Source of the DNA: Thermodesulfobacterium geofontis OPF15
GTDB lineage: Bacteria; Desulfobacterota; Thermodesulfobacteria; Thermodesulfobacteriales; Thermodesulfobacteriaceae
Assembly: GCF_000215975.1 (NCBI RefSeq)
Contig: NC_015682.1
Coordinates: 496,001 to 560,000, forward strand
DNA: 64,000 bases
Direction: 5' to 3'
In this document: in pieces, positions 1-64,000 of the stretch
Layout: each line of letters begins with the position of its first letter
How positions within the stretch are numbered: position 1 is the first letter of the stretch
The notes under the pieces: model-generated
Databases searched by the model: none
Seen by the model: the letters and a program-made list of their open reading frames with translations, nothing else
What the model was told of the DNA's origin: nothing
Program-made: the position numbers and the translations under genes

Positions 1-594
1 CTCTGCTATCATTCTTGTAATAGTAAGTTCATATCCTTCTTTTGTTCCATCTGCATCAATAGAATTTAGACATATTTCTCCAGCACCGAGATTTTCTGCC
101 TCCTTTGCCCACCAAACTGCATCTATTCCCATAGGTTGTCTTCCGCCCTTAATCCAAACTTCATATCCAGAGGGTATTTTAGAAGAGGGTTCTACTTTTT
201 TTACATCCATTCCAAGCACTATACATTGAGAACCAAAGGCTTTAGCTCCTTCATATATAAGTTTAGGGTTTAAAACAGCAGCAGTATTTATTGATACTTT
301 TTCAGCTCCTGCCAGTAATACTTCTCTCATATCTTCTAAACTTTTGATTCCTCCCCCCACTGCGAAGGGAATAAAAATGCGTTCAGCAGTTTTTCTTACT
401 ACATCAATCATTATTTTTCTATGTTCTGCACTGGCTGTAATATCATAAAAGACTATTTCGTCAGCACCTTCCAGATAATATTTTTCAGCCATTTCAACAG
501 GGTCTCCTACTTCTATATTATTTTTAAATTTGATTCCTTTAGTAGTTTTTCCGTCTTTTACATCTAAACAAACAACAATTCTTTTACTTAACAT
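1..594 (-). CDS. hisF: Imidazole glycerol phosphate synthase cyclase subunit HisF (partial)
   Basis: Translating the minus strand from the ATG at 594-592 gives an uninterrupted 198-codon frame to the window edge. It begins [15 protein letters not shown], the HisF (beta/alpha)8-barrel start with catalytic Asp11, and continues with the family segments [18 protein letters not shown] and NSIDADGTK. HisF normally has about 253 residues, so roughly the last 55 lie outside the window. It joins ammonia from HisH to PRFAR, giving imidazole glycerol phosphate and AICAR in histidine synthesis. A hairpin separates it from the FmdB-like gene upstream, so it may be expressed independently. The family call is firm. 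Confidence 0.95.
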
Positions 595-633
595 AATTTT
601 TAAATTTAAAATGAGATTTTAAAAAGTGAAGAC

Positions 634-656
634 CTGAGGAGAAAACTTCTCCTCAA
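634..656 (-). terminator. Hairpin between the FmdB-like gene and hisF, possible terminator
   Basis: An inverted repeat (GAGGAGAA at 636-643, TTCTCCTC at 647-654, loop of 3, stem extendable to about 11 bp with G-U pairs) lies 11 bases after the FmdB-like stop. Read on the minus strand, a run of five T follows about nine bases after the stem, so it could end FmdB transcription or attenuate read-through into hisF. The T run is further from the stem than usual, hence moderate confidence. Confidence 0.45.
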
Positions 657-666
657 GACTTTAAGC

Positions 667-867
667 TCAAGTAAACCTAAATCCTCCACCGCTACAAGAA
701 GAATTTTTTAGAGAAGAATCTTTATTAGAATAAAAATTGGAAATAAGTTTTTTTATATTTTTAGAATTGCAATATGGGCATCTTAATTCATAGATTTCTT
801 TATCTTTTAGAACAAGTTTTTCAAAAACTTTTCCACAATTTAAACAGCTAAATTCATAAATTGGCAT
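667..867 (-). CDS. FmdB-like zinc-ribbon protein
   Basis: This 66-residue protein starts MPIYEFSCLNCGKVFE and has two CxxC pairs (Cys8/Cys11 and Cys30/Cys33), the single zinc ribbon of the FmdB/CxxC family. The tail is rich in Ser and Gly and ends GGGFRFT, as is typical of this family. A strong ribosome site (AAAGGAGG) lies before the ATG. FmdB proteins were named from a methylotroph amidase cluster as putative regulators; their molecular role is unsettled and this gene adds no clue. It lies between the Sir2 operon and hisF on the same strand. The family is clear, the function is not. Confidence 0.85.
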   Translation of the reverse strand: MPIYEFSCLNCGKVFEKLVLKDKEIYELRCPYCNSKNIKKLISNFYSNKDSSLKNSSCSGGGFRFT

Positions 868-925
868 AATTAAAACCTCCTTTCTAATTTAAAGCATTTT
901 TAAAATAAGGATTTTTTAAAAAAAT

Positions 926-1663
926 TCAAGAAAGTTCTGAGAAAATTTTAAAAAGGATTTCTCCTGCTTTTCCTTTTAAAAAATAATCGGTAATAGAATG
1001 GGTGTAAGGAGTTTCTTCAAGGTTTATTTCTATGATAGTAGCTTTATTTAATTTTGCCATATAAGGGAGTTGAGAAGCTGGATAAACAACGCCTGATGTT
1101 CCAATTATTAACAAGAGATCACACCTTTGAACTTCCCTTTCTGCTTTGGTTTTAGCTTCAAAAGGTATGGCTTCTCCAAAAAATACTACATCAGGCTTTA
1201 AAGGAGCTTCGCATTCTTTACATTTGGGATAGGGAAGCATCTCAATAAGTTCTCTTTTTACTTCTTCTTTTTTTCCACAACTTAAACATAAAAGCCATTT
1301 ACAATTTCCGTGATATTCTATAACATTTTTACTTCCAGCAAGTTGATGGAGTCCATCTATGTTTTGAGTAATTATTGCTTTTAGATAGCCTCTTTTTTCC
1401 ATTTCAGCTAAAATTTCATGAGCAGGATTGGGTTTAGCTTCAAAAATTATCGCAAACATTTCTCTTATCATTTTCCAAACCTTAGCAGGGTTTCTTATAA
1501 ATGAGTCAATATGAGCAAATTCTTCAGGATCATATTTACTCCAAAGCCCCTGAGAACCTCTAAAAGTTGGAATACCGCTTTCTACAGATATACCAGCACC
1601 TGTAAAAGCTAAAGAATATTTTGAATTTTTTATAAGATCTGCAATTTCTTTATATAAGTTCAT
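926..1663 (-). CDS. cobB: Sir2-family NAD-dependent protein deacylase
   Basis: This 245-residue protein carries the sirtuin signatures in order: the NAD-binding GAGISVESGIPTFRG near residues 22-36, TQNIDGLHQLAG with the catalytic His, a zinc site made of two CxxC pairs (CLSC and CKEC), FFGEAIP, and GTSGVVYPA near the C-terminus. Sirtuins remove acetyl or longer acyl groups from lysines using NAD, giving nicotinamide and O-acyl-ADP-ribose. The Tyr-x2-Arg pair that marks desuccinylases is not evident, so simple deacetylation is the likelier activity (inference). Its ATG immediately follows the cutA stop, and moeA lies upstream, so the three form one minus-strand operon. Confidence 0.92.
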   Translation of the reverse strand: MNLYKEIADLIKNSKYSLAFTGAGISVESGIPTFRGSQGLWSKYDPEEFAHIDSFIRNPAKVWKMIREMFAIIFEAKPNPAHEILAEMEKRGYLKAIITQNIDGLHQLAGSKNVIEYHGNCKWLLCLSCGKKEEVKRELIEMLPYPKCKECEAPLKPDVVFFGEAIPFEAKTKAEREVQRCDLLLIIGTSGVVYPASQLPYMAKLNKATIIEINLEETPYTHSITDYFLKGKAGEILFKIFSELS

Positions 1664-1990
1664 TTAAATAGGTTTAGTTTCTTTAAGTAACCAATTTAAA
1701 AAGCACTCATTGGTTCTTTCTATTTCTATTTTAGCTATACAAGGACAGGTATAAGAGTGTAATTGAAGAATTTTTTCCTCTACCAAATTTATTAGAGATT
1801 CTTTAGTTTTAACAATCATAATAGCTTCTTTAGATTCTTCAATTTTCCCCTCCCACCAGTACATTGAGCTTATTTGAGGATAAATATTAACACAAGCACA
1901 AAGTCTTTCTTCAAGAAGGGCTTTTCCTATTTTTTTAGCCTCTTCTTCAGATGCGCAGGTTACATAAAGAAACACTATTTTGTCTTTCAT
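1664..1990 (-). CDS. cutA: CutA1-like divalent-cation tolerance protein
   Basis: The 108-residue protein matches CutA1 in length and motifs: VTCASEEEAKKIGKALLEE, ACVNIYP, a Trp-rich segment SMYWWEGKIEE, and EAIMIVKT. CutA proteins form very stable trimers with a ferredoxin-like fold resembling PII signal proteins; the name derives from E. coli copper tolerance, but the biochemical role is unresolved. The start overlaps the end of moeA by 4 nt (1987-1990) and the stop abuts the Sir2 start, indicating translational coupling within the operon. Confidence 0.93.
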   Translation of the reverse strand: MKDKIVFLYVTCASEEEAKKIGKALLEERLCACVNIYPQISSMYWWEGKIEESKEAIMIVKTKESLINLVEEKILQLHSYTCPCIAKIEIERTNECFLNWLLKETKPI

Positions 1991-3219
1991 AAAAGTTCCA
2001 CCTCCACTATTTCATCTTTTTCAAAGCCTAAAAGATCTTCAGGAATACAAAGTATACCATTAGCTTTTACTAAGGTCATAATAAGACCAGATTTACTTAA
2101 AAGTGGGGTAGCCAGAAGTTCCCCTTCTTTTTCTTCCAAATAAACTCTTATAAAATCTCTTCTTCCTGCCTGAGAAGAAATACTTTTTGTTAATTTAGCC
2201 TTAACTTTTGGTTTGTAAGTTTTATCAGTTAGTCCAAGCATTTTATTTATAACAGGTTTTACAAAAAGTTCAAAACAAATATAAACAGCTACAGGATGAC
2301 CAGGAAGTCCAAAAACGGGTTTATTATTGCAAACTCCTGCTATAATTGGTTTCCCAGGTTTAATAGATACTCCGTGGAAAATAATGCCTGGTTCTCCAAG
2401 CTCATTTATAATTTGAGCAGTCATATCCTTTATTCCAGCACTTGTACCACCTGTGATTAAAATAATATCTGCTAATTCATAAGCTTTATTTACTATAGCT
2501 TTTAGCTCTTTATAATCATCTTTAACAATCCCCATTTTAAGAGGAATGCCCCCAGCTAAATCAATTAAACCTGCTAAAGTGAAAGAATTAATATCTCTTA
2601 TTTTCCCAGGAGTTACCTTTTCTGTATAAGGGATAATTTCATCTCCGGTAAGGATTATAGCGATTACTGGCTTTTTAACTACTTTTATTTGAGAAATTCC
2701 TAAGCCTGCGAGTGCACCTATATCTTGAGGTTTTAGTTTATGTCCTTTAGGAATTACAAGTTCTCCCTCCTTTATATCTTCGTCTTCAAAAATAACATTT
2801 TCTCCAGGTCCAATAGGTTTTAAAATTTCTATTAAATCTGAGGAAACCACATTTACATGTTCAATCATTACCACTGCATCAGCACCCTCTGGAAGCATTC
2901 CTCCTGTTCCAATAGATGCAGCCTCACCTGGATTTAAAGAAAAATCAGGTGCCACCCCCATAGGAATATGCCCTTTTACAGTTAAATAAACAGGCATGGT
3001 TTCCTTTGCTCCAAAAGTATCCTGAGACCTTACTGCAAATCCATCAACAGTTGATCTTTTAAAACCAGGCAGATTTTCAGGTGCTAAAATATCTTCATAA
3101 GTAATTCTATTATAGGCAGATTCTATAGAAACAATCTCAAAAGAAAGACATCTAAACTCAATATAGTCTAAAAGTAATTTTACACTTTCTTTTAAGGTAA
3201 GATATTTTTTATCAAGCAT
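1987..3219 (-). CDS. moeA: Molybdopterin molybdenumtransferase MoeA
   Basis: This 410-residue protein shows the full MoeA order: N-terminal domain with STVDGFAVR, GGMLPEGADAVVMIEHV, the GENVIFEDEDIKEG segment, the MoaB/MogA-like domain with ILTGDEI, ITGGTSAGIKDMT, and KPGKPIIAGV...GLPGHPVAVYI, then a C-terminal beta domain. MoeA inserts molybdate (or tungstate) into adenylylated molybdopterin. It is the first gene of the moeA-cutA-sir2 unit and diverges from the formate dehydrogenase operon across a 236-bp AT-rich gap. A second MoeA at 8076 carries an extra domain, so the cell has two paralogues, perhaps for different metals or client enzymes (inference). Confidence 0.95.
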   Translation of the reverse strand: MLDKKYLTLKESVKLLLDYIEFRCLSFEIVSIESAYNRITYEDILAPENLPGFKRSTVDGFAVRSQDTFGAKETMPVYLTVKGHIPMGVAPDFSLNPGEAASIGTGGMLPEGADAVVMIEHVNVVSSDLIEILKPIGPGENVIFEDEDIKEGELVIPKGHKLKPQDIGALAGLGISQIKVVKKPVIAIILTGDEIIPYTEKVTPGKIRDINSFTLAGLIDLAGGIPLKMGIVKDDYKELKAIVNKAYELADIILITGGTSAGIKDMTAQIINELGEPGIIFHGVSIKPGKPIIAGVCNNKPVFGLPGHPVAVYICFELFVKPVINKMLGLTDKTYKPKVKAKLTKSISSQAGRRDFIRVYLEEKEGELLATPLLSKSGLIMTLVKANGILCIPEDLLGFEKDEIVEVELL

Positions 3220-3373
3220 TATCTTTATTATAACCTTTAGATTTTTAAAATAAACCTCTGAGATAGTTTAGAAAAAAATTTTTTTAAAATTAAAAAATTT
3301 AAAAAATAGATAAAAAAACAAAAAAAAAACAAAATAATTAATCAAAATCATTAAAAACAAGCAGAAATAAAAA

Positions 3374-3402
3374 TTGACTTATTTTTTTAAAATATTTATA
3401 AA
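3374..3402 (+). promoter_or_regulatory. Predicted sigma-70 promoter of the formate dehydrogenase operon
   Basis: TTGACT at 3374-3379 and TATAAA at 3397-3402 are separated by exactly 17 bases in the gap before fdhA. A start site near 3409 would leave a leader of about 47 nt, with the ribosome site AGGAGGTG a few bases before the ATG at 3456. The match is good, but the region is very AT-rich. A TATAAT at 3433-3438 is an alternative -10 without a convincing -35. Confidence 0.5.
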
Positions 3403-3455
3403 TTTTTTAAAGATTTATTAAAATAGTTTATTTATAATGAAAAGGAGGTGGGGGT

Positions 3456-6400
3456 ATGGATATTAAATTAACAAGAAGGGATTTTTTAAAGTTATCCATA
3501 GGGTCTTTAGTTTTAAGCTCAATTGGAATTAATTTAGAGCCTGTTAAGGCTTATGCAAAAGAATTAAAGATTAAAGATGCCAAAGAGACTACTACCATTT
3601 GTCCTTATTGTGGTGTGGGATGTGGAATTATTGTTTATTCTAAAGGGGGAAAGGTAGTAAATACAGAAGGAGATCCTGATCATCCTATTAATGAGGGTTC
3701 TCTTTGTCCTAAAGGAGCTTCTCTTTATCAGTTAGCAAACAATCCAACGAGGGTTTTAAAGCCTTTATATAGGGCACCCTATTCTAACAAATGGAAAGAG
3801 GTTTCTTGGGACTGGGCTCTTGATAGGATTGCAAGATTGGTAAAATCTACCAGAGACAAATACTTTATAGTTAAAAATGAAAAGGGGCAGGTTGTAAATA
3901 GAGTTGAGGCAATTGCTCATCTTGGTTCAGCTGCCCTTGATAACGAAGAATGCTATATTTTACAGAAATTTTTAAGAGCACTTGGAGTGGTTTATATAGA
4001 TCATCAGGCGCGAGTCTGACACAGTCCAACAGTTGCGGCTCTGGCAGAGTCGTTTGGAAGAGGAGCAATGACCAATCAATTTAATGATCTTAAAAATGCT
4101 GATGTAATTTTGGTAATGGGTGGAAATCCTGCTGAAAATCATCCTATTTCTATGAAATGGATCCTTAGAGCTAAAAAAGAAAGAGGGGCAAAACTTGTGG
4201 TTGTGGATCCCAAATTTACAAGGACTGCAGCACATGCTGATCTATACGTTCCTATTCGTCCAGGAACTGATATAGCCTTTCTGGGTGGTTTAATTAAATA
4301 CATTATTGATAATGAGCTTTATTTTAAAGATTATGTAGTTAATTATACAGATGCAAGTTTCTTAGTAGATCCTAACTTTAAAGATACTGAAGATTTAGGC
4401 GGTGTATTTTCTGGATATGATCCTGAGAAAAGAAAATATGATAAAACAACCTGGAAGTATCAAGTTGATGAAAATGGAGTTATAAAGAAGGATCCCACTT
4501 TAAAGGATCCAAACTGTGTATTTCAACTTTTAAAGAAACATTATTCAAGATATACCATAGATACTGTTTCTGCAATAACAGGCGCACCAAAGGAAAAGTT
4601 ACTTAAAGCTTATGAAATTATTGCTTCAACAGGAAAGCCAAATAAGGTAGCGACTGAATGTTATGCTATGGGATGGACTCAGCATACTGTTGGTGTTCAA
4701 AATATAAGAACCATGGCAATTATTCAACTTCTTCTTGGAAATATGGGAATGGCAGGTGGTGGAATTAACGCTTTAAGAGGAGAATCAAATGTTCAGGGTT
4801 CAACAGATGCTGGACTTCTTTTCCATGTTTTACCAGGATATTTACCTACACCAAAGGCTTCTTGGGTAGATTTAAAGACTTATATTGAGAAGAATACTCC
4901 TAAAACTAAAGAGCCAAAGAGTTTAAACTGGTGGAAAAATAGACCTAAGTATATTGTAAGTTTACTTAAAGCTTTTTATGGAGATAATGCAACTCCTGAA
5001 AATGATTTTTGTTATAGTTATTTACCTAAGCTTGATGATGACAAACAGTATTCTTGGTATGACCTTTTTGATGCTATGTATAAAGGTAAAATTAAGGGAT
5101 TCTTTGCTTGGGGGCAGAATCCAGCTTGTTCTTCTGCAAATGCTGGTAAAGTAAGAACTGCACTTTCTAAGCTTGACTGGTTAGTTTGTGTAAATCTCTG
5201 GGATAGTGAGACAGCCTCATTTTGGAGAGGACCTGGTATGGATCCTAAGAAGATAAAGACTGAGGTATTTTTACTTCCAGCTGCAGCATCCATTGAAAAA
5301 GAAGGAAGTATTACTAATTCTGGAAGAATAGCTCAATGGAGATATAAAGCAGTAGAACCTCCTGGTGAGGCAAGACCTGATGCAGAGATTATAAACGAGC
5401 TTTATAAGAGAATTAAAGCACTTTATGCAAAAGAAGGTGGAGCTTTTCCTGATCCTATACTTAAGCTTAATTGGAATTATGGAGACAAACATGTTGATAC
5501 AAAGCTTATAGCTAAGGAATATAATGGATATTTTACTAAGGATGTTACTGTAGGGGATAAGTCTTTTAAGAAAGGAACTCAGGTTCCCAGTTTTGTATTT
5601 TTACAGGATGATGGATCAACTGCTTGTGGAAACTGGATATATTCTGGTAGTTATACAGAAGAAGGAAATATGATGGCAAGGAGGGAAAAGGTTGATATAG
5701 CTGGTCTTGGGCTTTATCCGAAGTGGGCATGGTGTTGGCCGGTTAATAGAAGAATCCTTTATAATAGAGCAAGTGTTGATCCTAATGGTAATCCTTGGGA
5801 TCCTCAGAGACCGGTTATTAAATGGGATCCTCAAGCTAAGAAGTGGGTCGGAGATGTTCCTGATGGACCACAGCCACCACTTGCAATGGAAGGAGGAGTA
5901 TTACCTTTTATTATGAAACCTTCAGGTGTAGGAACTATATTTGGAGCAGGTCTTGCAGATGGTCCATTCCCCACTCATTATGAACCTGTAGAATCACCCT
6001 TTGAAAATCTTCTTTATCCAAAAGTTAGATTTAACCCAGTTGCAAGAATTTTTAAGGATACACCTCTTGATAAGATTATACTTGGTGCTGATCCAAAATA
6101 TCCTTATGTTGCAACTACATATAGAGTTACTGAGCATTGGCAGACAGGGCTTATGACGAGAAATATGCCTTGGTTACTTGAGCTTCAGCCTCAGGTATTT
6201 GTAGAAATGAGCAAAGAATTAGCAAAGGAACTTGGAATTAAAAGTGGAGATAAAGTAATTGTTACTTCTCCAAGAGGAAAGATTTGGGCAATAGCAATAG
6301 TTACTGAAAGAATTAAACCTCTTAAAATTATGGGGCATACTTGTCATGTTGTAGGAATACCTTGGCATTATGGATGGAGATGGCCTGAAGATGGAAGTGG

Positions 6401-6497
6401 TGGAGATAGCGCTAATCTTTTAACTCCACCTGCATATGATCCAAATACTTCTATTCAGGAAACTAAATGTTTTGCAGTAAATATAAAAAAGGCATAG
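3456..6497 (+). CDS. fdhA: Formate dehydrogenase catalytic subunit, selenocysteine-containing, Tat-exported
   Basis: Read with UGA 4017-4019 as selenocysteine, the frame is continuous for 1,013 residues. Residues 1-34 hold a twin-arginine signal (TRRDFLK plus hydrophobic stretch). Cys49, Cys52, Cys56 and Cys84 form the [4Fe-4S] site. The active site reads DHQARV-U-HSPTVAALA, matching the NQARVUHGPTVA context of FdnG, with Sec188 as Mo/W ligand, followed by GRGAMTNQ and MGGNPAENHP. MopB domains follow and the C-terminal dinucleotide-binding domain ends near 1,013; E. coli FdnG is 1,015 long. It oxidises formate to CO2 (or runs in reverse) in the periplasm. A cytochrome b anchor subunit is not encoded nearby. 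Splitting the gene at the TGA would miss the active site. Confidence 0.95.
4017..4052 (+). promoter_or_regulatory. UGA selenocysteine codon with candidate bacterial SECIS hairpin
   Basis: The UGA is followed by a hairpin: CGGCTC at 4036-4041 pairs with GAGTCG at 4047-4052 (one G-U pair), leaving the loop TGGCA. The loop contains the GG dinucleotide expected of bacterial SECIS elements bound by SelB, and sits about 26 nt after the UGA, within the usual distance. The segment 4008-4052 is much more GC-rich than the surrounding gene, as expected if RNA structure constrains codon choice. The selA/selB/selC genes would have to be elsewhere. Confidence 0.75.
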
Positions 6498-6514
6498 AAA
6501 AAGGGGGTTAAAAA

Positions 6515-7231
6515 ATGGGAAGAAAAGCACTTCTTATAACACCAGATTTGTGTATAGGATGTAGGGCTTGTCAAGTAGCGTGTAAATCTTGGAATGGATT
6601 GCCAGCAGAAAAAACAAAGAATAACGGGACTCATGAAAATCCTCCTGATCTTTCAGGAAATACTTATAATAAAATAAGGTTTATAGAAAAATCTGTTGAT
6701 GGTGAAGTGAGATGGCTTTTTGTTCGTCAATCCTGTATGCATTGTGGGGAGCCTGCTTGTGTTTCAGTTTGTCCTGTTGGGGCTATGCAAAAGGATTCAG
6801 AGACAGGGATTGTATTTTATGATAAAAATGTTTGTATAGGTTGTCAGGCATGTAGATCAGCTTGTCCTTTTGATATTCCAAGATATGATAAACAAGGAAA
6901 GGTTAGTAAATGTCATATGTGTATAGATAGGGTTAAAGCTGGGCTTGTTCCAGCCTGTGCCAAGACTTGTCCAACAGGAGCTATAAAGTTTGGAGAAAGG
7001 GATGAGCTTATAGCTAAGGCAAAGGCTGAAGGATATAAGATTATTTATGGTGAAAAGGAATTAGGAGGCTTAGGACAGGTATTTGCTATTAATGAGGCAC
7101 CAAGTTATTACCAACTTGCAGAAAATCCAAAAGCACCTGAGAAGGTTGTTGCTCTTGGTGAGATGTTAAGGATTCTTGTTGCTAAAGGAATTCCTATTAA
7201 TAACTCCATAATTAGAGAATTCCTTAGCTAA
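6515..7231 (+). CDS. fdhB: Formate dehydrogenase iron-sulfur (beta) subunit
   Basis: This 238-residue polyferredoxin has four cysteine clusters: CIGCRACQVAC (Cys13-23), CMHCGEPACVSVC, CIGCQACRSAC and CHMC...PACAKTC, which bind four [4Fe-4S] clusters as in FdnH/FdhB. It passes electrons from FdhA to an acceptor. No signal peptide is present, so it presumably crosses the membrane together with FdhA on the Tat pathway. Unlike E. coli FdnH (294 residues) it lacks a C-terminal membrane helix, and no gamma subunit follows. This suggests a soluble periplasmic FdhAB like that of Desulfovibrio, donating to a cytochrome c (inference). It starts 17 nt after fdhA with an AGGGGG ribosome site. Confidence 0.93.
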   Translation: MGRKALLITPDLCIGCRACQVACKSWNGLPAEKTKNNGTHENPPDLSGNTYNKIRFIEKSVDGEVRWLFVRQSCMHCGEPACVSVCPVGAMQKDSETGIVFYDKNVCIGCQACRSACPFDIPRYDKQGKVSKCHMCIDRVKAGLVPACAKTCPTGAIKFGERDELIAKAKAEGYKIIYGEKELGGLGQVFAINEAPSYYQLAENPKAPEKVVALGEMLRILVAKGIPINNSIIREFLS

Positions 7232-7255
7232 GGATTTTCATTTTTAAAATTTCTA

Positions 7256-7286
7256 AAGAAAGGGGGAGGATCCCCCTTTCTTTTTT
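7256..7286 (+). terminator. Rho-independent terminator after fdhAB
   Basis: A G+C-rich hairpin (AAGAAAGGGGGA at 7256-7267, loop GGA, then TCCCCCTTTCTT) is followed at once by a run of T ending at 7286. It lies 25 bp after the fdhB stop and before fdhE, so fdhAB can be transcribed as a two-gene unit with limited read-through into fdhE. Confidence 0.9.
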
Positions 7287-7329
7287 AAAATTTTATAATA
7301 AATTTTCTTAAAATTTTAGAGGATAAATT

Positions 7330-8073
7330 ATGGAGATTAAAAGAATAATTAATGAACTTAAAGAAGAAAGGCCCTATTTAAAAAGCCCTCTTGAATTATA
7401 TGAAAGGGTTTTAGAGTTTAATAGAAAATGTGAAAAAATTATAAAAGATAAGGCTAAAAATAATCTATTAGATGAAATTATTAATGAATTTTCTTCAATA
7501 TTTGAAATCCCTTATGAATTTAGTTCTTTTTTAAAAACTTCTATACTAAATAGTGCCAAAGATCCCTTTTCTGAACCAAAGAGTATTTTAGAACTTCCTA
7601 TAAGTGAAGAAGAAACCTCAAAAGAAGAGATTAAAAGAGCTCTTTTTATTCTCTCTAAACCTTTTTTTATAAAATATAGAGAATCTTTAAAGAAAAAGAA
7701 AAAGTTTGAAGAGATAGGAAGATGTGTAGTTTGTGGAGAACCAGTATCTTTAACTATGATAGATAGTGAAAATAAAAGACACATGGTTTGTACTGTATGT
7801 GGGCATGAAGAAGAAATATTTAGAATTGGGTGCAGTTATTGTATGCAAAAGATTTGTGAAAAGATTGATCTTTTAGTTGATGAGGATGAAATAAGAGTTG
7901 AATTATGTAAGGATTGTAAAACTTATATTAAAAGTTTCAAAGATGAAGTTTATCAAAAATTTAAAGATCCCTATTTAATAGATATAATAAGTTTACCTCT
8001 TGATGTAGTTGCTCAAGAAAGAGGTTATATAAGAAGGTCTCCTAATATTATAGGAATTCAAAGAGTTGTTTAA
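7330..8073 (+). CDS. fdhE: FdhE-like formate dehydrogenase accessory protein
   Basis: The 247-residue protein has a helical N-terminal half and a C-terminal half with four CxxC pairs (CVVC, CTVC, CSYC, CKDC) arranged as in FdhE rubredoxin-like domains. The conserved tail pattern CKDCKTYIKSF...PLDVVAQERGYIRRSPN matches E. coli FdhE (CDDCGTYLK...DARMEQEGYARSS). FdhE binds Tat-exported formate dehydrogenases in the cytoplasm and is required for their activity, probably checking cofactor loading. Its position between fdhAB and the moeA fusion agrees. Overall identity to E. coli FdhE appears low, so the call rests on the cysteine pattern and context. Confidence 0.85.
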   Translation: MEIKRIINELKEERPYLKSPLELYERVLEFNRKCEKIIKDKAKNNLLDEIINEFSSIFEIPYEFSSFLKTSILNSAKDPFSEPKSILELPISEEETSKEEIKRALFILSKPFFIKYRESLKKKKKFEEIGRCVVCGEPVSLTMIDSENKRHMVCTVCGHEEEIFRIGCSYCMQKICEKIDLLVDEDEIRVELCKDCKTYIKSFKDEVYQKFKDPYLIDIISLPLDVVAQERGYIRRSPNIIGIQRVV

Positions 8074-8075
8074 AG

Positions 8076-10007
8076 GTGGGGAAGAAAGTCTTTCACGAAG
8101 TTGTTTCTTTAGAATCTGCACTTAAAAATCTTTTAAATTCTTTTAAAGAAAAGGTAAGGTGTCCTTTATCTGAAGAGATAATCCCAGTAAAAGAGGCTCT
8201 TAATAGAGTTACAGCAGAGCCTGTTTTTGCTAAGCTTTCTTCTCCTTATTTTCATTCATCTGCTATGGATGGTTATGCAGTTAAATCAAAGAGTACTTTT
8301 TCTGCAACAGAAAAAGATCCGGTTCGATTAAAAATAGGAGAATCTGCAGTCTGGATTGAAACAGGAGATCCTCTTCCAGAAGGATTTGATGCAGTTATTC
8401 CTGTTGAGGAAGTTAATATTAAAGAAGGATATATTGAAATTTATAAAGCCTATCCTCCTTATCATGATGTAAGACCGGTTGGTGAAGATATTGTTGCTAC
8501 AGAACTTATAATACCTGAAAATCACTTTATCAGAGCAGTAGATATAGGTGCTATGCTTGCAAGTGGTATTTTAAAAGTAAAAGTAAGGAAAAAACCTTTA
8601 ATTGGAATAATTCCTACAGGTTCAGAATTAATAGAGCCTGAAAGAATTGAAGAAGGCTTTTTAAAACCACCTACTTTAATTGAATATAATTCTTCAGTTT
8701 TAGCTAATCTTATAAAGGAAGATGGAGGAGAACCTAAAATATATCCCATAGCTAAGGATGAGGAAAAATCTATAGAAGAAAGAATTTTTAAAGCTTATGA
8801 AGAATGTGATCTAATTCTTTTAAATGCTGGTGCAGGTTATGGGAAAGAGGATTTTACTTATAAAATTATAAACAAGCTTGGAGAGGTTATAATTAATGGA
8901 GTTGCCATTAAACCTGGTAAACCTTTTATAGCAGGTTTTATCAAGAATAAACCAGTTTTAGGAATTCCTGGTTATCCAGTTTCAGCATTTATCTGTTATA
9001 ATTTATTTGTAAGACCTCTCATAGAACTTTTTTTAGGAGTAAAACTTAAAAAAGAAGAAAAAATTCAAGCTATTCTTTCAAGACAGATATTTTCTACTAT
9101 AGGAGTTGATGAATTTATAAGAGTGAAGGTGGGGAAAGTGGGAGAGAATTATATCGTTTCCCCTGTTGGTAGAGGAGCAGGTCTTCTTATGTCTGTTGTT
9201 AGAGCTGATGGCTATATAGTTATTCCCTCTGGTTCTGAAGGTTATTCTCAAGGAAAGCTTGTAGATGTGTATTTGTGGAAAACAAAAGAAGAAATTGATA
9301 ACACTATCGTTTGTATAGGAAGCCATGATAACACCCTTGATGTTATCTATAATTATCTAAGAAAAAAATATCCCCATATAAGTCTTTCTTCAGCTCATGT
9401 TGGTTCTATGGGAGGTTTAATTGCTATAAAAAAGGGAGAGGCTCATGTGGCAGGAACTCATCTTTTAGATGAGGTAACAGGAGAATATAACATCCCTTTT
9501 ATTAAAAGAATATTGCCTGAGAAAAAAGTAGTTTTGATTAATTTAGTGTATAGAATTCAGGGACTCATTGTAAGAAAGGGGAATCCTAAAAATATAAGAA
9601 ATTTTGAAGATTTAAAAAGAGAAGACGTGATTTTTATTAATAGACAGGCAGGTTCCGGAACAAGGCTTCTTTTGGATAAGCATCTAAAAGAATTAGGAAT
9701 AAATCCTTCAGAAATTAAAGGCTATGAAAATGAAGAATACACCCATATGGGGGTTGCACAAGCTGTAGCGAGTGGAAGGGCAGATGTGGGATTGGGCATT
9801 CTTGCTGCAGCTAAAGCACTTGACCTTGACTTTATTCCCATAACTGAGGAAAGATATGACCTTTTAATTGCAAAAGAATTTTTAGATTTGGAAATTATTC
9901 AAGCACTTCTTGATATTATAAAAAATGATAAAGAATTTAGAAATGCGGTTTTAGCTTTGGGAGGTTATGATATAAGAGACATGGGAAAAGTAATTTATGA
10001 AAATTAA
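8076..10007 (+). CDS. MoeA fused to a C-terminal periplasmic-binding-like (PBP) domain
   Basis: This 643-residue protein starts at GTG 8076, 2 nt after fdhE. Residues 1-405 are a MoeA molybdenumtransferase (AMDGYAVKS, WIETGDPLPEGFDAVIPVEEV, IIPTGSELIEPE, KPGKPFIAGF, GIPGYPVSAFI). Residues about 410-643 are a substrate-binding-protein-like domain (CIGSHDNTLDVI, GSMGGLIAIKKGEAHVAGTHLLDE, FINRQAGSGTRLLLD, GRADVGLGI), the PBP-like domain seen in some MoeA proteins and ModE-type regulators. There is no export signal, so the domain is cytoplasmic; it may bind molybdate, tungstate or a pterin. Its pairing with fdhE suggests a metal-insertion route dedicated to formate dehydrogenase (inference). Confidence 0.9.
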   Translation: MGKKVFHEVVSLESALKNLLNSFKEKVRCPLSEEIIPVKEALNRVTAEPVFAKLSSPYFHSSAMDGYAVKSKSTFSATEKDPVRLKIGESAVWIETGDPLPEGFDAVIPVEEVNIKEGYIEIYKAYPPYHDVRPVGEDIVATELIIPENHFIRAVDIGAMLASGILKVKVRKKPLIGIIPTGSELIEPERIEEGFLKPPTLIEYNSSVLANLIKEDGGEPKIYPIAKDEEKSIEERIFKAYEECDLILLNAGAGYGKEDFTYKIINKLGEVIINGVAIKPGKPFIAGFIKNKPVLGIPGYPVSAFICYNLFVRPLIELFLGVKLKKEEKIQAILSRQIFSTIGVDEFIRVKVGKVGENYIVSPVGRGAGLLMSVVRADGYIVIPSGSEGYSQGKLVDVYLWKTKEEIDNTIVCIGSHDNTLDVIYNYLRKKYPHISLSSAHVGSMGGLIAIKKGEAHVAGTHLLDEVTGEYNIPFIKRILPEKKVVLINLVYRIQGLIVRKGNPKNIRNFEDLKREDVIFINRQAGSGTRLLLDKHLKELGINPSEIKGYENEEYTHMGVAQAVASGRADVGLGILAAAKALDLDFIPITEERYDLLIAKEFLDLEIIQALLDIIKNDKEFRNAVLALGGYDIRDMGKVIYEN

Positions 10008-11146
10008 CTCTTTATTAAATCCTCTAAAGTAATTTCTGAAAAATTTTTAGTTAAAATGGATAGCTTTTGAGAAAAGCTATCTCCTTCAGGAAGCTTAAGC
10101 AGTTCTTGAAATTTATTAAGCCCTACTACTTTAGTAATATTTATTTTTTGTAAAGGTTTAACAAAGAAAACTTCTTCATCCCTTACAGCTACAAAACCCT
10201 CTTTTTCTAACTCTTGTAAAATGCTTTCTAAAAGAATAGGTGATACATTTAAATATTCTGAAAATTCAAAAATGTTACAGGGTTTTCCTTCTATAAAATT
10301 TTTTCCAAGAAGATAAAGAATATATAATTTTAAATAGGGATGAGAAGGGTCTATAGGAATTCTTTTCCAAATTTTTTGCTCTAAAAAAACTACTAACTCA
10401 GCACCCAAAAGAAATACTAACCAGTTCACAAATAGCCATACTAAAAATAAAGGAATAGCAGAAAGAGAACCATAAACCTTAGAGTATCCCACTGCATATT
10501 TTACATAAAAAGAATAGAGATAAGAAGACAAAGTCCACAAAATAGTTGAAAAAAATGCACCTATTAATGCTTCTTTTTTAGGTACATCCTTAGCTGGGAA
10601 ATATATATACATTAAAAAGAAAATAAATGCAAGAATTAATAGTATGAAAAAATTGGAAAAATTTCCAAGATAAAAATAAGAATACACAGGCATAAAAAAA
10701 ATAAAAGGGACTATAGTTATACATACCCAGAAAAAGATTATTCTTTGTATAAAATTTCTTCTTTTCGAACTTTCAAAAATTCTATTTAGGATTTCTTCAA
10801 TCTGAAAAAGAAGTCCTAATCCCATAATAAAATAACCTATAAGACTAAATTTTCCTAATGGAAAAGTTTCAAGTTTTTTAACCAATTCTAAAATTGTATC
10901 CATAACTTTTTTGGTAGCTTCTGGAGTGAGGTATTGAGCAATATTTATAAAAACTTGCTCTACAAATTTTTGTTGAGGTATAAAGATTTTACTTATAGAA
11001 AGTACTAAACCTAAAAGAGGAACTAAAGTAAGAAGTGTATTAAAAGTTAGCCCTTGCGCACAAAGGAGAAGGTCATCTTTCTGGAGTTTTTTTAAAAAAG
11101 TTATAATTGCTATTTTAAAAGAAAGAAAAGCATTTTTAAAATTCAT
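10004..11146 (-). CDS. YihY/BrkB-family inner membrane protein with C-terminal winged-helix-like region
   Basis: The 380-residue protein has a YihY/UPF0761 membrane core: LLCAQGLTFNTLLTLVPLLGLVLS, several further hydrophobic helices up to about residue 255, and the family segment YGSLSAIPLFLVWLFVNWLVFLLGAEL. The last 110 residues are soluble and look like a helix-turn-helix region (NIFEFSEYLNVSPILLESILQELEKEGFV). The family was once called RNase BN by mistake; its function is unknown. The gene is convergent with the moeA fusion and overlaps it by 4 nt. ATG 11146 is the first in-frame start. Confidence 0.88.
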   Translation of the reverse strand: MNFKNAFLSFKIAIITFLKKLQKDDLLLCAQGLTFNTLLTLVPLLGLVLSISKIFIPQQKFVEQVFINIAQYLTPEATKKVMDTILELVKKLETFPLGKFSLIGYFIMGLGLLFQIEEILNRIFESSKRRNFIQRIIFFWVCITIVPFIFFMPVYSYFYLGNFSNFFILLILAFIFFLMYIYFPAKDVPKKEALIGAFFSTILWTLSSYLYSFYVKYAVGYSKVYGSLSAIPLFLVWLFVNWLVFLLGAELVVFLEQKIWKRIPIDPSHPYLKLYILYLLGKNFIEGKPCNIFEFSEYLNVSPILLESILQELEKEGFVAVRDEEVFFVKPLQKINITKVVGLNKFQELLKLPEGDSFSQKLSILTKNFSEITLEDLIKS

Positions 11147-11273
11147 AACGTTTCCATTTTAATAGAGCTCTTAATTTTATGCAAGAAGAAAATAAATTCT
11201 GACTACTTGCTGAAATTTTTGATATAAAATAAAATTAAAATTAGAAAAAATTAAATTAGGAGGTTTTATAGGT

Positions 11274-11717
11274 ATGGATATTGAAGAACTTTTTTTAGAG
11301 GGTGCAAGGATCCTTACTTTAAAACAATTTGATTCTGCTTTAGAAATTTTTAATAAAGTTCTTGAAATAGATCCCAATCATATTAAAGCTTTAGAGGCAA
11401 GAGCAGTTATTTATATGCAAAAAAATGAATTAGAGCTTGCTCAAAATGATTTAGAAAAAGCAATTAGTATAGAGCCAGAAAATGCAAGACTTTATTTTCG
11501 TTTAGGACAGATTTATTATAGAAAAAAGGATCTTGATAAAGCATTGGAATTATTTACTAAAGCCATTGACCTTGAACCTACTTATCCAGCAGCTTATATG
11601 GCAAGAAGTCAAGTTTTAAGAGAAAAGGGACTTGAAGAGGCAGCAGATTTAGAATTAGATAAGGCAGTAGCTGTACAAAGAGAACTTGCCAAAGCAAGAA
11701 GAGTTGTAGATTTTTAG
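11274..11717 (+). CDS. Tetratricopeptide-repeat protein
   Basis: This 147-residue soluble protein consists almost wholly of three to four TPR units, each with the A-x-E-LEx-PxN pattern: LEIFNKVLEIDPNHIKALEARAV, LEKAISIEPENARLYFRLG, FTKAIDLEPTYPAAYMARS, then a final helix pair. No signal peptide or catalytic domain is visible, so it is likely a protein-binding scaffold with unknown partner. A good ribosome site (TTAGGAGG) precedes the ATG. Its stop overlaps the convergent ilvE end by 4 nt. Confidence 0.88.
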   Translation: MDIEELFLEGARILTLKQFDSALEIFNKVLEIDPNHIKALEARAVIYMQKNELELAQNDLEKAISIEPENARLYFRLGQIYYRKKDLDKALELFTKAIDLEPTYPAAYMARSQVLREKGLEEAADLELDKAVAVQRELAKARRVVDF

Positions 11718-12784
11718 TCTTCTACAATAACAGTCCAGTTAAAGGGATCCTCTTTTTCTCCATATTGGATTCCTGTAATGTATTCAAATAACTTTCTGGT
11801 AAGTTCCCCGGTTTTACCTTCATTTATGATATAAGATTTGTCCTTATAACAAATTTCTCCTACCGGACTTATTACTGCAGCTGTTCCTGTTCCAAAGCAT
11901 TCTTTTAAGGTCTTATTTTCAATACTTTCTATTATCTCATCTATAGAGATTCTTCTTTCTTTTGTAGGGATACCTAATTGGGGAGCTAATTTTAAAACTG
12001 AATCTCTTGTAATACCTGGTAAAATAGAACCTGTTAAAGCAGGGGTTGCAAGTTCATTATCGAAATAAAAAAAGATGTTCATACTTCCCACTTCTTCTAC
12101 ATATTTTTTTTCTTTGGCATCAAGCCAAAGAACCTGGGTATATCCCTTTTTTTGTGCCAGTTCTTGAGCTTTGAGACTGGCAGCATAATTTCCACCTGTT
12201 TTAACCTCCCCAGTTCCTCCAGGGCAAGCCCTTATATATTCAGTAGTTACATAAATTTTAACTGGATTAAATCCTTCTTTATAATAAGCTCCAACAGGAG
12301 ACAGAATTATAATAAAAAGATACTCAGAACTTATTTTTAGACCGAGATTAGGTTGAGTAGCAAAAATGAGAGGTCTTATATAAAGAGCTGACCCTTTTTT
12401 CTTTGGTATCCAATCTTTATCAATTAAAATAAGAGTTTTAATTGCTTTAAAAACAAATTCAGGGTCAACTTGAGGGATACAAAGTCTTTCAGCAGAGCGA
12501 TTAAGTCTTGCAATATGATCCCATACACGAAAAAGTCTTATTTTACCATCAATTCCATAATAGGCTTTTAATCCTTCAAAAACTGTTTGGGAATAATGCA
12601 AAACTATAGCAGCAGGATGTAATTCTATATTAGAAAAGGGTTGTATTTTAGGTGAGTGCCATCCTTTATTTTCTTCATATTTCATTATAAACATATGAGG
12701 AGTGAAAATTTTCCCAAAAGGTAGTTCCTCAAATTGAGAAACTTTCCTTTTTTCAGGCTCAGCTAAATTAATTTCTATTTCCAT
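11714..12784 (-). CDS. ilvE: Branched-chain amino acid aminotransferase
   Basis: The protein is a fold-type IV PLP aminotransferase of the longer BCAT type: FEGLKAY, FRVWDHIARLNRSAERL, VKTGGNYAASLKAQ with the PLP lysine, QVLWLDAKEKKYVEEVGSMNIFF, GSILPGITRDSVL, and ECFGTGTAAVISPV. It interconverts Leu, Ile and Val with their 2-oxo acids using 2-oxoglutarate. I place the start at ATG 12784: an AGGAGG lies 7-8 bases before it, whereas the upstream in-frame TTG at 12802 would put that site inside the gene. Length is then 356 residues. Confidence 0.95.
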   Translation of the reverse strand: MEIEINLAEPEKRKVSQFEELPFGKIFTPHMFIMKYEENKGWHSPKIQPFSNIELHPAAIVLHYSQTVFEGLKAYYGIDGKIRLFRVWDHIARLNRSAERLCIPQVDPEFVFKAIKTLILIDKDWIPKKKGSALYIRPLIFATQPNLGLKISSEYLFIIILSPVGAYYKEGFNPVKIYVTTEYIRACPGGTGEVKTGGNYAASLKAQELAQKKGYTQVLWLDAKEKKYVEEVGSMNIFFYFDNELATPALTGSILPGITRDSVLKLAPQLGIPTKERRISIDEIIESIENKTLKECFGTGTAAVISPVGEICYKDKSYIINEGKTGELTRKLFEYITGIQYGEKEDPFNWTVIVED

Positions 12785-12862
12785 TCTTTTTTCCTCCTGC
12801 AATTTTTATCTCAGAATAGAAAAATTATGTTCAAAAGAGAAAAATATACCTTTTATCAATTT

Positions 12863-12892
12863 TTGACAAGACCTAAAATATATTTTAAACTA
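12863..12892 (+). promoter_or_regulatory. Possible promoter for a leaderless nuclease-domain mRNA
   Basis: TTGACA at 12863-12868 is followed after 18 bases by TAAACT at 12887-12892, predicting a start within a base or two of the ATG at 12901. No Shine-Dalgarno sequence precedes that ATG, consistent with a leaderless transcript. The -10 match is weak. Confidence 0.35.
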
Positions 12893-12900
12893 AGATCATT

Positions 12901-13533
12901 ATGGCATTAAAATTTAATCAAAGCAAAGTTTCTTTAAGACTTCTAAAAGAAAAGAGTGACTCCATAATATTAGGAGAAATTTTACATAATATTTGGGAAC
13001 TCCTTTTGAGTCATAAAGAAAATGTCTTTTCTTTGCCTTTAGATTCAGAAGAATTTAAGAGCGAAATAGAAATTTATATAAAAAAGGCTTTAGCCTCTTA
13101 TCAAGAGCCCCTTCCACAAAGAAAATATCTTTTAGAGAGAGCATTTAATATTATAAAAAATATGTTTAAAAGTGAAGAATTTCAGAAATTTAAAGAGCTT
13201 TTTGTAGAAAGTGAAGTTTTAGCTGTATATAAAGAGCCAGAAGGATTTTTTGTAGAAGAAGATCAGATTCAGGATTTAAGACCAGATTTAATAATAAAGA
13301 AACCTAATGAATGGATTATTCTTGAATTTAAACTTCACAGGGAGTTTGAGGAAAGTCAATTGGAAAGATATTTTTCTTTGTTGAAAAAAGTATTCCCCAA
13401 TGATAATATAAAAGTATACTTAATTTCTTTTGAACCTTTTAAAATTGAATTAAAGTATTGTAAAATAAGTAAACCAGATGAACCAAGCTCTCTTCATCCC
13501 GTCCAACTCTCACTTTTTAAAAACCTTAACTAA
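12901..13533 (+). CDS. Stand-alone RecB/AddA-type PD-(D/E)XK nuclease domain protein
   Basis: This 210-residue protein has the RecB-nuclease motif order in miniature: Gly25-x3-His29 (GEILHN), Asp129 in LRPDLIIK, Glu142-Phe-Lys144 in ILEFKL, and Gln153-x3-Tyr157 (QLERY). This is the layout of the C-terminal nuclease of AddA or RecB, but no helicase domain precedes it: the upstream 116 bp are intergenic and ilvE points the other way. It overlaps the AddB-like gene by 56 nt, which strongly suggests the two work together. It is either the separated nuclease half of a split AddA, with the helicase encoded elsewhere, or an independent DNA-end nuclease. The motif assignment is good, the partner is inferred. 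Confidence 0.7.
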   Translation: MALKFNQSKVSLRLLKEKSDSIILGEILHNIWELLLSHKENVFSLPLDSEEFKSEIEIYIKKALASYQEPLPQRKYLLERAFNIIKNMFKSEEFQKFKELFVESEVLAVYKEPEGFFVEEDQIQDLRPDLIIKKPNEWIILEFKLHREFEESQLERYFSLLKKVFPNDNIKVYLISFEPFKIELKYCKISKPDEPSSLHPVQLSLFKNLN

Positions 13534-16471
13534 TTTCTTTTTAGATAAACATTCCTTAGATGACATAAAAACTCTTAAAGTTTGGTGTATTTTTCCTACT
13601 AAAAGATCAGGGCTTTATTTTAAAAATTATCTTAAAGAAAAACTTAAATTAAAAAAAATTGAGGCAGGCTTTTTTCCAAGAATTTACTCTTTTGAGGAAT
13701 TTATAGAAGCTCTTTATACGAATTTGATTAGCTCCCCCTTTCCTCAAGTTCCTTCTATACTTAGAGTTTTTGTTTTTCTTGAGGTCCTGAGTAAAAGATT
13801 AAATTTTTTTTCTAAAAAAGAAGAGGATAATTTTGAAAAGTATTTTAACTGGGGAATAAAGTTTTTAGAAGTTTTTGAAGAATTTGAAAAAGAAGGAAAG
13901 ATTCCAGAAAATTTGCTTTATCCTCCAGAGGGTCTTCCAGAATTAGCTAAAAAACTTTTTGAAGAATTAAAAACTACCTATTTAGAATTTTCCTCTCTTA
14001 TAGAGGAAAAAGGTTTTTCTTATTATTCTTATAGATTAAAAAAAGTAAGAGATGTCCTTAAGGAAGAAAAAGTCTTTAATAATAATATTTTTAATGAGAT
14101 AAATGAAGTATGGTTTATTGGTTTTGCAGCCTTAAGGAGAGTAGAGGTTGAGATTTTAAAATATTTTAAAGAAAAATTTAAAAGTTATTTTTTTATTTTT
14201 GAAGCCTATGAGCCTATTCCTTCAATAATTAGGGATACTCTTAAAGCTCTTGAGCTTGATTATAAATGGATATCTCCTGATTATTATGAAAAAAAAGAAA
14301 TTAAAGACCCTCAAATTTACTTTTATGAAACTACAGATCCCCATTTAGAGGTTAAGTCAGCTTTAGAGTTTATTCCTGAGAGTCTTAAAAATCCTGATGA
14401 AATAGTTATAGTGGTTCCTAATCCCTTTAATTTACTTCCTCTTATTTATACTTTGGAGGGGAAAGAGAATCCTATAGAAGTGAATATAACCCTTCAGTAT
14501 CCAATCACTAAAATCCCTTTAAATCAATTTCTAAAAAATCTTATTAGAGCACAAAAAGAAAGAGAAGAAAAATTTTATCCCACTCAGGTGTATTTAAAAA
14601 TTCTTAAACATCCTTATTTTTTAGCACTTGAATTCGAAGGAGGTATTTCTTTTCAAAAAATTATAAAAGAAATAGAAGATGAACTGAGGAAAATAGGGTA
14701 TCTTAAAATAACCCTTGATGAAGTTGAAAATTTAGTTCCTAAATACAGAGATTATTTAGAAAAAATTCACAAGATCTTTTTTAGAAATTGGGAAAGCATA
14801 AAAACCCCTTTTGAATTTTCTGAGAATCTAAAAAATATTTTAAATTTTTTTGAACCTCTTTTTGAAAAACTAAAAGATGAAGATTCTTGGCATTCAATTC
14901 TTTTGAGAAATTACATACATGTTCTTGAAACAAAGATTTTTCCTATATTTGAAGAGGAGACCTATTTAAAAGATAAAAGTTTTTCAGGAAGTTTTCTTTT
15001 AGAGATTTTAGAATATCTCCTTAAAGAAGAGAAAATTCCTTTTATAGGGGATCCATTAAAAGGGCTTCAAATTATGGGATTTTTAGAAACAAGGCTTCTT
15101 TCTTTTAAAAAAGTTATTATTTTGGATGTAAACGAAGGTTTTTTGCCCCCTGCTCCTTCTTTTAATCCCCTTCTTACAGATGAGATAAAAATTTACCTTG
15201 GCATTCCTATTTTTAGAAATGAATTATGGGTTTATTATTTTGAAAGGCTTATCAAGAGTGCAGAAGAAGTTCATCTTTTTTATATTTTTGTAGAAAAAGG
15301 TAAAACTCAAGAATTTAGAGAACCTTCAAGATTTATTCAAAAACTAAAATGGGAACTTGAAAAAGAAGAAAAAAAGCCTAATGAGAAATTAATTCCTCTT
15401 TATTTTGAAATCCTTCCTGAAAAAGAAGGAATTCCTAAAACTAAAGAAATAAAACAAAGTCTTTTAGATCTTATTAAAACTACAGAAATAAGTAGATACT
15501 TTTTAGAAACCTACCTTAGATGCGGAGTGAAGTTTTATTTTAAATACCTTTTAAAGTTAAAAGAAGAAACAAAAATAGGTTTAAGGTCTTTTGATATTGG
15601 TAATTTTATTCATGAATTTTTTGAAAATATTTTTAGAGAATTAGAAGGAAAGGAAGTATTAATGGAAAATGTTTATAAAGAAAATGAAGTTTTAGAAAAA
15701 CTTGAAAATCTTTGGCTTTCTTACAAGTTTGAGAGAAAGATGGATGCTCTTTCGCATTTTCTTTCTAAAAAAATTGCTGTAGAAACTATTAGAAAATATT
15801 TCAATTATCTTATTGATAAAGAGAGAGCTGGGGAAATCAAAAGCACAAAAATTTTAGGTGTAGAAAGATCCTTAAAGCTACTTACTGAGTGTAATTTATT
15901 TGATCCCTCCTATGAGGAGTTTAGAAATTTTAAAGTTCTTTTTAGTGGAAGAACTGACTTTTTAATTAAGAGAAAAGAAGGAATTACTAAATATCTTATT
16001 CTTGATTTTAAAAGTAATCCTGATATTAGGCCTTATTCTGGTAAAGAAAAAATTGATAAAATGTTCTCTTTTTCACTTTCTGACAAGTTTGATAATTTAT
16101 CTCTTTATGAGGTGGCAGATATTTTTGGTTCAGATCTTTCTGGTTTTCAGCCTCGATTTTATTATTATCTTTTTTATCAACAAAAAGAAAAATTCATTAC
16201 TGAAAATGATAAAGAGTTTGTGGTGATAAATGCAGGTTTTATAACCCCTTCTGACTTTAAAAACCCTGAAAAATTTGTTTTTAATCTTTCTAAAAGAGGT
16301 GAGTGGGCAAAGATTTATGACTATTTTAAGAACAGATTTAAAAATTTGCTTGAATGGATCTTAAATCACATTATAATAAGTGATAAATTTTATCTCCCAG
16401 CTGATGATAATATTTGTAAATACTGTGAATATAAGGCTCCCTGCAAGAATTATAGATATCTTTTAGAGTAA
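13478..16471 (+). CDS. addB: AddB-like helicase-nuclease subunit with Fe-S nuclease domain
   Basis: The 997-residue protein resembles AddB/RexB: an N-terminal degenerate UvrD-like helicase region and a C-terminal RecB-type nuclease. Nuclease motifs are GNFIHEFFENIF, LILDFKSN (Asp-x-Lys) and a tyrosine-rich stretch. The four cysteines expected to hold a [4Fe-4S] cluster around the nuclease are Cys682 (LRCGVKFYF) and Cys980, Cys983 and Cys989 (CKYCEYKAPC). AddAB resects double-strand breaks for RecA loading. The N-terminus (ALFIPSNSHFLKTLTNFFL) shows no clear Walker A, consistent with AddB families that have lost ATPase motifs. It overlaps the nuclease-domain gene upstream; mqnE follows after 7 nt. 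Confidence 0.82.
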   Translation: MNQALFIPSNSHFLKTLTNFFLDKHSLDDIKTLKVWCIFPTKRSGLYFKNYLKEKLKLKKIEAGFFPRIYSFEEFIEALYTNLISSPFPQVPSILRVFVFLEVLSKRLNFFSKKEEDNFEKYFNWGIKFLEVFEEFEKEGKIPENLLYPPEGLPELAKKLFEELKTTYLEFSSLIEEKGFSYYSYRLKKVRDVLKEEKVFNNNIFNEINEVWFIGFAALRRVEVEILKYFKEKFKSYFFIFEAYEPIPSIIRDTLKALELDYKWISPDYYEKKEIKDPQIYFYETTDPHLEVKSALEFIPESLKNPDEIVIVVPNPFNLLPLIYTLEGKENPIEVNITLQYPITKIPLNQFLKNLIRAQKEREEKFYPTQVYLKILKHPYFLALEFEGGISFQKIIKEIEDELRKIGYLKITLDEVENLVPKYRDYLEKIHKIFFRNWESIKTPFEFSENLKNILNFFEPLFEKLKDEDSWHSILLRNYIHVLETKIFPIFEEETYLKDKSFSGSFLLEILEYLLKEEKIPFIGDPLKGLQIMGFLETRLLSFKKVIILDVNEGFLPPAPSFNPLLTDEIKIYLGIPIFRNELWVYYFERLIKSAEEVHLFYIFVEKGKTQEFREPSRFIQKLKWELEKEEKKPNEKLIPLYFEILPEKEGIPKTKEIKQSLLDLIKTTEISRYFLETYLRCGVKFYFKYLLKLKEETKIGLRSFDIGNFIHEFFENIFRELEGKEVLMENVYKENEVLEKLENLWLSYKFERKMDALSHFLSKKIAVETIRKYFNYLIDKERAGEIKSTKILGVERSLKLLTECNLFDPSYEEFRNFKVLFSGRTDFLIKRKEGITKYLILDFKSNPDIRPYSGKEKIDKMFSFSLSDKFDNLSLYEVADIFGSDLSGFQPRFYYYLFYQQKEKFITENDKEFVVINAGFITPSDFKNPEKFVFNLSKRGEWAKIYDYFKNRFKNLLEWILNHIIISDKFYLPADDNICKYCEYKAPCKNYRYLLE

Positions 16472-16478
16472 AAATATT

Positions 16479-17591
16479 ATGTTGTGGTTTGAAGAAGAGC
16501 TTAATTTTGAAGAAGATAAAAGTTTTATTTTGGAAGAAACTTTCAAAAAAAATAAAGAATTAGAAAAAATTGCAGAAAGGGTTTTAAATTTAGAGCCCAT
16601 AGATTTTGAGTCTGCTCTAAAACTTTATAGAGAAGGAGATCTTTTCTTTTTAGGAGAGCTTGCAAGAAAGGCAAAAGAAAAGCTACATGGTAAAAAATAC
16701 TATTACACCATAAATAGGCATATTAACTATACTAATATTTGTGCTATTGATTGTAAATTTTGCGGATATCATAAAAGGTTAGGGGAAGAGGGAGGTTATA
16801 CTTTAGAAATTGATGAAATTTTAAAAACACTAAAAGAAACTCCAGAATTAAGAGAAGTTCACATTGTAGGAGGCTTAAATCCTAAACTTCCCTATGAATA
16901 TTACATAGATTTAATTCGCAAGATAAGATCTGCCTTTCCTGAAATTCATATAAGAGCTTATACTTGTGTAGAGATAGATTGGTTGAGTAAAATTTCTGGG
17001 AAATCTGTTAAAGAAGTATTGGAGGAGTTAAAATCTGCAGGGCTTAATTCAATTCCTGGGGGAGGGGCTGAAGTTTTTTCAGAAAGAATAAGAACTGAGC
17101 TTTATCCCAAAAAAATATCTTCTGAAAGATGGATTGAGATCGCTAAAACTGCCCATAGTCTAAATATTCCAACTAATGCTACTTTACTTTTTGGGCATAT
17201 AGAAACAGATGAAGAAATAATAGAGCATCTTATAAAATTAAGAGAAATACAAGAAGAAACAAAAGGTTTTTATTGTTTTGTTCCTTTGGCTTTTATTCCC
17301 GAAGGAAATAGCCTTTCCTATCTTCCAGGACCTTCAGCACATAAAATTTTAAAGGTTATTGCTATTTCTCGCATAATTTTGAACAATTTTCCACATATTA
17401 AGGCTTATTGGGTATTTTTGGGGGTAAAGCTTGCTCAAGTAGCTCTCCTTTGGGGAGCAGATCATTTTCATGGAACAGTAATTGAAGAAAAAATAAGTGA
17501 GTTAATGAAGGGAGAGCCAGTTATCCGTCTTTCTCCCCTTGAAATACAAAGACTAATTAGAGAAATCGGCGGAGAACCAGTTTTGTTGTAA
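16479..17591 (+). CDS. mqnE: Aminodeoxyfutalosine synthase (radical SAM) MqnE
   Basis: The 370-residue protein is a radical SAM enzyme: CAIDCKFCGY (CxxxCxxC) near residues 88-98, EVHIVGGLNPKLPYEYY, GGGAEVFSERIR, NATLLFGHIET and the C-terminal GADHFHGTVIEEKI typical of the MqnE/MqnC/CofH family. The GGGAEVFSE and FGHIET segments fit MqnE best. MqnE adds the adenosyl radical to 3-(1-carboxyvinyloxy)benzoate, giving aminodeoxyfutalosine in the futalosine route to menaquinone. No other mqn genes are adjacent; a UbiD-family gene begins at the right end of the window. MqnC is the main alternative. Confidence 0.88.
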   Translation: MLWFEEELNFEEDKSFILEETFKKNKELEKIAERVLNLEPIDFESALKLYREGDLFFLGELARKAKEKLHGKKYYYTINRHINYTNICAIDCKFCGYHKRLGEEGGYTLEIDEILKTLKETPELREVHIVGGLNPKLPYEYYIDLIRKIRSAFPEIHIRAYTCVEIDWLSKISGKSVKEVLEELKSAGLNSIPGGGAEVFSERIRTELYPKKISSERWIEIAKTAHSLNIPTNATLLFGHIETDEEIIEHLIKLREIQEETKGFYCFVPLAFIPEGNSLSYLPGPSAHKILKVIAISRIILNNFPHIKAYWVFLGVKLAQVALLWGADHFHGTVIEEKISELMKGEPVIRLSPLEIQRLIREIGGEPVLL

Positions 17592-17602
17592 ATATACTTG
17601 GA

Positions 17603-18499
17603 ATGAGTAATTATAAACTTTCCATTCTTATCCCTACTTACAATCGGCTGGATCTTTTTAAAGAAACCCTTAATTCAATCCTTCCACAAGCTCAAGGAAA
17701 ACCTGTGCATATAGCTATAGTTGATGATGGCTCAACCGAAGGAAACTATGAGTATGCTTTAGAGTTAAGTAAGAAATATCCCTTTATTGAAATAGCGAGG
17801 CATGAAAAGAACTTGGGGGTTGGAGTAGCAAGAAATACCCTTCTTGGATTAGCTAAAGGAGATTATTTAATTTTCTTTGATTCTGATGACTTACTTCTTG
17901 ATAGGGGTTTAGAGAAAATGTTAGATCTTATTGATTCTGAAATTGCTGAGGTTTATGTTTTAAATACTTACCGTGAGAAAGGAAAAAAGCTAAAGTTTAA
18001 AATTTTCCCAGAGGATAAAACAGAAAAAAAACTACTTAAAGCTTTTCTTGAGGGGAAATTTTCTGAAGCTTTATATTTAGTGAAATCTGATATAGCAAAA
18101 AAGTTTTCCTTTTCTTCCAATTTAAGAGTTATGGAGGATTTACCTTATCAAGGAAAATTGATTCTTCATTCCAAAATAAAAATAATTAATCAACCTTTTG
18201 CTATAAAAAGAGATCACCCTCAAAGATTAAGAAAGGTTTCAGATTATTATTTTCAAAATGCCATAGATGCAATTGAAGACCTTTTTAAGAGACTCCCTTC
18301 TGAGTATCAATGCTTTAAGCCTTTTGCCTATGCTAAAACTTATCTTGACCTTGGGAAAAGAGCTTATTTAAATAGTGATTTAGCAAAGGCTAAAGATTTT
18401 CTTAAGAAGGCAATAGAATGCTATCCAAAAATAAGAAAAGATTTTAAATATTGGAAGCTTAGGTTTAAAATCCTCTTCAAAAATTTTTTGAAAAAATGA
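17603..18499 (+). CDS. Family 2 glycosyltransferase (lipopolysaccharide locus)
   Basis: A GT-A fold transferase of 298 residues: SILIPTYNRLDLFKETLNSIL, AIVDDGST, a GVGVARNTLL segment, and FFDSDD as the metal-binding DxD motif near residue 93. The C-terminal 60 residues are helical and basic. It opens the putative LPS core locus and overlaps the following WaaP-like kinase by 4 nt, so the two are translationally coupled; the sugar it transfers may be the one the kinase phosphorylates (inference). The sugar specificity cannot be read from sequence. Confidence 0.88.
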   Translation: MSNYKLSILIPTYNRLDLFKETLNSILPQAQGKPVHIAIVDDGSTEGNYEYALELSKKYPFIEIARHEKNLGVGVARNTLLGLAKGDYLIFFDSDDLLLDRGLEKMLDLIDSEIAEVYVLNTYREKGKKLKFKIFPEDKTEKKLLKAFLEGKFSEALYLVKSDIAKKFSFSSNLRVMEDLPYQGKLILHSKIKIINQPFAIKRDHPQRLRKVSDYYFQNAIDAIEDLFKRLPSEYQCFKPFAYAKTYLDLGKRAYLNSDLAKAKDFLKKAIECYPKIRKDFKYWKLRFKILFKNFLKK

Positions 18500-19233
18500 G
18501 CATTATTAAAATTGAACCCTTTGAGGTTGTTAGCGAAGAAGTTCCCTTTTTTAATCAAATCTTTTTGGTAGAAAAAAGAGCTCTAAACCTTCCTGAACCT
18601 TTTTTTGAACACCAAAAAAGATATAAAATTATTAAAGGTTATATAGTAGAGAGAAGAAAATTTTTTGTGAAAGAATATCTTTCGCACTTTGAAGAAGGGG
18701 ATAAGGAATGGGAAAATCTCTTTTTTTTAAAAAGGCTTGGTTTTAATGTTCCTAAGCCCATTTTTAGATTAAGGACCTCAAAACAATATCTTTTAGCAAC
18801 CTTAGCTTTAGATGGGACACCTCTTTCTCAACTTTTAATTGAAGATAAAGATCAGAACAATTTTTTTCTTAAAGCTCTTGGAGAACTTCTTGTTAGGCTT
18901 CATAAACAAAACCTTTATCATCAAGATTGCTATTTAAATCATTTTTTTTGGGATGAAAAAACTAAAACCCTTGGGTTTTTGGATGTATCAAGGATTTTGG
19001 TTAATCCTCGTTTTTCCTTAAAATATAGAATTAAAGACCTTGCCCAGCTTGGTTATTCTTTTGAGGAATATTTAGGAAAAAATGCCCCTCCTCTCTTTCA
19101 AAAATTTTTATCCTATTATTTAGATCTCTCTGAAATTAAGCTAAAATGGCTTGTAAAATCTTTAGTTAAATTTAAAGTTTGGTTAATCAGGAAAAGAACT
19201 GAGAGGGCAAGAAAAAAAGGGAAGATTTTATAA
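18496..19233 (+). CDS. WaaP-like lipopolysaccharide core sugar kinase
   Basis: This 245-residue protein has the small kinase fold of WaaP/InaA/KdkA: FFVKEY (ATP-site Lys), a long helix, LHKQNLYHQDCYLNHFFWDE with catalytic-loop His142, Asp144 and Asn148-His149 matching the HRDCYxxHF pattern of WaaP, and FLDVSRI with the metal-binding Asp. Enzymes of this type phosphorylate heptose or Kdo in the inner core and stiffen the outer membrane. It overlaps the upstream glycosyltransferase by 4 nt and is followed at once by the asparagine-synthase-like gene. Confidence 0.82.
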   Translation: MSIIKIEPFEVVSEEVPFFNQIFLVEKRALNLPEPFFEHQKRYKIIKGYIVERRKFFVKEYLSHFEEGDKEWENLFFLKRLGFNVPKPIFRLRTSKQYLLATLALDGTPLSQLLIEDKDQNNFFLKALGELLVRLHKQNLYHQDCYLNHFFWDEKTKTLGFLDVSRILVNPRFSLKYRIKDLAQLGYSFEEYLGKNAPPLFQKFLSYYLDLSEIKLKWLVKSLVKFKVWLIRKRTERARKKGKIL

Positions 19234-19234
19234 A

Positions 19235-20728
19235 ATGGTAAAAAAGATTATTGCAGAAGAAATAAAAGATAAGATAATACTTGGAGGTGCAAAAACCTTC
19301 GATAAGGTGTTATATATTTATCTTTCCCCTGATAGAAAATATTTACTCTATTCAAATTCAGCAGTTGCTTTACTTAACCATCATGAAGTAAAAAAACCTC
19401 TTACTTTATCTCCTAAGGGAATTTCCTTTTTTCTCCAAAGTGGAGTAATACCAACACCTTACACTATTTATGAAGAAGTCTTTAATCTTAGTATAGGAGA
19501 TTATGTTGTCATTTATTCCCAAAATGGAAGGTTTGAGCTTGAATTTTTTCATGAATTTCCATATCCCAGCTTTAAAAGGATAAAAGGAAAAAAAGCTGAC
19601 CTTGAGTTTATTCTTTTTTTACTTGTAGAATCCATTTTTAAAAAAATTGATCCAGTTAAAGAAATTTTTCTTTTTCAAAGTGTAGGCAAAGATAGTAATA
19701 CTATTTTATTAGCCCTTGCTGAAGCTGGACTAAAAAATCAGACTACTGCATTAACTTTAGCTCTTCCAGGTTCAAAGAAAGATGAAAGCGAGCTTGCAAG
19801 TGAAATTGCTAAAAAACTTGGATTTAAACATGTAAAACTATATTTGCCAGAAAGAATCACTTCTATAGAAATTGATATACTTGAAAAATATTTTTCTTCT
19901 ATACCTTTTCCTTGTGCTGATGGAAATCTTTTAGCCTATCCTATGTATCAGTTACAAATAAATTTTTCGGGAAGTAACCTTCTTGATGGAAGCGGAAATG
20001 ACTATTATTTTGGTCATGTTCCAAGACCAATAGAATATAAAAGGCAAAAAATTTATCCAAAATTTAAATTTTTAAGACCTTTAGGTGAGGCCCTACCATC
20101 AGGGAATACAATCCACAAGTTAGCCCGATCTCGTTGTGAAATGGTAGGTTTCATTGGAATTACTTTAGTAGATCTTTTGAAATTCTATCCTCAAGCAGAA
20201 CCAGTTTATCCCTATTGGTTCTCTGAGGATGAAAAGAGAAAAAATTGGGACTATTTTGACTTGAAAGCTGATGTCTGGGTAACTCATGCGGAATTTGGAA
20301 ATGTTATAAGGAAAGTAAGCAATTTTACTGACACTTTTGGAGTAAATTTAGTTTTGCCTTGGGCTGATGAGGTATTAGCAGAGTATATAGGGTCTCTTGA
20401 TGAAGCTGAAGTTTTAGACAGAAAAAATTTTAAGAATAAACTTCCTTTGAGAAAGCTTCTTCTTGAAAGATTAGAGATTGATAGCGATAAAATTGGCAAA
20501 TTTTCTTATGGTTTCCCGATCCTTTCTTTTTTTGAAATGATGAAAGATAAAGTAAAGGAAGAAGTTTTAAATTGTAAGCTTTGGGAAAGAAAAGGGATAG
20601 AAAGATTCTGGAAAGTTTTAGAGGAAAGAGCTAAAAAAGATAAGATTTGGCAAAAGATATATGGAAGGCTTTATTTCTTATCAGCTTTTATTAATCATAG
20701 TAAATATTTAAGCTCAAAAGAATTTTGA
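19235..20728 (+). CDS. Asparagine-synthase-like protein in the LPS locus
   Basis: The 497-residue protein matches the C-terminal synthetase domain of AsnB: the PP-loop appears as SVGKDSNTILLALAEAG near residue 148 and is followed by the pyrophosphatase-fold helices, DGSGNDYYFGH, and a C-terminal FSYGFPIL segment. The N-terminal region is short and lacks the Cys2 nucleophile of class II glutaminases, so it cannot use glutamine by the usual route. Such AsnB relatives in surface-polysaccharide loci often amidate a sugar uronic acid; that role is inferred from location. Its end overlaps a convergent glycosyltransferase by 15 nt. Confidence 0.75.
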   Translation: MVKKIIAEEIKDKIILGGAKTFDKVLYIYLSPDRKYLLYSNSAVALLNHHEVKKPLTLSPKGISFFLQSGVIPTPYTIYEEVFNLSIGDYVVIYSQNGRFELEFFHEFPYPSFKRIKGKKADLEFILFLLVESIFKKIDPVKEIFLFQSVGKDSNTILLALAEAGLKNQTTALTLALPGSKKDESELASEIAKKLGFKHVKLYLPERITSIEIDILEKYFSSIPFPCADGNLLAYPMYQLQINFSGSNLLDGSGNDYYFGHVPRPIEYKRQKIYPKFKFLRPLGEALPSGNTIHKLARSRCEMVGFIGITLVDLLKFYPQAEPVYPYWFSEDEKRKNWDYFDLKADVWVTHAEFGNVIRKVSNFTDTFGVNLVLPWADEVLAEYIGSLDEAEVLDRKNFKNKLPLRKLLLERLEIDSDKIGKFSYGFPILSFFEMMKDKVKEEVLNCKLWERKGIERFWKVLEERAKKDKIWQKIYGRLYFLSAFINHSKYLSSKEF

Positions 20729-21826
20729 AAATATTTCAATTGTTCTCTTTTCAAAGACCTCAGGCGAGAAGGCGGTAAGAAAACGTTTTTTAGCATTTTT
20801 TCCAAAAAGCTCAAGCTCATCCTTTGGCAAATGATAAATTTTTTTCAAAGCTTCAGCTATAGCCTTAACATCACCCTTTGGCACAAGATAACCAATCGGC
20901 TCTTTTGTTGCAAAAATGTCAGGCACTCCTTCGGCATCAGTTGCAATTATTGGGAGCCCTACAGCAAGTCCTTCAAGAACTGCAAGAGGCATCCCTTCTT
21001 TAATAGAAGTATGAACTAATACATCAAAAGCCCGAAGATAAAGAGGGACCATTTCTTGCTTTACTTTTCCAACAAAAATTATTTTTTCCTCTAAGGATAG
21101 CTCTTTAACCAAAGCTTCACAATCTTTTCTTACAGGACCATCTCCTACAAATACAACCATTGCCATAGGTGTTTCTTTATGTATCGAATGAAAAGCCTTT
21201 ATAAGATCAATTTGTCTTTTTTCAGGACGGAATTTTGCTACCATTCCAAAAATAAAGGCTTGCTCTGGAAGATTAAGCATTTTTCTTGCTTCATCTTTGT
21301 TTAGATTTTCAGGAAAGGTGCTCAAATCAAAGGAAGTATATAATAGCTCAACTTCTTCAGGCTTAACAAGATGTGTAGCTAATAATTCATCCTTTAAAGC
21401 CAAACTATTTACTAAAATACAATCTATTTTATTTTTAAAAAATCTAAAAAATAGCCTTCTTCCTGGATGTTTTAAAGTTCCACTTACCACAATGTGATAG
21501 ATAATTTTTAGCTCAGGGTAAAACAGTTTTGTCAATATGGAATAACGTAAGAATCTCCAACGATGAGTAAGAACAGCTTTTATTTTTTCTTTTTTAACAA
21601 AATTTATAAAATATTTTAGAAACTTAAAAGAAAATTTACGTAAAACTTCATTTCTTTTAAAGGGCAAGGGATGAAAACGAGCTAAATCTTGTAAAGTATG
21701 AGCATCTTTGAGGTATTCTTCAAAAATTAAAGCATAGGGAGTAAAATCATGTTTTTTTAAAATTTTAAATTGTAGATAATGTCTTCTATTGCCAATTCCA
21801 TCAAGAAGAAAGGCTATTTTTTTCAT
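20714..21826 (-). CDS. Family 4 glycosyltransferase
   Basis: A GT-B glycosyltransferase of 370 residues with MVAKFRPEKRQIDLIKAF, VFVGDGP, IIFVGKV, and the nucleotide-sugar site HTSIKEGMPLAVLEGLAVGLPIIATDAEGVPDI, which includes the ExxxxxxxE pattern. It acts at the cytoplasmic face of the inner membrane, probably on LPS core or O-antigen. It overlaps the O-antigen ligase upstream by 26 nt on the same strand, so the two form a small operon convergent with the preceding genes. Sugar specificity is not readable. Confidence 0.9.
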   Translation of the reverse strand: MKKIAFLLDGIGNRRHYLQFKILKKHDFTPYALIFEEYLKDAHTLQDLARFHPLPFKRNEVLRKFSFKFLKYFINFVKKEKIKAVLTHRWRFLRYSILTKLFYPELKIIYHIVVSGTLKHPGRRLFFRFFKNKIDCILVNSLALKDELLATHLVKPEEVELLYTSFDLSTFPENLNKDEARKMLNLPEQAFIFGMVAKFRPEKRQIDLIKAFHSIHKETPMAMVVFVGDGPVRKDCEALVKELSLEEKIIFVGKVKQEMVPLYLRAFDVLVHTSIKEGMPLAVLEGLAVGLPIIATDAEGVPDIFATKEPIGYLVPKGDVKAIAEALKKIYHLPKDELELFGKNAKKRFLTAFSPEVFEKRTIEIFSKFF

Positions 21827-23030
21827 TTAAACCCCAGATTAGTCCACTTGTTATCCAGAAAGGAGTAAATCCCGTTCCTTCATCTGTTCCGAAAAAGAAA
21901 GAAATTATTAAAAAAGCAAATAAATAACCTAAAAGAAAGCCATGGATTGACTTTTTAGGGTTAAAATGCCACAATTTGTATATCTTAAAGATATTATAAA
22001 AACAAAGCAGAAGGAAAGTTATCAAAGTATGGAGTCCGGCTTGGAGCCAAATATTAAGGAAAAGGTTATGAGGGTTCCCATGTCTCAAGGCAAGTTCATT
22101 AGTTTGAGGAAGAGATAGCTTTTGTGTCTTCCAACCAATCCCAGTCCCAGAAAAAGGATTTTTAGAGGCTTTTTTAAAGTATATTTGCCACATATAAATT
22201 CGTTCTCCCAAAGAGCCAGCTTCTGCATATCTACCTTGAAACAAAAGGTGGATTTTATCACTACGGATGAGTATATTTCTTCCTTCCGGTATTGTAAGAA
22301 GTATTCCAATAATTAAACTTAACCCCAAACCTATAGATAACCCTATAATTTTTATAACTCGATGTTTAGATAACACACCTAAAATTAAAGTAGAAAGAAT
22401 TATAGATAAAAGAGATGCCCTTCTTCCAAGAAGTATTTGCATAAAAAGAGCTAATAAACTTGTGAATAGAAAAAAACATTTAAACTTATTTTTATTTTCA
22501 TCGAAATACAAACTTAAAAATAAAAAAAAGATAAATACAAAGGCTGAAGGAGTATTAACAATTCCTTTCAGTAAACTTATATCATTGGCGATGAACACTG
22601 TACTCGGGCATTGGTTATTTGTTAAGCAAAGCTTAATTCCAGAATATAAGTGATGCAAACTTACAACTAAACAAGTCAGGGCTGGTGGAAGATAAAAGAG
22701 AGGAGATTTATAAAATTCGGGTTCTTCCTTTAACTTTAAGGCTAAAAAGAGGGCTAAAGTTATGTGAAATAAATAGTTTTTTAAAAAATCTTCAAAGGTT
22801 CTTATTATATTAGGAGGCATAAAAGCAAAGGGAAGAAGAAAGAAAAGAAAAATTGTATTCAGGATAAGAATCCCTTTAGGTAAATTTAAAAGGGCTTTTG
22901 GTGCACGCACTAAGTTTATTAAAAAAAGAAGAGTTACTAAACTAAAACCAATCCAAAGAAAAGCTTTAGAATGGGCAAAGAAAATGGTAATCCAGATAGC
23001 TAACCAGCTAATAAAGAAAAGCTTATTCAT
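21801..23030 (-). CDS. O-antigen ligase / polymerase family membrane protein (WaaL-like)
   Basis: This 409-residue protein has about ten to twelve hydrophobic segments and a large periplasmic loop with the WaaL/Wzy_C signature: LLGRRASLLSIILS with conserved Arg, then GEREGRIYMWQ-type residues (GSLGERIYMWQIYFKKASKNPFSGTGIGW) and HGNPHNLFLNIWLQAG with the essential His. WaaL joins undecaprenyl-linked O-antigen to lipid A-core in the periplasm; Wzy polymerases look similar. The neighbouring core-type transferases favour ligase. Confidence 0.85.
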   Translation of the reverse strand: MNKLFFISWLAIWITIFFAHSKAFLWIGFSLVTLLFLINLVRAPKALLNLPKGILILNTIFLFFLLPFAFMPPNIIRTFEDFLKNYLFHITLALFLALKLKEEPEFYKSPLFYLPPALTCLVVSLHHLYSGIKLCLTNNQCPSTVFIANDISLLKGIVNTPSAFVFIFFLFLSLYFDENKNKFKCFFLFTSLLALFMQILLGRRASLLSIILSTLILGVLSKHRVIKIIGLSIGLGLSLIIGILLTIPEGRNILIRSDKIHLLFQGRYAEAGSLGERIYMWQIYFKKASKNPFSGTGIGWKTQKLSLPQTNELALRHGNPHNLFLNIWLQAGLHTLITFLLLCFYNIFKIYKLWHFNPKKSIHGFLLGYLFAFLIISFFFGTDEGTGFTPFWITSGLIWGLNEKNSLSS

Positions 23031-23134
23031 AGAATATCAAAATTATTCTAAAATAAACCTTTGTCAACAGTTTAAAGTTATAAAAATTCCGGTTAAAATC
23101 TCAAAATAAGCTTTAATAATAAAATAACAGAAAA

Positions 23135-24193
23135 ATGAACCAGATAGTTATAATTAGACCAAAGATTGGGTTTGGAATCGGTGGAGCAGAGGCTCATGCA
23201 GGAATGGTTGCAGTAAAACTTTTAGAAAGGGGTTTTAGAGTAGGAGTAGTTGCTCATACTGTATCTTTTCCAGAAGAAATTCTAAAAAAACTTGAAATTT
23301 ATAAAGTTAGATGGAAGGGCTTTGGTTCTATTCCAAAGCATCTTTTTTTTATTTATCAAGTAAGAAAAATTCTCTCTAAGCTTTATAATTACCGACTTAT
23401 AAGCTTTTTTCGTTATCCCTATCCTTCTGACCTTTTTATACTTTGCGATCCAATAGTTGCCTTTTTACAGAAACAGAAGACCTCAATTTTTAAGAACTTT
23501 AGCCTGCGTTATAAAATACTTTTGAACCTTGAAAAAAAAGCTCTTTCTAATGCCAAAAAAGTAATCTCCCTTTTTTCCTTAGGGAAAAATCTTATTAAAG
23601 AGTTTTATCCAGAGGTATATGACAAAACTTTGGTTTGTTATAGAGGGATAGATTTTAAAAAGTTTAATCCATCTTTAAAGACTCTCAAGATGACTTTTAG
23701 GAAAGAAAAGGGTTTTTCTGAAAGGGATTTTTTAATTCTTTTTGTAGGTTATGATATAAAAAGGAAAGGACTAAACCTTTTACTTAAAATTTTGCCAGAG
23801 CTTCCAGAAAGGGTTAAACTTTTGGTTGTAGGGGTAGAAGGAAGATCAAATCAAAGGGTAGTTTATTTAGGTAAGATAAAAGAAGTAGAAAAATACTATG
23901 CTATGGCTGACCTTTTTGTGCTTCCAACTATGTATGACCCAGGAGCCCTTGCAACTTTAGAAGCCTTAGCTACAGGAACCCCTGTTATCACTACCCCTTA
24001 TGATGGAACAAGCGAGTTTATAAAAGAAGGGATAAACGGGTTTGTAGTAGAAAGAAACGAATCCGAACTTAAATCTGCGATTTTAAAAACTATGGATCTT
24101 ACTTTTAACCCTTTTAAAATTTATGAGTCTATAAAAAATTTAACCTGGGATAATTATGTGGACTGCCTTATTTCCCAATTGGAAGTTCTCTAA
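23135..24193 (+). CDS. Family 4 glycosyltransferase, WaaG-like
   Basis: The 352-residue GT-B protein begins with IIRPKIGFGIGGAEAHAGMVA, a nucleotide-binding start like WaaG, and contains LFVGYDIKRKGLNLLLKILPEL and LFVLPTMYDPGALATLEALATGTPVITTPYDGTSEFI with the donor-site acidic residues. WaaG-type enzymes add the first hexose to the LPS inner core. Its stop lies inside the next gene, a second WaaP/KdkA-like kinase, repeating the transferase-kinase pairing seen at 17.6-19.2 kb. Confidence 0.88.
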   Translation: MNQIVIIRPKIGFGIGGAEAHAGMVAVKLLERGFRVGVVAHTVSFPEEILKKLEIYKVRWKGFGSIPKHLFFIYQVRKILSKLYNYRLISFFRYPYPSDLFILCDPIVAFLQKQKTSIFKNFSLRYKILLNLEKKALSNAKKVISLFSLGKNLIKEFYPEVYDKTLVCYRGIDFKKFNPSLKTLKMTFRKEKGFSERDFLILFVGYDIKRKGLNLLLKILPELPERVKLLVVGVEGRSNQRVVYLGKIKEVEKYYAMADLFVLPTMYDPGALATLEALATGTPVITTPYDGTSEFIKEGINGFVVERNESELKSAILKTMDLTFNPFKIYESIKNLTWDNYVDCLISQLEVL

Positions 24194-24938
24194 ATTTTAT
24201 TATTTTACCTCAGATGCTGAAAAAATATTGAAAAAACTTGAGACCGAACCTTTTGAAATAAAATGTATTAAAAAGAGCCCATCCCATAAAAATTTCATTT
24301 TAAAGTTTTTTTCAGAAAATTCTCCCTCCCTCTTTTTAAAAGCTTTTATACCAAGACCCTTTAAAAAAAATAGAATAAAAAATTATCTTGAGACTTTTAA
24401 AACTTTAAAAAATTTAAATGTTTCTTTGCTTGAACCAGTTTTTCTTTTTTGGAAAAACCCTCAAATAGCTTTTTTAAAAAAAGAGCCCTTTTATGGAGGC
24501 ATTGTTTTTCCTTATATTGAAAAAGGATTTCTAAAAAGAGAAAATCTATTTTTAGATGATAAAAAGGAAAATATAAATTATAAGCTTATAAAAAACTTAA
24601 TTTTCTTTCTCTTTAAACTTCATGAAAAGGGAATTTTTCTCAAAGATACCAAATTTAATAATTTTTTTTGTGATTCTGAAGAAAATTTTAAGATTTTTGA
24701 TCTTGATGGGATAAAATTTTACAAAAAACCGCTTTCTAAATTAGAACGTTTAAGAGATCTTTCAACCTTAGCTATGAGCCTTGAATGGGAAAAAATAGCT
24801 AATGCAAGAGCTTTGGTTTTTGATATCTATAAAGAACTTTTTCAAGAGCTTAGAGAAAAAGATTTTGAAAAATTTAGCCAATTTGTAGATAAAAAAAGAA
24901 AAAAAAGAGAAAAAGCTTTAAGCTTAAGAAGAAACTAA
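24156..24938 (+). CDS. Second WaaP/KdkA-like sugar kinase
   Basis: This 260-residue protein is a small eukaryotic-type kinase fold: NFILKFFS and FLKAF in the N-lobe, LFKLHEKGIFLKDTKFNNFFCD as the catalytic loop (Lys-Asp...Asn), and FKIFDLDGIKF as the DxG-like metal motif. The pattern resembles Kdo or heptose kinases but is more divergent than the kinase at 18496. It overlaps the preceding glycosyltransferase by 38 nt and the convergent ArnT-like gene by 15 nt. ATG 24156 is the first start; a later one cannot be excluded. The target is probably an LPS core sugar. Confidence 0.72.
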   Translation: MWTALFPNWKFSKFYYFTSDAEKILKKLETEPFEIKCIKKSPSHKNFILKFFSENSPSLFLKAFIPRPFKKNRIKNYLETFKTLKNLNVSLLEPVFLFWKNPQIAFLKKEPFYGGIVFPYIEKGFLKRENLFLDDKKENINYKLIKNLIFFLFKLHEKGIFLKDTKFNNFFCDSEENFKIFDLDGIKFYKKPLSKLERLRDLSTLAMSLEWEKIANARALVFDIYKELFQELREKDFEKFSQFVDKKRKKREKALSLRRN

Positions 24939-26537
24939 AAAATAACTTTTGGTCCTTATTTTTAAAGGATAAATTTTATAGTTTTTCAGAATTTCTTCAG
25001 GAATATTTTTTTCCATAAATAGAATAAAGCTATTTTTTGGAAGATTTGAACAATTTTTAAGGTAATAAATGTGAGGAATTAATTTATACTTGTATTTTAG
25101 ATAATACAAAAGATGATGTGGAATTGTTTGACAAAGATAAAGTTCTTTTTTATTACCTATAATATTGGCAATTTCAAAAGCTCCATTTCTAAAATGATTT
25201 ATCTCTTCTTTGTGTAAGGGATAATAAAAACTAACATAAAGTGTTTTTAATAAGAAAACTATACTTAAAAGAAAATAAAAAAGATATTTAGGAGAAGAAG
25301 GGGTTTTTAATAAAACAATTAAATTAATTAAGAAAAATAGAAAATAAAATGCATAGAAAATCGTTTCAGGTCTGTATTTAGAAAAAGAAAGATAAATAAA
25401 GCAAGCTACCAAAAGAATTAAATTGACAATAGAAATTATTTTTAAAAATAGGGCTTTTAAATTTTCTGGAAGAAGATTTTGCCTTATGTAGTAATATATA
25501 GGGAGGGTGCTTAAAAAAATTAGTCCAGATGCTGAGGGTAAAATATAGCGAAGCCTTGCTCCAGGGAATAAAAAATGAAAGATATAAGATAAAAAGAAGA
25601 AAAAGAAAGAAAAGATAGCTAAGTTATAAAAAAGAGGGTTAGATTTAATAAAGGATATAAAGTTTTTATTTTTAAAAAAAATTAAGAACAAAAGCCAAGG
25701 TGAATACCCCAAAAAGGCAAAAATAGTATAGGCTTTAAAATGCTGTGAGAAACTCATTTCCTGACCTTTAGCTAAGGATAGATATTGGTAAATCCAAGCG
25801 ACTATAAAAGGCTTAAATCCTATTTTAAGACTTACTAATATTGCCCAGATAGAAAATATTCCTAAATAAGTAAAAATTCCCAATATATGGGGGATACTTA
25901 AAAGTTCTTTTAATCTCTTTTTAAAAAGAAAATAAGAAAAAAGTGTTAAATAAAAAAATACAAGAGCTTGAAAAGTTTTAGTTAAGATACTTAGTCCTAA
26001 AAATATACCAGAAACTATATATGCAGTTTTTCTTTTATTTTTAACTTCATAAAGATAGAACCAACTATAAACTGCTATGGTTATTAGCATAGTATAAAAG
26101 CCGTCAATTTCTGCTCTTATAGCTTTGTCTATAACTTCAGGGGTAGCAAGAAATATTAGACCTGGTATAAGTATTTCTATAAGAGAAGGATTAGGGAAGT
26201 TTTTTTCATAATCTGTTAAAAAGTTTTTCCAAATAAAAACTAAAAATAAGGAAGTTAAAATCAAACAAAGAGAAGAAAAAAATCTTGCACTAACCTCTGA
26301 ATAACTTTTGGTTATAAAAAAGAAACCAGCTAAAGCCCAATTAAAAAGAGGTGGTTTATTAAAATAGGGTTCGTCAAAGAGTTCTGGTATTAAAAATTCT
26401 TTATTTTCAAGCATTTGAAGTGCTATAAGAACTCTTCTTCCCTCTTCTCCTTGAAATTCTTTTTCTCCAAGAAAGGGAAGATAAAGAGCAAATCCAAAAA
26501 GAAATAAAATTGAGATTATAAGGAGTGTTTTCTTCAT
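24924..26537 (-). CDS. ArnT-like / PMT family 39 glycosyltransferase
   Basis: The 537-residue membrane protein begins with one helix followed by GEEGRRVLIALQMLENKEFLIPELFDEPYFNKPPLFNWALAG, the first periplasmic loop of ArnT-type GT39 enzymes with its acidic catalytic residue, and has about eleven further hydrophobic helices. ArnT moves aminoarabinose from an undecaprenyl carrier to lipid A in the periplasm; other members transfer mannose or other sugars. Setting in the LPS locus fits lipid A or core decoration. Donor sugar unknown. Confidence 0.85.
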   Translation of the reverse strand: MKKTLLIISILFLFGFALYLPFLGEKEFQGEEGRRVLIALQMLENKEFLIPELFDEPYFNKPPLFNWALAGFFFITKSYSEVSARFFSSLCLILTSLFLVFIWKNFLTDYEKNFPNPSLIEILIPGLIFLATPEVIDKAIRAEIDGFYTMLITIAVYSWFYLYEVKNKRKTAYIVSGIFLGLSILTKTFQALVFFYLTLFSYFLFKKRLKELLSIPHILGIFTYLGIFSIWAILVSLKIGFKPFIVAWIYQYLSLAKGQEMSFSQHFKAYTIFAFLGYSPWLLFLIFFKNKNFISFIKSNPLFYNLAIFSFFFFFLSYIFHFLFPGARLRYILPSASGLIFLSTLPIYYYIRQNLLPENLKALFLKIISIVNLILLVACFIYLSFSKYRPETIFYAFYFLFFLINLIVLLKTPSSPKYLFYFLLSIVFLLKTLYVSFYYPLHKEEINHFRNGAFEIANIIGNKKELYLCQTIPHHLLYYLKYKYKLIPHIYYLKNCSNLPKNSFILFMEKNIPEEILKNYKIYPLKIRTKSYFLVSS

Positions 26538-26560
26538 TAAATTTTATTTATTTTCTTTAT

Positions 26561-26785
26561 TTATTTTCGAAGTAGTAAATTTAATATTATAGTTAAAAGA
26601 ATGCTTAAGAGAATGGAGGTTGCTAAAGGAAAATAAAAAGTAAAATTTCCTTTTTTAATGTAGATATCTCCTGGGAGCTTTCCTAAATAGGGTATCTTAG
26701 GAATAAAGGTGAGTAGAAGTCCTAAACAAATAATTATAATACCTAAGAGTATTAAAAATTTTCCTAAACCAGAAAGTTCATTCAT
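26561..26785 (-). CDS. DUF2905-family small membrane protein
   Basis: From ATG 26785 the protein is 74 residues and matches DUF2905 throughout: GKFLILLGIIIICLGLLL, PKIPYLGKLPGDIYIKKGNFTFYFPLATSILLSI, then a second hydrophobic helix. The hairpin of two membrane segments joined by the PGD-x-GNFTFYFP loop is the family hallmark; no function is known. The frame extends upstream to a TTG at 26893, but those residues do not belong to the family and have no ribosome site, so the ATG is preferred. Confidence 0.85.
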   Translation of the reverse strand: MNELSGLGKFLILLGIIIICLGLLLTFIPKIPYLGKLPGDIYIKKGNFTFYFPLATSILLSILLTIILNLLLRK

Positions 26786-26905
26786 GGTAAAATAAAATTT
26801 ATTAAAAAATGTAAAAATTGCAACGCTCAAAAGATGTATTAAAATTTTAAAAGGATGAGCAAAAAGATAGCTTATAGATTTTCGAAGCTTCAAGAATAAA
26901 TCTCA

Positions 26906-27700
26906 ATGATCATTTCTTTTTTTCCTGGATTTAAAGGAGATTATAACTTTTTTCAATTTGAACCCTTAGATGAAAAATTTTTTAGTTTACTTTCTCAAGC
27001 CAGAGCAGTTATTTTCCCTCCTACTATTTCTCCTGAAATTTATTTTTGGGTAAAAAATTTAGGTATACCTGTTTTCCCAGAATATACTTTTAGATTTTTT
27101 TATCCAGGTAAAATTGGACAAATTATGCTTTTAAAACTTTTAAATTTACCCCATCCTGAAACCATTGTAATACCAAGACTTTGTGGATTAGAGGAAAATC
27201 CTTATAAAAGATTCCCTAAAATAAAATTTCCCTGTGTAATAAAAGGAAACTACGGAGATGAAGGAAAAGAAGTTTTTTTGGTAAATAATGAAGAAGAATT
27301 TAGGGAAATTTTACAAATAATTAAAGGTTGGGAAAGAGAAAATAGGTTTGGTTTCCTTATACAGGAATATATCCCTTGTGACTTTGATGCAAGAGCTATT
27401 GTTATAGGAAAAAAAATTTTTATATTTTTTAGAAAAGGAGGATTTAAAAAAAATATAGTTCAAGAAGGTAAAATTATACCTTGCCCCAAAAGGGGCTTAA
27501 AAGAAAAAGTTTTAGATCTTACTCATAAAATTATAAAAAATACTTATTTTAATCTTGTAGCTATAGATTTTCTTTTTAAAGAAGAAAATCCCTTGGTAAG
27601 TGAATTTAACTTTGTTTTTGGAAGAAGGGCAATAGGAGAAAAAAAATATGAATTTTATCTAAAAAAAGCCATAAAAGATTTCTTAAAAAATATAAAGTAA
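26906..27700 (+). CDS. ATP-grasp (RimK-related) protein
   Basis: A 264-residue protein with an ATP-grasp core: FPCVIKGNYGDEGKEVFLV (ATP-binding Lys and Gly loop), FLIQEYIPCDFDARAIVIGKKI, and FNLVAIDFLF...LVSEFNFVFG with the metal-binding Glu and Asn. RimK-type enzymes join an amino acid to a carboxylate on a protein or small molecule. The family motif ends where substrate specificity normally resides, so the substrate is unknown. It is followed by mtaB after 1 nt; that coupling may be only positional. Confidence 0.75.
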   Translation: MIISFFPGFKGDYNFFQFEPLDEKFFSLLSQARAVIFPPTISPEIYFWVKNLGIPVFPEYTFRFFYPGKIGQIMLLKLLNLPHPETIVIPRLCGLEENPYKRFPKIKFPCVIKGNYGDEGKEVFLVNNEEEFREILQIIKGWERENRFGFLIQEYIPCDFDARAIVIGKKIFIFFRKGGFKKNIVQEGKIIPCPKRGLKEKVLDLTHKIIKNTYFNLVAIDFLFKEENPLVSEFNFVFGRRAIGEKKYEFYLKKAIKDFLKNIK

Positions 27701-27701
27701 A

Positions 27702-29066
27702 ATGAGAAAATTCCATTTAAAGACACTTGGTTGTAAAGTAAATCAGGTAGAAAGTGCCTATATTATAGAAAAATTAATTGAAGAAGGTTTTAGTTTTTCT
27801 CAAGAAGAGGAAGCAGAGATTTTAATTTTAAATAGTTGTATTGTAACTTCAAAAGCAGAGGCAGAAACTCGTAAAATTATAAAAAAATGGTTAAAATTAA
27901 AGCCCCAATTTATTATTCTTACAGGATGTTATGCTCAAAAATTTTCAGATAAAATTTTTACTTTTCTTAAAAATAATATTAATACAAAAATTTTGATTTT
28001 AGGACAGAAAGAAAAGTTTAGAGTGGTAGAAATTTTAAAGGAACTCTTAGATAAAGAAAGAAAAGATGTTATATCACCTCTTATTTTGGTTGAAGATATT
28101 TCTAAAGAAAAAACTTGTGATCCCATAATTATTAAAGATTTTTTTGGTCATTCAAGGGCATTTATAAAGATTCAAGATGGATGTGATAATTTTTGTAGTT
28201 ATTGTATTGTTCCTTATGTAAGAGGTCAACCAAGAAGTGTTCCCTTAGAATATATTTTAAAACAAACTGAGATTTTTGTAAAAAGAGGATACAGAGAAAT
28301 AGTATTAACTGGGATTAATCTTAGTAAATGGGGAATAGAGTTTAATCCACCAAAAAATTTAACTTATCTTTTAGTGAAAATGGAGGAGTTTTTAAATTCC
28401 TTTAACAAAGAATTTATCTTGAGACTTTCCTCAATAGAAGTAAATGAAGTTGGAAAAGATTTCTTTGATTATGTTAGAAATAGTAAATTTATAGCTCCTC
28501 ATTTTCATTTTCCTTTACAGAGTGGATCTAATAAAATTTTAAAACTTATGAATAGAAAATATTTAAGAGAAGAATATTTAGAAGTTTTAGAGAGGCTTTA
28601 TGAGCTTTTTCCTCATGCTACTTTTGGTGCAGATGTAATTATAGGTTTTCCTGGGGAAGATGAAAAAGATTTTAGAGACACCTATGAATTTATTGAGAGA
28701 TCACCTTTGAATTGGCTTCATATCTTTCCTTTTTCTCTAAGACCAGGAACCTTTGCAGAAAAGTTAAATTCTAAAATACCTCAGCAAGAAATAGAAAATA
28801 GGAAAAAGATACTAAAAAACTTAATAGAAGGGAAAAGAGAAAAATTTTTAGAAAAAGAGATTGGTAAAGAAAGAAAAGCAGTTATTGAGTTTTTTGACAA
28901 GAATAAAAATATGTGGAAAGCTCTTTCAGAAAATTATATTACTACTTATGTAGATTTAAGTAAATTAAATGGAGGAAAAGAGAATTTGCAAGGAAAAATT
29001 GTAAAAATAAAATTTTCTGAAAAAGAAAAAAACTATTTAATAGGAGATTTTTTAAAACCCCTGTAA
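27702..29066 (+). CDS. mtaB: tRNA t6A37 methylthiotransferase MtaB
   Basis: This 454-residue protein has the MiaB/MtaB architecture: an N-terminal domain with three cysteines (LGCKVNQVES, LNSCIVTSKAE, LTGCYAQ) for one [4Fe-4S] cluster, a radical SAM core with CDNFCSYCIVPYVRG, GINLSKWG and a C-terminal TRAM-like segment. The LGCKVNQVES start distinguishes MtaB from MiaB and RimO. It converts t6A37 to ms2t6A37 in tRNAs reading ANN codons. It overlaps the convergent pgsA end by 34 nt. Confidence 0.93.
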   Translation: MRKFHLKTLGCKVNQVESAYIIEKLIEEGFSFSQEEEAEILILNSCIVTSKAEAETRKIIKKWLKLKPQFIILTGCYAQKFSDKIFTFLKNNINTKILILGQKEKFRVVEILKELLDKERKDVISPLILVEDISKEKTCDPIIIKDFFGHSRAFIKIQDGCDNFCSYCIVPYVRGQPRSVPLEYILKQTEIFVKRGYREIVLTGINLSKWGIEFNPPKNLTYLLVKMEEFLNSFNKEFILRLSSIEVNEVGKDFFDYVRNSKFIAPHFHFPLQSGSNKILKLMNRKYLREEYLEVLERLYELFPHATFGADVIIGFPGEDEKDFRDTYEFIERSPLNWLHIFPFSLRPGTFAEKLNSKIPQQEIENRKKILKNLIEGKREKFLEKEIGKERKAVIEFFDKNKNMWKALSENYITTYVDLSKLNGGKENLQGKIVKIKFSEKEKNYLIGDFLKPL

Positions 29067-29605
29067 AAAACAAGTCCATAGTGCAATCCCGAAGTAATAG
29101 TTAAAAAAATAACAACCTGTGTAATTATAGAAATATAAAAATCTTTTAAAGGTCTTATAAATAGATGCCAAAAATAGAAAAATAAGAATAAAAGTTGAAA
29201 TATTGTGCAAGCCTTTCCTAAATAAGTTGGATTAAAGTTTACCTGATCAGAATACCTTAGAAGTAAAAATAAGGCTCCTATTAATATGACTATATCTCTT
29301 GTTATGATAATTAAAACAAGGGTTAGAGAGATATTTTTATTTAAATAGAGTAATACAAAGAGCATATTTATGAAAACTTTATCTGCCAAGGGATCAAGAA
29401 TTTTTCCAAGATCTGTTCTTTGTTTAAAAACTCTTGCAATATTTCCATCTAAGGTGTCGCTTAAAATAGCAGTTCCAATTAAAAAAATTAATATTTTAGT
29501 ATCTGCTCTTTTTATCCAAAGAAAAGGGAAAATCAATCCTAAGAACAATCTATATAAACTTAAGATATTTGGAATACTAAAAAAATCTTTCTTCTTGATT
29601 TGCAT
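29033..29605 (-). CDS. pgsA: CDP-alcohol phosphatidyltransferase, likely phosphatidylglycerophosphate synthase
   Basis: The 190-residue membrane protein has the CDP-alcohol phosphotransferase signature DTLDGNIARVFKQRTDLGKILDPLADK (D-x2-DG-x2-AR-x8-G-x3-D-x3-D) and about five to six hydrophobic helices. PgsA makes phosphatidylglycerophosphate from CDP-diacylglycerol and glycerol-3-phosphate. Starting MQIKKKDFFSIPNILSLYRL is typical of PgsA. It is divergent from queH with only 31 bp between starts. Confidence 0.88.
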   Translation of the reverse strand: MQIKKKDFFSIPNILSLYRLFLGLIFPFLWIKRADTKILIFLIGTAILSDTLDGNIARVFKQRTDLGKILDPLADKVFINMLFVLLYLNKNISLTLVLIIITRDIVILIGALFLLLRYSDQVNFNPTYLGKACTIFQLLFLFFYFWHLFIRPLKDFYISIITQVVIFLTITSGLHYGLVFYRGFKKSPIK

Positions 29606-29636
29606 AAATTGTAATTATAACTTAAAATTTATTTTT

Positions 29637-30215
29637 ATGATAATTCTTCATATTTGTTGTGGACCCTGCAGTATTTATCCTATTTCTTATTTTAAGGAAA
29701 GAGGGATTGAGTTTAAAGGCTATTTTTATAATCCAAACATACATCCTTACAAAGAATTTCGTCAAAGAATAAAAGCTTTAGAAGAAATCCAGAAAATTTT
29801 TGATTTTGAAGTTATATGGGATAAAGAATATGGTTTACGAAAATTTATAAAAGAAACTTTTATGCTTTGGGATAAACCTGGTAAAAGATGTGAAAGATGC
29901 TATATTATGAGGCTTACTTCAACAGTTAAAAAAGCTCTTGAATTAAAGGCTGAGGCTTTTACTACCACTATGCTTTATAGTATTCATCAGAATCACCAGC
30001 TTTTAAAAGAAATTGCAGAAGATTTAAGTTATCGTTATAAGATACCCTTTTTTTATGAAGATTTTAGAATTGGTTATCAAAAAGGGAAAGAGACTGTTAA
30101 AAATCTTAATATTTATATACAAGGCTATTGCGGATGTATATTTAGTGAAGAAGAAAGGTATTCTAAAAAAAGGAAAAAAGAATTAATTAAAGAATTAAAA
30201 AAATCAGAAACTTAA
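29637..30215 (+). CDS. queH: Epoxyqueuosine reductase QueH
   Basis: From ATG 29637 the protein is 192 residues and matches QueH (formerly DUF208): LHICCGPCSIYP at residues 4-15, then GKRCERCY, TTMLYSIHQNHQLLKEIAE and GYCGCIFSEEERY, giving the cysteine set for an Fe-S cluster and metal site. It reduces epoxyqueuosine to queuosine in tRNA, replacing QueG. The frame opens further upstream to 29370, but that part would run through pgsA and lacks family similarity, so the downstream start is chosen. It converges with moaE, overlapping by 4 nt. Confidence 0.92.
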   Translation: MIILHICCGPCSIYPISYFKERGIEFKGYFYNPNIHPYKEFRQRIKALEEIQKIFDFEVIWDKEYGLRKFIKETFMLWDKPGKRCERCYIMRLTSTVKKALELKAEAFTTTMLYSIHQNHQLLKEIAEDLSYRYKIPFFYEDFRIGYQKGKETVKNLNIYIQGYCGCIFSEEERYSKKRKKELIKELKKSET

Positions 30216-30571
30216 TGATATTTTTTCATTTCATCTATTATAAAAGAAAGAGCAAGGAAGGCTTCTTGTCTATGTTTAGCAAATATTGCAATTGAGGCAA
30301 CCAATTCTCCTACTTTCAAAAAGCCAGTTGCATGATAAATAATTGTCTCAATAAGATCAAAATTTTTAATTGCCTCCTCTCTAATTTCCTTTAATTTTTC
30401 TATTACTAATTCTTTTATATCAAGTCCCTTAGCTGGAACCTTTTTTCCTTCTTTTAGGTCATATTCTCTAACAAATCCATTAAATTCTAAAATACAGCCA
30501 AATTTTCCTTTTAATTTTTCACAAAGAATTTCTTTTTCTTTTAGATAGGTTTTATAATCTTTAAAAATCAT
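30212..30571 (-). CDS. moaE: Short MoaE-like molybdopterin synthase subunit
   Basis: At 119 residues this matches the MoaE core: EFNGFVREYDLKEGKKV with the conserved Arg, YHATGFLKVGELVASIAIFAKHRQEAFLALSFIIDEMKKYH. It ends right after the helix holding the first active-site lysine (E. coli Lys119) and lacks the following PxWKKE segment with Lys126. E. coli MoaE is 150 residues. MoaE adds sulfur from MoaD to precursor Z to make molybdopterin. The truncation could mean an altered or lost catalytic function, or use of the remaining Lys-Lys pair. No MoaD lies nearby. Confidence 0.75.
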   Translation of the reverse strand: MIFKDYKTYLKEKEILCEKLKGKFGCILEFNGFVREYDLKEGKKVPAKGLDIKELVIEKLKEIREEAIKNFDLIETIIYHATGFLKVGELVASIAIFAKHRQEAFLALSFIIDEMKKYH

Positions 30572-30578
30572 TTTAAAT

Positions 30579-31289
30579 TTAAAAATCAGCTTTTATAACA
30601 AAAGCACCTTTATCTTCAGCACTTTTTTGAATTTCTTCTTTTATTTCTACCGCAACTATGGTAGGGATTACTTCACTTTTTAAAACATAAGCAAGTATTC
30701 CTGCTCTTTCTATGGCTCTTTCTATATCATCCTCTTGAAGGCTATAAGAAACTTCAATTGCTAAATATACTTCTTTTTTCACTTTTTTTATTTCACCCTT
30801 TATTAATAGATCAAGCTGTAATGCAGAAACTTTTTGATCTTCAGTAATTATTTTTTCTTCTTCAGCAGTTTCAAGGAGGGGGATTATTTCTTCAAAAGGA
30901 ATTAATTTGCTTTTTCTCAAAATTCTACCAAAATATGCATAATATCGTTCTCTGATTGTTCTTTCAAATTCTTTTCCTTTAAATCTACCGAATTCCCCCT
31001 TAAGATAAGCAACATCCTGTTTTAAAACAGCGACATCCTGTTTTAATATAGCAACGTCTTGTTTTAATATTTCTACATCCTTTTCAATTTTATCAACCTT
31101 TTTTTCAAGTTTTTCCATTCTAACAAGCATTTCCTCAAATTTTTTAGGTAGCTCTATCAATTCAGTGGTTAAAATAATTTTTCTTAACTCTTCCAGCCAT
31201 TCAGGATGTTCTCTTAAAGCTCTTATAATATCTGCAAAAGTCAGTACAGGTTGTTTTTCCATTTCTTTTTCTTTATTTAGAGATTGCAT
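30579..31289 (-). CDS. Coiled-coil protein of the COG5493/DUF3782 type
   Basis: The 236-residue protein has a helical N-terminus, a heptad coiled coil around residues 55-100 with three near-perfect repeats of LKQDVA (visible as 21-bp repeats in the DNA), then a C-terminal domain with ALQLDLLIKGE...EVYLAIEVSYS that resembles a PD-(D/E)XK nuclease fold. The expected Lys of the E-x-K motif is Ser here, so nuclease activity is doubtful. Such coiled-coil proteins are common in thermophiles and have no known role. An internal ATG at 31262 is an alternative start; neither has a strong ribosome site. Confidence 0.7.
   Translation of the reverse strand: MQSLNKEKEMEKQPVLTFADIIRALREHPEWLEELRKIILTTELIELPKKFEEMLVRMEKLEKKVDKIEKDVEILKQDVAILKQDVAVLKQDVAYLKGEFGRFKGKEFERTIRERYYAYFGRILRKSKLIPFEEIIPLLETAEEEKIITEDQKVSALQLDLLIKGEIKKVKKEVYLAIEVSYSLQEDDIERAIERAGILAYVLKSEVIPTIVAVEIKEEIQKSAEDKGAFVIKADF
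30990..31085 (-). repeat. 21-bp tandem coding repeat in the coiled-coil gene
   Basis: Roughly four degenerate 21-bp units encode consecutive heptads ending in LKQDVA and LKGE. The unit length equals one coiled-coil heptad, so expansion or loss of units would change coil length without breaking the frame. Confidence 0.7.
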
Positions 31290-31452
31290 AATTTAATTAG
31301 TTTTGCTTTTTTAAAATTAAAATTTTTCAATAAAAATAAATATAAAAGATACAAAAAAGAATGCAATAGATAACGAGATAAATATTTCTAAAAATGCTTA
31401 TTTTTTGATCTTGGGATATGAAAGATATAGGGGATTTGAATTTCTAAAAATG

Positions 31453-31525
31453 AGCCGGCGGAGGGGCTTGAACCCTCAACCTTGGGATTACAAATCCCAC
31501 GCTCTGCCTATTGAGCTACGCCGGC
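31453..31525 (-). tRNA. tRNA-Thr (UGU)
   Basis: The reverse complement folds as a cloverleaf with acceptor GCCGGCG/CGCCGGC, D arm GCTC...GAGC, anticodon loop TTTGTAA (anticodon TGT) on stem TGGGA/TCCCA, and T arm GAGGG-TTCAAGC-CCCTC. The discriminator is T and no CCA is encoded. Last of three clustered tRNAs. Confidence 0.95.
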
Positions 31526-31540
31526 AATATATACGCTCCT

Positions 31541-31632
31541 CGGAGGAGGCGGGATTCGAACCCGCGGCACGGGTTTTTAGCCCGTGCACTCGCTTAGCAG
31601 GCGAGCGCCTTCGACCTCTCGGCCACTCCTCC
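31541..31632 (-). tRNA. tRNA-Ser (GCU)
   Basis: A 92-nt class II tRNA: acceptor GGAGGAG/CTCCTCC, anticodon loop CTGCTAA (GCT) on stem CTCGC/GCGAG, a long variable arm (GCACGGGC...GCCCGTGC-type helix), and T arm GCGGG-TTCGAAT-CCCGC. Discriminator G; CCA not encoded. Confidence 0.95.
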
Positions 31633-31641
31633 ATTTTTTTC

Positions 31642-31716
31642 TGGTTCCGGGGCGTGGATTCGAACCACGATTCTGGGAGCCAAAGTCCCATGTCCTGCCA
31701 GTTAGACGACCCCGGA
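31642..31716 (-). tRNA. tRNA-Gln (UUG)
   Basis: Acceptor TCCGGGG/CCCCGGA with discriminator A and an encoded CCA (31642-31644), D arm GTCT/GGAC, anticodon loop CTTTGGC (TTG) on stem TGGGA/TCCCA, T arm CGTGG-TTCGAAT-CCACG. A U1-A72 end pair is normal for bacterial tRNA-Gln. First gene of the cluster. Confidence 0.95.
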
Positions 31717-31734
31717 ACTATTTATATCATAAAA

Positions 31735-31762
31735 AATATAACATTTCTTTCTTTTTTGTAAA
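31735..31762 (-). promoter_or_regulatory. Predicted promoter of the tRNA-Gln-Ser-Thr cluster
   Basis: On the minus strand TTTACA (31757-31762) and TATATT (31735-31740) are 16 bases apart, predicting a start about 12 nt before tRNA-Gln. Both hexamers differ from consensus by one base. Confidence 0.55.
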
Positions 31763-31833
31763 GAGCTATTTAAATTACTTATTGGTCAATCTCATCACAG
31801 AATAAATCAAGCCTAAAATTTTTAATTTGTCTC

Positions 31834-31871
31834 TTGACAAAATATATTTTGATTTTTATTTTGAAAATAAA
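31834..31871 (+). promoter_or_regulatory. Promoter of the Fur-family gene with a perfect palindromic operator candidate
   Basis: TTGACA at 31834-31839 and TATTTT at 31857-31862 are exactly 17 bases apart. The -10 lies inside a perfect palindrome, TTTATTTT-G-AAAATAAA (31855-31871, arms 8 bp, centre 1). A protein bound there would block RNA polymerase, so autorepression is likely. A nearly identical palindrome sits at the peroxiredoxin promoter (58903-58918). The operator role is inferred from position and symmetry. Confidence 0.65.
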
Positions 31872-31895
31872 TCTCAAATTTAGAGGGAATAAATT

Positions 31896-32339
31896 ATGGT
31901 TTTAATATCAGAAATAGTAAAAGATTTTAAAAAATTTATAAGGAAAAAAGGATTAAAATATACCTCTGAAAGAGAGGAAATACTTAAGGAAATTTTAGAA
32001 TCCAAAAATCATTTTGATGCTGATGAGCTTTATATGAAGTTAAGAAAAAAGGGTAGTAAAGTTTCAAAAGCCTCAGTTTATAGAACCCTTCCTCTCCTTG
32101 TTGAAGCAGGTTATATTCAGGAAGTTTATAGACAAGATGCAAGATCTTATTATGAACTTACTTTAGATAAGCTCCCCCATATTCATTTTATATGTGTTAA
32201 ATGTAAAAATGTAGATGAAATATTAGATAATTATTTAGCTGAACTTATTCAAAAAGAAGCTAAAAATAAAAATTATACACCATTAACCTATCATTTAGAA
32301 ATATTTGGTATTTGTGCAAATTGCAAAAAAGGGGTATAA
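31896..32339 (+). CDS. Fur-family metalloregulator (Fur or PerR-like)
   Basis: The 147-residue protein has a winged-helix domain (YTSEREEILKEIL, SKASVYRTLPLLVEAGYIQEV) and a dimerisation domain with HIHFICVKC (His95, His97, Cys100, Cys103) and FGICANC (Cys140, Cys143), the four-Cys structural zinc site of Fur/PerR/Zur. His39 matches the regulatory His of PerR. The residue near PerR Asp85 appears to be Glu87, more Fur-like, so the sensed signal (iron or peroxide) is uncertain. It overlaps no other gene and heads a run that includes feoA, which supports iron; the shared operator with peroxiredoxin supports peroxide. Confidence 0.9.
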   Translation: MVLISEIVKDFKKFIRKKGLKYTSEREEILKEILESKNHFDADELYMKLRKKGSKVSKASVYRTLPLLVEAGYIQEVYRQDARSYYELTLDKLPHIHFICVKCKNVDEILDNYLAELIQKEAKNKNYTPLTYHLEIFGICANCKKGV

Positions 32340-32346
32340 TTTCAAA

Positions 32347-32640
32347 ATGTTATTAATTGAAGCAAGATGTGGAGATAAAGTAAAGATTAAAGAAATTCTT
32401 GGCGATGAGGCGGTGCTAAAAAAAATAGAGGCTATGGGATTAAGAAAAGGGGATATTTTTGAAGTTATTCAGAGATGGGGAAGAAATTTATTAATAAAAA
32501 ATGGAAACAATAGATTGGTGATAAGTTCAGACATAGCTAAAAATATAGAAGTAGAATTAATAGAAACCTCTCCCCCTCCTTGTGAATTTAAACCCTGTAA
32601 AGGAAAAAAATGGAGATGGAGATGGGGTTGGTTTAAATGA
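32347..32640 (+). CDS. feoA: FeoA-like protein with a Trp-rich C-terminal tail
   Basis: From ATG 32347 this is a 97-residue protein. Residues 1-75 are a FeoA/SH3-like domain (EARCGDKVKIKEILGDEAVLKKIEAMGLRKGDIFEVI, RLVISSDIAKNI). A tail follows with PPPCEFKPC and a cluster of four Trp and several Lys/Arg near the end. FeoA assists the FeoB ferrous iron transporter; no feoB is in the window. The start is 7 nt after the fur stop and the stop overlaps the next gene by 4 nt. An upstream start at 32305 would overlap fur and is not needed. The tail is unlike standard FeoA. Confidence 0.8.
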   Translation: MLLIEARCGDKVKIKEILGDEAVLKKIEAMGLRKGDIFEVIQRWGRNLLIKNGNNRLVISSDIAKNIEVELIETSPPPCEFKPCKGKKWRWRWGWFK

Positions 32641-33605
32641 AAAGAAAATTTAGTAGAATTCCCATTTCTAATACTGTAGAATTTTTTTGGCAAAATAAAA
32701 GCTATGAAGGAGTTTTAAAAGATTTGAGTTATGGAGGATTATATATTGAAAGCAAAATAATTCCCTCTATAGATGAAGAAATACCTATTGTTTTATTTTT
32801 AGAAGGGACACACCCTTCAATTAAACTCTTTTTTAAAGGAAAGGTTGTAAGAACAAATAAAGAAGGCTTTGCGGTTAAATATACCTATATTTCTCCTGAG
32901 AGTTTTGAACATTTTAAAAATTTTGTAAATTATAATTATCCCTCCTTAGAAATAGCAGAAAAAGAGGTTTATAGATTCTTAGGAGAAGCACATCCTTTAT
33001 TTAAAGGTTTTATAAATCTTAATATTTTAGCTTTGAAAAATGAAATTTTAAAATTTATTTTAGAAAGAGCTTTTTTATATAGTCCAGATAAACCCTTTAT
33101 TCTTTCAAGTGGCAAAGAAAGTCCTTATTATCTTGATTGTAGAAAGATTACTCTTTATTCTTTGACTTTTGGTTTGGTAGGTGCACTTTTTTGGCAAAAA
33201 ATTAAATATTTAGGAGTTGATGGAGTTGCAGGAATGAGTATAGGTGCAGATCCAATTGTATGTTCTATTCTTGCTAAAGCAAACGAAGAAGATATTTCCT
33301 TAGAAGGGATTTTTGTGAGAAAGGAACCTAAAAAATATGGAACTCAAAAACAGATTGAAGGAAATATAAGAGGGGGAATGGATATTGTTCTGGTAGAAGA
33401 TGTGGTAACCACAGGTAGCTCAGTTCTTAAAGCAGCTGAAATACTTGAAAAAGAAAAACTTCACATTATTAAAATTTTTGCTTTGGTTGATAGAGAAGAA
33501 GGAGGAAAAGAAAATATAGAAGCTAAGGGATATGAATTTGAAGCTTTTTTCACTCTTAGCGAGATCTTAAAAAGACATCAGGAATTATCAAATAAAAATG
33601 CTTAA
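32637..33605 (+). CDS. pyrE: PilZ domain fused to orotate phosphoribosyltransferase
   Basis: One uninterrupted 322-residue frame joins two domains. Residues 1-105 are a PilZ-like c-di-GMP-binding domain with the RxxxR motif (Arg3/Lys4...Arg7 in KRKFSRIP) and DLSYGGLYI, the D/NxSxxG motif. After a linker, residues about 135-318 are orotate phosphoribosyltransferase: SSGKESPYYLDCRKITL, GVAGMSIGADPI, RKEPKKYGTQKQIEG and the PRPP loop IVLVEDVVTTGSSVLKAAEIL. The enzyme makes OMP from orotate and PRPP. Coupling to a c-di-GMP receptor would be unusual. Both domains look intact. It overlaps feoA by 4 nt; pstS follows after 15 nt. Confidence 0.88.
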   Translation: MKRKFSRIPISNTVEFFWQNKSYEGVLKDLSYGGLYIESKIIPSIDEEIPIVLFLEGTHPSIKLFFKGKVVRTNKEGFAVKYTYISPESFEHFKNFVNYNYPSLEIAEKEVYRFLGEAHPLFKGFINLNILALKNEILKFILERAFLYSPDKPFILSSGKESPYYLDCRKITLYSLTFGLVGALFWQKIKYLGVDGVAGMSIGADPIVCSILAKANEEDISLEGIFVRKEPKKYGTQKQIEGNIRGGMDIVLVEDVVTTGSSVLKAAEILEKEKLHIIKIFALVDREEGGKENIEAKGYEFEAFFTLSEILKRHQELSNKNA

Positions 33606-33620
33606 AAAGGAGAAAAGAGT

Positions 33621-34652
33621 ATGAAAAAAATGGTATGGATTTTAAGTTTTTTTATAATTATTTTAGGAATTTATGCTTGCAAAAAACCTTCTGAAAAAAT
33701 AGAAGTAAAAAAATTTCTTAACGGAGCTGGAGCAAGCTTTCCATATCCGCTTTATGCAAATTGGGCAAACGAATATTATAAACTTACAGGAATTAAAATT
33801 AATTATCAATCCATAGGTTCTGGAGGAGGTATCAGGCAGATTATAGAAAAAACAGTTGATTTTGGAGCAAGTGATATGCCTCTTAAACCAGAAGAAGTAG
33901 AAAATAAAAAACTTTTACAATTTCCAACTGTAATAGGTGCTGTGGTACCTGTAGTAAATCTACCTGAATTAAAAAATTTATATCTAATACTTGATGGTGA
34001 AACGCTTTGTGAAATATATTTAGGAAAAATTACCAAATGGAATGATTCAAAGATTAAAGCTTTAAATCCCGGGGTAGAGCTTCCAGATAAATCTATAACA
34101 CCTGTATATAGAGCTGATGCATCAGGAACAACAGCTATTTTTACAAAGTATTTAACAGAGGTATGTAAATCTTGGAAAGATAAAGTAGGGTATGGAACAG
34201 CTGTAAACTGGCCTGTTGGTATAGGTGCTAAAGGTAATGAAGGGGTGGCAAATTATGTTAAAAGAACTCCTTATACTATTGGATATGTAGAAATTGTTTA
34301 TGCTTTTCAAAATAAACTTTCTTACGTAAAACTTAAAAACCTCTCTGGTAATGTAGTTGAACCAAGGGAGGAGAATATTAGAGAAGCAGCTCTTTATGGA
34401 AATTTTGATCCTTCTAAACATTTCTATACCTGGCTTACAAACACTCCAGGAAAATCTGCTTGGCCTATTGTAGGAGCAACTTATATTCTTCTTTCACAAG
34501 ATAAAGAAGAAACTAATAAAGAGGTGGTAAAATTTTTTGATTGGGCATTTAAAGAAGGAGACAAAATTGCTAAAGATTTAACTTATACACCTCTTCCAGA
34601 AGAAATAAAAGAAAAAATCCGAAATTATTGGAAAAAATACAAAATATTTTAA
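33621..34652 (+). CDS. pstS: Phosphate ABC transporter substrate-binding lipoprotein PstS
   Basis: The 343-residue protein starts with a lipoprotein signal (hydrophobic stretch then LGIYAC, lipid Cys near 20). Phosphate-binding features of PstS follow: GAGASFPYPLYANWANEY, YQSIGSGGGIRQI, DFGASDMPL, YRADASGTTAIFTKYL and WPVGIGAKGNEGVANYV. It binds phosphate in the periplasm for PstCAB. An AAAGGAG ribosome site precedes the ATG. A small frame overlaps its 3' end before pstC. No pho-box could be identified by eye. Confidence 0.95.
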   Translation: MKKMVWILSFFIIILGIYACKKPSEKIEVKKFLNGAGASFPYPLYANWANEYYKLTGIKINYQSIGSGGGIRQIIEKTVDFGASDMPLKPEEVENKKLLQFPTVIGAVVPVVNLPELKNLYLILDGETLCEIYLGKITKWNDSKIKALNPGVELPDKSITPVYRADASGTTAIFTKYLTEVCKSWKDKVGYGTAVNWPVGIGAKGNEGVANYVKRTPYTIGYVEIVYAFQNKLSYVKLKNLSGNVVEPREENIREAALYGNFDPSKHFYTWLTNTPGKSAWPIVGATYILLSQDKEETNKEVVKFFDWAFKEGDKIAKDLTYTPLPEEIKEKIRNYWKKYKIF

Positions 34653-34762
34653 AAAATATTCAATTAAATCAAGAATTTTTCAGCTTGAAAAAATATTATA
34701 AATTATTAGAATTAAACCAAGATTTTATGGAAACCTATCTTTTTCATCCTTTAGAATTATAG
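34628..34762 (+). CDS. Possible 44-residue small ORF between pstS and pstC
   Basis: A frame from TTG 34628 to TAG 34760-34762 overlaps the end of pstS and its stop shares one base with the GTG start of pstC (TAGTG). Such overlap favours translational coupling. The product is lysine- and leucine-rich without recognisable motif. It fills the 109-bp gap that otherwise contains no gene. It may be a coupling peptide, or a chance frame in AT-rich DNA. Confidence 0.3.
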   Translation: MEKIQNILKNIQLNQEFFSLKKYYKLLELNQDFMETYLFHPLEL

Positions 34763-35697
34763 TGATAAAAAGAAATTATTATTTAGAAATAATAATAAAG
34801 AACTTTTTAGGTTTCTGGGCTATCTTCTCAGGGTTTCTTTTCCCTTTTACAGTTTTTCTAATTTTATTTCATGAATCCCTTTTAGCTATTAAAACTTTCG
34901 GAATAGTTAAATTTTTAACTACCACTACTTGGGACCCTGTTTCTGAAACTTTTGGTGGGCTTACTATGATAACAGGCACTTTAATAAGTACTTTTATAGC
35001 TGTTATTATAGCAGCTCCCATAGCTATAGGAATAGCTATTTTTATAACTGAACTTGCCCCTTCATTTCTAAAAGGAATAGTTACAAGTGCTATACAGCTT
35101 TTAGCAGCTATTCCAAGTATAATCTATGGAATGTGGGGATTTTTGGTATTAGCAAGTTTTATGAGAACTTATATAGAGCCTACTTTACAAAAATTATTTT
35201 CTTCCCTTCCTTTATTAGGGAAACTATTTTCTGGTCCCCCAACCGGCATTGATGTTCTTACAACTTCTTTAGTTTTATCCATAATGATAATTCCTTTTAT
35301 GGCTTCAGTGGTAAAAGATTCCTTTGATTTGGTTCCTTCCGTGATGAAAGAATCAGCTTATAGCTTAGGAGCCACTAAATGGGAAGTTATTAAAGATGTG
35401 GTTATTCCATATACTGCCTCTGGTATTACAGGAGGACTTATTCTTTCAACAGGCAGAGCTTTAGGAGAAACAATGGCAGTAACTTTTTTAGCAGGAAATG
35501 TAACCCAAATTCCTACTTCTTTGTTTTCACCATTTACAACTATTACAGTAGCTTTAGCTAATCAGTTTACTGAAGCAGATACTCCTCTTTATCTTTCCGC
35601 ACTTTTTTATTTATCTTTTATCCTTTTTATTCTTTCTTTTGTAATTCTTAGTTTAGCTAAACTTATGGTACTAAGATTAGAAAAAAAATGGAAATAA
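34762..35697 (+). CDS. pstC: Phosphate ABC transporter permease PstC
   Basis: The 311-residue membrane protein has six predicted helices and the permease EAA loop ESAYSLGATKWEVIKDVVIPYTASGITGG near residues 197-225. The start is GTG 34762. WDPVSETFGGLTMITGTLISTFIAVIIAAPIAIGIAIF and GRALGETMAVTFLAGNV are PstC-like. It overlaps pstA by 10 nt. Together with PstA it forms the phosphate channel energised by PstB. Confidence 0.94.
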   Translation: MIKRNYYLEIIIKNFLGFWAIFSGFLFPFTVFLILFHESLLAIKTFGIVKFLTTTTWDPVSETFGGLTMITGTLISTFIAVIIAAPIAIGIAIFITELAPSFLKGIVTSAIQLLAAIPSIIYGMWGFLVLASFMRTYIEPTLQKLFSSLPLLGKLFSGPPTGIDVLTTSLVLSIMIIPFMASVVKDSFDLVPSVMKESAYSLGATKWEVIKDVVIPYTASGITGGLILSTGRALGETMAVTFLAGNVTQIPTSLFSPFTTITVALANQFTEADTPLYLSALFYLSFILFILSFVILSLAKLMVLRLEKKWK

Positions 35698-36557
35698 AAG
35701 TTTTTCAAAGAAAATTAATAAATTATATAATGTTACTAATTTCTTTTTTGGCTGCTCTTTATGGGTTATTTTGGCTTTTTTGGATTTTGGGAACTTTGTT
35801 TATAAATGGGTTTAAATATCTTACTTTAGAGCTTTTTTTACAGAACCCCAATCCTCCAGGAATTGAAGGAGGAGGGCTTAAACATGCTTTTGTTGGTCAT
35901 TTTATTATAACCTTCTTAGCTACTATAATAGGTGTTCCTATAGGAATATGTGCAGGTATTTATTATGCAGAATATGGTAAAAATTCTAAAATTTTTATGG
36001 CATTAAAAAATATTACTGATATAATGGTGAGCACTCCTTCTATTATTATGGGTGCAGTAATGTATGCTTTAATGGTAATTCCTTTTAAGCATTTTAACGC
36101 TCTTTCTGGAATTTTTGCCTTAGCACTTCTCATGATTCCTGTAATTGCTGTTACAACTTATGAAATGTTAAACTTAATTCCTGATACCTTAAGAGAGGCT
36201 GCTTATGCACTTGGAGCTTATAAATGGCAAATTATTAAAGATGTTACTATGAGATCTGCCAAAGTGGGTATTTTAACAGGTGTCCTTTTAGGAGTGGCAA
36301 GAATTTCTGGGGAGACAGCTCCTCTTCTTTTTACAGCATTTAATAATGCCTATCTTTCATTTAACCTTTTTAAACCTATGGCAACCTTAACAGTGACTAT
36401 TTTTAATTATATAATGGGGCCTTATGATTATTGGCATAAACAAGCTTGGGCTGCAGCATTATTTTTAACCCTTTTTGTATTAGTGCTTTCATTACTTGCA
36501 AAAGCTCTCATTCATTTTGGAACATTGGTACCTTTTAGATGGAAAACTAAAAGATAG
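35688..36557 (+). CDS. pstA: Phosphate ABC transporter permease PstA
   Basis: A 289-residue permease with about six helices, GGGLKHAFVGHFIITFLATIIGVPIGICAGIYYAEYG, and the EAA loop REAAYALGAYKWQIIKDVTMRSAKVGILTG. ARISGETAPLLFTAFNN is a PstA signature. It overlaps pstC by 10 nt and precedes pstB by 10 nt, the normal pst order. Confidence 0.94.
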   Translation: MEIKVFQRKLINYIMLLISFLAALYGLFWLFWILGTLFINGFKYLTLELFLQNPNPPGIEGGGLKHAFVGHFIITFLATIIGVPIGICAGIYYAEYGKNSKIFMALKNITDIMVSTPSIIMGAVMYALMVIPFKHFNALSGIFALALLMIPVIAVTTYEMLNLIPDTLREAAYALGAYKWQIIKDVTMRSAKVGILTGVLLGVARISGETAPLLFTAFNNAYLSFNLFKPMATLTVTIFNYIMGPYDYWHKQAWAAALFLTLFVLVLSLLAKALIHFGTLVPFRWKTKR

Positions 36558-36567
36558 ATTTTAAAAA

Positions 36568-37326
36568 ATGGAAAAAAATGTTGAAATAGAGGTTAAAAAT
36601 TTAAATTTTTATTATGGGGAAACATTAGTTCTTAAAAATATCAACCTTACTATTTATAAAAATAAAGTTACAGCTTTAATAGGACCATCTGGTTGTGGTA
36701 AAACCACTTTTTTAAGGTGCTTAAATAGAATGCATGATTTATATATAGGGAATAGATATGAAGGAGAAATAATTTTTGAAGGGAAAAATATTTTAGATAA
36801 AAATGTGGATTTAATTACTCTTAGATCTAAGATAGGAATGGTATTTCAGAAGCCTACTCCCTTTCCTATGAGTATATTTGATAATGTAGCTTATGGATTA
36901 AGACTTAAAGGTATTAAAGGTTCTGAATTAAAAGAAAGGGTTGAGAAAGCTCTTATAGATGCTGCTTTATGGGATGAGGTAAAAGATAAACTTAGAGAGA
37001 GTGCTTTTTCTCTTTCCGGAGGACAGCAACAAAGGCTTTGTATTGCAAGAGCTATTGCGGTAGAACCTAAAGTTTTATTATTTGATGAACCAACCTCTGC
37101 CCTTGATCCAATATCTACATCTAAAATAGAAGATTTAATTGTGAAGCTAAAATCTAAAATAACTATAGTAATAGTTACTCACAATATGCAACAAGCAGCA
37201 AGGATTTCTGACTACACGGCTTTTATGTATTTGGGAGAGCTAATAGAAGTGGGACCAACTGAAAAAATTTTTACTACTCCAGAAAAAAAACTTACAGAAG
37301 ATTATATTACAGGAAGATTTGGTTAA
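36568..37326 (+). CDS. pstB: Phosphate ABC transporter ATP-binding protein PstB
   Basis: The 252-residue ATPase has Walker [10 protein letters not shown], the Q-loop [19 protein letters not shown] (PstB-typical), signature [16 protein letters not shown], Walker [14 protein letters not shown] and H-loop [13 protein letters not shown]. It completes PstSCAB. No phoU follows; the next gene is argJ, so phosphate signalling through PhoU is either encoded elsewhere or absent. Confidence 0.96.
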
Positions 37327-37337
37327 AGAGAACATTT

Positions 37338-38486
37338 ATGTTTGTTCCAGAAGGATTTTTATTTTCGGGAATATCTTGTGGTATAAAAAAAGAAGATAAA
37401 CTTGATTTAGGATTAATTTATTCTCCTGAAGAACTTACTGCTTGGGGTGTATTTACTACTAATACAGTAAAAGCTATTCCTGTTTTATTAGGAAAACGGC
37501 TTATTAGAGAAAAAAAGATTCATGGAATTCTGGCTAATAGCGGTGTTGCAAATGCCTGCACAGGGGAAGAAGGTTTTAAAAGAGCTTTAACAATTCTTAA
37601 AGAAGTGGCTAAATACTTAAAAATTCCCTATAAAAGTTTACTTCCAGCCTCAACCGGAGTAATAGGAGAACAATTACCTTTAGAAAAGATTTTACCAAAT
37701 ATTCCTACTCTTATTTCTAATCTTTCAGTACAAAATTACATTCAATTTGCTAAAGCTATCATGACTACTGATACTTTTCCTAAAATAGTATCAAAAAAAA
37801 CCGAGGATGGAATAGTTATATTTGGGGTAGCCAAAGGTGCTGGGATGATAGCTCCTAATATGGCAACTATGCTTGCTTTCATTTTAACAGATGCTGAAGT
37901 ATCTAAGGATTATTTAAAAAAAAGTCTTCCTAAAATGGTAGAACAAAGTTTTAACAGAATTACAGTTGATGGAGATACCAGTACTAATGACACAGTTTAT
38001 ATGTTATGTAGTAATTTAAAAAAAATTAAAAACTGGGAAAAGTTTGAAAGCCTTTGTTTAGAAGTTGCTAAGGAACTTGCTTACCTTATAATAAAAGATG
38101 GAGAAGGGACAAGTAAAGTTATCAAAATCTTAATAAAAGGAGCTAAAACTAAAAATGAAGCAAAAATTCTTGCAACATCTGTTGCTAATTCTCCATTAGT
38201 AAAAACTGCTTTTTACGGAGGAGATCCTAATTGGGGGAGAATATTTTCAGCTCTTGGTAAAAGTGGAATAAAATTCAATCCTCAGGAAATAGAGATTTAT
38301 TTAAATGGGATTCCTTGGGTTGCTAATTTTAAAAGCATAAATAATGAAGCTAAAATTAAGGAAGAAATGAGAAAACCTGAAATAGAACTTTGTATAAGAC
38401 TTAAACAAGGGAAAATGAGCTACGAAATGTTAACTACAGATTTAACTGAGGAATATATCAGAATAAATGCACATTATAGAACATGA
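37338..38486 (+). CDS. argJ: Glutamate N-acetyltransferase / amino-acid acetyltransferase ArgJ
   Basis: The 382-residue protein has the ArgJ features: TNTVKAIPVLLGKR, ILANSGVANACTGEEG, KGAGMIAPNMATMLAFILTDA where the proenzyme cleaves itself before Thr, and ITVDGDTSTNDTV. It ends with the AYRT-like tail (NAHYRT). It transfers acetyl from N-acetylornithine to glutamate in the cyclic arginine route; thermophile enzymes often also use acetyl-CoA. It lies 11 nt after pstB and overlaps surE by 4 nt. Confidence 0.95.
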   Translation: MFVPEGFLFSGISCGIKKEDKLDLGLIYSPEELTAWGVFTTNTVKAIPVLLGKRLIREKKIHGILANSGVANACTGEEGFKRALTILKEVAKYLKIPYKSLLPASTGVIGEQLPLEKILPNIPTLISNLSVQNYIQFAKAIMTTDTFPKIVSKKTEDGIVIFGVAKGAGMIAPNMATMLAFILTDAEVSKDYLKKSLPKMVEQSFNRITVDGDTSTNDTVYMLCSNLKKIKNWEKFESLCLEVAKELAYLIIKDGEGTSKVIKILIKGAKTKNEAKILATSVANSPLVKTAFYGGDPNWGRIFSALGKSGIKFNPQEIEIYLNGIPWVANFKSINNEAKIKEEMRKPEIELCIRLKQGKMSYEMLTTDLTEEYIRINAHYRT

Positions 38487-39253
38487 AGATACTTCTTACA
38501 AATGATGACGGAATCTATTCAGAAGGTCTCTGTGCATTATACGAAACTTTAGTTCTTGATCACGAAGTTTATATAGTTGCTCCTGAAAGTGAAAGGAGTG
38601 CAGTTGGTCATGCTATAACTATAGAACAACCTTTAAGGGTTAGAAAAGTTAAAAGGGGGAAATATTTTTGGGGATATGCAATAAATGGTACTCCTGCTGA
38701 TTGCGTAAAACTTGCTCTTTATGAACTTATAGGACCAGTAGATTTGGTTATTTCTGGTATTAATAAAGGAGCAAATGTAGGAATTAATCTTTTATATTCA
38801 GGAACTGTTTCAGCAGCAACAGAAGCTAAAATACTTGGATATTCTTCTATTGCTGTTTCTATAGATGCTTATGAAGATGTAGACTATTGTTTTGCAGCAA
38901 ATTTTATAAGCACCTTTATAAATTATGCTTTTGATTTGCCACTTGATTTACCTTTTTGTTTAAATATTAATATTCCTCATATAAATCCTTATAAAATTAA
39001 AGGAATTAAATTTGTTAGACAATCAATTGCTAAATTAAAAGAAATTTTTGATAAGAGACTTGATCTTCATGATAAAATTTATTATTGGCAAGGAGCAGAA
39101 GAATATACAGAAAAAGATCCAGATACAGATGTAATAGCATTAAAAGAAGGCTATATTACTATCACACCTATTAAATTTGACCTAACAAATTATTCTTCTC
39201 TAAATAAGCTTAAACAAATAGATGATAAAATTTTAAAAAATCTTGTTGTATAA
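38483..39253 (+). CDS. surE: 5'-nucleotidase SurE
   Basis: The 256-residue protein has the SurE metal-site start MKILLTNDDGIYSEG (Asp8-Asp9), APESERSAVGHAIT, INGTPADCVKLA and SGINKGANVGINLLYSGTVSAA. SurE is a metal-dependent phosphatase acting on 5'- and 3'-nucleotides. It closes the plus-strand run that starts at fur. An AT-rich inverted repeat followed by a T run lies just after the stop. Confidence 0.95.
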   Translation: MKILLTNDDGIYSEGLCALYETLVLDHEVYIVAPESERSAVGHAITIEQPLRVRKVKRGKYFWGYAINGTPADCVKLALYELIGPVDLVISGINKGANVGINLLYSGTVSAATEAKILGYSSIAVSIDAYEDVDYCFAANFISTFINYAFDLPLDLPFCLNINIPHINPYKIKGIKFVRQSIAKLKEIFDKRLDLHDKIYYWQGAEEYTEKDPDTDVIALKEGYITITPIKFDLTNYSSLNKLKQIDDKILKNLVV

Positions 39254-39266
39254 ATTTTATTTCTAT

Positions 39267-39300
39267 AAATTTTCACGTTTGAAAATTTCGTTTTTTGTTT
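39267..39300 (+). repeat. 9-bp inverted repeat after surE, terminator or operator
   Basis: AAATTTTCA (39267-39275) and TGAAAATTT (39280-39288) form a perfect inverted repeat with a 4-base loop, followed by CG and six T. It could be an AT-rich terminator of the long pst-argJ-surE transcript. It also covers the -35 of the next gene (39279-39284), so it could be an operator for the HTH protein encoded there. Confidence 0.5.
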
Positions 39301-39306
39301 TATAAT
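39279..39306 (+). promoter_or_regulatory. Predicted promoter of the small HTH gene
   Basis: TTGAAA at 39279-39284 and TATAAT at 39301-39306 are 16 bases apart; a start near 39313 gives a 30-nt leader with ribosome site GGAGGTGA before the ATG at 39342. Confidence 0.6.
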
Positions 39307-39341
39307 AAATATTAAAGAAAATATAATGGAGGTGATTGTAA

Positions 39342-39575
39342 ATGAGAAAAAGAGGTAGAATAGTAACTATTGAAGATGTAAAATTCGTATACGAAAACTA
39401 TGCTAATATGAGTGCTACTGAAATTGCAGAAAAATTAGGAATAAGTAAATTTCAAGTAAATAAAATTGTAAATGAATTAAGAAAAAGAGGGGTTGAAATT
39501 CCTAAAAAGATTGGGAAAAAAATTAATGTATATGATAAATTTGTAGAGGAACTTAAAAAAGCTGGAAAGATTTAA
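39342..39575 (+). CDS. Small helix-turn-helix protein
   Basis: This 77-residue, basic protein contains a clear HTH (MSATEIAEKLGISKFQVNKIVNELRKRGVEIP, residues about 24-55) and a short C-terminal helix (NVYDKFVEELKKAGKI). It lacks an effector domain, so it is probably a DNA-binding regulator or nucleoid-type protein. Own promoter and a strong ribosome site suggest good expression. Its 3' end overlaps convergent ribF by 4 nt. Family not recognised beyond the HTH. Confidence 0.75.
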   Translation: MRKRGRIVTIEDVKFVYENYANMSATEIAEKLGISKFQVNKIVNELRKRGVEIPKKIGKKINVYDKFVEELKKAGKI

Positions 39576-40489
39576 TGTAAAATTTCGTCAATTAATTTAC
39601 AATCTTTTTCAATTTGAATTTTTAAATTTTCTATAGAAGGGAATTTTTTTTCATCTCTTATACGTTTTATTATTTCAATTTTTAATGTTTTTCCATAAAT
39701 ATTTCTATTAAAATTGAAAATGTGTACTTCAATAGAAATTTCCTTTTCTCCAAAGGTGGGTCTTTTACCTATATTTAAAGCACCTTTTAATTTTTCTCCA
39801 TTTAAAAGTACCCAAACTGCATATACTCCTGAGGGAGGAAGAAGTTTTAAAGGAGAAACTTCTAAATTTGCAGTAGGATAACCTATTTCTTTTCCTCTAC
39901 CTTTACCTTTGATTACTTTTCCCATAATTAAATAGGGTCTTCCTAAAAGTTCATTAGCAGATTCAATATTTCCTTTTTCTATAAGATTTCTAATTGCAGA
40001 GCTCGAAATTATGACGCCATTTAGCATTACAGGGGGGATAGCTTTTACTATAAAATTATATTTTTTGGCTACTTTATTTAAATAATCTACATCACCTTTC
40101 CTAAATTTTCCAAATCTAAAATTAAATCCTACAATTATTCCTTTGGCTTTTATTTTGTCAACTATATATTCCTGAACAAACAAGTCATGAGAAAGTTCTG
40201 AAAGAGTTTTAGTGAAAGGGATTAGAACTAAGTTTTCTATCTCTAAAAGAGAAAGTAAGTAAAGCTTTTCTTCTAAGGTAGTTAAAAGCTTTAAATTTGA
40301 TTCCGGAAAAAGAACCGTACGTGGATGAGGATCAAAAGAAACTACAACAGGCTTAACGTTTAAAAGGTTAGCCAATTTTTTGGTTTCTTCAAAGAGAGCT
40401 TTGTGTGCTAAATGAATTCCATCAAAACTTCCTATGGTAATTACTGTTTCAAAAGGAAGTGGGAAATCCTTAGGGGTATAAATTTTCAA
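39572..40489 (-). CDS. ribF: Bifunctional riboflavin kinase / FMN adenylyltransferase
   Basis: RibF with an N-terminal FAD synthetase domain (VITIGSFDGIHLAHKALFEE with the HxGH-like site, VVSFDPHPRTVLFP, FNFRFGKFRKGD, ISSSAIRNLI) and C-terminal riboflavin kinase (GRPYLIMGKVIKGKGRGKEIGYPTANLEV, GVYAVWV). I chose TTG 40489 because GGAGGGA precedes it at proper spacing and the resulting 305 residues fit the family; the ATG at 40555 would lie deep in carA. The start still overlaps the carA end by 20 nt, implying coupling. Confidence 0.9.
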   Translation of the reverse strand: MKIYTPKDFPLPFETVITIGSFDGIHLAHKALFEETKKLANLLNVKPVVVSFDPHPRTVLFPESNLKLLTTLEEKLYLLSLLEIENLVLIPFTKTLSELSHDLFVQEYIVDKIKAKGIIVGFNFRFGKFRKGDVDYLNKVAKKYNFIVKAIPPVMLNGVIISSSAIRNLIEKGNIESANELLGRPYLIMGKVIKGKGRGKEIGYPTANLEVSPLKLLPPSGVYAVWVLLNGEKLKGALNIGKRPTFGEKEISIEVHIFNFNRNIYGKTLKIEIIKRIRDEKKFPSIENLKIQIEKDCKLIDEILH

Positions 40490-41603
40490 TCTTTCCCTCC
40501 AAAAGATTGAGAAAACTATCAAATAGATAAATTGAATCGTGTGGCCCAGGAGCATTTTCTGGATGGTATTGTACAGACATAGCTTTTAAATCTGGTACAA
40601 ATATTCCCTCAAGAGTTTGATCATTTAAATTTATATGAGTTATTAAAGCAGATTTAGGGAGTTCCTCTTTTTTTACACAAAATCCGTGGTTTTGTGAGGT
40701 AATTTCTACCCTTTTATTGAAAAGATTTAACACAGGATGATTTATTCCTCTATGACCAAATTTAAGCTTATAAGTTGTTGCTCCAAGAGCTTGTCCCAAA
40801 ATTTGGTGTCCTAAACATATTCCAAAAATAGGTTTCTTACCGAGAAGTTCTTTTATATTTCTCACTATAGTTTTTAAAGGTGCAGGATCACCCGGTCCGT
40901 TTGAAATAAAAATTCCATCAGGGTTATGAGAAAGTATTTCTTTAGGTTCAGTGTAGGCAGGAAATACAAGACATTCACAATCTCTTTCAGTAAAAAGCCT
41001 AAGTTGGTTGTATTTTAAACCGCAATCAATAACAGCTATTTTATATTTAGCTTCACCTTTAAAAGTTTTATAATTTTCTTTTCCTCTTTTTCCAAAATAA
41101 TAAGGCTCTTTACAAGTTACATACTGCACAAGATCCCTACCCACATAATCAGGACTTTCTTTAACTTTTTCTAAGAATTTTTTAGGATCAAGAGTTTCAG
41201 TTGTTATACCACCTTTCATAGCTCCATAAAGTCTTATATGGCGTGTTAAAGCTCTTGTATCAATTCCTTCAATTCCAAGAATATTATTTTCTGAGAGCCA
41301 ATCTCCTAACGATTTTTCAGCCCTCCAATTGCTATAAAAAGGCTGATATTCTCTTACAATAAAACCTGCTACTTGAATCCTTTCACTTTCCATATCCTCT
41401 TGATTTACTCCGTAATTTCCAATAAGTGGATAAGTCATAGTAACAATTTGTCCATAATAGGAGGGATCGGTAAGTATTTCTTGATATCCTGTCATTCCGG
41501 TATTAAAGACAATCTCTCCAAAAGACTCGCCTCTTATAGTGAAAGAATATCCCCAAAAATGGGTTCCATCTTCTAACATAACGAGTGCTTTATATTTTTT
41601 CAT
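40470..41603 (-). CDS. carA: Carbamoyl-phosphate synthase small (glutaminase) subunit
   Basis: The 377-residue protein has the CarA N-terminal domain (LEDGTHFWGYSF, GEIVFNTGMTGYQEILTDPSY) and a class I glutaminase with SNGPGDPAP, FGICLGHQILG (nucleophile Cys) and QYHPENAPGP (His-Glu). It feeds ammonia to CarB for arginine and pyrimidine synthesis. carB is not in the window. It lies 4 nt after prfB on the same strand. Confidence 0.96.
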   Translation of the reverse strand: MKKYKALVMLEDGTHFWGYSFTIRGESFGEIVFNTGMTGYQEILTDPSYYGQIVTMTYPLIGNYGVNQEDMESERIQVAGFIVREYQPFYSNWRAEKSLGDWLSENNILGIEGIDTRALTRHIRLYGAMKGGITTETLDPKKFLEKVKESPDYVGRDLVQYVTCKEPYYFGKRGKENYKTFKGEAKYKIAVIDCGLKYNQLRLFTERDCECLVFPAYTEPKEILSHNPDGIFISNGPGDPAPLKTIVRNIKELLGKKPIFGICLGHQILGQALGATTYKLKFGHRGINHPVLNLFNKRVEITSQNHGFCVKKEELPKSALITHINLNDQTLEGIFVPDLKAMSVQYHPENAPGPHDSIYLFDSFLNLLEGKIENLYP

Positions 41604-41607
41604 GGCT

Positions 41608-42745
41608 TTAATTATCTTTTAATTTTTGTTTTGATTCCCAAAGTAGATATTCTCTAATAAAATCATCAATTTCTCCATCTAAGATTTCTTCAACTTTATA
41701 AGATTCGTATTGAGTTCTGTGATCTTTAACTACTTTATAAGGATGTAAAGTATAAGTTCTAATCTGATTTCCCCAGCTTATTTCTTTTTTTTCTCCTATT
41801 AAACTTTCTTTTTTACTTTCAAGTTTTTGCTTTTCCAATTGATAAAGCCTTGATCTTAAAATTTTTAAAGCAGTCATTTTATTTAAATATTGGCTTCTTT
41901 CATTTTGACAGGTTACAGTGATTCCTGTAGGTATATGGGTAATTCTTACTGCAGTTTCAGTCTTATTAACATGTTGTCCACCATGTCCACTTGCCCTCAT
42001 AGTTTCAATTTTTAAATCTTCAGGTCTTATTTCCACCTCAATATCTTCTTCAATTTGAGGAATCACAGTAACTGAGGCAAAGGAGGTATGTCTTTTAGAA
42101 TTTGCATTAAAGGGTGATATTCTTATAAGTCTATGAATTCCCTTTTCACCCTTTAAATATCCATAAGCTTTTTCTCCCTCAATTAATAAAACTGCATTTT
42201 TTATTCCTGCTTCTTCTCCAGGTAATATATCAACAATTTTTACTTTATATCCTTTTTTTTCAGCCCACTTTACATACATTCTAAGAAGGATAGAAGCCCA
42301 ATCTTGTGCATCTGTTCCTCCAGTTCCTGCATGAATGCTTAAAATTGCGGAAGAAGAATCATATTCTCCTGAAAGTAAAAGTTTAGTTTCCTCAGTTTTA
42401 AAAGTTTTTTCAAAGGAGGTTAGTTCCTCTAAAAGAGTATTTAATATATCAAAACTTTTTTCTTCTTTATAAAGAGAATACCATTCGAGAATTTCCTTAA
42501 ATTTTCTCTCAAGATTTTCAAGGATAGATATTTTCTCGAAAATTTGAGCTCTCTCTTGAAGAAGTTTTTTTATTTTTTGAGAATCCCAATCTTTGTTATT
42601 TTGGAGTTCTTCTTCGATTTTGATTAATTTTGTCTCTAATTTTTGGGGTTCAAAGACACCCCCTTAAATCTTCCAATTTATCCTCAAAATTTTTGATCAA
42701 TTTTTCTAAATCTACATTTTTATAAATTTGAGCCAAATTATGCAT
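41608..42745 (-). CDS. prfB: Peptide chain release factor 2 with programmed +1 frameshift
   Basis: The gene needs a +1 shift. From ATG 42745 the first 31 codons encode MHNLAQIY...EDLRGCL and meet UGA at 42652-42650 within AGGGGG-TGT-CTT-TGA, the internal Shine-Dalgarno plus CTTTGA slip site of bacterial prfB. Skipping one T puts the ribosome into the frame EPQKLETK..., which runs to the stop at 41608, giving about 378 residues. RF2 motifs are HAGTGGTDAQDWA, the stop-reading SPF (RISPFNANS) and catalytic GGQ (SGHGGQHVNKTE). RF2 reads UGA and UAA and so limits its own synthesis. The part from 42279 alone would be an N-terminally cut protein. Confidence 0.95.
42648..42664 (-). promoter_or_regulatory. 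prfB programmed frameshift site
   Basis: Read on the minus strand: AGGGGG (Shine-Dalgarno-like), a three-base spacer TGT, slippery CTT and stop UGA followed by A. This is the canonical E. coli-type autoregulatory site except that the spacer codon is TGT rather than TAT and UGA is followed by A, not C. Confidence 0.93.
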
Positions 42746-42787
42746 AGCAAATAAAATATAAACCAATTTTTAAGAAAATAAAGTCTT

Positions 42788-43558
42788 TTATAAAAGTTTT
42801 AAGATCTCTTTAAGCTGAGAAATATGCAGATTAACAATTTTTTTTCCATCAAACATAAAATAACTAAAATCTTTTTGAATAAGAAGATTTATTGTTTTTT
42901 CAATTTCTTGAGGATTTATTTTAAATTCTTCAGGGAAGGGGAAAAGATTATTTAAACTCCAAAGGCTTAAAAATTTTACTGCTAAATCAGGGGAGCTAAC
43001 AAGACATTTATATACATGAAAATGTGCATTTTTTTCTAAAAGATCATCTTTATATTTTTGAGCAAGCCTTCCTATCCCCCATATAACTCCTCTTTGAGCA
43101 GGGGGAAACTCTAAGTAATTATCTGCTTTATGTTTCCCTGTATCTTCTGTTTCCCAAATATAGGAAATAAAAATAGAGAGATATTCATTTTTTAAAATTT
43201 CATGATTATATAATGCTTCAGCAAAACCTTCAGGAACACCCCAAGCCATACTTCCTGATTCTTCATTAAGCATCCAAATTAGCCTACGGATTATTATCCT
43301 TGCCCTCTCAAGATCTTTATTTGCTATTTGAGAAACTATATATCCAAATCCTATTATAGCTTTCCAACGAATTTCTTCTTTCGGATGTAAAAAAGCTCCT
43401 ATAAGGAAACTCACAATTTTAGTAGGAGGAAATTTATTAAGAGAATTCAATAAATTTTTAAGATCCTCTTTTTCAAGAATATCCCAAACTTCTCTTTTTA
43501 AATAGATAGACACTTCTTTAGGAAGAACTTTTAATTTTTTGGGCAATAATTTTCCCAA
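42788..43558 (-). CDS. HEAT-like repeat protein of the DVU0298 type
   Basis: The 256-residue protein is all helical. WKAIIGFGYIVSQIANKDLERARIIIRRLIWMLNEESGSMAWGVPEGFAEAL and FPPAQRGVIWGIGRLAQ match, as far as I recall, a family of HEAT-repeat-like proteins (DVU0298) conserved in sulfate-reducing Deltaproteobacteria and relatives. No enzymatic motif is visible. It overlaps the flavodiiron gene by 41 nt, so it is translated with it; a link to oxygen defence or to redox enzymes is inferred only from that. Function unknown. Confidence 0.72.
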   Translation of the reverse strand: MGKLLPKKLKVLPKEVSIYLKREVWDILEKEDLKNLLNSLNKFPPTKIVSFLIGAFLHPKEEIRWKAIIGFGYIVSQIANKDLERARIIIRRLIWMLNEESGSMAWGVPEGFAEALYNHEILKNEYLSIFISYIWETEDTGKHKADNYLEFPPAQRGVIWGIGRLAQKYKDDLLEKNAHFHVYKCLVSSPDLAVKFLSLWSLNNLFPFPEEFKINPQEIEKTINLLIQKDFSYFMFDGKKIVNLHISQLKEILKLL

Positions 43559-44711
43559 GTTCTTCGCACTGCTTTAGGGTATCTTTGTCAGGTGCAAATT
43601 TTACTTTTATTCCTTCATGAACAATTTCAGCCTTTATTTCATTTAAGATATCATTTAATAGCTTAACTGATTCTCCACTCCATCCATAGGAACCAAAAGC
43701 AGCTCCAATTTTGTTTCTTGGTCTAAGTCCTTTCATATAATGGACAAAGCTTGCTACAGTGGGCATAAGCCCATTATTTAATGTAGGAGAGCCTAAAACT
43801 AATCCTTTAGCAAGCATTACTTCAGTCATTACATCAGTTATATCTGAAACAGAAAGTTTAAAAAGTCTTGCTTCTACACCTTCTTTTATTATACCATCCA
43901 TGATTGCATAGGCCATTTTTTCTGTACTTTTCCACATAGTATCATAGATAATTACCGCTCTTTTTTCTGCAATATAATTGCTCCAATTTTCATAAAGCTG
44001 AATAATCTCATTTATATGTTTCCTCCATACAACTCCATGATCTGGGCATATTAATTCTATTTCAAGCCCCAGCTCTTTTATTGTTTTTAAAAGATTTTGA
44101 ACACGTGGAGAATAAGGGAGTACAATATTGGCATAATATTTGGCAGATTCCTCTATCAAAGTGCAATAGTCAACTTCATCGTCAAATCTATTAGAAGTTG
44201 CATAATGAGCTCCAAAGGCATCTTGAGAGACCAAAATTTTTTCTTCAGGGATATAGCTTATCATACTGTCTGGCCAATGAATCATAGGAGTTTCTATGAA
44301 TCTTATGGTTTTTTCTCCAATTTTAATTTCTTTTCCAGTAGAAACTTCTTCAAAGGGAAAATCATTTTTATGTAAATATTTTTTTAGTCCATCTTTCCCC
44401 CTTTGGGTTATAAAAATCTTTTCAGGTTTTATAATTTCTACTATTTTTAAGAATCCCCCAGCATGATCTGGTTCTATATGATTTACAATTAAATAATCAA
44501 TCTTTTTTGGGTTAATAATACTTTTAATTCTTGATAATAATTCTTCTTCAAATCCATGTTTTACAGTGTCAAAAAGGGTAATTTTTTTATCTATTAATAA
44601 ATAGGAATTGTAAGTAGTTCCTTTAAAGGTAGAATATCCGTGAAAATTTCTTACATTCCAATCAATAGCACCAACCCAATAAAAGCCTTCTTTGATCTTT
44701 ACTGCCTCCAT
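43518..44711 (-). CDS. fprA: Flavodiiron protein (FprA-type oxygen/NO reductase)
   Basis: The 397-residue protein has an N-terminal metallo-beta-lactamase-like diiron domain (NHIEPDHAGG with His78, Glu80, Asp82, His83; MIHWPDSM; QDAFGAHYA; CPDHGVVW) and a C-terminal flavodoxin domain (IIYDTMWKSTEKMAYAI, GSPTLNNGLMPTVASF, GSYGWSGES). It reduces O2 to water or NO to N2O using electrons from rubredoxin, and three rubredoxin genes lie just upstream. An AGGAG site precedes the ATG. Confidence 0.95.
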   Translation of the reverse strand: MEAVKIKEGFYWVGAIDWNVRNFHGYSTFKGTTYNSYLLIDKKITLFDTVKHGFEEELLSRIKSIINPKKIDYLIVNHIEPDHAGGFLKIVEIIKPEKIFITQRGKDGLKKYLHKNDFPFEEVSTGKEIKIGEKTIRFIETPMIHWPDSMISYIPEEKILVSQDAFGAHYATSNRFDDEVDYCTLIEESAKYYANIVLPYSPRVQNLLKTIKELGLEIELICPDHGVVWRKHINEIIQLYENWSNYIAEKRAVIIYDTMWKSTEKMAYAIMDGIIKEGVEARLFKLSVSDITDVMTEVMLAKGLVLGSPTLNNGLMPTVASFVHYMKGLRPRNKIGAAFGSYGWSGESVKLLNDILNEIKAEIVHEGIKVKFAPDKDTLKQCEELGKIIAQKIKSSS

Positions 44712-44732
44712 AGAACTCCTCCTTTTAAAAGT

Positions 44733-44882
44733 CTATTTTTTTCCCATCCCAGCATGTCCATACATATCTTCGAGAATAATAAGACCTTTTTCTTTAGCTA
44801 ACTCTAAAGTACCCATCTTTTGTACACAAGCCTTGCAAACTCCAGTTAAAAGTCCTTTTTCTAAAGGCTTTAAAAAAAACAC
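44733..44882 (-). pseudogene. 49-codon fragment, possible DsrE-like gene remnant
   Basis: A frame from GTG 44882 to TAG 44733 encodes 49 residues with GVCKACVQKMGTLELAKEKGLIILEDMYGHAGM. The CxxC followed by a Gly-rich helix resembles the C-terminal part of DsrE/TusD-like or CxxC redox proteins, but an N-terminal domain is missing: the rubredoxin stop lies only 18 nt upstream. A run of eight T at the start could mark a frameshift. It may be a degraded gene or a real small CxxC peptide; homology is a guess. Confidence 0.35.
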
Positions 44883-44900
44883 ATTGGATATTCTTTTCTT

Positions 44901-45062
44901 TTAATCTTCAAGGACAAAATCGTTTTTTGCTGCTCCACAAATAGGGCAAGTCCAATTGTTAGGTAATTTTTCAAAGGGTGTTCCTGGAGGAATCTCTTGA
45001 TTAGGATCTCCTACTTCAGGATCATATACATATCCACAAACACTACATTTGTATTTTTTCAT
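44901..45062 (-). CDS. Rubredoxin (third of three)
   Basis: A complete 53-residue rubredoxin: [19 protein letters not shown], then [25 protein letters not shown]. Four cysteines in two CxxC pairs hold one Fe(SCys)4. The spacing is normal. It passes single electrons from NAD(P)H:rubredoxin reductase or similar to flavodiiron protein or desulfoferrodoxin. It follows another rubredoxin gene after 23 nt. Its first 18 residues are nearly identical to those of the copy at 45300, indicating duplication. Confidence 0.95.
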
Positions 45063-45085
45063 AAAAAATCTCCTGACTAAAATTT

Positions 45086-45250
45086 TTATTTCAAGACAGG
45101 TTCAAAATCTTCTTTTGGTGCTCCACAAGATGGGCAAACCCAATCATCTGGTAAGCTTTCAAAGGGTGTTCCTGGAGGGATGTTATTTTCGGGATCCCCC
45201 TCATTAGGATCATAAATATAACCACATACTGTACATCTATACTTAATCAT
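45086..45250 (-). CDS. Rubredoxin (second of three)
   Basis: A 54-residue rubredoxin, [21 protein letters not shown] and [29 protein letters not shown], closest to classic Desulfovibrio/Clostridium rubredoxins in length and the DWVCP...CGAPK motif. Two CxxC pairs bind iron. Ribosome site AGGAGG lies before the ATG. It differs more from the two flanking copies than they differ from each other. Confidence 0.95.
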
Positions 45251-45299
45251 AGCTACCTCCTTTTAGGGGATTCTATAAGATTTTAAAAAATATCAAGAA

Positions 45300-45461
45300 T
45301 TAATCTTCAGGGTAATATACATTCTTAGGATTCCCACATCTTGGGCATCTCCAGCTATCAGGAAGTTTTTCAAAAGGTGTTCCAGGAGGAATTCCACCTT
45401 TAGGATCTCCTACTTCAGGATCATATACATTTCCACATACACTACATTTGTATTTTTTCAT
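45300..45461 (-). CDS. Rubredoxin (first of three)
   Basis: A 53-residue rubredoxin, [19 protein letters not shown] and [26 protein letters not shown]. Position 11 is Asn where the other copies have Tyr, and the second cluster is CPRC with a Tyr-Tyr tail, so redox potential or partner may differ (inference). It follows the desulfoferrodoxin gene after 26 nt on the same strand. Confidence 0.94.
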
Positions 45462-45487
45462 CTTTCAAACCTCCTATTTTATAAAAA

Positions 45488-45889
45488 CTATTTAGATGGT
45501 TCACAAACTTTAGAAGATTCCCATAATCCATGTAAATTACAATATTCCTTTGCAAGAACTCTATTTGCTTCTACTTGAAAAGTAGCTTCTGGAGCATCTC
45601 CAGGTTTTAGAAATTTAATATAAACTTTATCCTCATCTGCATGAAGTTCTATCCATTCAATATAATGTTCCTCTGTCATAGGATGAGGTGTACTTCCTAC
45701 TTTTACTTTGTATGTGTTACCTACCTTTTCAATTACAGGGACATGCTTCTCAACTGCTGCATCAATAGATCCAGCTACCATAAGCTGCATAGGCTCTCCA
45801 CAACAAACTAATTGTCCTATGCCACTATGCATAACTAAAACAATATTTCCACATACATTACATTTATAAATCCCCAATTTTTCAGCCAT
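45488..45889 (-). CDS. dfx: Desulfoferrodoxin (two-iron superoxide reductase)
   Basis: The 133-residue protein has an N-terminal desulforedoxin domain with Cys10, Cys13, Cys29 and Cys30 and a C-terminal SOR domain with His49 (VEKHVP), His69 and His75 ([11 protein letters not shown]), Cys117 and His120 (EYCNLHGLW), the ligands of the square-pyramidal Fe centre. It reduces superoxide to peroxide using rubredoxin electrons, without making O2. It heads the dfx-rubredoxin x3-fprA cluster. AGGAGG precedes the ATG; a TTGACA at 45946-45951 may belong to its promoter. Confidence 0.96.
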
Positions 45890-45965
45890 CTTAAACCTCC
45901 TAATTAAAATTTTTTTTAAATTTAAACTAATACAAAATTAAAATTTGTCAATATAAGTTTGTGAA

Positions 45966-46307
45966 TTATAATTTTTGGTAGATATCTTTGAGTTCCTTTA
46001 AAAGTACTTCTATTAATTTTTTAAGATCCCCTTCCAAAGAAACTTTATGAATTGAAGCTTTTAAAGATTCTTTTTTTAAGATTTTTCTTATTCCTTCAAG
46101 AGAATAACCCTCATCAAGAAGTTCTTTTACTTTTAAAAGAAGATTAACTTGATTTCTTTTATAAAACTTTCTATTGGCAATACGATAAGGTTTTAATTGA
46201 GGAATTTTCTTTTCCCAATAAAGAAGAATATGTGGTTTAACTTTTAAGAGTTTTGTAACTTCGCTAAAACTTATATAGAGACCTTCTTCTTCCTTATTGT
46301 TTTTCAT
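45966..46307 (-). CDS. MerR-family transcriptional regulator
   Basis: This 113-residue protein has a MerR-type winged HTH (YISFSEVTKLLKVKPHILLYWEKKIPQLKPYRIANRKFYKRNQVNLLLKVKELLDEGYSLEGIRKILK). The effector region after it is only about 25 residues with no cysteine or metal motif, as in short MerR proteins found next to ihfA in many bacteria. It overlaps the IHF gene upstream by 14 nt. The target is unknown. Confidence 0.88.
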   Translation of the reverse strand: MKNNKEEEGLYISFSEVTKLLKVKPHILLYWEKKIPQLKPYRIANRKFYKRNQVNLLLKVKELLDEGYSLEGIRKILKKESLKASIHKVSLEGDLKKLIEVLLKELKDIYQKL

Positions 46308-46587
46308 TACGTAAATCGATTTTAAATTGGGGAGCTACACGAAATACTATTTTTTTAAAAGGTTTTATTTCTACTTCTTTTTTATTTTTTAAGTTTCTTC
46401 CTTTTCTTTTTTTAGTTTCATAAGGGATAAAATTCCCAAATCTTACAATTTTAGTTTCTTCACCCAATTCTAAAGTTTTTTTAATCTCTTCTAAAAGTTC
46501 ATCAATTAGGGTTTTTAAAACTCTTTTTGAAAGGCCTACTTTTTGGTGTAATTTATTTATTATTATTTTTTTATTGATAGTTGCCAT
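46294..46587 (-). CDS. HU/IHF-family DNA-binding protein
   Basis: The 97-residue protein has the bacterial DNABII fold: LSKRVLKTLIDELLEEIKKTLELGEETKIVRFGNFIPYETKKRKGRNLKNKKEVEIKPFKKIVFRVAPQFK. The arm segment KKRKGRNLKN contacts the minor groove. Location directly after pheT is the normal place of IHF alpha (himA). Here the Pro in the arm is not clearly conserved, so HU versus IHF alpha is uncertain. It bends DNA and helps nucleoid structure and promoters. Confidence 0.88.
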   Translation of the reverse strand: MATINKKIIINKLHQKVGLSKRVLKTLIDELLEEIKKTLELGEETKIVRFGNFIPYETKKRKGRNLKNKKEVEIKPFKKIVFRVAPQFKIDLRNEKQ

Positions 46588-48990
46588 TTATCTTGGTTTA
46601 GCAGAAAATTTTTCAAATATAATTTTAGCTATTTTGTCTTGAATTTGATTAACTTCCTCATCTTTTAGAGTTCTATCTTCAGCTCTATACCAGAATCTTA
46701 TGGTTATACTTTTTTCTCCCTCCGGAATAGGAGGACCCTCATAAATTTTAATACAATTAACCCCCTCTAAATAAGGAATTGATAAAGTTTTCACAAAATC
46801 TAAAATATCTCCAACTTTTATTTCTCTTTTAAGAACACAAGTTATATCTCTAAAAGTAGAAGGATATTTAGGTGGTTTTTTCACTATTACTTTCTTTTCT
46901 ATGCTTTCAATTTTTTCAAATAAAATTTCTAAATTAATTTCAGAGATAAATAAAGGAGGTTTTAGATCGAAATCTTTTAGTATCAGATTTTTTACTTCTC
47001 CAGCAAATCCAATCTTTTCGTTATTTAAATAAAGATCAAAGGAGGCTCCCTTTTTAAGAAAGGGTTCTGAAGAATGGGGTTTAAAATCTATATTTATTCT
47101 TAAAATTTCAAAAATAGATTCTAAATACCCTTTTAGATCATAAATATCGAATTTTCTTAAATTTTCATACCAGACTTCTTTATTTGCGTTCCCCATAAGC
47201 AAAATTCCAAGATAAAGAGGTTCCTCTGCTAATTCTCTTTCAGTTGGGAAAAAGACCTTTCCAATTTCAAATATTTTTAAAGAATTTACTTCTCTAAAAA
47301 AATTAAAACATGCAGTTTCAATAAGCCCAGGAACTAAAGAAGTTCTCATAACTGATTGAGAAGAAGATAAAGGATTAGCAAGTTCTATAAATTTTAATCT
47401 CTTATCCTCTTTTTCAAGATTTAGTTTTTCTAAAGATTTTGGATCTATAAAGCTATAAGTAATAACCTCAGAAAATCCAAAAGATCTTAAGATATTTTTA
47501 AGGTTTTTTTCAAATTCTAATTTTTGAGAAGGACTTTTACAATAAAGAATACTTTTAGGAAAGGTGGAAGGAATTTTTTCATAACCATAAATTCTTGCAA
47601 TTTCCTCTATAAGATCTTCAGGTATTTTTAAATCTTGACGATAGGAAGGGGGAATTACTTGGAATCCATAATCAGTTTTTTGCACATCACCTACTTTACT
47701 TAAAATTTTTTCTATTTCTGAAGAATCAATTTGAAAACCCAAATATTTGATAATTTTTTGATTAGAAAGTGATATTCTTGGAGGAATAAATGGTTTGGGA
47801 TATATATCAACTATTTCAGAATAAATTTCAGGATCAGCCCACTTTAAAATAAGTTCACTTGCTCTAAGTAATCCCAAAATAACTCCTTCTGGATCTATGT
47901 TTCTTTCAAATCTATAAGAACTTTCAGTAATTAATTTATGTTTTTGAGAGGATAATCTTATTCTTTTTGGATTAAACCAAGCAGACTCTAAAAATATATT
48001 TTCTGTATTTTCAGAAATTCCAGAATTTTCTCCCCCCATAATTCCTGCAAAAGCTAAGGGTTTTTTAATATCGGCAATTACCAGGTCTTTCTCTTTAAGT
48101 TCTCTTTCAATTCCATCTAACATAAAAAGTTTCTCTCCAGAATAGGCGCTCCTTATAAGAATGGTTTTATCTTCTATTTTATCCCAGTCAAAGGCATGAA
48201 GAGGTTGTCCCAATTCCAAAAGTACATAATTTGTAATATCTACTATATTATTAATAGGTCTAAGGCCACAAAGCCAAAGCCTTTTTTGGATATAAAAGGG
48301 ACTTTCCTTTATTTTTACTTTCCCTACAAATCTACCTGCATATCTAAAACATCCATCATTATCTAAAATCTCGATTTTACCTTTAAATTTTTCTCCCCTT
48401 TTTAAATTTTCATCTAAATTTGGAAATTTTAATTCCCAGGAAGTTAGTAAATTTAATTCACGAGCAACACCAAATATTGAAAGAAGATCTCCTCTATTGG
48501 GAGTTATAGCAAGGTCAAGAACGACTTCAGAGATCCCTAAAATTTTATATATAGATTCACCAAGAGGAGAATTTTCAGGAAGAATAAGAAGTTTTTCTTT
48601 TTCTTCCCCAATACCAGCTTCATATGGAGACAAAAACATTCCATAGGATTTGTAATTTTTAATGGATTTTATTTCTACTTTTTCAAAACCAAAGGTGAAA
48701 CTTTCAGGTTTAGCTAATCCAACTATTAAATTAGGTTTTACCTGATCTTTAGCAGTAGTTAAAATTATGAAAAAATCTTTCCCATCTGTTACTTTACAAA
48801 CAACTAAATCCTTAAGATCTTCTGGTTCATAAACTTCTAAAATTTTTACTGCTATTAGTTCTCCCAAATTTTTATAAGGATTTTCTATATTTTCTACTTC
48901 CACTCCTCCCATAGTAAGAATTTCTGCAATTTCTTCAGGACTTCCTTTTAATTCAATGAATTCTGAAAGCCAGCTTATAGGAACTTTCAT
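46588..48990 (-). CDS. pheT: Phenylalanyl-tRNA synthetase beta subunit
   Basis: The 800-residue protein is full-length PheT: an N-terminal tRNA-binding (EMAP/OB) domain with LTMGGVEVEN, the B3/B4 editing domain (DLAITPNRGDLLSIFGVARELN), LPINNIVDITNYVLLELGQPLHAFD-type core (RPINNIVDITNYVL), IMGGENSGIS, the B5 domain, catalytic-like domain (RRDITCVLKREI region) and a C-terminal FDX-ACB anticodon-binding domain. It pairs with PheS to charge tRNA-Phe. It starts 14 nt after pheS. Confidence 0.96.
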   Translation of the reverse strand: MKVPISWLSEFIELKGSPEEIAEILTMGGVEVENIENPYKNLGELIAVKILEVYEPEDLKDLVVCKVTDGKDFFIILTTAKDQVKPNLIVGLAKPESFTFGFEKVEIKSIKNYKSYGMFLSPYEAGIGEEKEKLLILPENSPLGESIYKILGISEVVLDLAITPNRGDLLSIFGVARELNLLTSWELKFPNLDENLKRGEKFKGKIEILDNDGCFRYAGRFVGKVKIKESPFYIQKRLWLCGLRPINNIVDITNYVLLELGQPLHAFDWDKIEDKTILIRSAYSGEKLFMLDGIERELKEKDLVIADIKKPLAFAGIMGGENSGISENTENIFLESAWFNPKRIRLSSQKHKLITESSYRFERNIDPEGVILGLLRASELILKWADPEIYSEIVDIYPKPFIPPRISLSNQKIIKYLGFQIDSSEIEKILSKVGDVQKTDYGFQVIPPSYRQDLKIPEDLIEEIARIYGYEKIPSTFPKSILYCKSPSQKLEFEKNLKNILRSFGFSEVITYSFIDPKSLEKLNLEKEDKRLKFIELANPLSSSQSVMRTSLVPGLIETACFNFFREVNSLKIFEIGKVFFPTERELAEEPLYLGILLMGNANKEVWYENLRKFDIYDLKGYLESIFEILRINIDFKPHSSEPFLKKGASFDLYLNNEKIGFAGEVKNLILKDFDLKPPLFISEINLEILFEKIESIEKKVIVKKPPKYPSTFRDITCVLKREIKVGDILDFVKTLSIPYLEGVNCIKIYEGPPIPEGEKSITIRFWYRAEDRTLKDEEVNQIQDKIAKIIFEKFSAKPR

Positions 48991-49004
48991 TGAGATTTCC
49001 TGAT

Positions 49005-50018
49005 TTACTTAAAACTTTGTAAAAAAAATAAATGGTTTTCAAAAAACATTCTTATATCATCTATTCCATATTTTATCATAGCAATTCTTTCTATACCTAA
49101 TCCAAAAGCAAAACCTTGCCAAAGTTCTGTATCATAATTGACTGCCTTAAAAACTTCTGGATGAACCATTCCAGCTCCAAGTATTTCTAACCATCCAGCC
49201 TCTCCACATACTTTACATCCTTTTCCCTTACAGATTACACATTCAATATCCATTTCCAAACTGGGCTCGGTAAAGGGGAAATAACTTGGTCTAAATCTTA
49301 CCTTGGTTTTTTCTCCAAAAATTTCTCTTGCAAAATAAGTTAAAATGCCTTTAAGATCAGAAAAACTAACATCTTTATCCACCATTAATCCTTCTATTTG
49401 ATGAAACATGGGAGAATGTCTAATATCTGCATCACAGCGATATACTTTTCCAGGAGCGACTATTCTTAAAGGAGGTTTTCTTTCAAGCATAGCTCTAATT
49501 TGCATAGGAGAAGTGTGTGTTCTTAGTAAGGCTCCATTTTTAAGATAAAAGGTTGCTTGCATATCTCTTGCAGGATGCCACTCTGGAATATTTAAAGCAG
49601 TAAAATTATAATATTCTGTTTCTATCTCAGGTCCTGTTACTATTTCAAAACCAAGTCTTGAAAATATTTCACAAAGTTCATCAATTACTTGTGTAAGAGG
49701 ATGAAGAGTTCCTATGAAAGGAGATCTTCCAGGTAAGGTGAGATCTAAACCAAGGTCTTTATCTTCCTCTCTAAATAAAATTTCTCTTTCTTTTTCTTTT
49801 AATTTTTCTTCTAATAGATCTTTTAACTCATTAAGTTCTTTTCCTAAATATTTTTTTTCTTCTAAAGGAAGTTCCTTTAAAAGTTTAAGGAAAGAGGTAA
49901 TTTTACCTTTTTTGCCTAAATATTTAATTCGAAAGTTTTCTAATTGAGAAAAATCTTCTATTTTTTCAAAGTTTTCCCAAATTTCCTTTTTAAGTTTTTC
50001 AATCTCGGAAGAATTCAT
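49005..50018 (-). CDS. pheS: Phenylalanyl-tRNA synthetase alpha subunit
   Basis: The 337-residue catalytic subunit has an N-terminal coiled coil (residues about 1-90) and the class II motifs: motif 1 HPLTQVIDELCEIFSRLGFEIVTGPEIE, motif 2 RTHTSPMQIRAML and FHQIEGLMVDKDVSF, and motif 3 GFAFGLGIERIAMIKYGIDDIR. A CxxC pair cluster (CVICKGKGCKVCG) is seen in the catalytic domain, as in many thermophile PheS. It sits 18 nt after rplT. Confidence 0.96.
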   Translation of the reverse strand: MNSSEIEKLKKEIWENFEKIEDFSQLENFRIKYLGKKGKITSFLKLLKELPLEEKKYLGKELNELKDLLEEKLKEKEREILFREEDKDLGLDLTLPGRSPFIGTLHPLTQVIDELCEIFSRLGFEIVTGPEIETEYYNFTALNIPEWHPARDMQATFYLKNGALLRTHTSPMQIRAMLERKPPLRIVAPGKVYRCDADIRHSPMFHQIEGLMVDKDVSFSDLKGILTYFAREIFGEKTKVRFRPSYFPFTEPSLEMDIECVICKGKGCKVCGEAGWLEILGAGMVHPEVFKAVNYDTELWQGFAFGLGIERIAMIKYGIDDIRMFFENHLFFLQSFK

Positions 50019-50036
50019 TTTAGAAATTAATAAAAG

Positions 50037-50393
50037 TTATTGCCATTGAGCTTTAGCAATTTCTACCAATTTAGAAAATATTTCTGGCTCATTTATAGCT
50101 AAATTGGCTAAAACTTTTCTATCAAGCTCTATACCTGCCTTTTTTAGTCCTCCCATAAATTTACTATAATTTAATCCATTTAATCTTGCTGCTGCATTAA
50201 TTCTAATTTGCCAAAGTCTTCTAAAATCTCTCTTTTTCTGTCTTCTGTCTCTATAAGCGTATACTAAAGCTCTTTCAACTGTTTCTTTAGCTCTTCTAAA
50301 AACATTTTTTCTTTGTCCCCAATATCCTTTAGCTAATTTTATTAATTTTTTATGTCTTCTTCTTGTTTTAAAACCACCTTTTGCTCTTGGCAT
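50037..50393 (-). CDS. rplT: 50S ribosomal protein L20
   Basis: A 118-residue very basic protein with the L20 sequence start [36 protein letters not shown] and [38 protein letters not shown]20 is a primary assembly protein that also represses its own rpmI-rplT mRNA in E. coli and Bacillus. It follows rpmI after 29 nt. Confidence 0.97.
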
Positions 50394-50422
50394 AAAAAAC
50401 CCCCTTTAAAGAATAAGGATCT

Positions 50423-50629
50423 CTAAAACTTATAGGGAATACATCTTTTTATATGAGAGTAATATCCAGAAAAGAGTTCTTTTTCTTGTTTAAGGTGTCT
50501 TTTTCTTTTTTTACTTTTCTTTCTCAATAAATGACTTCTTCCAGATTTTCTATGCATTATTTTTCCTGTAGCTGTAACCTTAAACCTTTTTGCTGCAGAT
50601 CGATTAGTTTTCATTTTTTGTTTACCCAC
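50423..50629 (-). CDS. rpmI: 50S ribosomal protein L35
   Basis: The 68-residue protein starts at GTG ([24 protein letters not shown]) and has the basic L35 core [18 protein letters not shown]. The start overlaps the end of panB by 8 nt, with a GGAGGAGAAGGAG ribosome site in the panB tail. In most bacteria infC precedes rpmI; here it is replaced by panB, so infC must be elsewhere. Confidence 0.95.
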
Positions 50630-51509
50630 TTTCTCCTTCTCCTCCTAAATTTTTATAGTTCCTTAACTTTACACCAAATTTTATTTGTTTCAACACCTCT
50701 TCAGAAATTTTAAAACTCTCCTTTTCTGAGGGGAAAACTCTATTTTTACAATCATTTATAAAATTTTTTAAAGCCTTTTTAAAGTTTTCATATCCTTCAA
50801 AATAGGTTTTAACAAACTTGGGACGTATTTTAGGATAAAGTCCAACTACATCATGGAAAACAAGTATTTGTCCATCTGTATAAGGACCTGCACCGATTCC
50901 TATAGTTGGAACATTTACCTTTTGAGTTATTAATTTAGCAAGTTCTGCTGGAACACATTCAATAATTATAGCAAAGACTCCCACTTCTTCTAATATTTCT
51001 GCATCTCTTAATAGTTTTTGTGCACTTTCTATGGTTTTCCCCTGAACCTTTAATCCTCCAAGCTCCATGCTTCTTTGAGGAGTAAGTCCGATATGTCCTA
51101 AAACAGGAATTCCAGCTCTAACAATTGCTGAAACAATTTCAGCAACCTCTTCTCCTCCTTCAACTTTTACTCCATGACATCTTCCTTCCTTTACAAATCT
51201 TCCAGCATTTAAAATGGCTTTCTCCTTAGATATTTGATAGGATAAAAAGGGCATATCTCCTATGCGAAGAATGTTTGGTGCCCCTTTACTTACTGCTTTA
51301 CAAAAAAGAAGCATTTCTTCCATACCTATTGAATAGGTATCCTCTTCACCAAGAATTACCATAGATGCTGAATCTCCTATCAAAACAAAATCGAATCCAG
51401 ATTCTTCAGCAAGTTTTGCAGAAACATAATCATATGCAGTAATAGCAACAATAGGTTCTTTTCCTTTTTTTTCTATTAAACTATATGGACTTAACTTGAA
51501 AAGAGACAC
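50622..51509 (-). CDS. panB: 3-methyl-2-oxobutanoate hydroxymethyltransferase
   Basis: The 295-residue protein is Pan[82 protein letters not shown] and [21 protein letters not shown]. It transfers a hydroxymethyl group from methylene-THF to ketoisovalerate, giving ketopantoate for pantothenate and CoA. It overlaps the ruvB end by 19 nt. About 30 extra C-terminal residues follow the standard barrel. Confidence 0.95.
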
Positions 51510-52492
51510 TCTATTCCCTCTTTATAAGGAAGATTAAATTTTTCTTTAAGATAAAGATATCCCTTCTGAGTAAGTATTCTACCTCTTTTTGTGCGGGCAA
51601 TTAATCCCATTCTTATTAAAGCTGGTTCATAAATAGTTTCAAATTCTTCTGGGGTAATATCTGCTGAAAGTGCAAGAGCCGTAACTCCTACGGGTCCACC
51701 TTTAAATTCTTTATAAAGGGTTAAAAGACATCTTCTATCTTCGGGAGTTAGTCCCCATTCATCAATATCAAGAAGTTTTAAAAAATCTTCAAAAACTTGA
51801 GAAGATACCTTTAATAATTTTTGGTCTTTAGTTTTAGAATTTAGTAAAACAAATTCTCTTAATCTTCTTACCAGATTTAAAGCTTGTCTTGGTATACCTT
51901 TTGAAGCTTTTGCAAGTTTGAAAGCCAAATCTTTTTCTATTTCAAGTCCCCAGGACTTACTCACTTTTACAATAATATCTCTTAATTCTTCATCTTTATA
52001 ATAATTTAATTTAAAAATTAGCTGAAATCTGTCTCTAAGGGGAGCTAAACAAAGATTGGGTTTATTTGTAGCTCCAATTAAAGTAAATTTTGGAAGATTA
52101 AGTCTTATAGTTTTTCCAGCATTACCTTTGCCTATTACTATATCTAAAGCAAAATCTTCCATTGCGGTATAAAGAATTTCTTGGCAGGGTTTTGGCATTC
52201 TATGAATTTCATCAATAAAAAGGATGTTCCCCTCTTTTAAATTGGTAAGAACTGCAGCTAAGGTTCCGGTTTTATCAAGAACAGGACCTGAGGTAATCTT
52301 TAAATCTCGTTTTAATTCATAAGCTATAATTCTTGCTAAGGTTGTTTTCCCAAGTCCTGGAGCACCAATAAAAAAAGTATGAGGGAAGATATCATTTCTT
52401 TTTTTTACTGAAGAAATATAAACTGAAAGCTCATCTTTTATTCTTTTTTGTCCTATAAATTCATCAAGACTATGAGGGCGAAAATAAATCAT
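51491..52492 (-). CDS. ruvB: Holliday junction branch-migration ATPase RuvB
   Basis: The 333-residue AAA+ protein has the RuvB start (RPHSLDEFIGQKRIKDELSVYI), Walker A IGAPGLGKTTLA, Walker B NILFIDEIHRM, GATNKPNLCLAPLRDRF (sensor and arginine finger) and the C-terminal winged helix with GPVGVTALALSADITPEEFETIYEPALIRMGLIARTKRGRILT. RuvB rings drive branch migration with RuvA. A typical small N-terminal segment is shortened by a few residues. No ruvA or ruvC nearby. Confidence 0.96.
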   Translation of the reverse strand: MIYFRPHSLDEFIGQKRIKDELSVYISSVKKRNDIFPHTFFIGAPGLGKTTLARIIAYELKRDLKITSGPVLDKTGTLAAVLTNLKEGNILFIDEIHRMPKPCQEILYTAMEDFALDIVIGKGNAGKTIRLNLPKFTLIGATNKPNLCLAPLRDRFQLIFKLNYYKDEELRDIIVKVSKSWGLEIEKDLAFKLAKASKGIPRQALNLVRRLREFVLLNSKTKDQKLLKVSSQVFEDFLKLLDIDEWGLTPEDRRCLLTLYKEFKGGPVGVTALALSADITPEEFETIYEPALIRMGLIARTKRGRILTQKGYLYLKEKFNLPYKEGIECLFSS

Positions 52493-52541
52493 TAAAAAAT
52501 ATTATATAAGAATTCCAAGAATATACAAGAAAATTAAAAAG

Positions 52542-54515
52542 CTACAGCTCTTTTTTAAGCTCTTTTAAATAAATTTCTTTTGCTTTTTCAAGTAAAGAAA
52601 GTAATTTTGTAAAAAGTTCATCTCTCTCAGCTATTAAAGTTCTAACCCTTTCTTTATCTCTACTATTATGGGCAATTATAATATCTCTACAGAGCAAGTG
52701 AAATCTTCTGTGGATTTCTTCAAATTCGGAAAAAACAGCCACACCTCTAAATTTTTCTCCCTCACCTTCGTAAAGCCATTTTCCTATACTGCAGGCTTTG
52801 TAATTCCCAAGAAGTTCAGGATCTAAGGTATCAAGCCCCATTAAATGACCATTAACTCTAATTATTAATCTTTCATGGTCTGATTTAAAGAGATCAAAAA
52901 GAGCTTCTTTTAATTTTTCTGTTTTTACTAAGGATGCAGTGTGTCTTAAATCTGATGAAACACTTACTAAACTATAAATAGTTTTTGTTAGTTCTTCAAT
53001 TAAATGTGTGACTTCAGCAGTTAATTTAGCTGTTTCTTCTACAGTTTTACTTATTTCTTCACTTGCTATAGATTGCTCTTCTGTTGCTGTAGCAACTTGA
53101 GCTATAGCATCTTTTACTTTTTGAGAAGATTCTACAATATTATCAAGAGCATCCTTTACTTTGGTTAAAGAAGAAACTCCTTTTTCAACCTCCTTAGCAG
53201 TAATTTCCATAGTTTCAAAGGCTTTATTAGATTCTGTCTGAATAGCTTTTACTTTCTCTGCAATTTCATCAGTTGCTTTAGCTGTTCTTTCTGCAAGTTT
53301 TCTTATTTCTTCAGCAACAACTGCAAAACCTCTCCCATGTTCTCCAGCACGTGCTGCCTCAATTGTAGCATTAAGGGCAAGTAAATTTGTTTGATCAGCA
53401 ATATCTTTAATAAGTTGAACTATATAACCTATTTCTTCTGCGCTTTTATTAAGTTCTTCAATTACATTTTTTAAAGCCGTAGTTTCTTCATTTGCTTTTA
53501 TAATAATATTTGTTGCTTCTTCAGAAATACCCTTTCCTTCTAAGGCAGCATTTATATTTTGAACTGCAAGGTCTGAAACTTGTGAAGCATTTTTTGCAAT
53601 ATCAGCAATGGTTGCACTCATCTCTTCAACAGCAGAAGCAACTTGTGATGCTTGAGTACTCTGAATTTTTGAATTTTCTAAAGTTTTATTAAGAATTTTG
53701 AAACTTTCATCAATTGAATCAGCTAATTTTTGAGAATAAATTAGGGATTTTTCGTTAAGAGAAATAAAAGCTTGTAAAAGTTTATGCATACTTCTTGCAA
53801 GTCTTCCCACAATATCAACTCTATCTTGAAATTCAATTTTTATAGTAAGATCACCCTCTGCCATTTTTTCAAGAAGACGTCCCAATTTATCAAGAGGTTT
53901 ATGAGTCACTATATATGCAATGTAAAGGATTACAGGAGTAGCAATTATCCCCAGAAGTCCTAAAATTGTAAATAATAATTGTATTTTTTTTGAAGCCATA
54001 AAAACATTTTTAAAAGGTAATTCTATAACCACTCCCCCAAGAAGATCTCCCTCTTTCACATTGTGACAAGAAAGACACATTTTTTCAGCTTTTAAAAGAT
54101 AAAGGGTTTTTAAGGAACCATTAGTTTTATAAATTTTTCCTTCTTCTTTGCTCAAAATAATTTTATCAATAAAGGTTTTTTCTTCTTGAGAAGGATAAAA
54201 TTCAGGGCTTTCACTACCAAATTGATTATCTACTTTTTCAGTTCTAAATATTTTTACATTTTTTAAAGCTTTTAAATAGTAATTTCTGAGCTCTCTATAA
54301 TTAGGATTTGCCATATCTTTTAATAAGGAAGCTTTAATAGAGGAATAATAATTTGGAAAAGTTTCGGTTTTAGCCTGATAAAGAGTAATCCAATGTAAAA
54401 AAAATCCTGTAACAATAACTGTCATTATTACACCTAAAGCAGTAACTACAGTTAAGGGTATAATTAATTTCCAACGAATTCTTATTTTTTTATCTAAATT
54501 ACTAAAGAATCCCAT
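52542..54515 (-). CDS. Methyl-accepting chemotaxis protein with haem-binding sensor and CZB domain
   Basis: The 657-residue receptor has a membrane helix (about 17-45), a periplasmic Tll0287-like (DUF3365) domain with a haem c motif CLSCH at residues 147-151, a second helix (about 178-203), a HAMP segment, a methyl-accepting coiled coil with the signalling tip ([18 protein letters not shown]) and a C-terminal chemoreceptor zinc-binding (CZB) domain with [23 protein letters not shown] and FEEIHRRFH. The periplasmic domain probably senses redox, NO or O2; CZB zinc binding can report zinc or hypochlorite. It has its own promoter and lies after an octahaem cytochrome gene. Confidence 0.88.
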
Positions 54516-54579
54516 AAGGATTTCCTCCTTTTAAAAACTTTAATATTAAAAATCGGCAAATTTTAAATTAATTTAAAAA

Positions 54580-54607
54580 ATTATCTTTAAAATTTAAAAT
54601 AAGTCAA
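54580..54607 (-). promoter_or_regulatory. Predicted promoter of the chemoreceptor gene
   Basis: On the minus strand TTGACT (54602-54607) and GATAAT (54580-54585) are 16 bases apart. A start near 54573 gives a leader of about 58 nt ending in an AGGAGG ribosome site. This sigma-70-like promoter would express the receptor separately from the cytochrome gene upstream; I did not see a sigma-28 motif. Confidence 0.5.
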
Positions 54608-54617
54608 GGATTGATTT

Positions 54618-56048
54618 TTATTTTTTCTTAAGCAAAAAAAGAAGCCAATCTTTCATATTTTGTATGTTTTTATTTAGATACCATCTTCCCATTTCAAATA
54701 CTCCATAATCTGCTCCCCCCATAGCAGAGGCAAACCTTACAGAATTTGCATAAAATAACCATTGCTCAACCCACATTTTTTCTATAGCTTCATCAAAAAT
54801 ACAAGAAGCATTTGCTACCCCTTTTTTCCAAGCTTCAAGTAAAATTTTTGTAGCTTCGAGAGTTTGTTCATTAGTTGTTTTTATGGTGTTATGGAACTTT
54901 ACAAAGTGGGCTTCTACCCAAGAGCTTGTATGACAAGTCATACAGATGCTTTTCATTTTATTTTCCCTTTTTTCCATCTCCTTTTCATCTATAAGAAATT
55001 CCTTTACAAATTCACCTGTTAATTCAGTGGGGAGAGGAAGTCCAGCTTTATTTTTAATTTTTGTTGTATCAGAATCTTTTGGATGGGGATGGGCATATAT
55101 TAGTCCGAATATTCTCCAGGAAAGTCTATCATTCATTTGATGAGTTCTTTCTACAATTACATTATTATTGCTATCAACCAATAAACTTACATGGCAGACT
55201 GCACAGGTAGGAGCTTTAAAATCTTCTCCCACTTTCCAAGGAGTATTGTTAAAGTTCATTTCGGCACCTTTAGAGGAGTATATATTTCCGTGTTTGCTCA
55301 CCATATAAACTTTATAAGCAGGAACATCAGGTCCTTTATGGCACTGAGAACAGGTATAAGGTTTTCGAGCAATTTCCATAGAAAAGGAATGTCTTGGGTG
55401 ACAAGATGTGCATGCTCCCTTTGAATCATCAGGGTTTATTCTCCCCACTCCATTATTTGCCCATCCCAAAAGAATAGGAAATTTCATTTCTCCCATTTGT
55501 GTATTTCTTATTTCCTCACCTTTTACTTCCACCTTTGTTCCATGGCATGCTAAACAGGCATCATTTTCAGAAAGAATATTTGGATTAGGCTCTAAGGAAG
55601 ATTTAACAAGTTTATAATACAAAGGATTATCCTTTAAATTGGTGTAAGCTTTTGACATAAGGTTTTTATCATATTCCTCAACTTCTTTAGAATGACAAAC
55701 TGCGCAATCCTTAGGAGAGACTACAATATGGACTTTAAATCCATTGTGATCAAAAGTATCTTTATGAGATTCAGGATTTAAGGTATGACATTCGGCACAT
55801 CCAATTACTATGTCTCTATTTTTAAAAGAAGGAGAGGAATTTACTTTACGAGAAAGGGAATCTTTACTTAAAGCTTCTTTTAAGGTAATTTTAGAATGGA
55901 CTCCTACCTTCCAGTCTTTAACTATACCAGGGGTTACCATTTCATGACAGGAAATACAAATTTGAGACTCTGAACTTATAGAAGACTGGGCAAAAGAGAT
56001 GTTATAAAATAAAAAAAGAAAACCCAAAATTTTTATAATAACATACAT
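54618..56048 (-). CDS. Octahaem cytochrome c, hydroxylamine-oxidoreductase-like
   Basis: From ATG 56048 (AGGAGG lies 6 bases before) the protein is 476 residues with a Sec signal (residues 1-20, ending FAQ). Eight CxxCH motifs follow: CISCH, CAECH, CAVCH, CLACH, CTSCH, CSQCH, CAVCH and CMTCH. The C-terminal helical region with VEAHFVKFHNTIKTTNE and SVRFASAMGGADYGVFEMGRWYL resembles HAO-family octahaem enzymes, some of which reduce nitrite. It is periplasmic. The crosslinking Tyr of true HAO is not identifiable by eye. An earlier in-frame ATG at 56078 is unlikely because the ribosome site would be inside the gene. Confidence 0.82.
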   Translation of the reverse strand: MYVIIKILGFLFLFYNISFAQSSISSESQICISCHEMVTPGIVKDWKVGVHSKITLKEALSKDSLSRKVNSSPSFKNRDIVIGCAECHTLNPESHKDTFDHNGFKVHIVVSPKDCAVCHSKEVEEYDKNLMSKAYTNLKDNPLYYKLVKSSLEPNPNILSENDACLACHGTKVEVKGEEIRNTQMGEMKFPILLGWANNGVGRINPDDSKGACTSCHPRHSFSMEIARKPYTCSQCHKGPDVPAYKVYMVSKHGNIYSSKGAEMNFNNTPWKVGEDFKAPTCAVCHVSLLVDSNNNVIVERTHQMNDRLSWRIFGLIYAHPHPKDSDTTKIKNKAGLPLPTELTGEFVKEFLIDEKEMEKRENKMKSICMTCHTSSWVEAHFVKFHNTIKTTNEQTLEATKILLEAWKKGVANASCIFDEAIEKMWVEQWLFYANSVRFASAMGGADYGVFEMGRWYLNKNIQNMKDWLLFLLKKK

Positions 56049-56058
56049 AGAGCACCTC

Positions 56059-56280
56059 CTAAATAAATTTATCTTCATCTATTAATGCATCTTTAATCGA
56101 CTTATAATAGGTTAATCCTCTATAAAAAACTTTTGATTTTATGGGAAATTCAACTTTTTCTGTAAATTTGTCCAAGGTTTTAAAAAACTTATATATTCTT
56201 TTTAAATCTTTTAAAGTGATATTTTTATGGTAAATTGCCTCCCAATCAGCCTCCTCAAAACTTTTATAAAATTTTAACAT
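56059..56280 (-). CDS. Hypothetical protein paired with a nucleotidyltransferase
   Basis: This 73-residue protein (MLKFYKSFEEADWEAIYHKN...) has no family I recognise. It is helical and charged, without signal or membrane segment. It starts 2 nt after the nucleotidyltransferase stop, so the two are co-translated. The first half (EEADWEAIYHKNITLKDLKRIYKFFKTLDKF) appears near AbiEii-like nucleotidyltransferases in other genomes only by general type; a toxin-antitoxin role is speculation. Its stop lies within the ribosome site of the cytochrome gene. Confidence 0.6.
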   Translation of the reverse strand: MLKFYKSFEEADWEAIYHKNITLKDLKRIYKFFKTLDKFTEKVEFPIKSKVFYRGLTYYKSIKDALIDEDKFI

Positions 56281-56282
56281 AT

Positions 56283-56789
56283 TTATTTATTAAACCCTTT
56301 ATTTTTGAGTTCTTTTAACTTTTTAAGATAAAAAAGATCTACTTTATCTTTTTCTCTAAAAAGAGAAGCATTCTCTTTCATTTTTATTAAAAGGTCAATA
56401 GAGGCAACAGGTACTCTTAAATTTTCTTCAAGATTAATCCACTCAATTGCGTTTTCAACGGTTTCCCAATTTATAGCTTCTCCAAATTTTGTAATTAGAT
56501 CCACATAAAATCCTTGAGGTGTACCATATCTAATAACTGAATAAGTATAAAAATCAGAGGGTTTTAATTTTTCTAATTCTTGATCTTTGAAAATTTTTTT
56601 TAAACTTTCTATTATTTTTTTTAAGTTCTCAGATTCTGGTTTAATAAAAAGATCTACATCTAAGGTCCTTCTAACAATACCATATAAATTAAGGGCAATT
56701 CCTCCAACTATACAATAACTAACTTTTTTGTTGTTAAATTCTTCAAAAATTTGTTTTAATATTTCCCAAAAATTTGAAATTTCATCCAT
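56283..56789 (-). CDS. AbiEii/DUF6036-type nucleotidyltransferase
   Basis: A 168-residue protein with a nucleotidyltransferase core: VSYCIVGGIALNLYGIVRRTLDVDLFI (GG...RxTxDVDL, two acidic residues) and a second acidic patch FYVDLITKFGEAI, followed by VPVASIDLLIKMKE. The pattern fits AbiEii/DUF6036 nucleotidyltransferases, which include antiphage and toxin components as well as solitary proteins. It precedes a 73-residue partner by 2 nt. Substrate unknown. Confidence 0.78.
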   Translation of the reverse strand: MDEISNFWEILKQIFEEFNNKKVSYCIVGGIALNLYGIVRRTLDVDLFIKPESENLKKIIESLKKIFKDQELEKLKPSDFYTYSVIRYGTPQGFYVDLITKFGEAINWETVENAIEWINLEENLRVPVASIDLLIKMKENASLFREKDKVDLFYLKKLKELKNKGFNK

Positions 56790-56870
56790 ATTAATTATTT
56801 AAGGATAACTTATTTTGGAAATTATTTCAATGGAAATTAAGGAGAAAGGGAAAGTTTGAAAGTTTAAAAT

Positions 56871-56943
56871 TGGGCCGTGGAGGACTCGAACCTCCAACCT
56901 ATGGATTAAGAGTCCATTGCTCTACCACTTGAGCTAACGGCCC
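56871..56943 (-). tRNA. tRNA-Lys (CUU)
   Basis: The reverse complement forms a cloverleaf: acceptor GGGCCGT/ACGGCCC, D arm GCTC...GAGC, anticodon loop CTCTTAA (CTT) on stem ATGGA/TCCAT, T arm GGAGG-TTCGAGT-CCTCC. Discriminator A; no encoded CCA. Confidence 0.95.
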
Positions 56944-57015
56944 GTTGTTATACTTAAAATAAAAATTAATATATTCTTAAGATTTGTCAAGAAGTTAAGA
57001 GGCATTTCTTAGGTA

Positions 57016-57043
57016 TTGAAGTAATGAGAATTTGTTTTAAATT
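57016..57043 (+). promoter_or_regulatory. Predicted rnpB promoter
   Basis: TTGAAG at 57016-57021 and TAAATT at 57038-57043 are 16 bases apart, placing transcription start within a few bases of the RNase P RNA 5' end at about 57049. Confidence 0.45.
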
Positions 57044-57048
57044 TAAAA

Positions 57049-57453
57049 GGGGGTAGGGTTTAAGAGGTGGTTGCTCTGGAAGATCTTTGAAAAGAGATCT
57101 TCCAGGGAGGAAAGTCCGGGCTCCGCAGGGGAGGACGCCGGGTAACACCCGGAGGGAGTAATCCCTGGAAAGGGCCACAGAAAAGAGACCGCCAGCGGCT
57201 AAGAGAGGTTTTTATCTCTCTTAGTGCGGGCAAGGGTGAAAAGGTGGGGTAAGAGCCCACCGCACAGGATGGTAACATCCTGTGGCACGGCAACCCCCGT
57301 CCGGAGCAAGGCCAAACAGAGCCTAAGGGTGCCCCGCCCAAAAGGCTCAGGTAGGCCGCTTGAGGAGAAGGGTAACCTTCTCCCTAGAGAAATAACCACC
57401 GCCTGGGAGAGTATCCCAGGTAACAGAACCCGGCTTACTTAAACCCTACCCCC
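57049..57453 (+). ncRNA. rnpB: RNase P RNA (class A)
   Basis: The about 405-nt RNA has the conserved GAGGAAAGTCCGGGC at 57107-57121, the AGGGTGAAAAGGTGGGGTAAGAG region, and the 3' ACAGAACCCGGCTTA block at 57424-57438. The ends (57049-57064 and 57438-57453) pair perfectly over 16 bp to form P1. Local GC is far above the genome, as expected of a thermophile structured RNA. It cleaves tRNA leaders. The engB start lies 14 nt after the end, so the two may share a transcript. Confidence 0.96.
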
Positions 57454-57466
57454 TCTTCTTTTAAAA

Positions 57467-58054
57467 ATGTTTAAACATATAGAATTTGTCAAAAGCATAT
57501 ACGATCTCAAAGATCTTCCTCCTCCTAAATTTCCAGAAATTGCTTTTCTTGGAAGATCCAATGTAGGCAAATCATCTCTTATAAACGCAATTCTTAATAG
57601 AAAAAATGTAGCCCGCGTTTCTTCAACCCCTGGATTTACTAAAGCTATCAACTTTTTTAGAATAGATTATCAATTTTATCTGGTTGATCTTCCTGGCTAT
57701 GGCTTTGCTAAAGCACCTGCAGAATTACAAAAAAAATGGAAATATTTAGTTGAAGGATATCTTACAGCTCCAAGAGATTTTCGTTTGCTTATTTTAATTT
57801 TTGATATAAGAAGGACTCCTGATAAACTTGATATTAACTTAGTTGAATTTGTAAAATATATTAAAAAACCCTTCTGTATTGTGTTAAATAAAATTGATAT
57901 ACTTTCTAAAAATGAAATTGATAAACAAGTTAAAAATTATAAAGAAGCTTTAAGATTAAATCCCGATTTTCCAATGTTTTTAGTATCTTGTAAAGAAAAA
58001 GAAAATATAGAACCTTTAAGAAAATTCATTTTATCAAAAATAAAATCCCATTAA
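57467..58054 (+). CDS. engB: Ribosome biogenesis GTPase EngB (YsxC/YihA)
   Basis: The 195-residue GTPase has G1 GRSNVGKSS, G2 region STPGFTKAINFF, G3 VDLPGYGFAK (DxxG), G4 LNKIDILSK (NKxD) and G5 VSCKEK. EngB helps assemble the 50S subunit. The ATG is 14 nt after rnpB; it converges with the metallo-beta-lactamase gene, overlapping by 4 nt. Confidence 0.96.
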   Translation: MFKHIEFVKSIYDLKDLPPPKFPEIAFLGRSNVGKSSLINAILNRKNVARVSSTPGFTKAINFFRIDYQFYLVDLPGYGFAKAPAELQKKWKYLVEGYLTAPRDFRLLILIFDIRRTPDKLDINLVEFVKYIKKPFCIVLNKIDILSKNEIDKQVKNYKEALRLNPDFPMFLVSCKEKENIEPLRKFILSKIKSH

Positions 58055-58803
58055 ATTTTTATACTCATCCCATCATAACAGGCTCTTATTTTTAAACCCA
58101 ACTCATTACTAAGTTCTTGGGCTACTTTATAAGGATTAGCTTTAAGCATAGTCATACCAAAATGAGTAAGAATTACCTCTTCAGGTCTCACATTACTTAA
58201 TATTTTTTTTACATCAGAAACGCTTAAATGTAAAACCCCTTCTTTTGGAGTATACCTTACAGTATAAATTACAAGAATATTTGCAGAAGCAAATTCCTCT
58301 TCTAATTTTTCAAAATAGGCTGTATCAGTTATGAAACCAACAATTTTTCCCTCTGGAAGATAAAAAAGTAATCCATAATTTTCTGCTGTATGTTTAAGAA
58401 GACAGGTGGTTTTAAATTTAAAAGGAGAGTTTTCATAAAAAGTATTAGGTTTTAAAATTTCTATCTTTTTAAGATAAGGCTGGAGATAAGAAAGTAAAAG
58501 TCCTTCTTTTAAAGCACTTTCTGTTAAAAATAGAGTTCCTCTTTTTTTAAACCCCCCTTCAGTAATAGCATCAACTATAATATTTAAATCTGCTGAGTGA
58601 TCTAAATGTTGATGAGAAACTACAATGGTTTCAATTTTTTCAATAGGGATTTTCTTTTTAGCAAGATAAACTAAGGTTCCTGGGCCAGGGTCAAGAAGTA
58701 GATAAGAATTATTAACATTTATAATAGTTCCAGCAGAGGCTCTTAATTGTTTGGCAACTACATAACGGGCACCAGCTGTTCCTAAAAATATAATTTTACT
58801 CAC
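58051..58803 (-). CDS. Metallo-beta-lactamase-fold hydrolase
   Basis: The 250-residue protein has the MBL motif VSHQHLDHSADLNII (HxHxDH), an early GTAGAR segment, LLDPGPGTL and later GFITDTAYF and LTHFGMTML with metal ligands. It resembles the RNase Z-like or archaeal-type MBL hydrolases; no exosite of RNase Z is seen and length is short. Activity unknown: phosphodiesterase or hydrolase acting in the cytoplasm. Confidence 0.8.
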   Translation of the reverse strand: MSKIIFLGTAGARYVVAKQLRASAGTIINVNNSYLLLDPGPGTLVYLAKKKIPIEKIETIVVSHQHLDHSADLNIIVDAITEGGFKKRGTLFLTESALKEGLLLSYLQPYLKKIEILKPNTFYENSPFKFKTTCLLKHTAENYGLLFYLPEGKIVGFITDTAYFEKLEEEFASANILVIYTVRYTPKEGVLHLSVSDVKKILSNVRPEEVILTHFGMTMLKANPYKVAQELSNELGLKIRACYDGMSIKI

Positions 58804-58876
58804 AAAATTAATCTTATTGAATTTTTAATAAATTTTCAAGTTTATATTACGATAAAAATAATTTTTATAGGATATC

Positions 58877-58918
58877 TTGACAAAAAATTTTATTGTATTA
58901 TATTTATTTCAAAATAAA
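58877..58918 (+). promoter_or_regulatory. Peroxiredoxin promoter with palindrome matching the Fur-gene operator
   Basis: TTGACA at 58877-58882 and TATATT at 58899-58904 are 16 bases apart. At 58903-58918 lies TTTATTT-CA-AAATAAA, identical to the reverse complement of the palindrome at the Fur-family gene (31855-31871) except for one missing T. It overlaps the -10 end and start region, a repressing position. Confidence 0.6.
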
Positions 58919-58939
58919 AATTTTTATAGGAGGTGCATT

Positions 58940-59623
58940 ATGGAAGAGGTAAAAGAAATAATTAGTATGCCAAGAATTGGAGATCAGGCACCAGCCTTTG
59001 AAGCAATGACTACAATGGGTCCTATTAAATTTCCTGATGATTTTAAAGGTCAATGGGTGGTGTTCTTTTCTCATCCAGCAGATTTTACCCCTGTTTGTTC
59101 TACTGAGTTTTTAGCTTTTGCTCAAATGAATAATGAGTTTGCTAAAAGAAATGTCCAACTTTTAGGTTTAAGTATAGATAGTGTTTTTTCCCATATTGCT
59201 TGGGTAATGAATCTTAAAGAAAAAACCGGAATTGAAATCCCATTTCCTATTGTAGCAGATGTTGATGGAAGAGTAGCTAAACTTTATGGTATGCTACATC
59301 CAGGAGAAAGTTCAACTGCTACTGTAAGAGCGGTTTTTATTGTAGACCCTAATGGAAAGATAAGGGCGATTATTTATTATCCTCTTTCTGCAGGAAGAAA
59401 TATGAGGGAGATCTTAAGATTAATAGATGCTTTACAAACAGCAGATAAACATGGTGTAGCAACTCCTGCTAATTGGGTACCTGAACCTCAAGTTTGGGAG
59501 TTTACTGAAGAAAATACTAAGGTGATAGTGCCACCTCCTACTACTTATGAAGAAGCTGTAAATAGATTCCAGCAGGGATATGAATGCATTGATTGGTATT
59601 TCTGTAAGAAAAAACTGAGCTAA
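58940..59623 (+). CDS. Peroxiredoxin (archaeal-type, three-Cys)
   Basis: From ATG 58940 (AGGAGGTG just before) the protein is 227 residues. PADFTPVCSTEF holds peroxidatic Cys53; Cys216 and Cys222 lie in the C-terminal GYECIDWYFCKK, the pattern of Aeropyrum/Pyrococcus-type Prx6-like enzymes with two resolving cysteines. It reduces hydrogen peroxide and organic hydroperoxides with thioredoxin-like donors. The in-frame TTG at 58877 coincides with the -35 box and is not a start. Shares an operator candidate with the Fur-family gene. A winged-helix gene follows after 14 nt. Confidence 0.95.
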   Translation: MEEVKEIISMPRIGDQAPAFEAMTTMGPIKFPDDFKGQWVVFFSHPADFTPVCSTEFLAFAQMNNEFAKRNVQLLGLSIDSVFSHIAWVMNLKEKTGIEIPFPIVADVDGRVAKLYGMLHPGESSTATVRAVFIVDPNGKIRAIIYYPLSAGRNMREILRLIDALQTADKHGVATPANWVPEPQVWEFTEENTKVIVPPPTTYEEAVNRFQQGYECIDWYFCKKKLS

Positions 59624-59637
59624 AAAGGAGAAAAAAG

Positions 59638-59874
59638 ATGTCTGCTGGATGTGTAAGCCCTGATGGAAAACTTAGTGAAAGAGCGATTGAGCTTCTTAGA
59701 CTCTTAAATGAGAAAGGAAAGCTTTCTGCTTCTAAAATAGCAGAACTTACTAAAAGACCTCTTTTTCAGGTGAGAAGCTCTTTAAGAGAGCTCACTGAAG
59801 CTGGGTTTATCGCTTACGAAGGAGAGGAATACAGGCTTACAGAAAAAGGACTTTCTGCTCTTTCTTCAACCTAA
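59638..59874 (+). CDS. Small winged-helix protein downstream of peroxiredoxin
   Basis: The 78-residue protein has a winged HTH (ERAIELLRLLNEKGKLSASKIAELTKRPLFQVRSSLRELTEAGFIAYEGEEYRLTEKGLSAL), preceded by MSAGCVSPDGK with one Cys. It begins 14 nt after the peroxiredoxin stop with a GGAG ribosome site and is followed by a terminator, so it is co-transcribed. The role is unknown; a redox-responsive regulator is possible since a single Cys is present. Confidence 0.8.
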   Translation: MSAGCVSPDGKLSERAIELLRLLNEKGKLSASKIAELTKRPLFQVRSSLRELTEAGFIAYEGEEYRLTEKGLSALSST

Positions 59875-59894
59875 AACATTTATAAAATTTAGGA

Positions 59895-59926
59895 GGGTGG
59901 CAGAACAATTTTTGCCACCCTTTTTT
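59895..59926 (+). terminator. Rho-independent terminator after the peroxiredoxin operon
   Basis: GGGTGGCA (59895-59902) pairs with TGCCACCC (59913-59920) across a 10-base loop and is followed by six T. It ends the peroxiredoxin / winged-helix transcript. Confidence 0.92.
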
Positions 59927-59971
59927 CTTTTAAAAATCAATTTCTTTATTTTAAAGAATTTGTAAGTGTCC

Positions 59972-60000
59972 TTATCTTTTGAAGTCTTTTCTGATATAAT
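59972..60000 (+). promoter_or_regulatory. Extended -10 promoter of the PfkB-kinase gene
   Basis: TATAAT at 59995-60000 is preceded by TG one base upstream, an extended -10 element; the -35 (TTATCT at 59972) is poor, as common with extended -10. It would yield a leader of about 40 nt before ATG 60047. Confidence 0.55.
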
Positions 60001-60046
60001 AAGGACAAGATTTAATAAAAAATTAAAAATCTTAATAAAAAATCTA

Positions 60047-61012
60047 ATGAAATTTGATTTTATTGGTTGTGGCTCATTAAATTGGGATATGTTTTTTGAA
60101 GTAGAAGATCTTTCTGAAATTCAATTTGAAGATTTGAAGATTCTTCCAGGAAGGGAAGCCGTTTTAGAAAGAAGTCAATTTTTAAAATTTTTAAAATTTT
60201 TAGAAAAAGAAGGTATATTTCTTTTTGAATGCGGAGGAGGATCAGGAGCAAATACAATTTATGCCTTATCTTTATGGGGATTTAATAACGCCTTTTTAGG
60301 AGCAACTGGAAAGGATGAATTTGGTAAAAAAATAATTGAAGAATTAGAGAATGTGAATTTAAATACAGATTTTATTATAAAAAAGGGGGAGACAAGTTTA
60401 GCCATTATTTTACTTGATAAAAGAAAAGATAGATTTATAGCTGTTAGTCCAGGAAATAACGAAGAATTTCTTCAGGAAATAAGAATTAATTTATCTCAAT
60501 TTGAGAGCATTTTTCATTTTTCCTCTTTTGCCAGTAGAAGCGGTCAAGAATTTCAGAGAAGAATTTTATCCCATTTAAAATTAAAGATTTCTTTTGATCC
60601 AGGAGAAGTTTATGCTAATTTAGGTAAAGAATTTTTATTTTTTTGGTTAAAAAATACAGAGATTTTATTTATCACTGATTATGAATTAGAGAAAATAGGT
60701 TTATCTCTTGAAGAATTATTAAGATTAGGAATTAATAAGATATTTTTAAAAAAAGGGAAGGAGGGCGCAGAATTTTATTCTAAGGAGAAAAATTTAAAAA
60801 TTTCAGCTTATAAAGTAGAAAAAATAGTTGATAATACAGGAGCAGGAGATTATTTTAATGCTGGAGTTTTAGCTGGTATTAAACTTGGTTTTTCAGAAGA
60901 GGATATGTTAAAATTGGGTATTTATTCAGCAGGTATTAGTCTTAGAGATTTTGGGAGAAAGGGTTGTTTAACTAAAAGGGAGTTTCAAAAATATGTGGAT
61001 TTGTTAAAATAG
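60047..61012 (+). CDS. PfkB-family sugar or nucleoside kinase
   Basis: From ATG 60047 the protein is 321 residues and starts MKFDFIGCGSLNWDMFFEV. GGGSGANTIYALSLWGFNNAFLGATGKDEFG is the N-terminal PfkB signature; VDNTGAGDYFNAGVLAGI near residue 265 is the catalytic signature with the anion hole and base Asp. Family members phosphorylate ribose, fructose, adenosine or pseudouridine; the substrate is not readable. An upstream in-frame ATG at 59966 lies before the promoter and is rejected. It precedes tldD. Confidence 0.9.
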   Translation: MKFDFIGCGSLNWDMFFEVEDLSEIQFEDLKILPGREAVLERSQFLKFLKFLEKEGIFLFECGGGSGANTIYALSLWGFNNAFLGATGKDEFGKKIIEELENVNLNTDFIIKKGETSLAIILLDKRKDRFIAVSPGNNEEFLQEIRINLSQFESIFHFSSFASRSGQEFQRRILSHLKLKISFDPGEVYANLGKEFLFFWLKNTEILFITDYELEKIGLSLEELLRLGINKIFLKKGKEGAEFYSKEKNLKISAYKVEKIVDNTGAGDYFNAGVLAGIKLGFSEEDMLKLGIYSAGISLRDFGRKGCLTKREFQKYVDLLK

Positions 61013-61020
61013 TTTTCAAA

Positions 61021-62400
61021 ATGAAACTTAAAGAGAAGATCCCTAAAAATATTGATAAACTTTTAAAAGACCTTTCTCAAGGTTCTCTTTTTGGAGAAAT
61101 TTATCTTGAGTCTACTGAAATTTTCAAATTGGTTTTAGAACCAGATAGAATAGATGAAATTAATTGGGGGAAAGAAGAGGGTATAGCTTTTAGAAAAATA
61201 GACGAAAAATTTAAAATTAATTTTGCCTATGCTTCTAATTTAGAAAATATAGCAGTTTTAGAAGATCTGGTAAAAACTGGTTTAAAAGAGGAATCTTTAA
61301 GACATGAGAAGGAAAAACTTTTCATTTCTGAATCTCGCAAACTTAAAAATTATGAACTATATCTTAGAGAAAGATTAGAGTTTTTAGAGGAATTAAAGAA
61401 AAAAGTTAAAAAGGTAGGAAATATTAAGCATTATAAAATTGGATTAAGTGAAATAAAAAAAGAGATCCTTATTTTAAACTCTGAAGGAAAATTTATAGAA
61501 GATGAAAGATTTTATTCTAAACTTGTTGCTATAGTTATTGCTGAAAAAGATGGGGTTTTAGAGAGAGGATATGAGGTTTTTGGAGGAGCTCTTCCTTTTG
61601 AAAAAATTAAGGAATTACCAGAAGTATTAGAGATACCTGAAAAAGCATCTGATCTTGCTTTAATTATGCTTTCTGCTAAAAAAGCTCCTGCAGGGGTTAT
61701 GCCTGTTGTTCTTTCAGGAACAGCTGGTGGGACTATGATTCATGAGGCAGTAGGACACGGGCTTGAAGCAGATCATGCTGAGGAGGGATTATCTATTTAT
61801 TCAGGTAAATTAGGAGAAAAAGTTGCAAGCGAACTTATTACCGTTATTGATGACGCAACTTTACCTTTTCTTTACGGATTTTATAAATTTGATGATGAGG
61901 GAACACCTGCACAAAAAGTAGTTTTGATTGAAAAAGGGATTTTGAAGAATTTTCTTTATGATAAATACTTTTCTCTAAAATACGGGAAAAAATCTAATGG
62001 TCACGGAAGAAGGCAAGATTATAGACATGTTCCTATACCAAGAATGGCAAATACTTATATAGAAAAAGGCTCCCATAGACCTGAAGAAATAATAAAAAGT
62101 ATAGAAAAGGGGCTTTTAGTAAGAAAGATGGGAGGAGGAGAAGTAAATCCATTAACAGGAGATTTTGTTTTTGAAGTTAGAGAAGGTTATTATATAGAAA
62201 AAGGAGAAATTGCTTATCCTGTCAAAGGAGCAACTTTGGTGGGAAATGGTCCTAAGGTATTAGAAATAATTGATATGGTGGGAGATGATTTGAAATTTAT
62301 TCCTGGAACCTGTGGCAAAGATGGGCAGGGAGTTCCTGTAGCAGATGGTCAACCTACACTTAGAATTCCTGAACTTATCGTAGGCGGAATCATCGATTAA
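61021..62400 (+). CDS. tldD: Metalloprotease TldD
   Basis: The 459-residue protein is TldD: GTAGGTMIHEAVGHGLEADHAEEG with the HExxxH zinc motif at His241-His246 and the third ligand Cys in PGTCGKDGQGVPVADGQPTLRI (C-terminal). TldD works with TldE/PmbA as a heterodimer that trims unfolded peptides and processes some RiPPs. The partner PmbA is not in the window. It starts 8 nt after the PfkB kinase and precedes purF by 11 nt. Confidence 0.95.
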   Translation: MKLKEKIPKNIDKLLKDLSQGSLFGEIYLESTEIFKLVLEPDRIDEINWGKEEGIAFRKIDEKFKINFAYASNLENIAVLEDLVKTGLKEESLRHEKEKLFISESRKLKNYELYLRERLEFLEELKKKVKKVGNIKHYKIGLSEIKKEILILNSEGKFIEDERFYSKLVAIVIAEKDGVLERGYEVFGGALPFEKIKELPEVLEIPEKASDLALIMLSAKKAPAGVMPVVLSGTAGGTMIHEAVGHGLEADHAEEGLSIYSGKLGEKVASELITVIDDATLPFLYGFYKFDDEGTPAQKVVLIEKGILKNFLYDKYFSLKYGKKSNGHGRRQDYRHVPIPRMANTYIEKGSHRPEEIIKSIEKGLLVRKMGGGEVNPLTGDFVFEVREGYYIEKGEIAYPVKGATLVGNGPKVLEIIDMVGDDLKFIPGTCGKDGQGVPVADGQPTLRIPELIVGGIID

Positions 62401-62411
62401 GGAGGAAAAGG

Positions 62412-63788
62412 ATGTGTGGAGTTTTTGGAATATACGGAGTTGAAGAAGCAGCCAATTACACTTATTTTGGGCTATATGCTCTTCAACATAGAGGACAAGA
62501 AAGTGCAGGTATTGTGGTTTATGATGGAAAAAAGGTAAAAGAATGGAAAGGGTTAGGTTTAGTGAGTGAAGTTTTTAATGAAGAAATATTAAAAAATCTA
62601 TCAGGCTATATATCCATAGGACATGTAAGATATTCAACCACCGGTTCTACTATTCTTCAAAATGTTCAGCCCTTTTGTGTTAATTTTGCTAAAAAAACTT
62701 TAGCTATTGCACATAATGGAAATCTTGTTAATGCCTATCAAATTAGATGTGAACTTGAAGAAGATGGGCATATTTTTCAAACTACCATGGATAGTGAAGT
62801 AATTGTACATCTTATAGTTAAAAATCTAAAAAAAGGACTTGTTAATGCTATTATAGAAACAATGAAAAGAATTAGAGGGGCTTACTCTATTTTACTTCTT
62901 TATGAAGATACTCTTGTTGCTTTTAGAGATCCTTGGGGTTTTAGACCTTTATCTTTTGGTATGTTTAATGGAGGATATGTTATTGCTTCTGAAACTTGTG
63001 CTTTCGATTTGATAGGAGTTCAATATTTAAGAGATATAGAGCCAGGAGAGATACTTATTATAGATAAAGAGGGACCAAAATCTTATAAAGCCTTTAAAAA
63101 AGAAAAATTCAATTTAAGTCATTGTGTTTTTGAATTTATATATTTTGCAAGACCGGACAGTTATATATTTAATAAAAATGTATATTTAATAAGAAAAAAT
63201 CTTGGAAAAAATCTTTATAAAGAATGCCCTCTTCAGGCAGATTTTGTAATGCCTTTTCCAGATTCGGGTAATTATGCAGCTATAGGTTATTCTCAAGCAA
63301 GTGGGTTACCAATAGAATTTGCTATGATAAGGAATCATTATATAGGAAGGACCTTTATTCAACCTTCAGAAAAAATTAGAAATATTTCTGTAAAAATGAA
63401 ATTAAATCCTGTCAAAGATATTTTAAGGGGGAAAGAGGTAATTGTAATTGATGATTCCTTAGTTAGAGGGACTACTTCTCGTAATAGACTTAAAAGTATA
63501 AAAGAAGCAGGAGCAAAAAAAATTCATTTTTTACTCTCCTGTCCACCTCTTAGATTCCCATGCTTTTTTGGTATTGATTTCCCATCTTCTGCAGAATTAA
63601 TTGCACATAAGCATTCTGTAGAAGAAATTAGAAAATTTTTAGATATTGATACTCTTTATTATTTAAGTATTGAAGGACTTTTATCAGCAGTTGAAGAACT
63701 AAGGGACAAGGTATGTTTAGCTTGTTTTACAGGAGAATATCCTATAGAAGTAGATTTTAGTTTTAGAAAAGATATTGCTGAAATTTAG
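62412..63788 (+). CDS. purF: Amidophosphoribosyltransferase PurF
   Basis: The 458-residue protein starts MCGVFGIYG, so Cys2 is the glutaminase nucleophile with no propeptide. LYALQHRGQESAGIVVYDG, GHVRYSTTGS and IAHNGNLVN are N-terminal glutaminase motifs; VIVIDDSLVRGTTSRN is the PRPP loop. Cysteines in SCPPLRFPC and VCLACFTG match the Fe-S-containing Bacillus-type PurF. It makes phosphoribosylamine, the first step in purine synthesis. UbiD follows after 4 nt. Confidence 0.96.
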   Translation: MCGVFGIYGVEEAANYTYFGLYALQHRGQESAGIVVYDGKKVKEWKGLGLVSEVFNEEILKNLSGYISIGHVRYSTTGSTILQNVQPFCVNFAKKTLAIAHNGNLVNAYQIRCELEEDGHIFQTTMDSEVIVHLIVKNLKKGLVNAIIETMKRIRGAYSILLLYEDTLVAFRDPWGFRPLSFGMFNGGYVIASETCAFDLIGVQYLRDIEPGEILIIDKEGPKSYKAFKKEKFNLSHCVFEFIYFARPDSYIFNKNVYLIRKNLGKNLYKECPLQADFVMPFPDSGNYAAIGYSQASGLPIEFAMIRNHYIGRTFIQPSEKIRNISVKMKLNPVKDILRGKEVIVIDDSLVRGTTSRNRLKSIKEAGAKKIHFLLSCPPLRFPCFFGIDFPSSAELIAHKHSVEEIRKFLDIDTLYYLSIEGLLSAVEELRDKVCLACFTGEYPIEVDFSFRKDIAEI

Positions 63789-63792
63789 TATT

Positions 63793-64000
63793 ATGAAAGC
63801 TTATCAAAATCTACAAGAATTTATAGAAATTTTAGAAAAGGAAAAGGAACTTTTAAGAATAAACATTGAAGTTTCTCCTGAACTTGAAATTACAGAAATT
63901 ACAGATAGAGTTTGCAAATTAAATGGTCCTGCCCTTTTTTTTGAGAAAGTAAAGAACTATAAAATTCCTGTAGTAACTAATCTTTTTGGAAGTTTTAAAA
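63793..64000 (+). CDS. UbiD-family decarboxylase (N-terminal part)
   Basis: The start of a UbiD-like protein: MKAYQNLQEFIEILEKEKEL, then EITEITDRVCKLNGPALFFEKVKNY and VTNLFGS, which match the N-terminus of UbiD/MqnP-associated decarboxylases. It uses prenylated FMN. The gene is cut by the window end after 69 codons. Given mqnE in the window, a role in menaquinone synthesis (futalosine route) is plausible. Confidence 0.85.
   Translation, partial: MKAYQNLQEFIEILEKEKELLRINIEVSPELEITEITDRVCKLNGPALFFEKVKNYKIPVVTNLFGSFK

Follow-up and report, generated by a model that had tools for sequence, protein, structure and literature searches.

A PilZ domain fused to orotate phosphoribosyltransferase in Thermodesulfobacterium geofontis and its relatives, a candidate c-di-GMP-tuned step of pyrimidine synthesis

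PilZ receptors are known mainly for outputs in motility, exopolysaccharide and virulence. Known orotate phosphoribosyltransferases (OPRTases; PyrE) are, to our knowledge, either stand-alone proteins or fused to OMP decarboxylase. The NCBIfam and PDB matches of the protein described here agree with this architecture; among the PDB matches listed, none has a PilZ domain. Control of an enzyme by c-di-GMP through a PilZ protein is already known: MapZ, together with c-di-GMP, inhibits CheR1 (PMC6370697). Fusions of PilZ with enzymes are known as well. Indeed, in the cellulose synthase BcsA the PilZ domain shares the chain with the catalytic domain and leans on it (PMC12564702), and PixB of Myxococcus xanthus (PilZ-PilZ-GNAT) binds c-di-GMP, a binding which its authors think stimulates the enzyme during development (PMC8316039). 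In Escherichia coli, a genetic link has been described between pyrimidine synthesis and the biofilm state (PMC3281075). In the literature searched, which included few subscription papers, we found no description of a PilZ domain joined to an OPRTase or to another nucleotide-synthesis enzyme, and nothing on Thermodesulfobacterium together with PilZ; where PilZ and OPRTase terms occur together, the co-occurrence is apparently incidental, judging from titles and word counts. What is new in the gene presented here is its architecture and its metabolic target, while the receptor and the enzyme are both known.

The window, i.e., the whole stretch of DNA analysed, covers 64,000 nucleotides of the T. 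geofontis OPF15 genome (NC_015682.1, positions 496,001 to 560,000, forward strand). At positions 32637-33605 of its forward strand, a single reading frame of 322 codons is open throughout and free of frameshifts, and includes the following features:

32637..33605, + strand: PilZ-PyrE fusion gene, 322 aa; open frame, both domains above curated cut-offs
32640..32927, + strand: PilZ domain, residues 2-97 (Pfam PF07238, 49.7 bits; PilZ fold, PA4608/MapZ as top match)
32643..32657, + strand: RxxxR motif, R3-R7, kept in 21/21 fused genomes
32721..32738, + strand: DxSxxG motif, D29-S31-G34 (DLSYGG), canonical in 16/21 fused genomes
32928..33029, + strand: helical linker, residues 98-131 (predicted AlphaFold helices 87-100, 104-118 and 120-145)
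33030..33575, + strand: OPRTase domain, residues 132-313 (TIGR00336, 128 bits; fold, VIA Z of about 20)
33318..33341, + strand: OPRTase catalytic loop RKEPKKYG, residues 228-235 (alignment with human UMP synthase)
33387..33422, + strand: PRPP-binding motif VLVEDVVTTGSS, residues 251-262 (alignment with solved OPRTases)

The PilZ score (49.7 bits) compares with a curated Pfam cut-off of 22.5 bits. The equivalog-domain profile TIGR00336 (pyrE) matches residues 152-309 with 128 bits, over a cut-off of 106.8 bits. Thus, the first-pass annotation was right that one intact frame joins a PilZ domain to a complete OPRTase, and the peptides it had read as PilZ motifs, KRKFSRIP and DLSYGGLYI, carry R3-R7 and D29-S31-G34. 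The catalytic loop RKEPKKYGT, which resembles RKETKDYGT of human UMP synthase, and the PRPP motif VLVEDVVTTGSS are both nearly invariant among the fusions. The protein has no predicted membrane part.

The full-length AlphaFold model, a monomer built from 7 sequences, had a mean pLDDT of 85 and a pTM of 0.79. Its OPRTase half matched solved OPRTases with VIA Z of about 20 and an rmsd of 2-3 Å. Since this whole-model comparison took in the OPRTase half only, the PilZ half was folded (AlphaFold, pLDDT 86) and searched alone. The top Foldseek matches were PilZ proteins, with probability 1.00 and moderate TM values (approximately 0.5-0.6). PA4608/MapZ ranked best, including c-di-GMP-bound MapZ with CheR1 (5xly), followed by Alg44, PlzA and MrkH with c-di-GMP. 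Coherently, the sequence profile of the PilZ half placed PA4608 first, with a weak score (E 0.003-0.005), and this alignment takes in a C-terminal helical extension that corresponds to the linker in the fusion. In the AlphaFold model, the last linker helix is predicted to run on into the helix that opens the OPRTase fold.

Full-length fusions were identified in 21 of the 41 genomes searched in this order (53-100% identity), distributed over three genera of one family; relatives with a name are Thermodesulfobacterium, Caldimicrobium and a Thermodesulfobacteriota MAG. The remaining genomes searched have a separate PyrE without a PilZ part, except G405 and G408, which are both incomplete. Across 395 genomes of the phylum, every full-length match among the matches listed belongs to that one family. 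Beyond the phylum, one peptide-pattern scan of GTDB contigs, a method that finds just such relatives, returned close relatives only, and independent fusions may thus still occur in distant lineages. No plasmid record searched covers 80% of the fusion protein, and the matches listed take in the OPRTase half only. The domain pair, which the first-pass annotation had suggested seeking in relatives, recurs in 20 other genomes with 53-81% identity, and chance is therefore excluded. In the phylogenetic tree, the OPRTase halves of the fusions group in a single clade (support 100/99), which points to a single origin of the fusion; the tree of the PilZ halves agrees with one origin, with moderate support (74/98). 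The fusion is kept in each genome of the fused clade in which pyrE was found.

A frameshift or a start within the linker, named in the first-pass annotation as a sign of two proteins, was sought along all 21 fused genes: none has a frameshift or an in-frame stop. It is most improbable that the locus yields two separate proteins, whether through an internal start or through proteolytic cleavage of the linker. The junction of the T. geofontis gene does contain a start-like codon, a single TTG at codon 133, and relatives have start-like codons scattered along the junction; however, codon 133 lacks a Shine-Dalgarno sequence, the position of these codons varies over the family, and those preceded by an SD-like tetramer are isolated cases. 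An internal translation start was rejected, as no start is conserved across the fused genes. Furthermore, a helix (residues 120-145) is predicted by AlphaFold to span the PilZ-OPRTase junction, which would also speak against the two-protein reading. A split product from the fusion gene is unlikely.

The RxxxR motif is present in 21/21 fusions, and the second motif, (D/N)xSxxG, is canonical in 16/21. Both c-di-GMP motifs are intact throughout the genus Thermodesulfobacterium. In the other five fusions, all from genera on the Caldimicrobium side (g2 and g5), the second motif has drifted to DLGFGG, DLALGG, DIGLGG, DMSLGS and DFSLAS. Thus, a PilZ fold without c-di-GMP-binding residues, which the first-pass annotation would have counted against its proposal, is not found here nor in 16 of the 21 fusions, and the concern retains its force for the five in which the second motif has drifted. 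As far as the sequences indicate, these five members argue against a universal control by c-di-GMP. PixB of Myxococcus lacks the motif Ser and the protein binds c-di-GMP nonetheless, although the binding domain is not settled (PMC8316039); by analogy, the absence of Ser alone need not stop binding. Binding may well be affected in the two members that lack the final Gly.

The motif drift also bears on a reading in which PilZ, at least for some of the clade, is degenerate or structural: it would not sense c-di-GMP, serving instead the stability of the dimer, heat stability, or the recognition of another ligand or protein. PlpA of Myxococcus, with intact motifs and reportedly non-binding (PMC8316039), is a further point in its favor and means that intact PilZ motifs are no guarantee of binding. 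We regard this reading as rather improbable, considering that RxxxR is kept in 21/21 fusions, that all Thermodesulfobacterium members have both motifs and that the modelled fold best matches c-di-GMP-bound PilZ structures.

We calculated dN/dS on ten pairs by a counting method (custom script), in which some dS values are near saturation. The values were 0.07-0.23 for the PilZ half, which is therefore under purifying selection, and 0.03-0.14, where computable, for the OPRTase half, which is under purifying selection as well. In divergent pairs, conservation is lower in the PilZ half (57-71%) than in the OPRTase half (79-85%).

When the non-fused sister genomes are compared with the PilZ half, a stand-alone protein of approximately 123 aa comes out as its best separate match; the one protein compared shares 35% identity over 117 residues with the fused PilZ half. 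In five of these genomes the stand-alone gene lies directly upstream of radA and pyrE is separate, following argB in the radA-PilZ genomes inspected:

L076 4182-4553, - strand: stand-alone MapZ-like PilZ upstream of radA, second motif DxAYGG
L079 4068-4439, - strand: stand-alone MapZ-like PilZ upstream of radA, second motif DxAYGG
L080 662-1033, + strand: stand-alone MapZ-like PilZ upstream of radA, second motif DxAYGG
L081 4493-4864, - strand: stand-alone MapZ-like PilZ upstream of radA, second motif DxAYGG
L098: stand-alone MapZ-like PilZ upstream of radA, second motif DxAYGG

A radA locus was located in 20 fused genomes, none of which has a PilZ within approximately 1.5 kb of it. Two further non-fused genomes (G414 and G416) have neither the fusion nor the radA-type stand-alone PilZ. 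The linker of the fusion has its homologue in the helices at the C-terminus of the stand-alone proteins, which can be aligned up to about residue 127. The simplest reading is that the PilZ gene moved once from the radA site to the N-terminus of PyrE, in the ancestor that the fused genera share. As the best relative at 35% identity suggests, the fused PilZ is probably the same gene as the radA-linked one and not a paralogue. In a few relatives, proteins of approximately 650 aa also match the PilZ domain (L087 992-2929, - strand; G309:C43:23630-23950; G402:C35:10684-11004). The one at L087 begins like a membrane sensor, and the PilZ domain may therefore be recruited elsewhere too.

A free-standing PilZ relative unlinked to pyrE, as found in the sister genomes, is what would be expected if the two genes were merely joined into a bifunctional tether without allostery. 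PilZ would then keep its own older task, to bind c-di-GMP and another target, as its radA-side relative presumably does, and the OPRTase would work normally; the faster evolution of the PilZ half than of the OPRTase half in divergent pairs is in line with this. We consider such a tether unlikely, if with more than a slight chance. Against it, no genome of the fused clade with a pyrE found has lost the fusion, T. geofontis has no second pyrE over the cut-off, no PilZ lies at radA in the fused genomes with a radA locus, and the predicted junction is a short helical one rather than a long, flexible linker.

The first-pass annotation had also described an operon that the gene shares with Fur and FeoA as well as the phosphate transporter. 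The neighbouring genes in the window are:

31896..32339, + strand: Fur-family regulator (Pfam FUR), no constant partner of the fusion
32344..32640, + strand: FeoA (Pfam FeoA), its stop overlapping the fusion start ATG by 4 bases
33621..34652, + strand: PstS-like phosphate-binding protein (Pfam PBP_like_2), 15 bases downstream of the fusion
37338..39253, + strand: argJ-surE (Pfam ArgJ for the first gene; tblastn context comparison)

The fur, feoA and pstS genes are indeed placed as claimed in the window, but the tie is weak: fur-feoA upstream and pstS downstream were found in Thermodesulfobacterium-type loci only and are absent on the Caldimicrobium side and in the early branches. In the tblastn context comparison, the genes that most constantly lie downstream of the fusion are argJ-surE. 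They follow with pst in between in the long Thermodesulfobacterium-type loci (window, L040 and L042), and directly or after a small insert in Caldimicrobium-type and early-branching loci (L043, L044, L089, L090 and L093); within the stretch compared, neither argJ nor surE was seen in the L088/L092 group. Fur, FeoA and Pst were rejected as the core of a mechanism, as the Caldimicrobium-side and early-branching fusions adjoin argJ-surE without fur, feoA or pst. Further upstream, two open reading frames at 31405-31805 (+ strand) are probably spurious, as three tRNA genes (Thr, Ser and Gln) lie there on the - strand. At 30579-31289 (- strand), a protein of 236 aa is encoded that contains a heptad-like stretch, MEKLEKKVDKIEKDVEILKQDVAILKQDV, and matched nothing in Pfam.

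The fusion is the only pyrE over the cut-off in the T. geofontis genome, and pyrF is present. It follows from the standard pathway that de novo UMP must pass through the fusion, which is therefore predicted to be active as an OPRTase. The genome also has 13 GGDEF, 4 EAL and 3 HD-GYP matches, hence c-di-GMP is very likely both made and degraded in this organism. As a side observation, nrdR and pyrF are paired in 24 of the 26 genomes of the family with an identified pyrF (L126 7343-8522; genome C1 1191342-1192521), so that the gene of the ribonucleotide-reductase repressor adjoins that of the step after OPRTase. In T. geofontis a GGDEF-EAL gene is divergent to this pair (L126 5663-7276, - strand); as a second tie between c-di-GMP and pyrimidines it was dropped, as it was not found at that place in the relatives checked.

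With MapZ as a model, i.e., a PilZ adaptor that inhibits the enzyme it touches when c-di-GMP is present, we propose that the same could happen in cis: the fusion protein is most likely a c-di-GMP-tuned OPRTase, MapZ-like within one chain. The OPRTase half would convert orotate and PRPP to OMP, and the PilZ half would bind c-di-GMP via R3/R7 and D29/S31/G34. The bound c-di-GMP would reorder the N-terminal arm against the PilZ barrel, and the signal could pass through the helical linker (87-100, 104-118 and 120-145), continuous with the first OPRTase helix, to the OPRTase dimer. OPRTase activity would then change, with inhibition at high c-di-GMP, in a sessile and slow-growing state, more likely than activation. 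Considering the MapZ-like fold and the full c-di-GMP network, both c-di-GMP binding by the PilZ domain and allosteric control of the enzyme are plausible. The chances appear evenly balanced that this is an OPRTase with a PA4608/MapZ-type N-terminal PilZ domain whose activity is altered, likelier by inhibition, when c-di-GMP binds. We suggest more tentatively, at a little under even chances, that across this thermophile clade de novo pyrimidine synthesis is under direct allosteric control by c-di-GMP at OPRTase, exerted through a PilZ domain of the same chain. Confidence in c-di-GMP control is not higher mainly because of the drifted motifs in Caldimicrobium-side members.

In T. geofontis the PilZ receptor sits inside the only enzyme for an essential step of nucleotide synthesis. 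If the coupling is true, c-di-GMP would set the UMP supply directly, with a lifestyle second messenger wired to nucleotide supply, and the fusion would provide a mechanistic example of a pyrimidine-biofilm link such as that seen genetically in E. coli. As a thermophile protein with no membrane part predicted, it should be readily accessible to binding and kinetic assays, and the sister genomes with separate PilZ and PyrE provide a natural before-and-after comparison.

Among the described systems, MapZ/PA4608 has in common with the fused PilZ both motifs and the C-terminal helical extension HLxxLxxxNLxxxExxExEL. MapZ is, however, a separate single-domain adaptor of Pseudomonas aeruginosa that meets its methyltransferase target in trans, whereas the fused PilZ is covalently joined to OPRTase. 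The claim is that the fused PilZ works like MapZ, not that it is MapZ, and there is no reason to expect inhibition of a chemotaxis methyltransferase. PyrE proteins (TIGR00336; human UMPS domain 2wns, M. tuberculosis 5hkf) share with the fusion the fold, the PRPP motif and the loop RKExKxYGT. PixB is similar in having PilZ joined to an enzymatic domain, which is an acetyltransferase of motility and development and not an essential biosynthetic enzyme. BcsA differs in being a membrane glycosyltransferase, with its PilZ domain at the C-terminus and a classical exopolysaccharide output.
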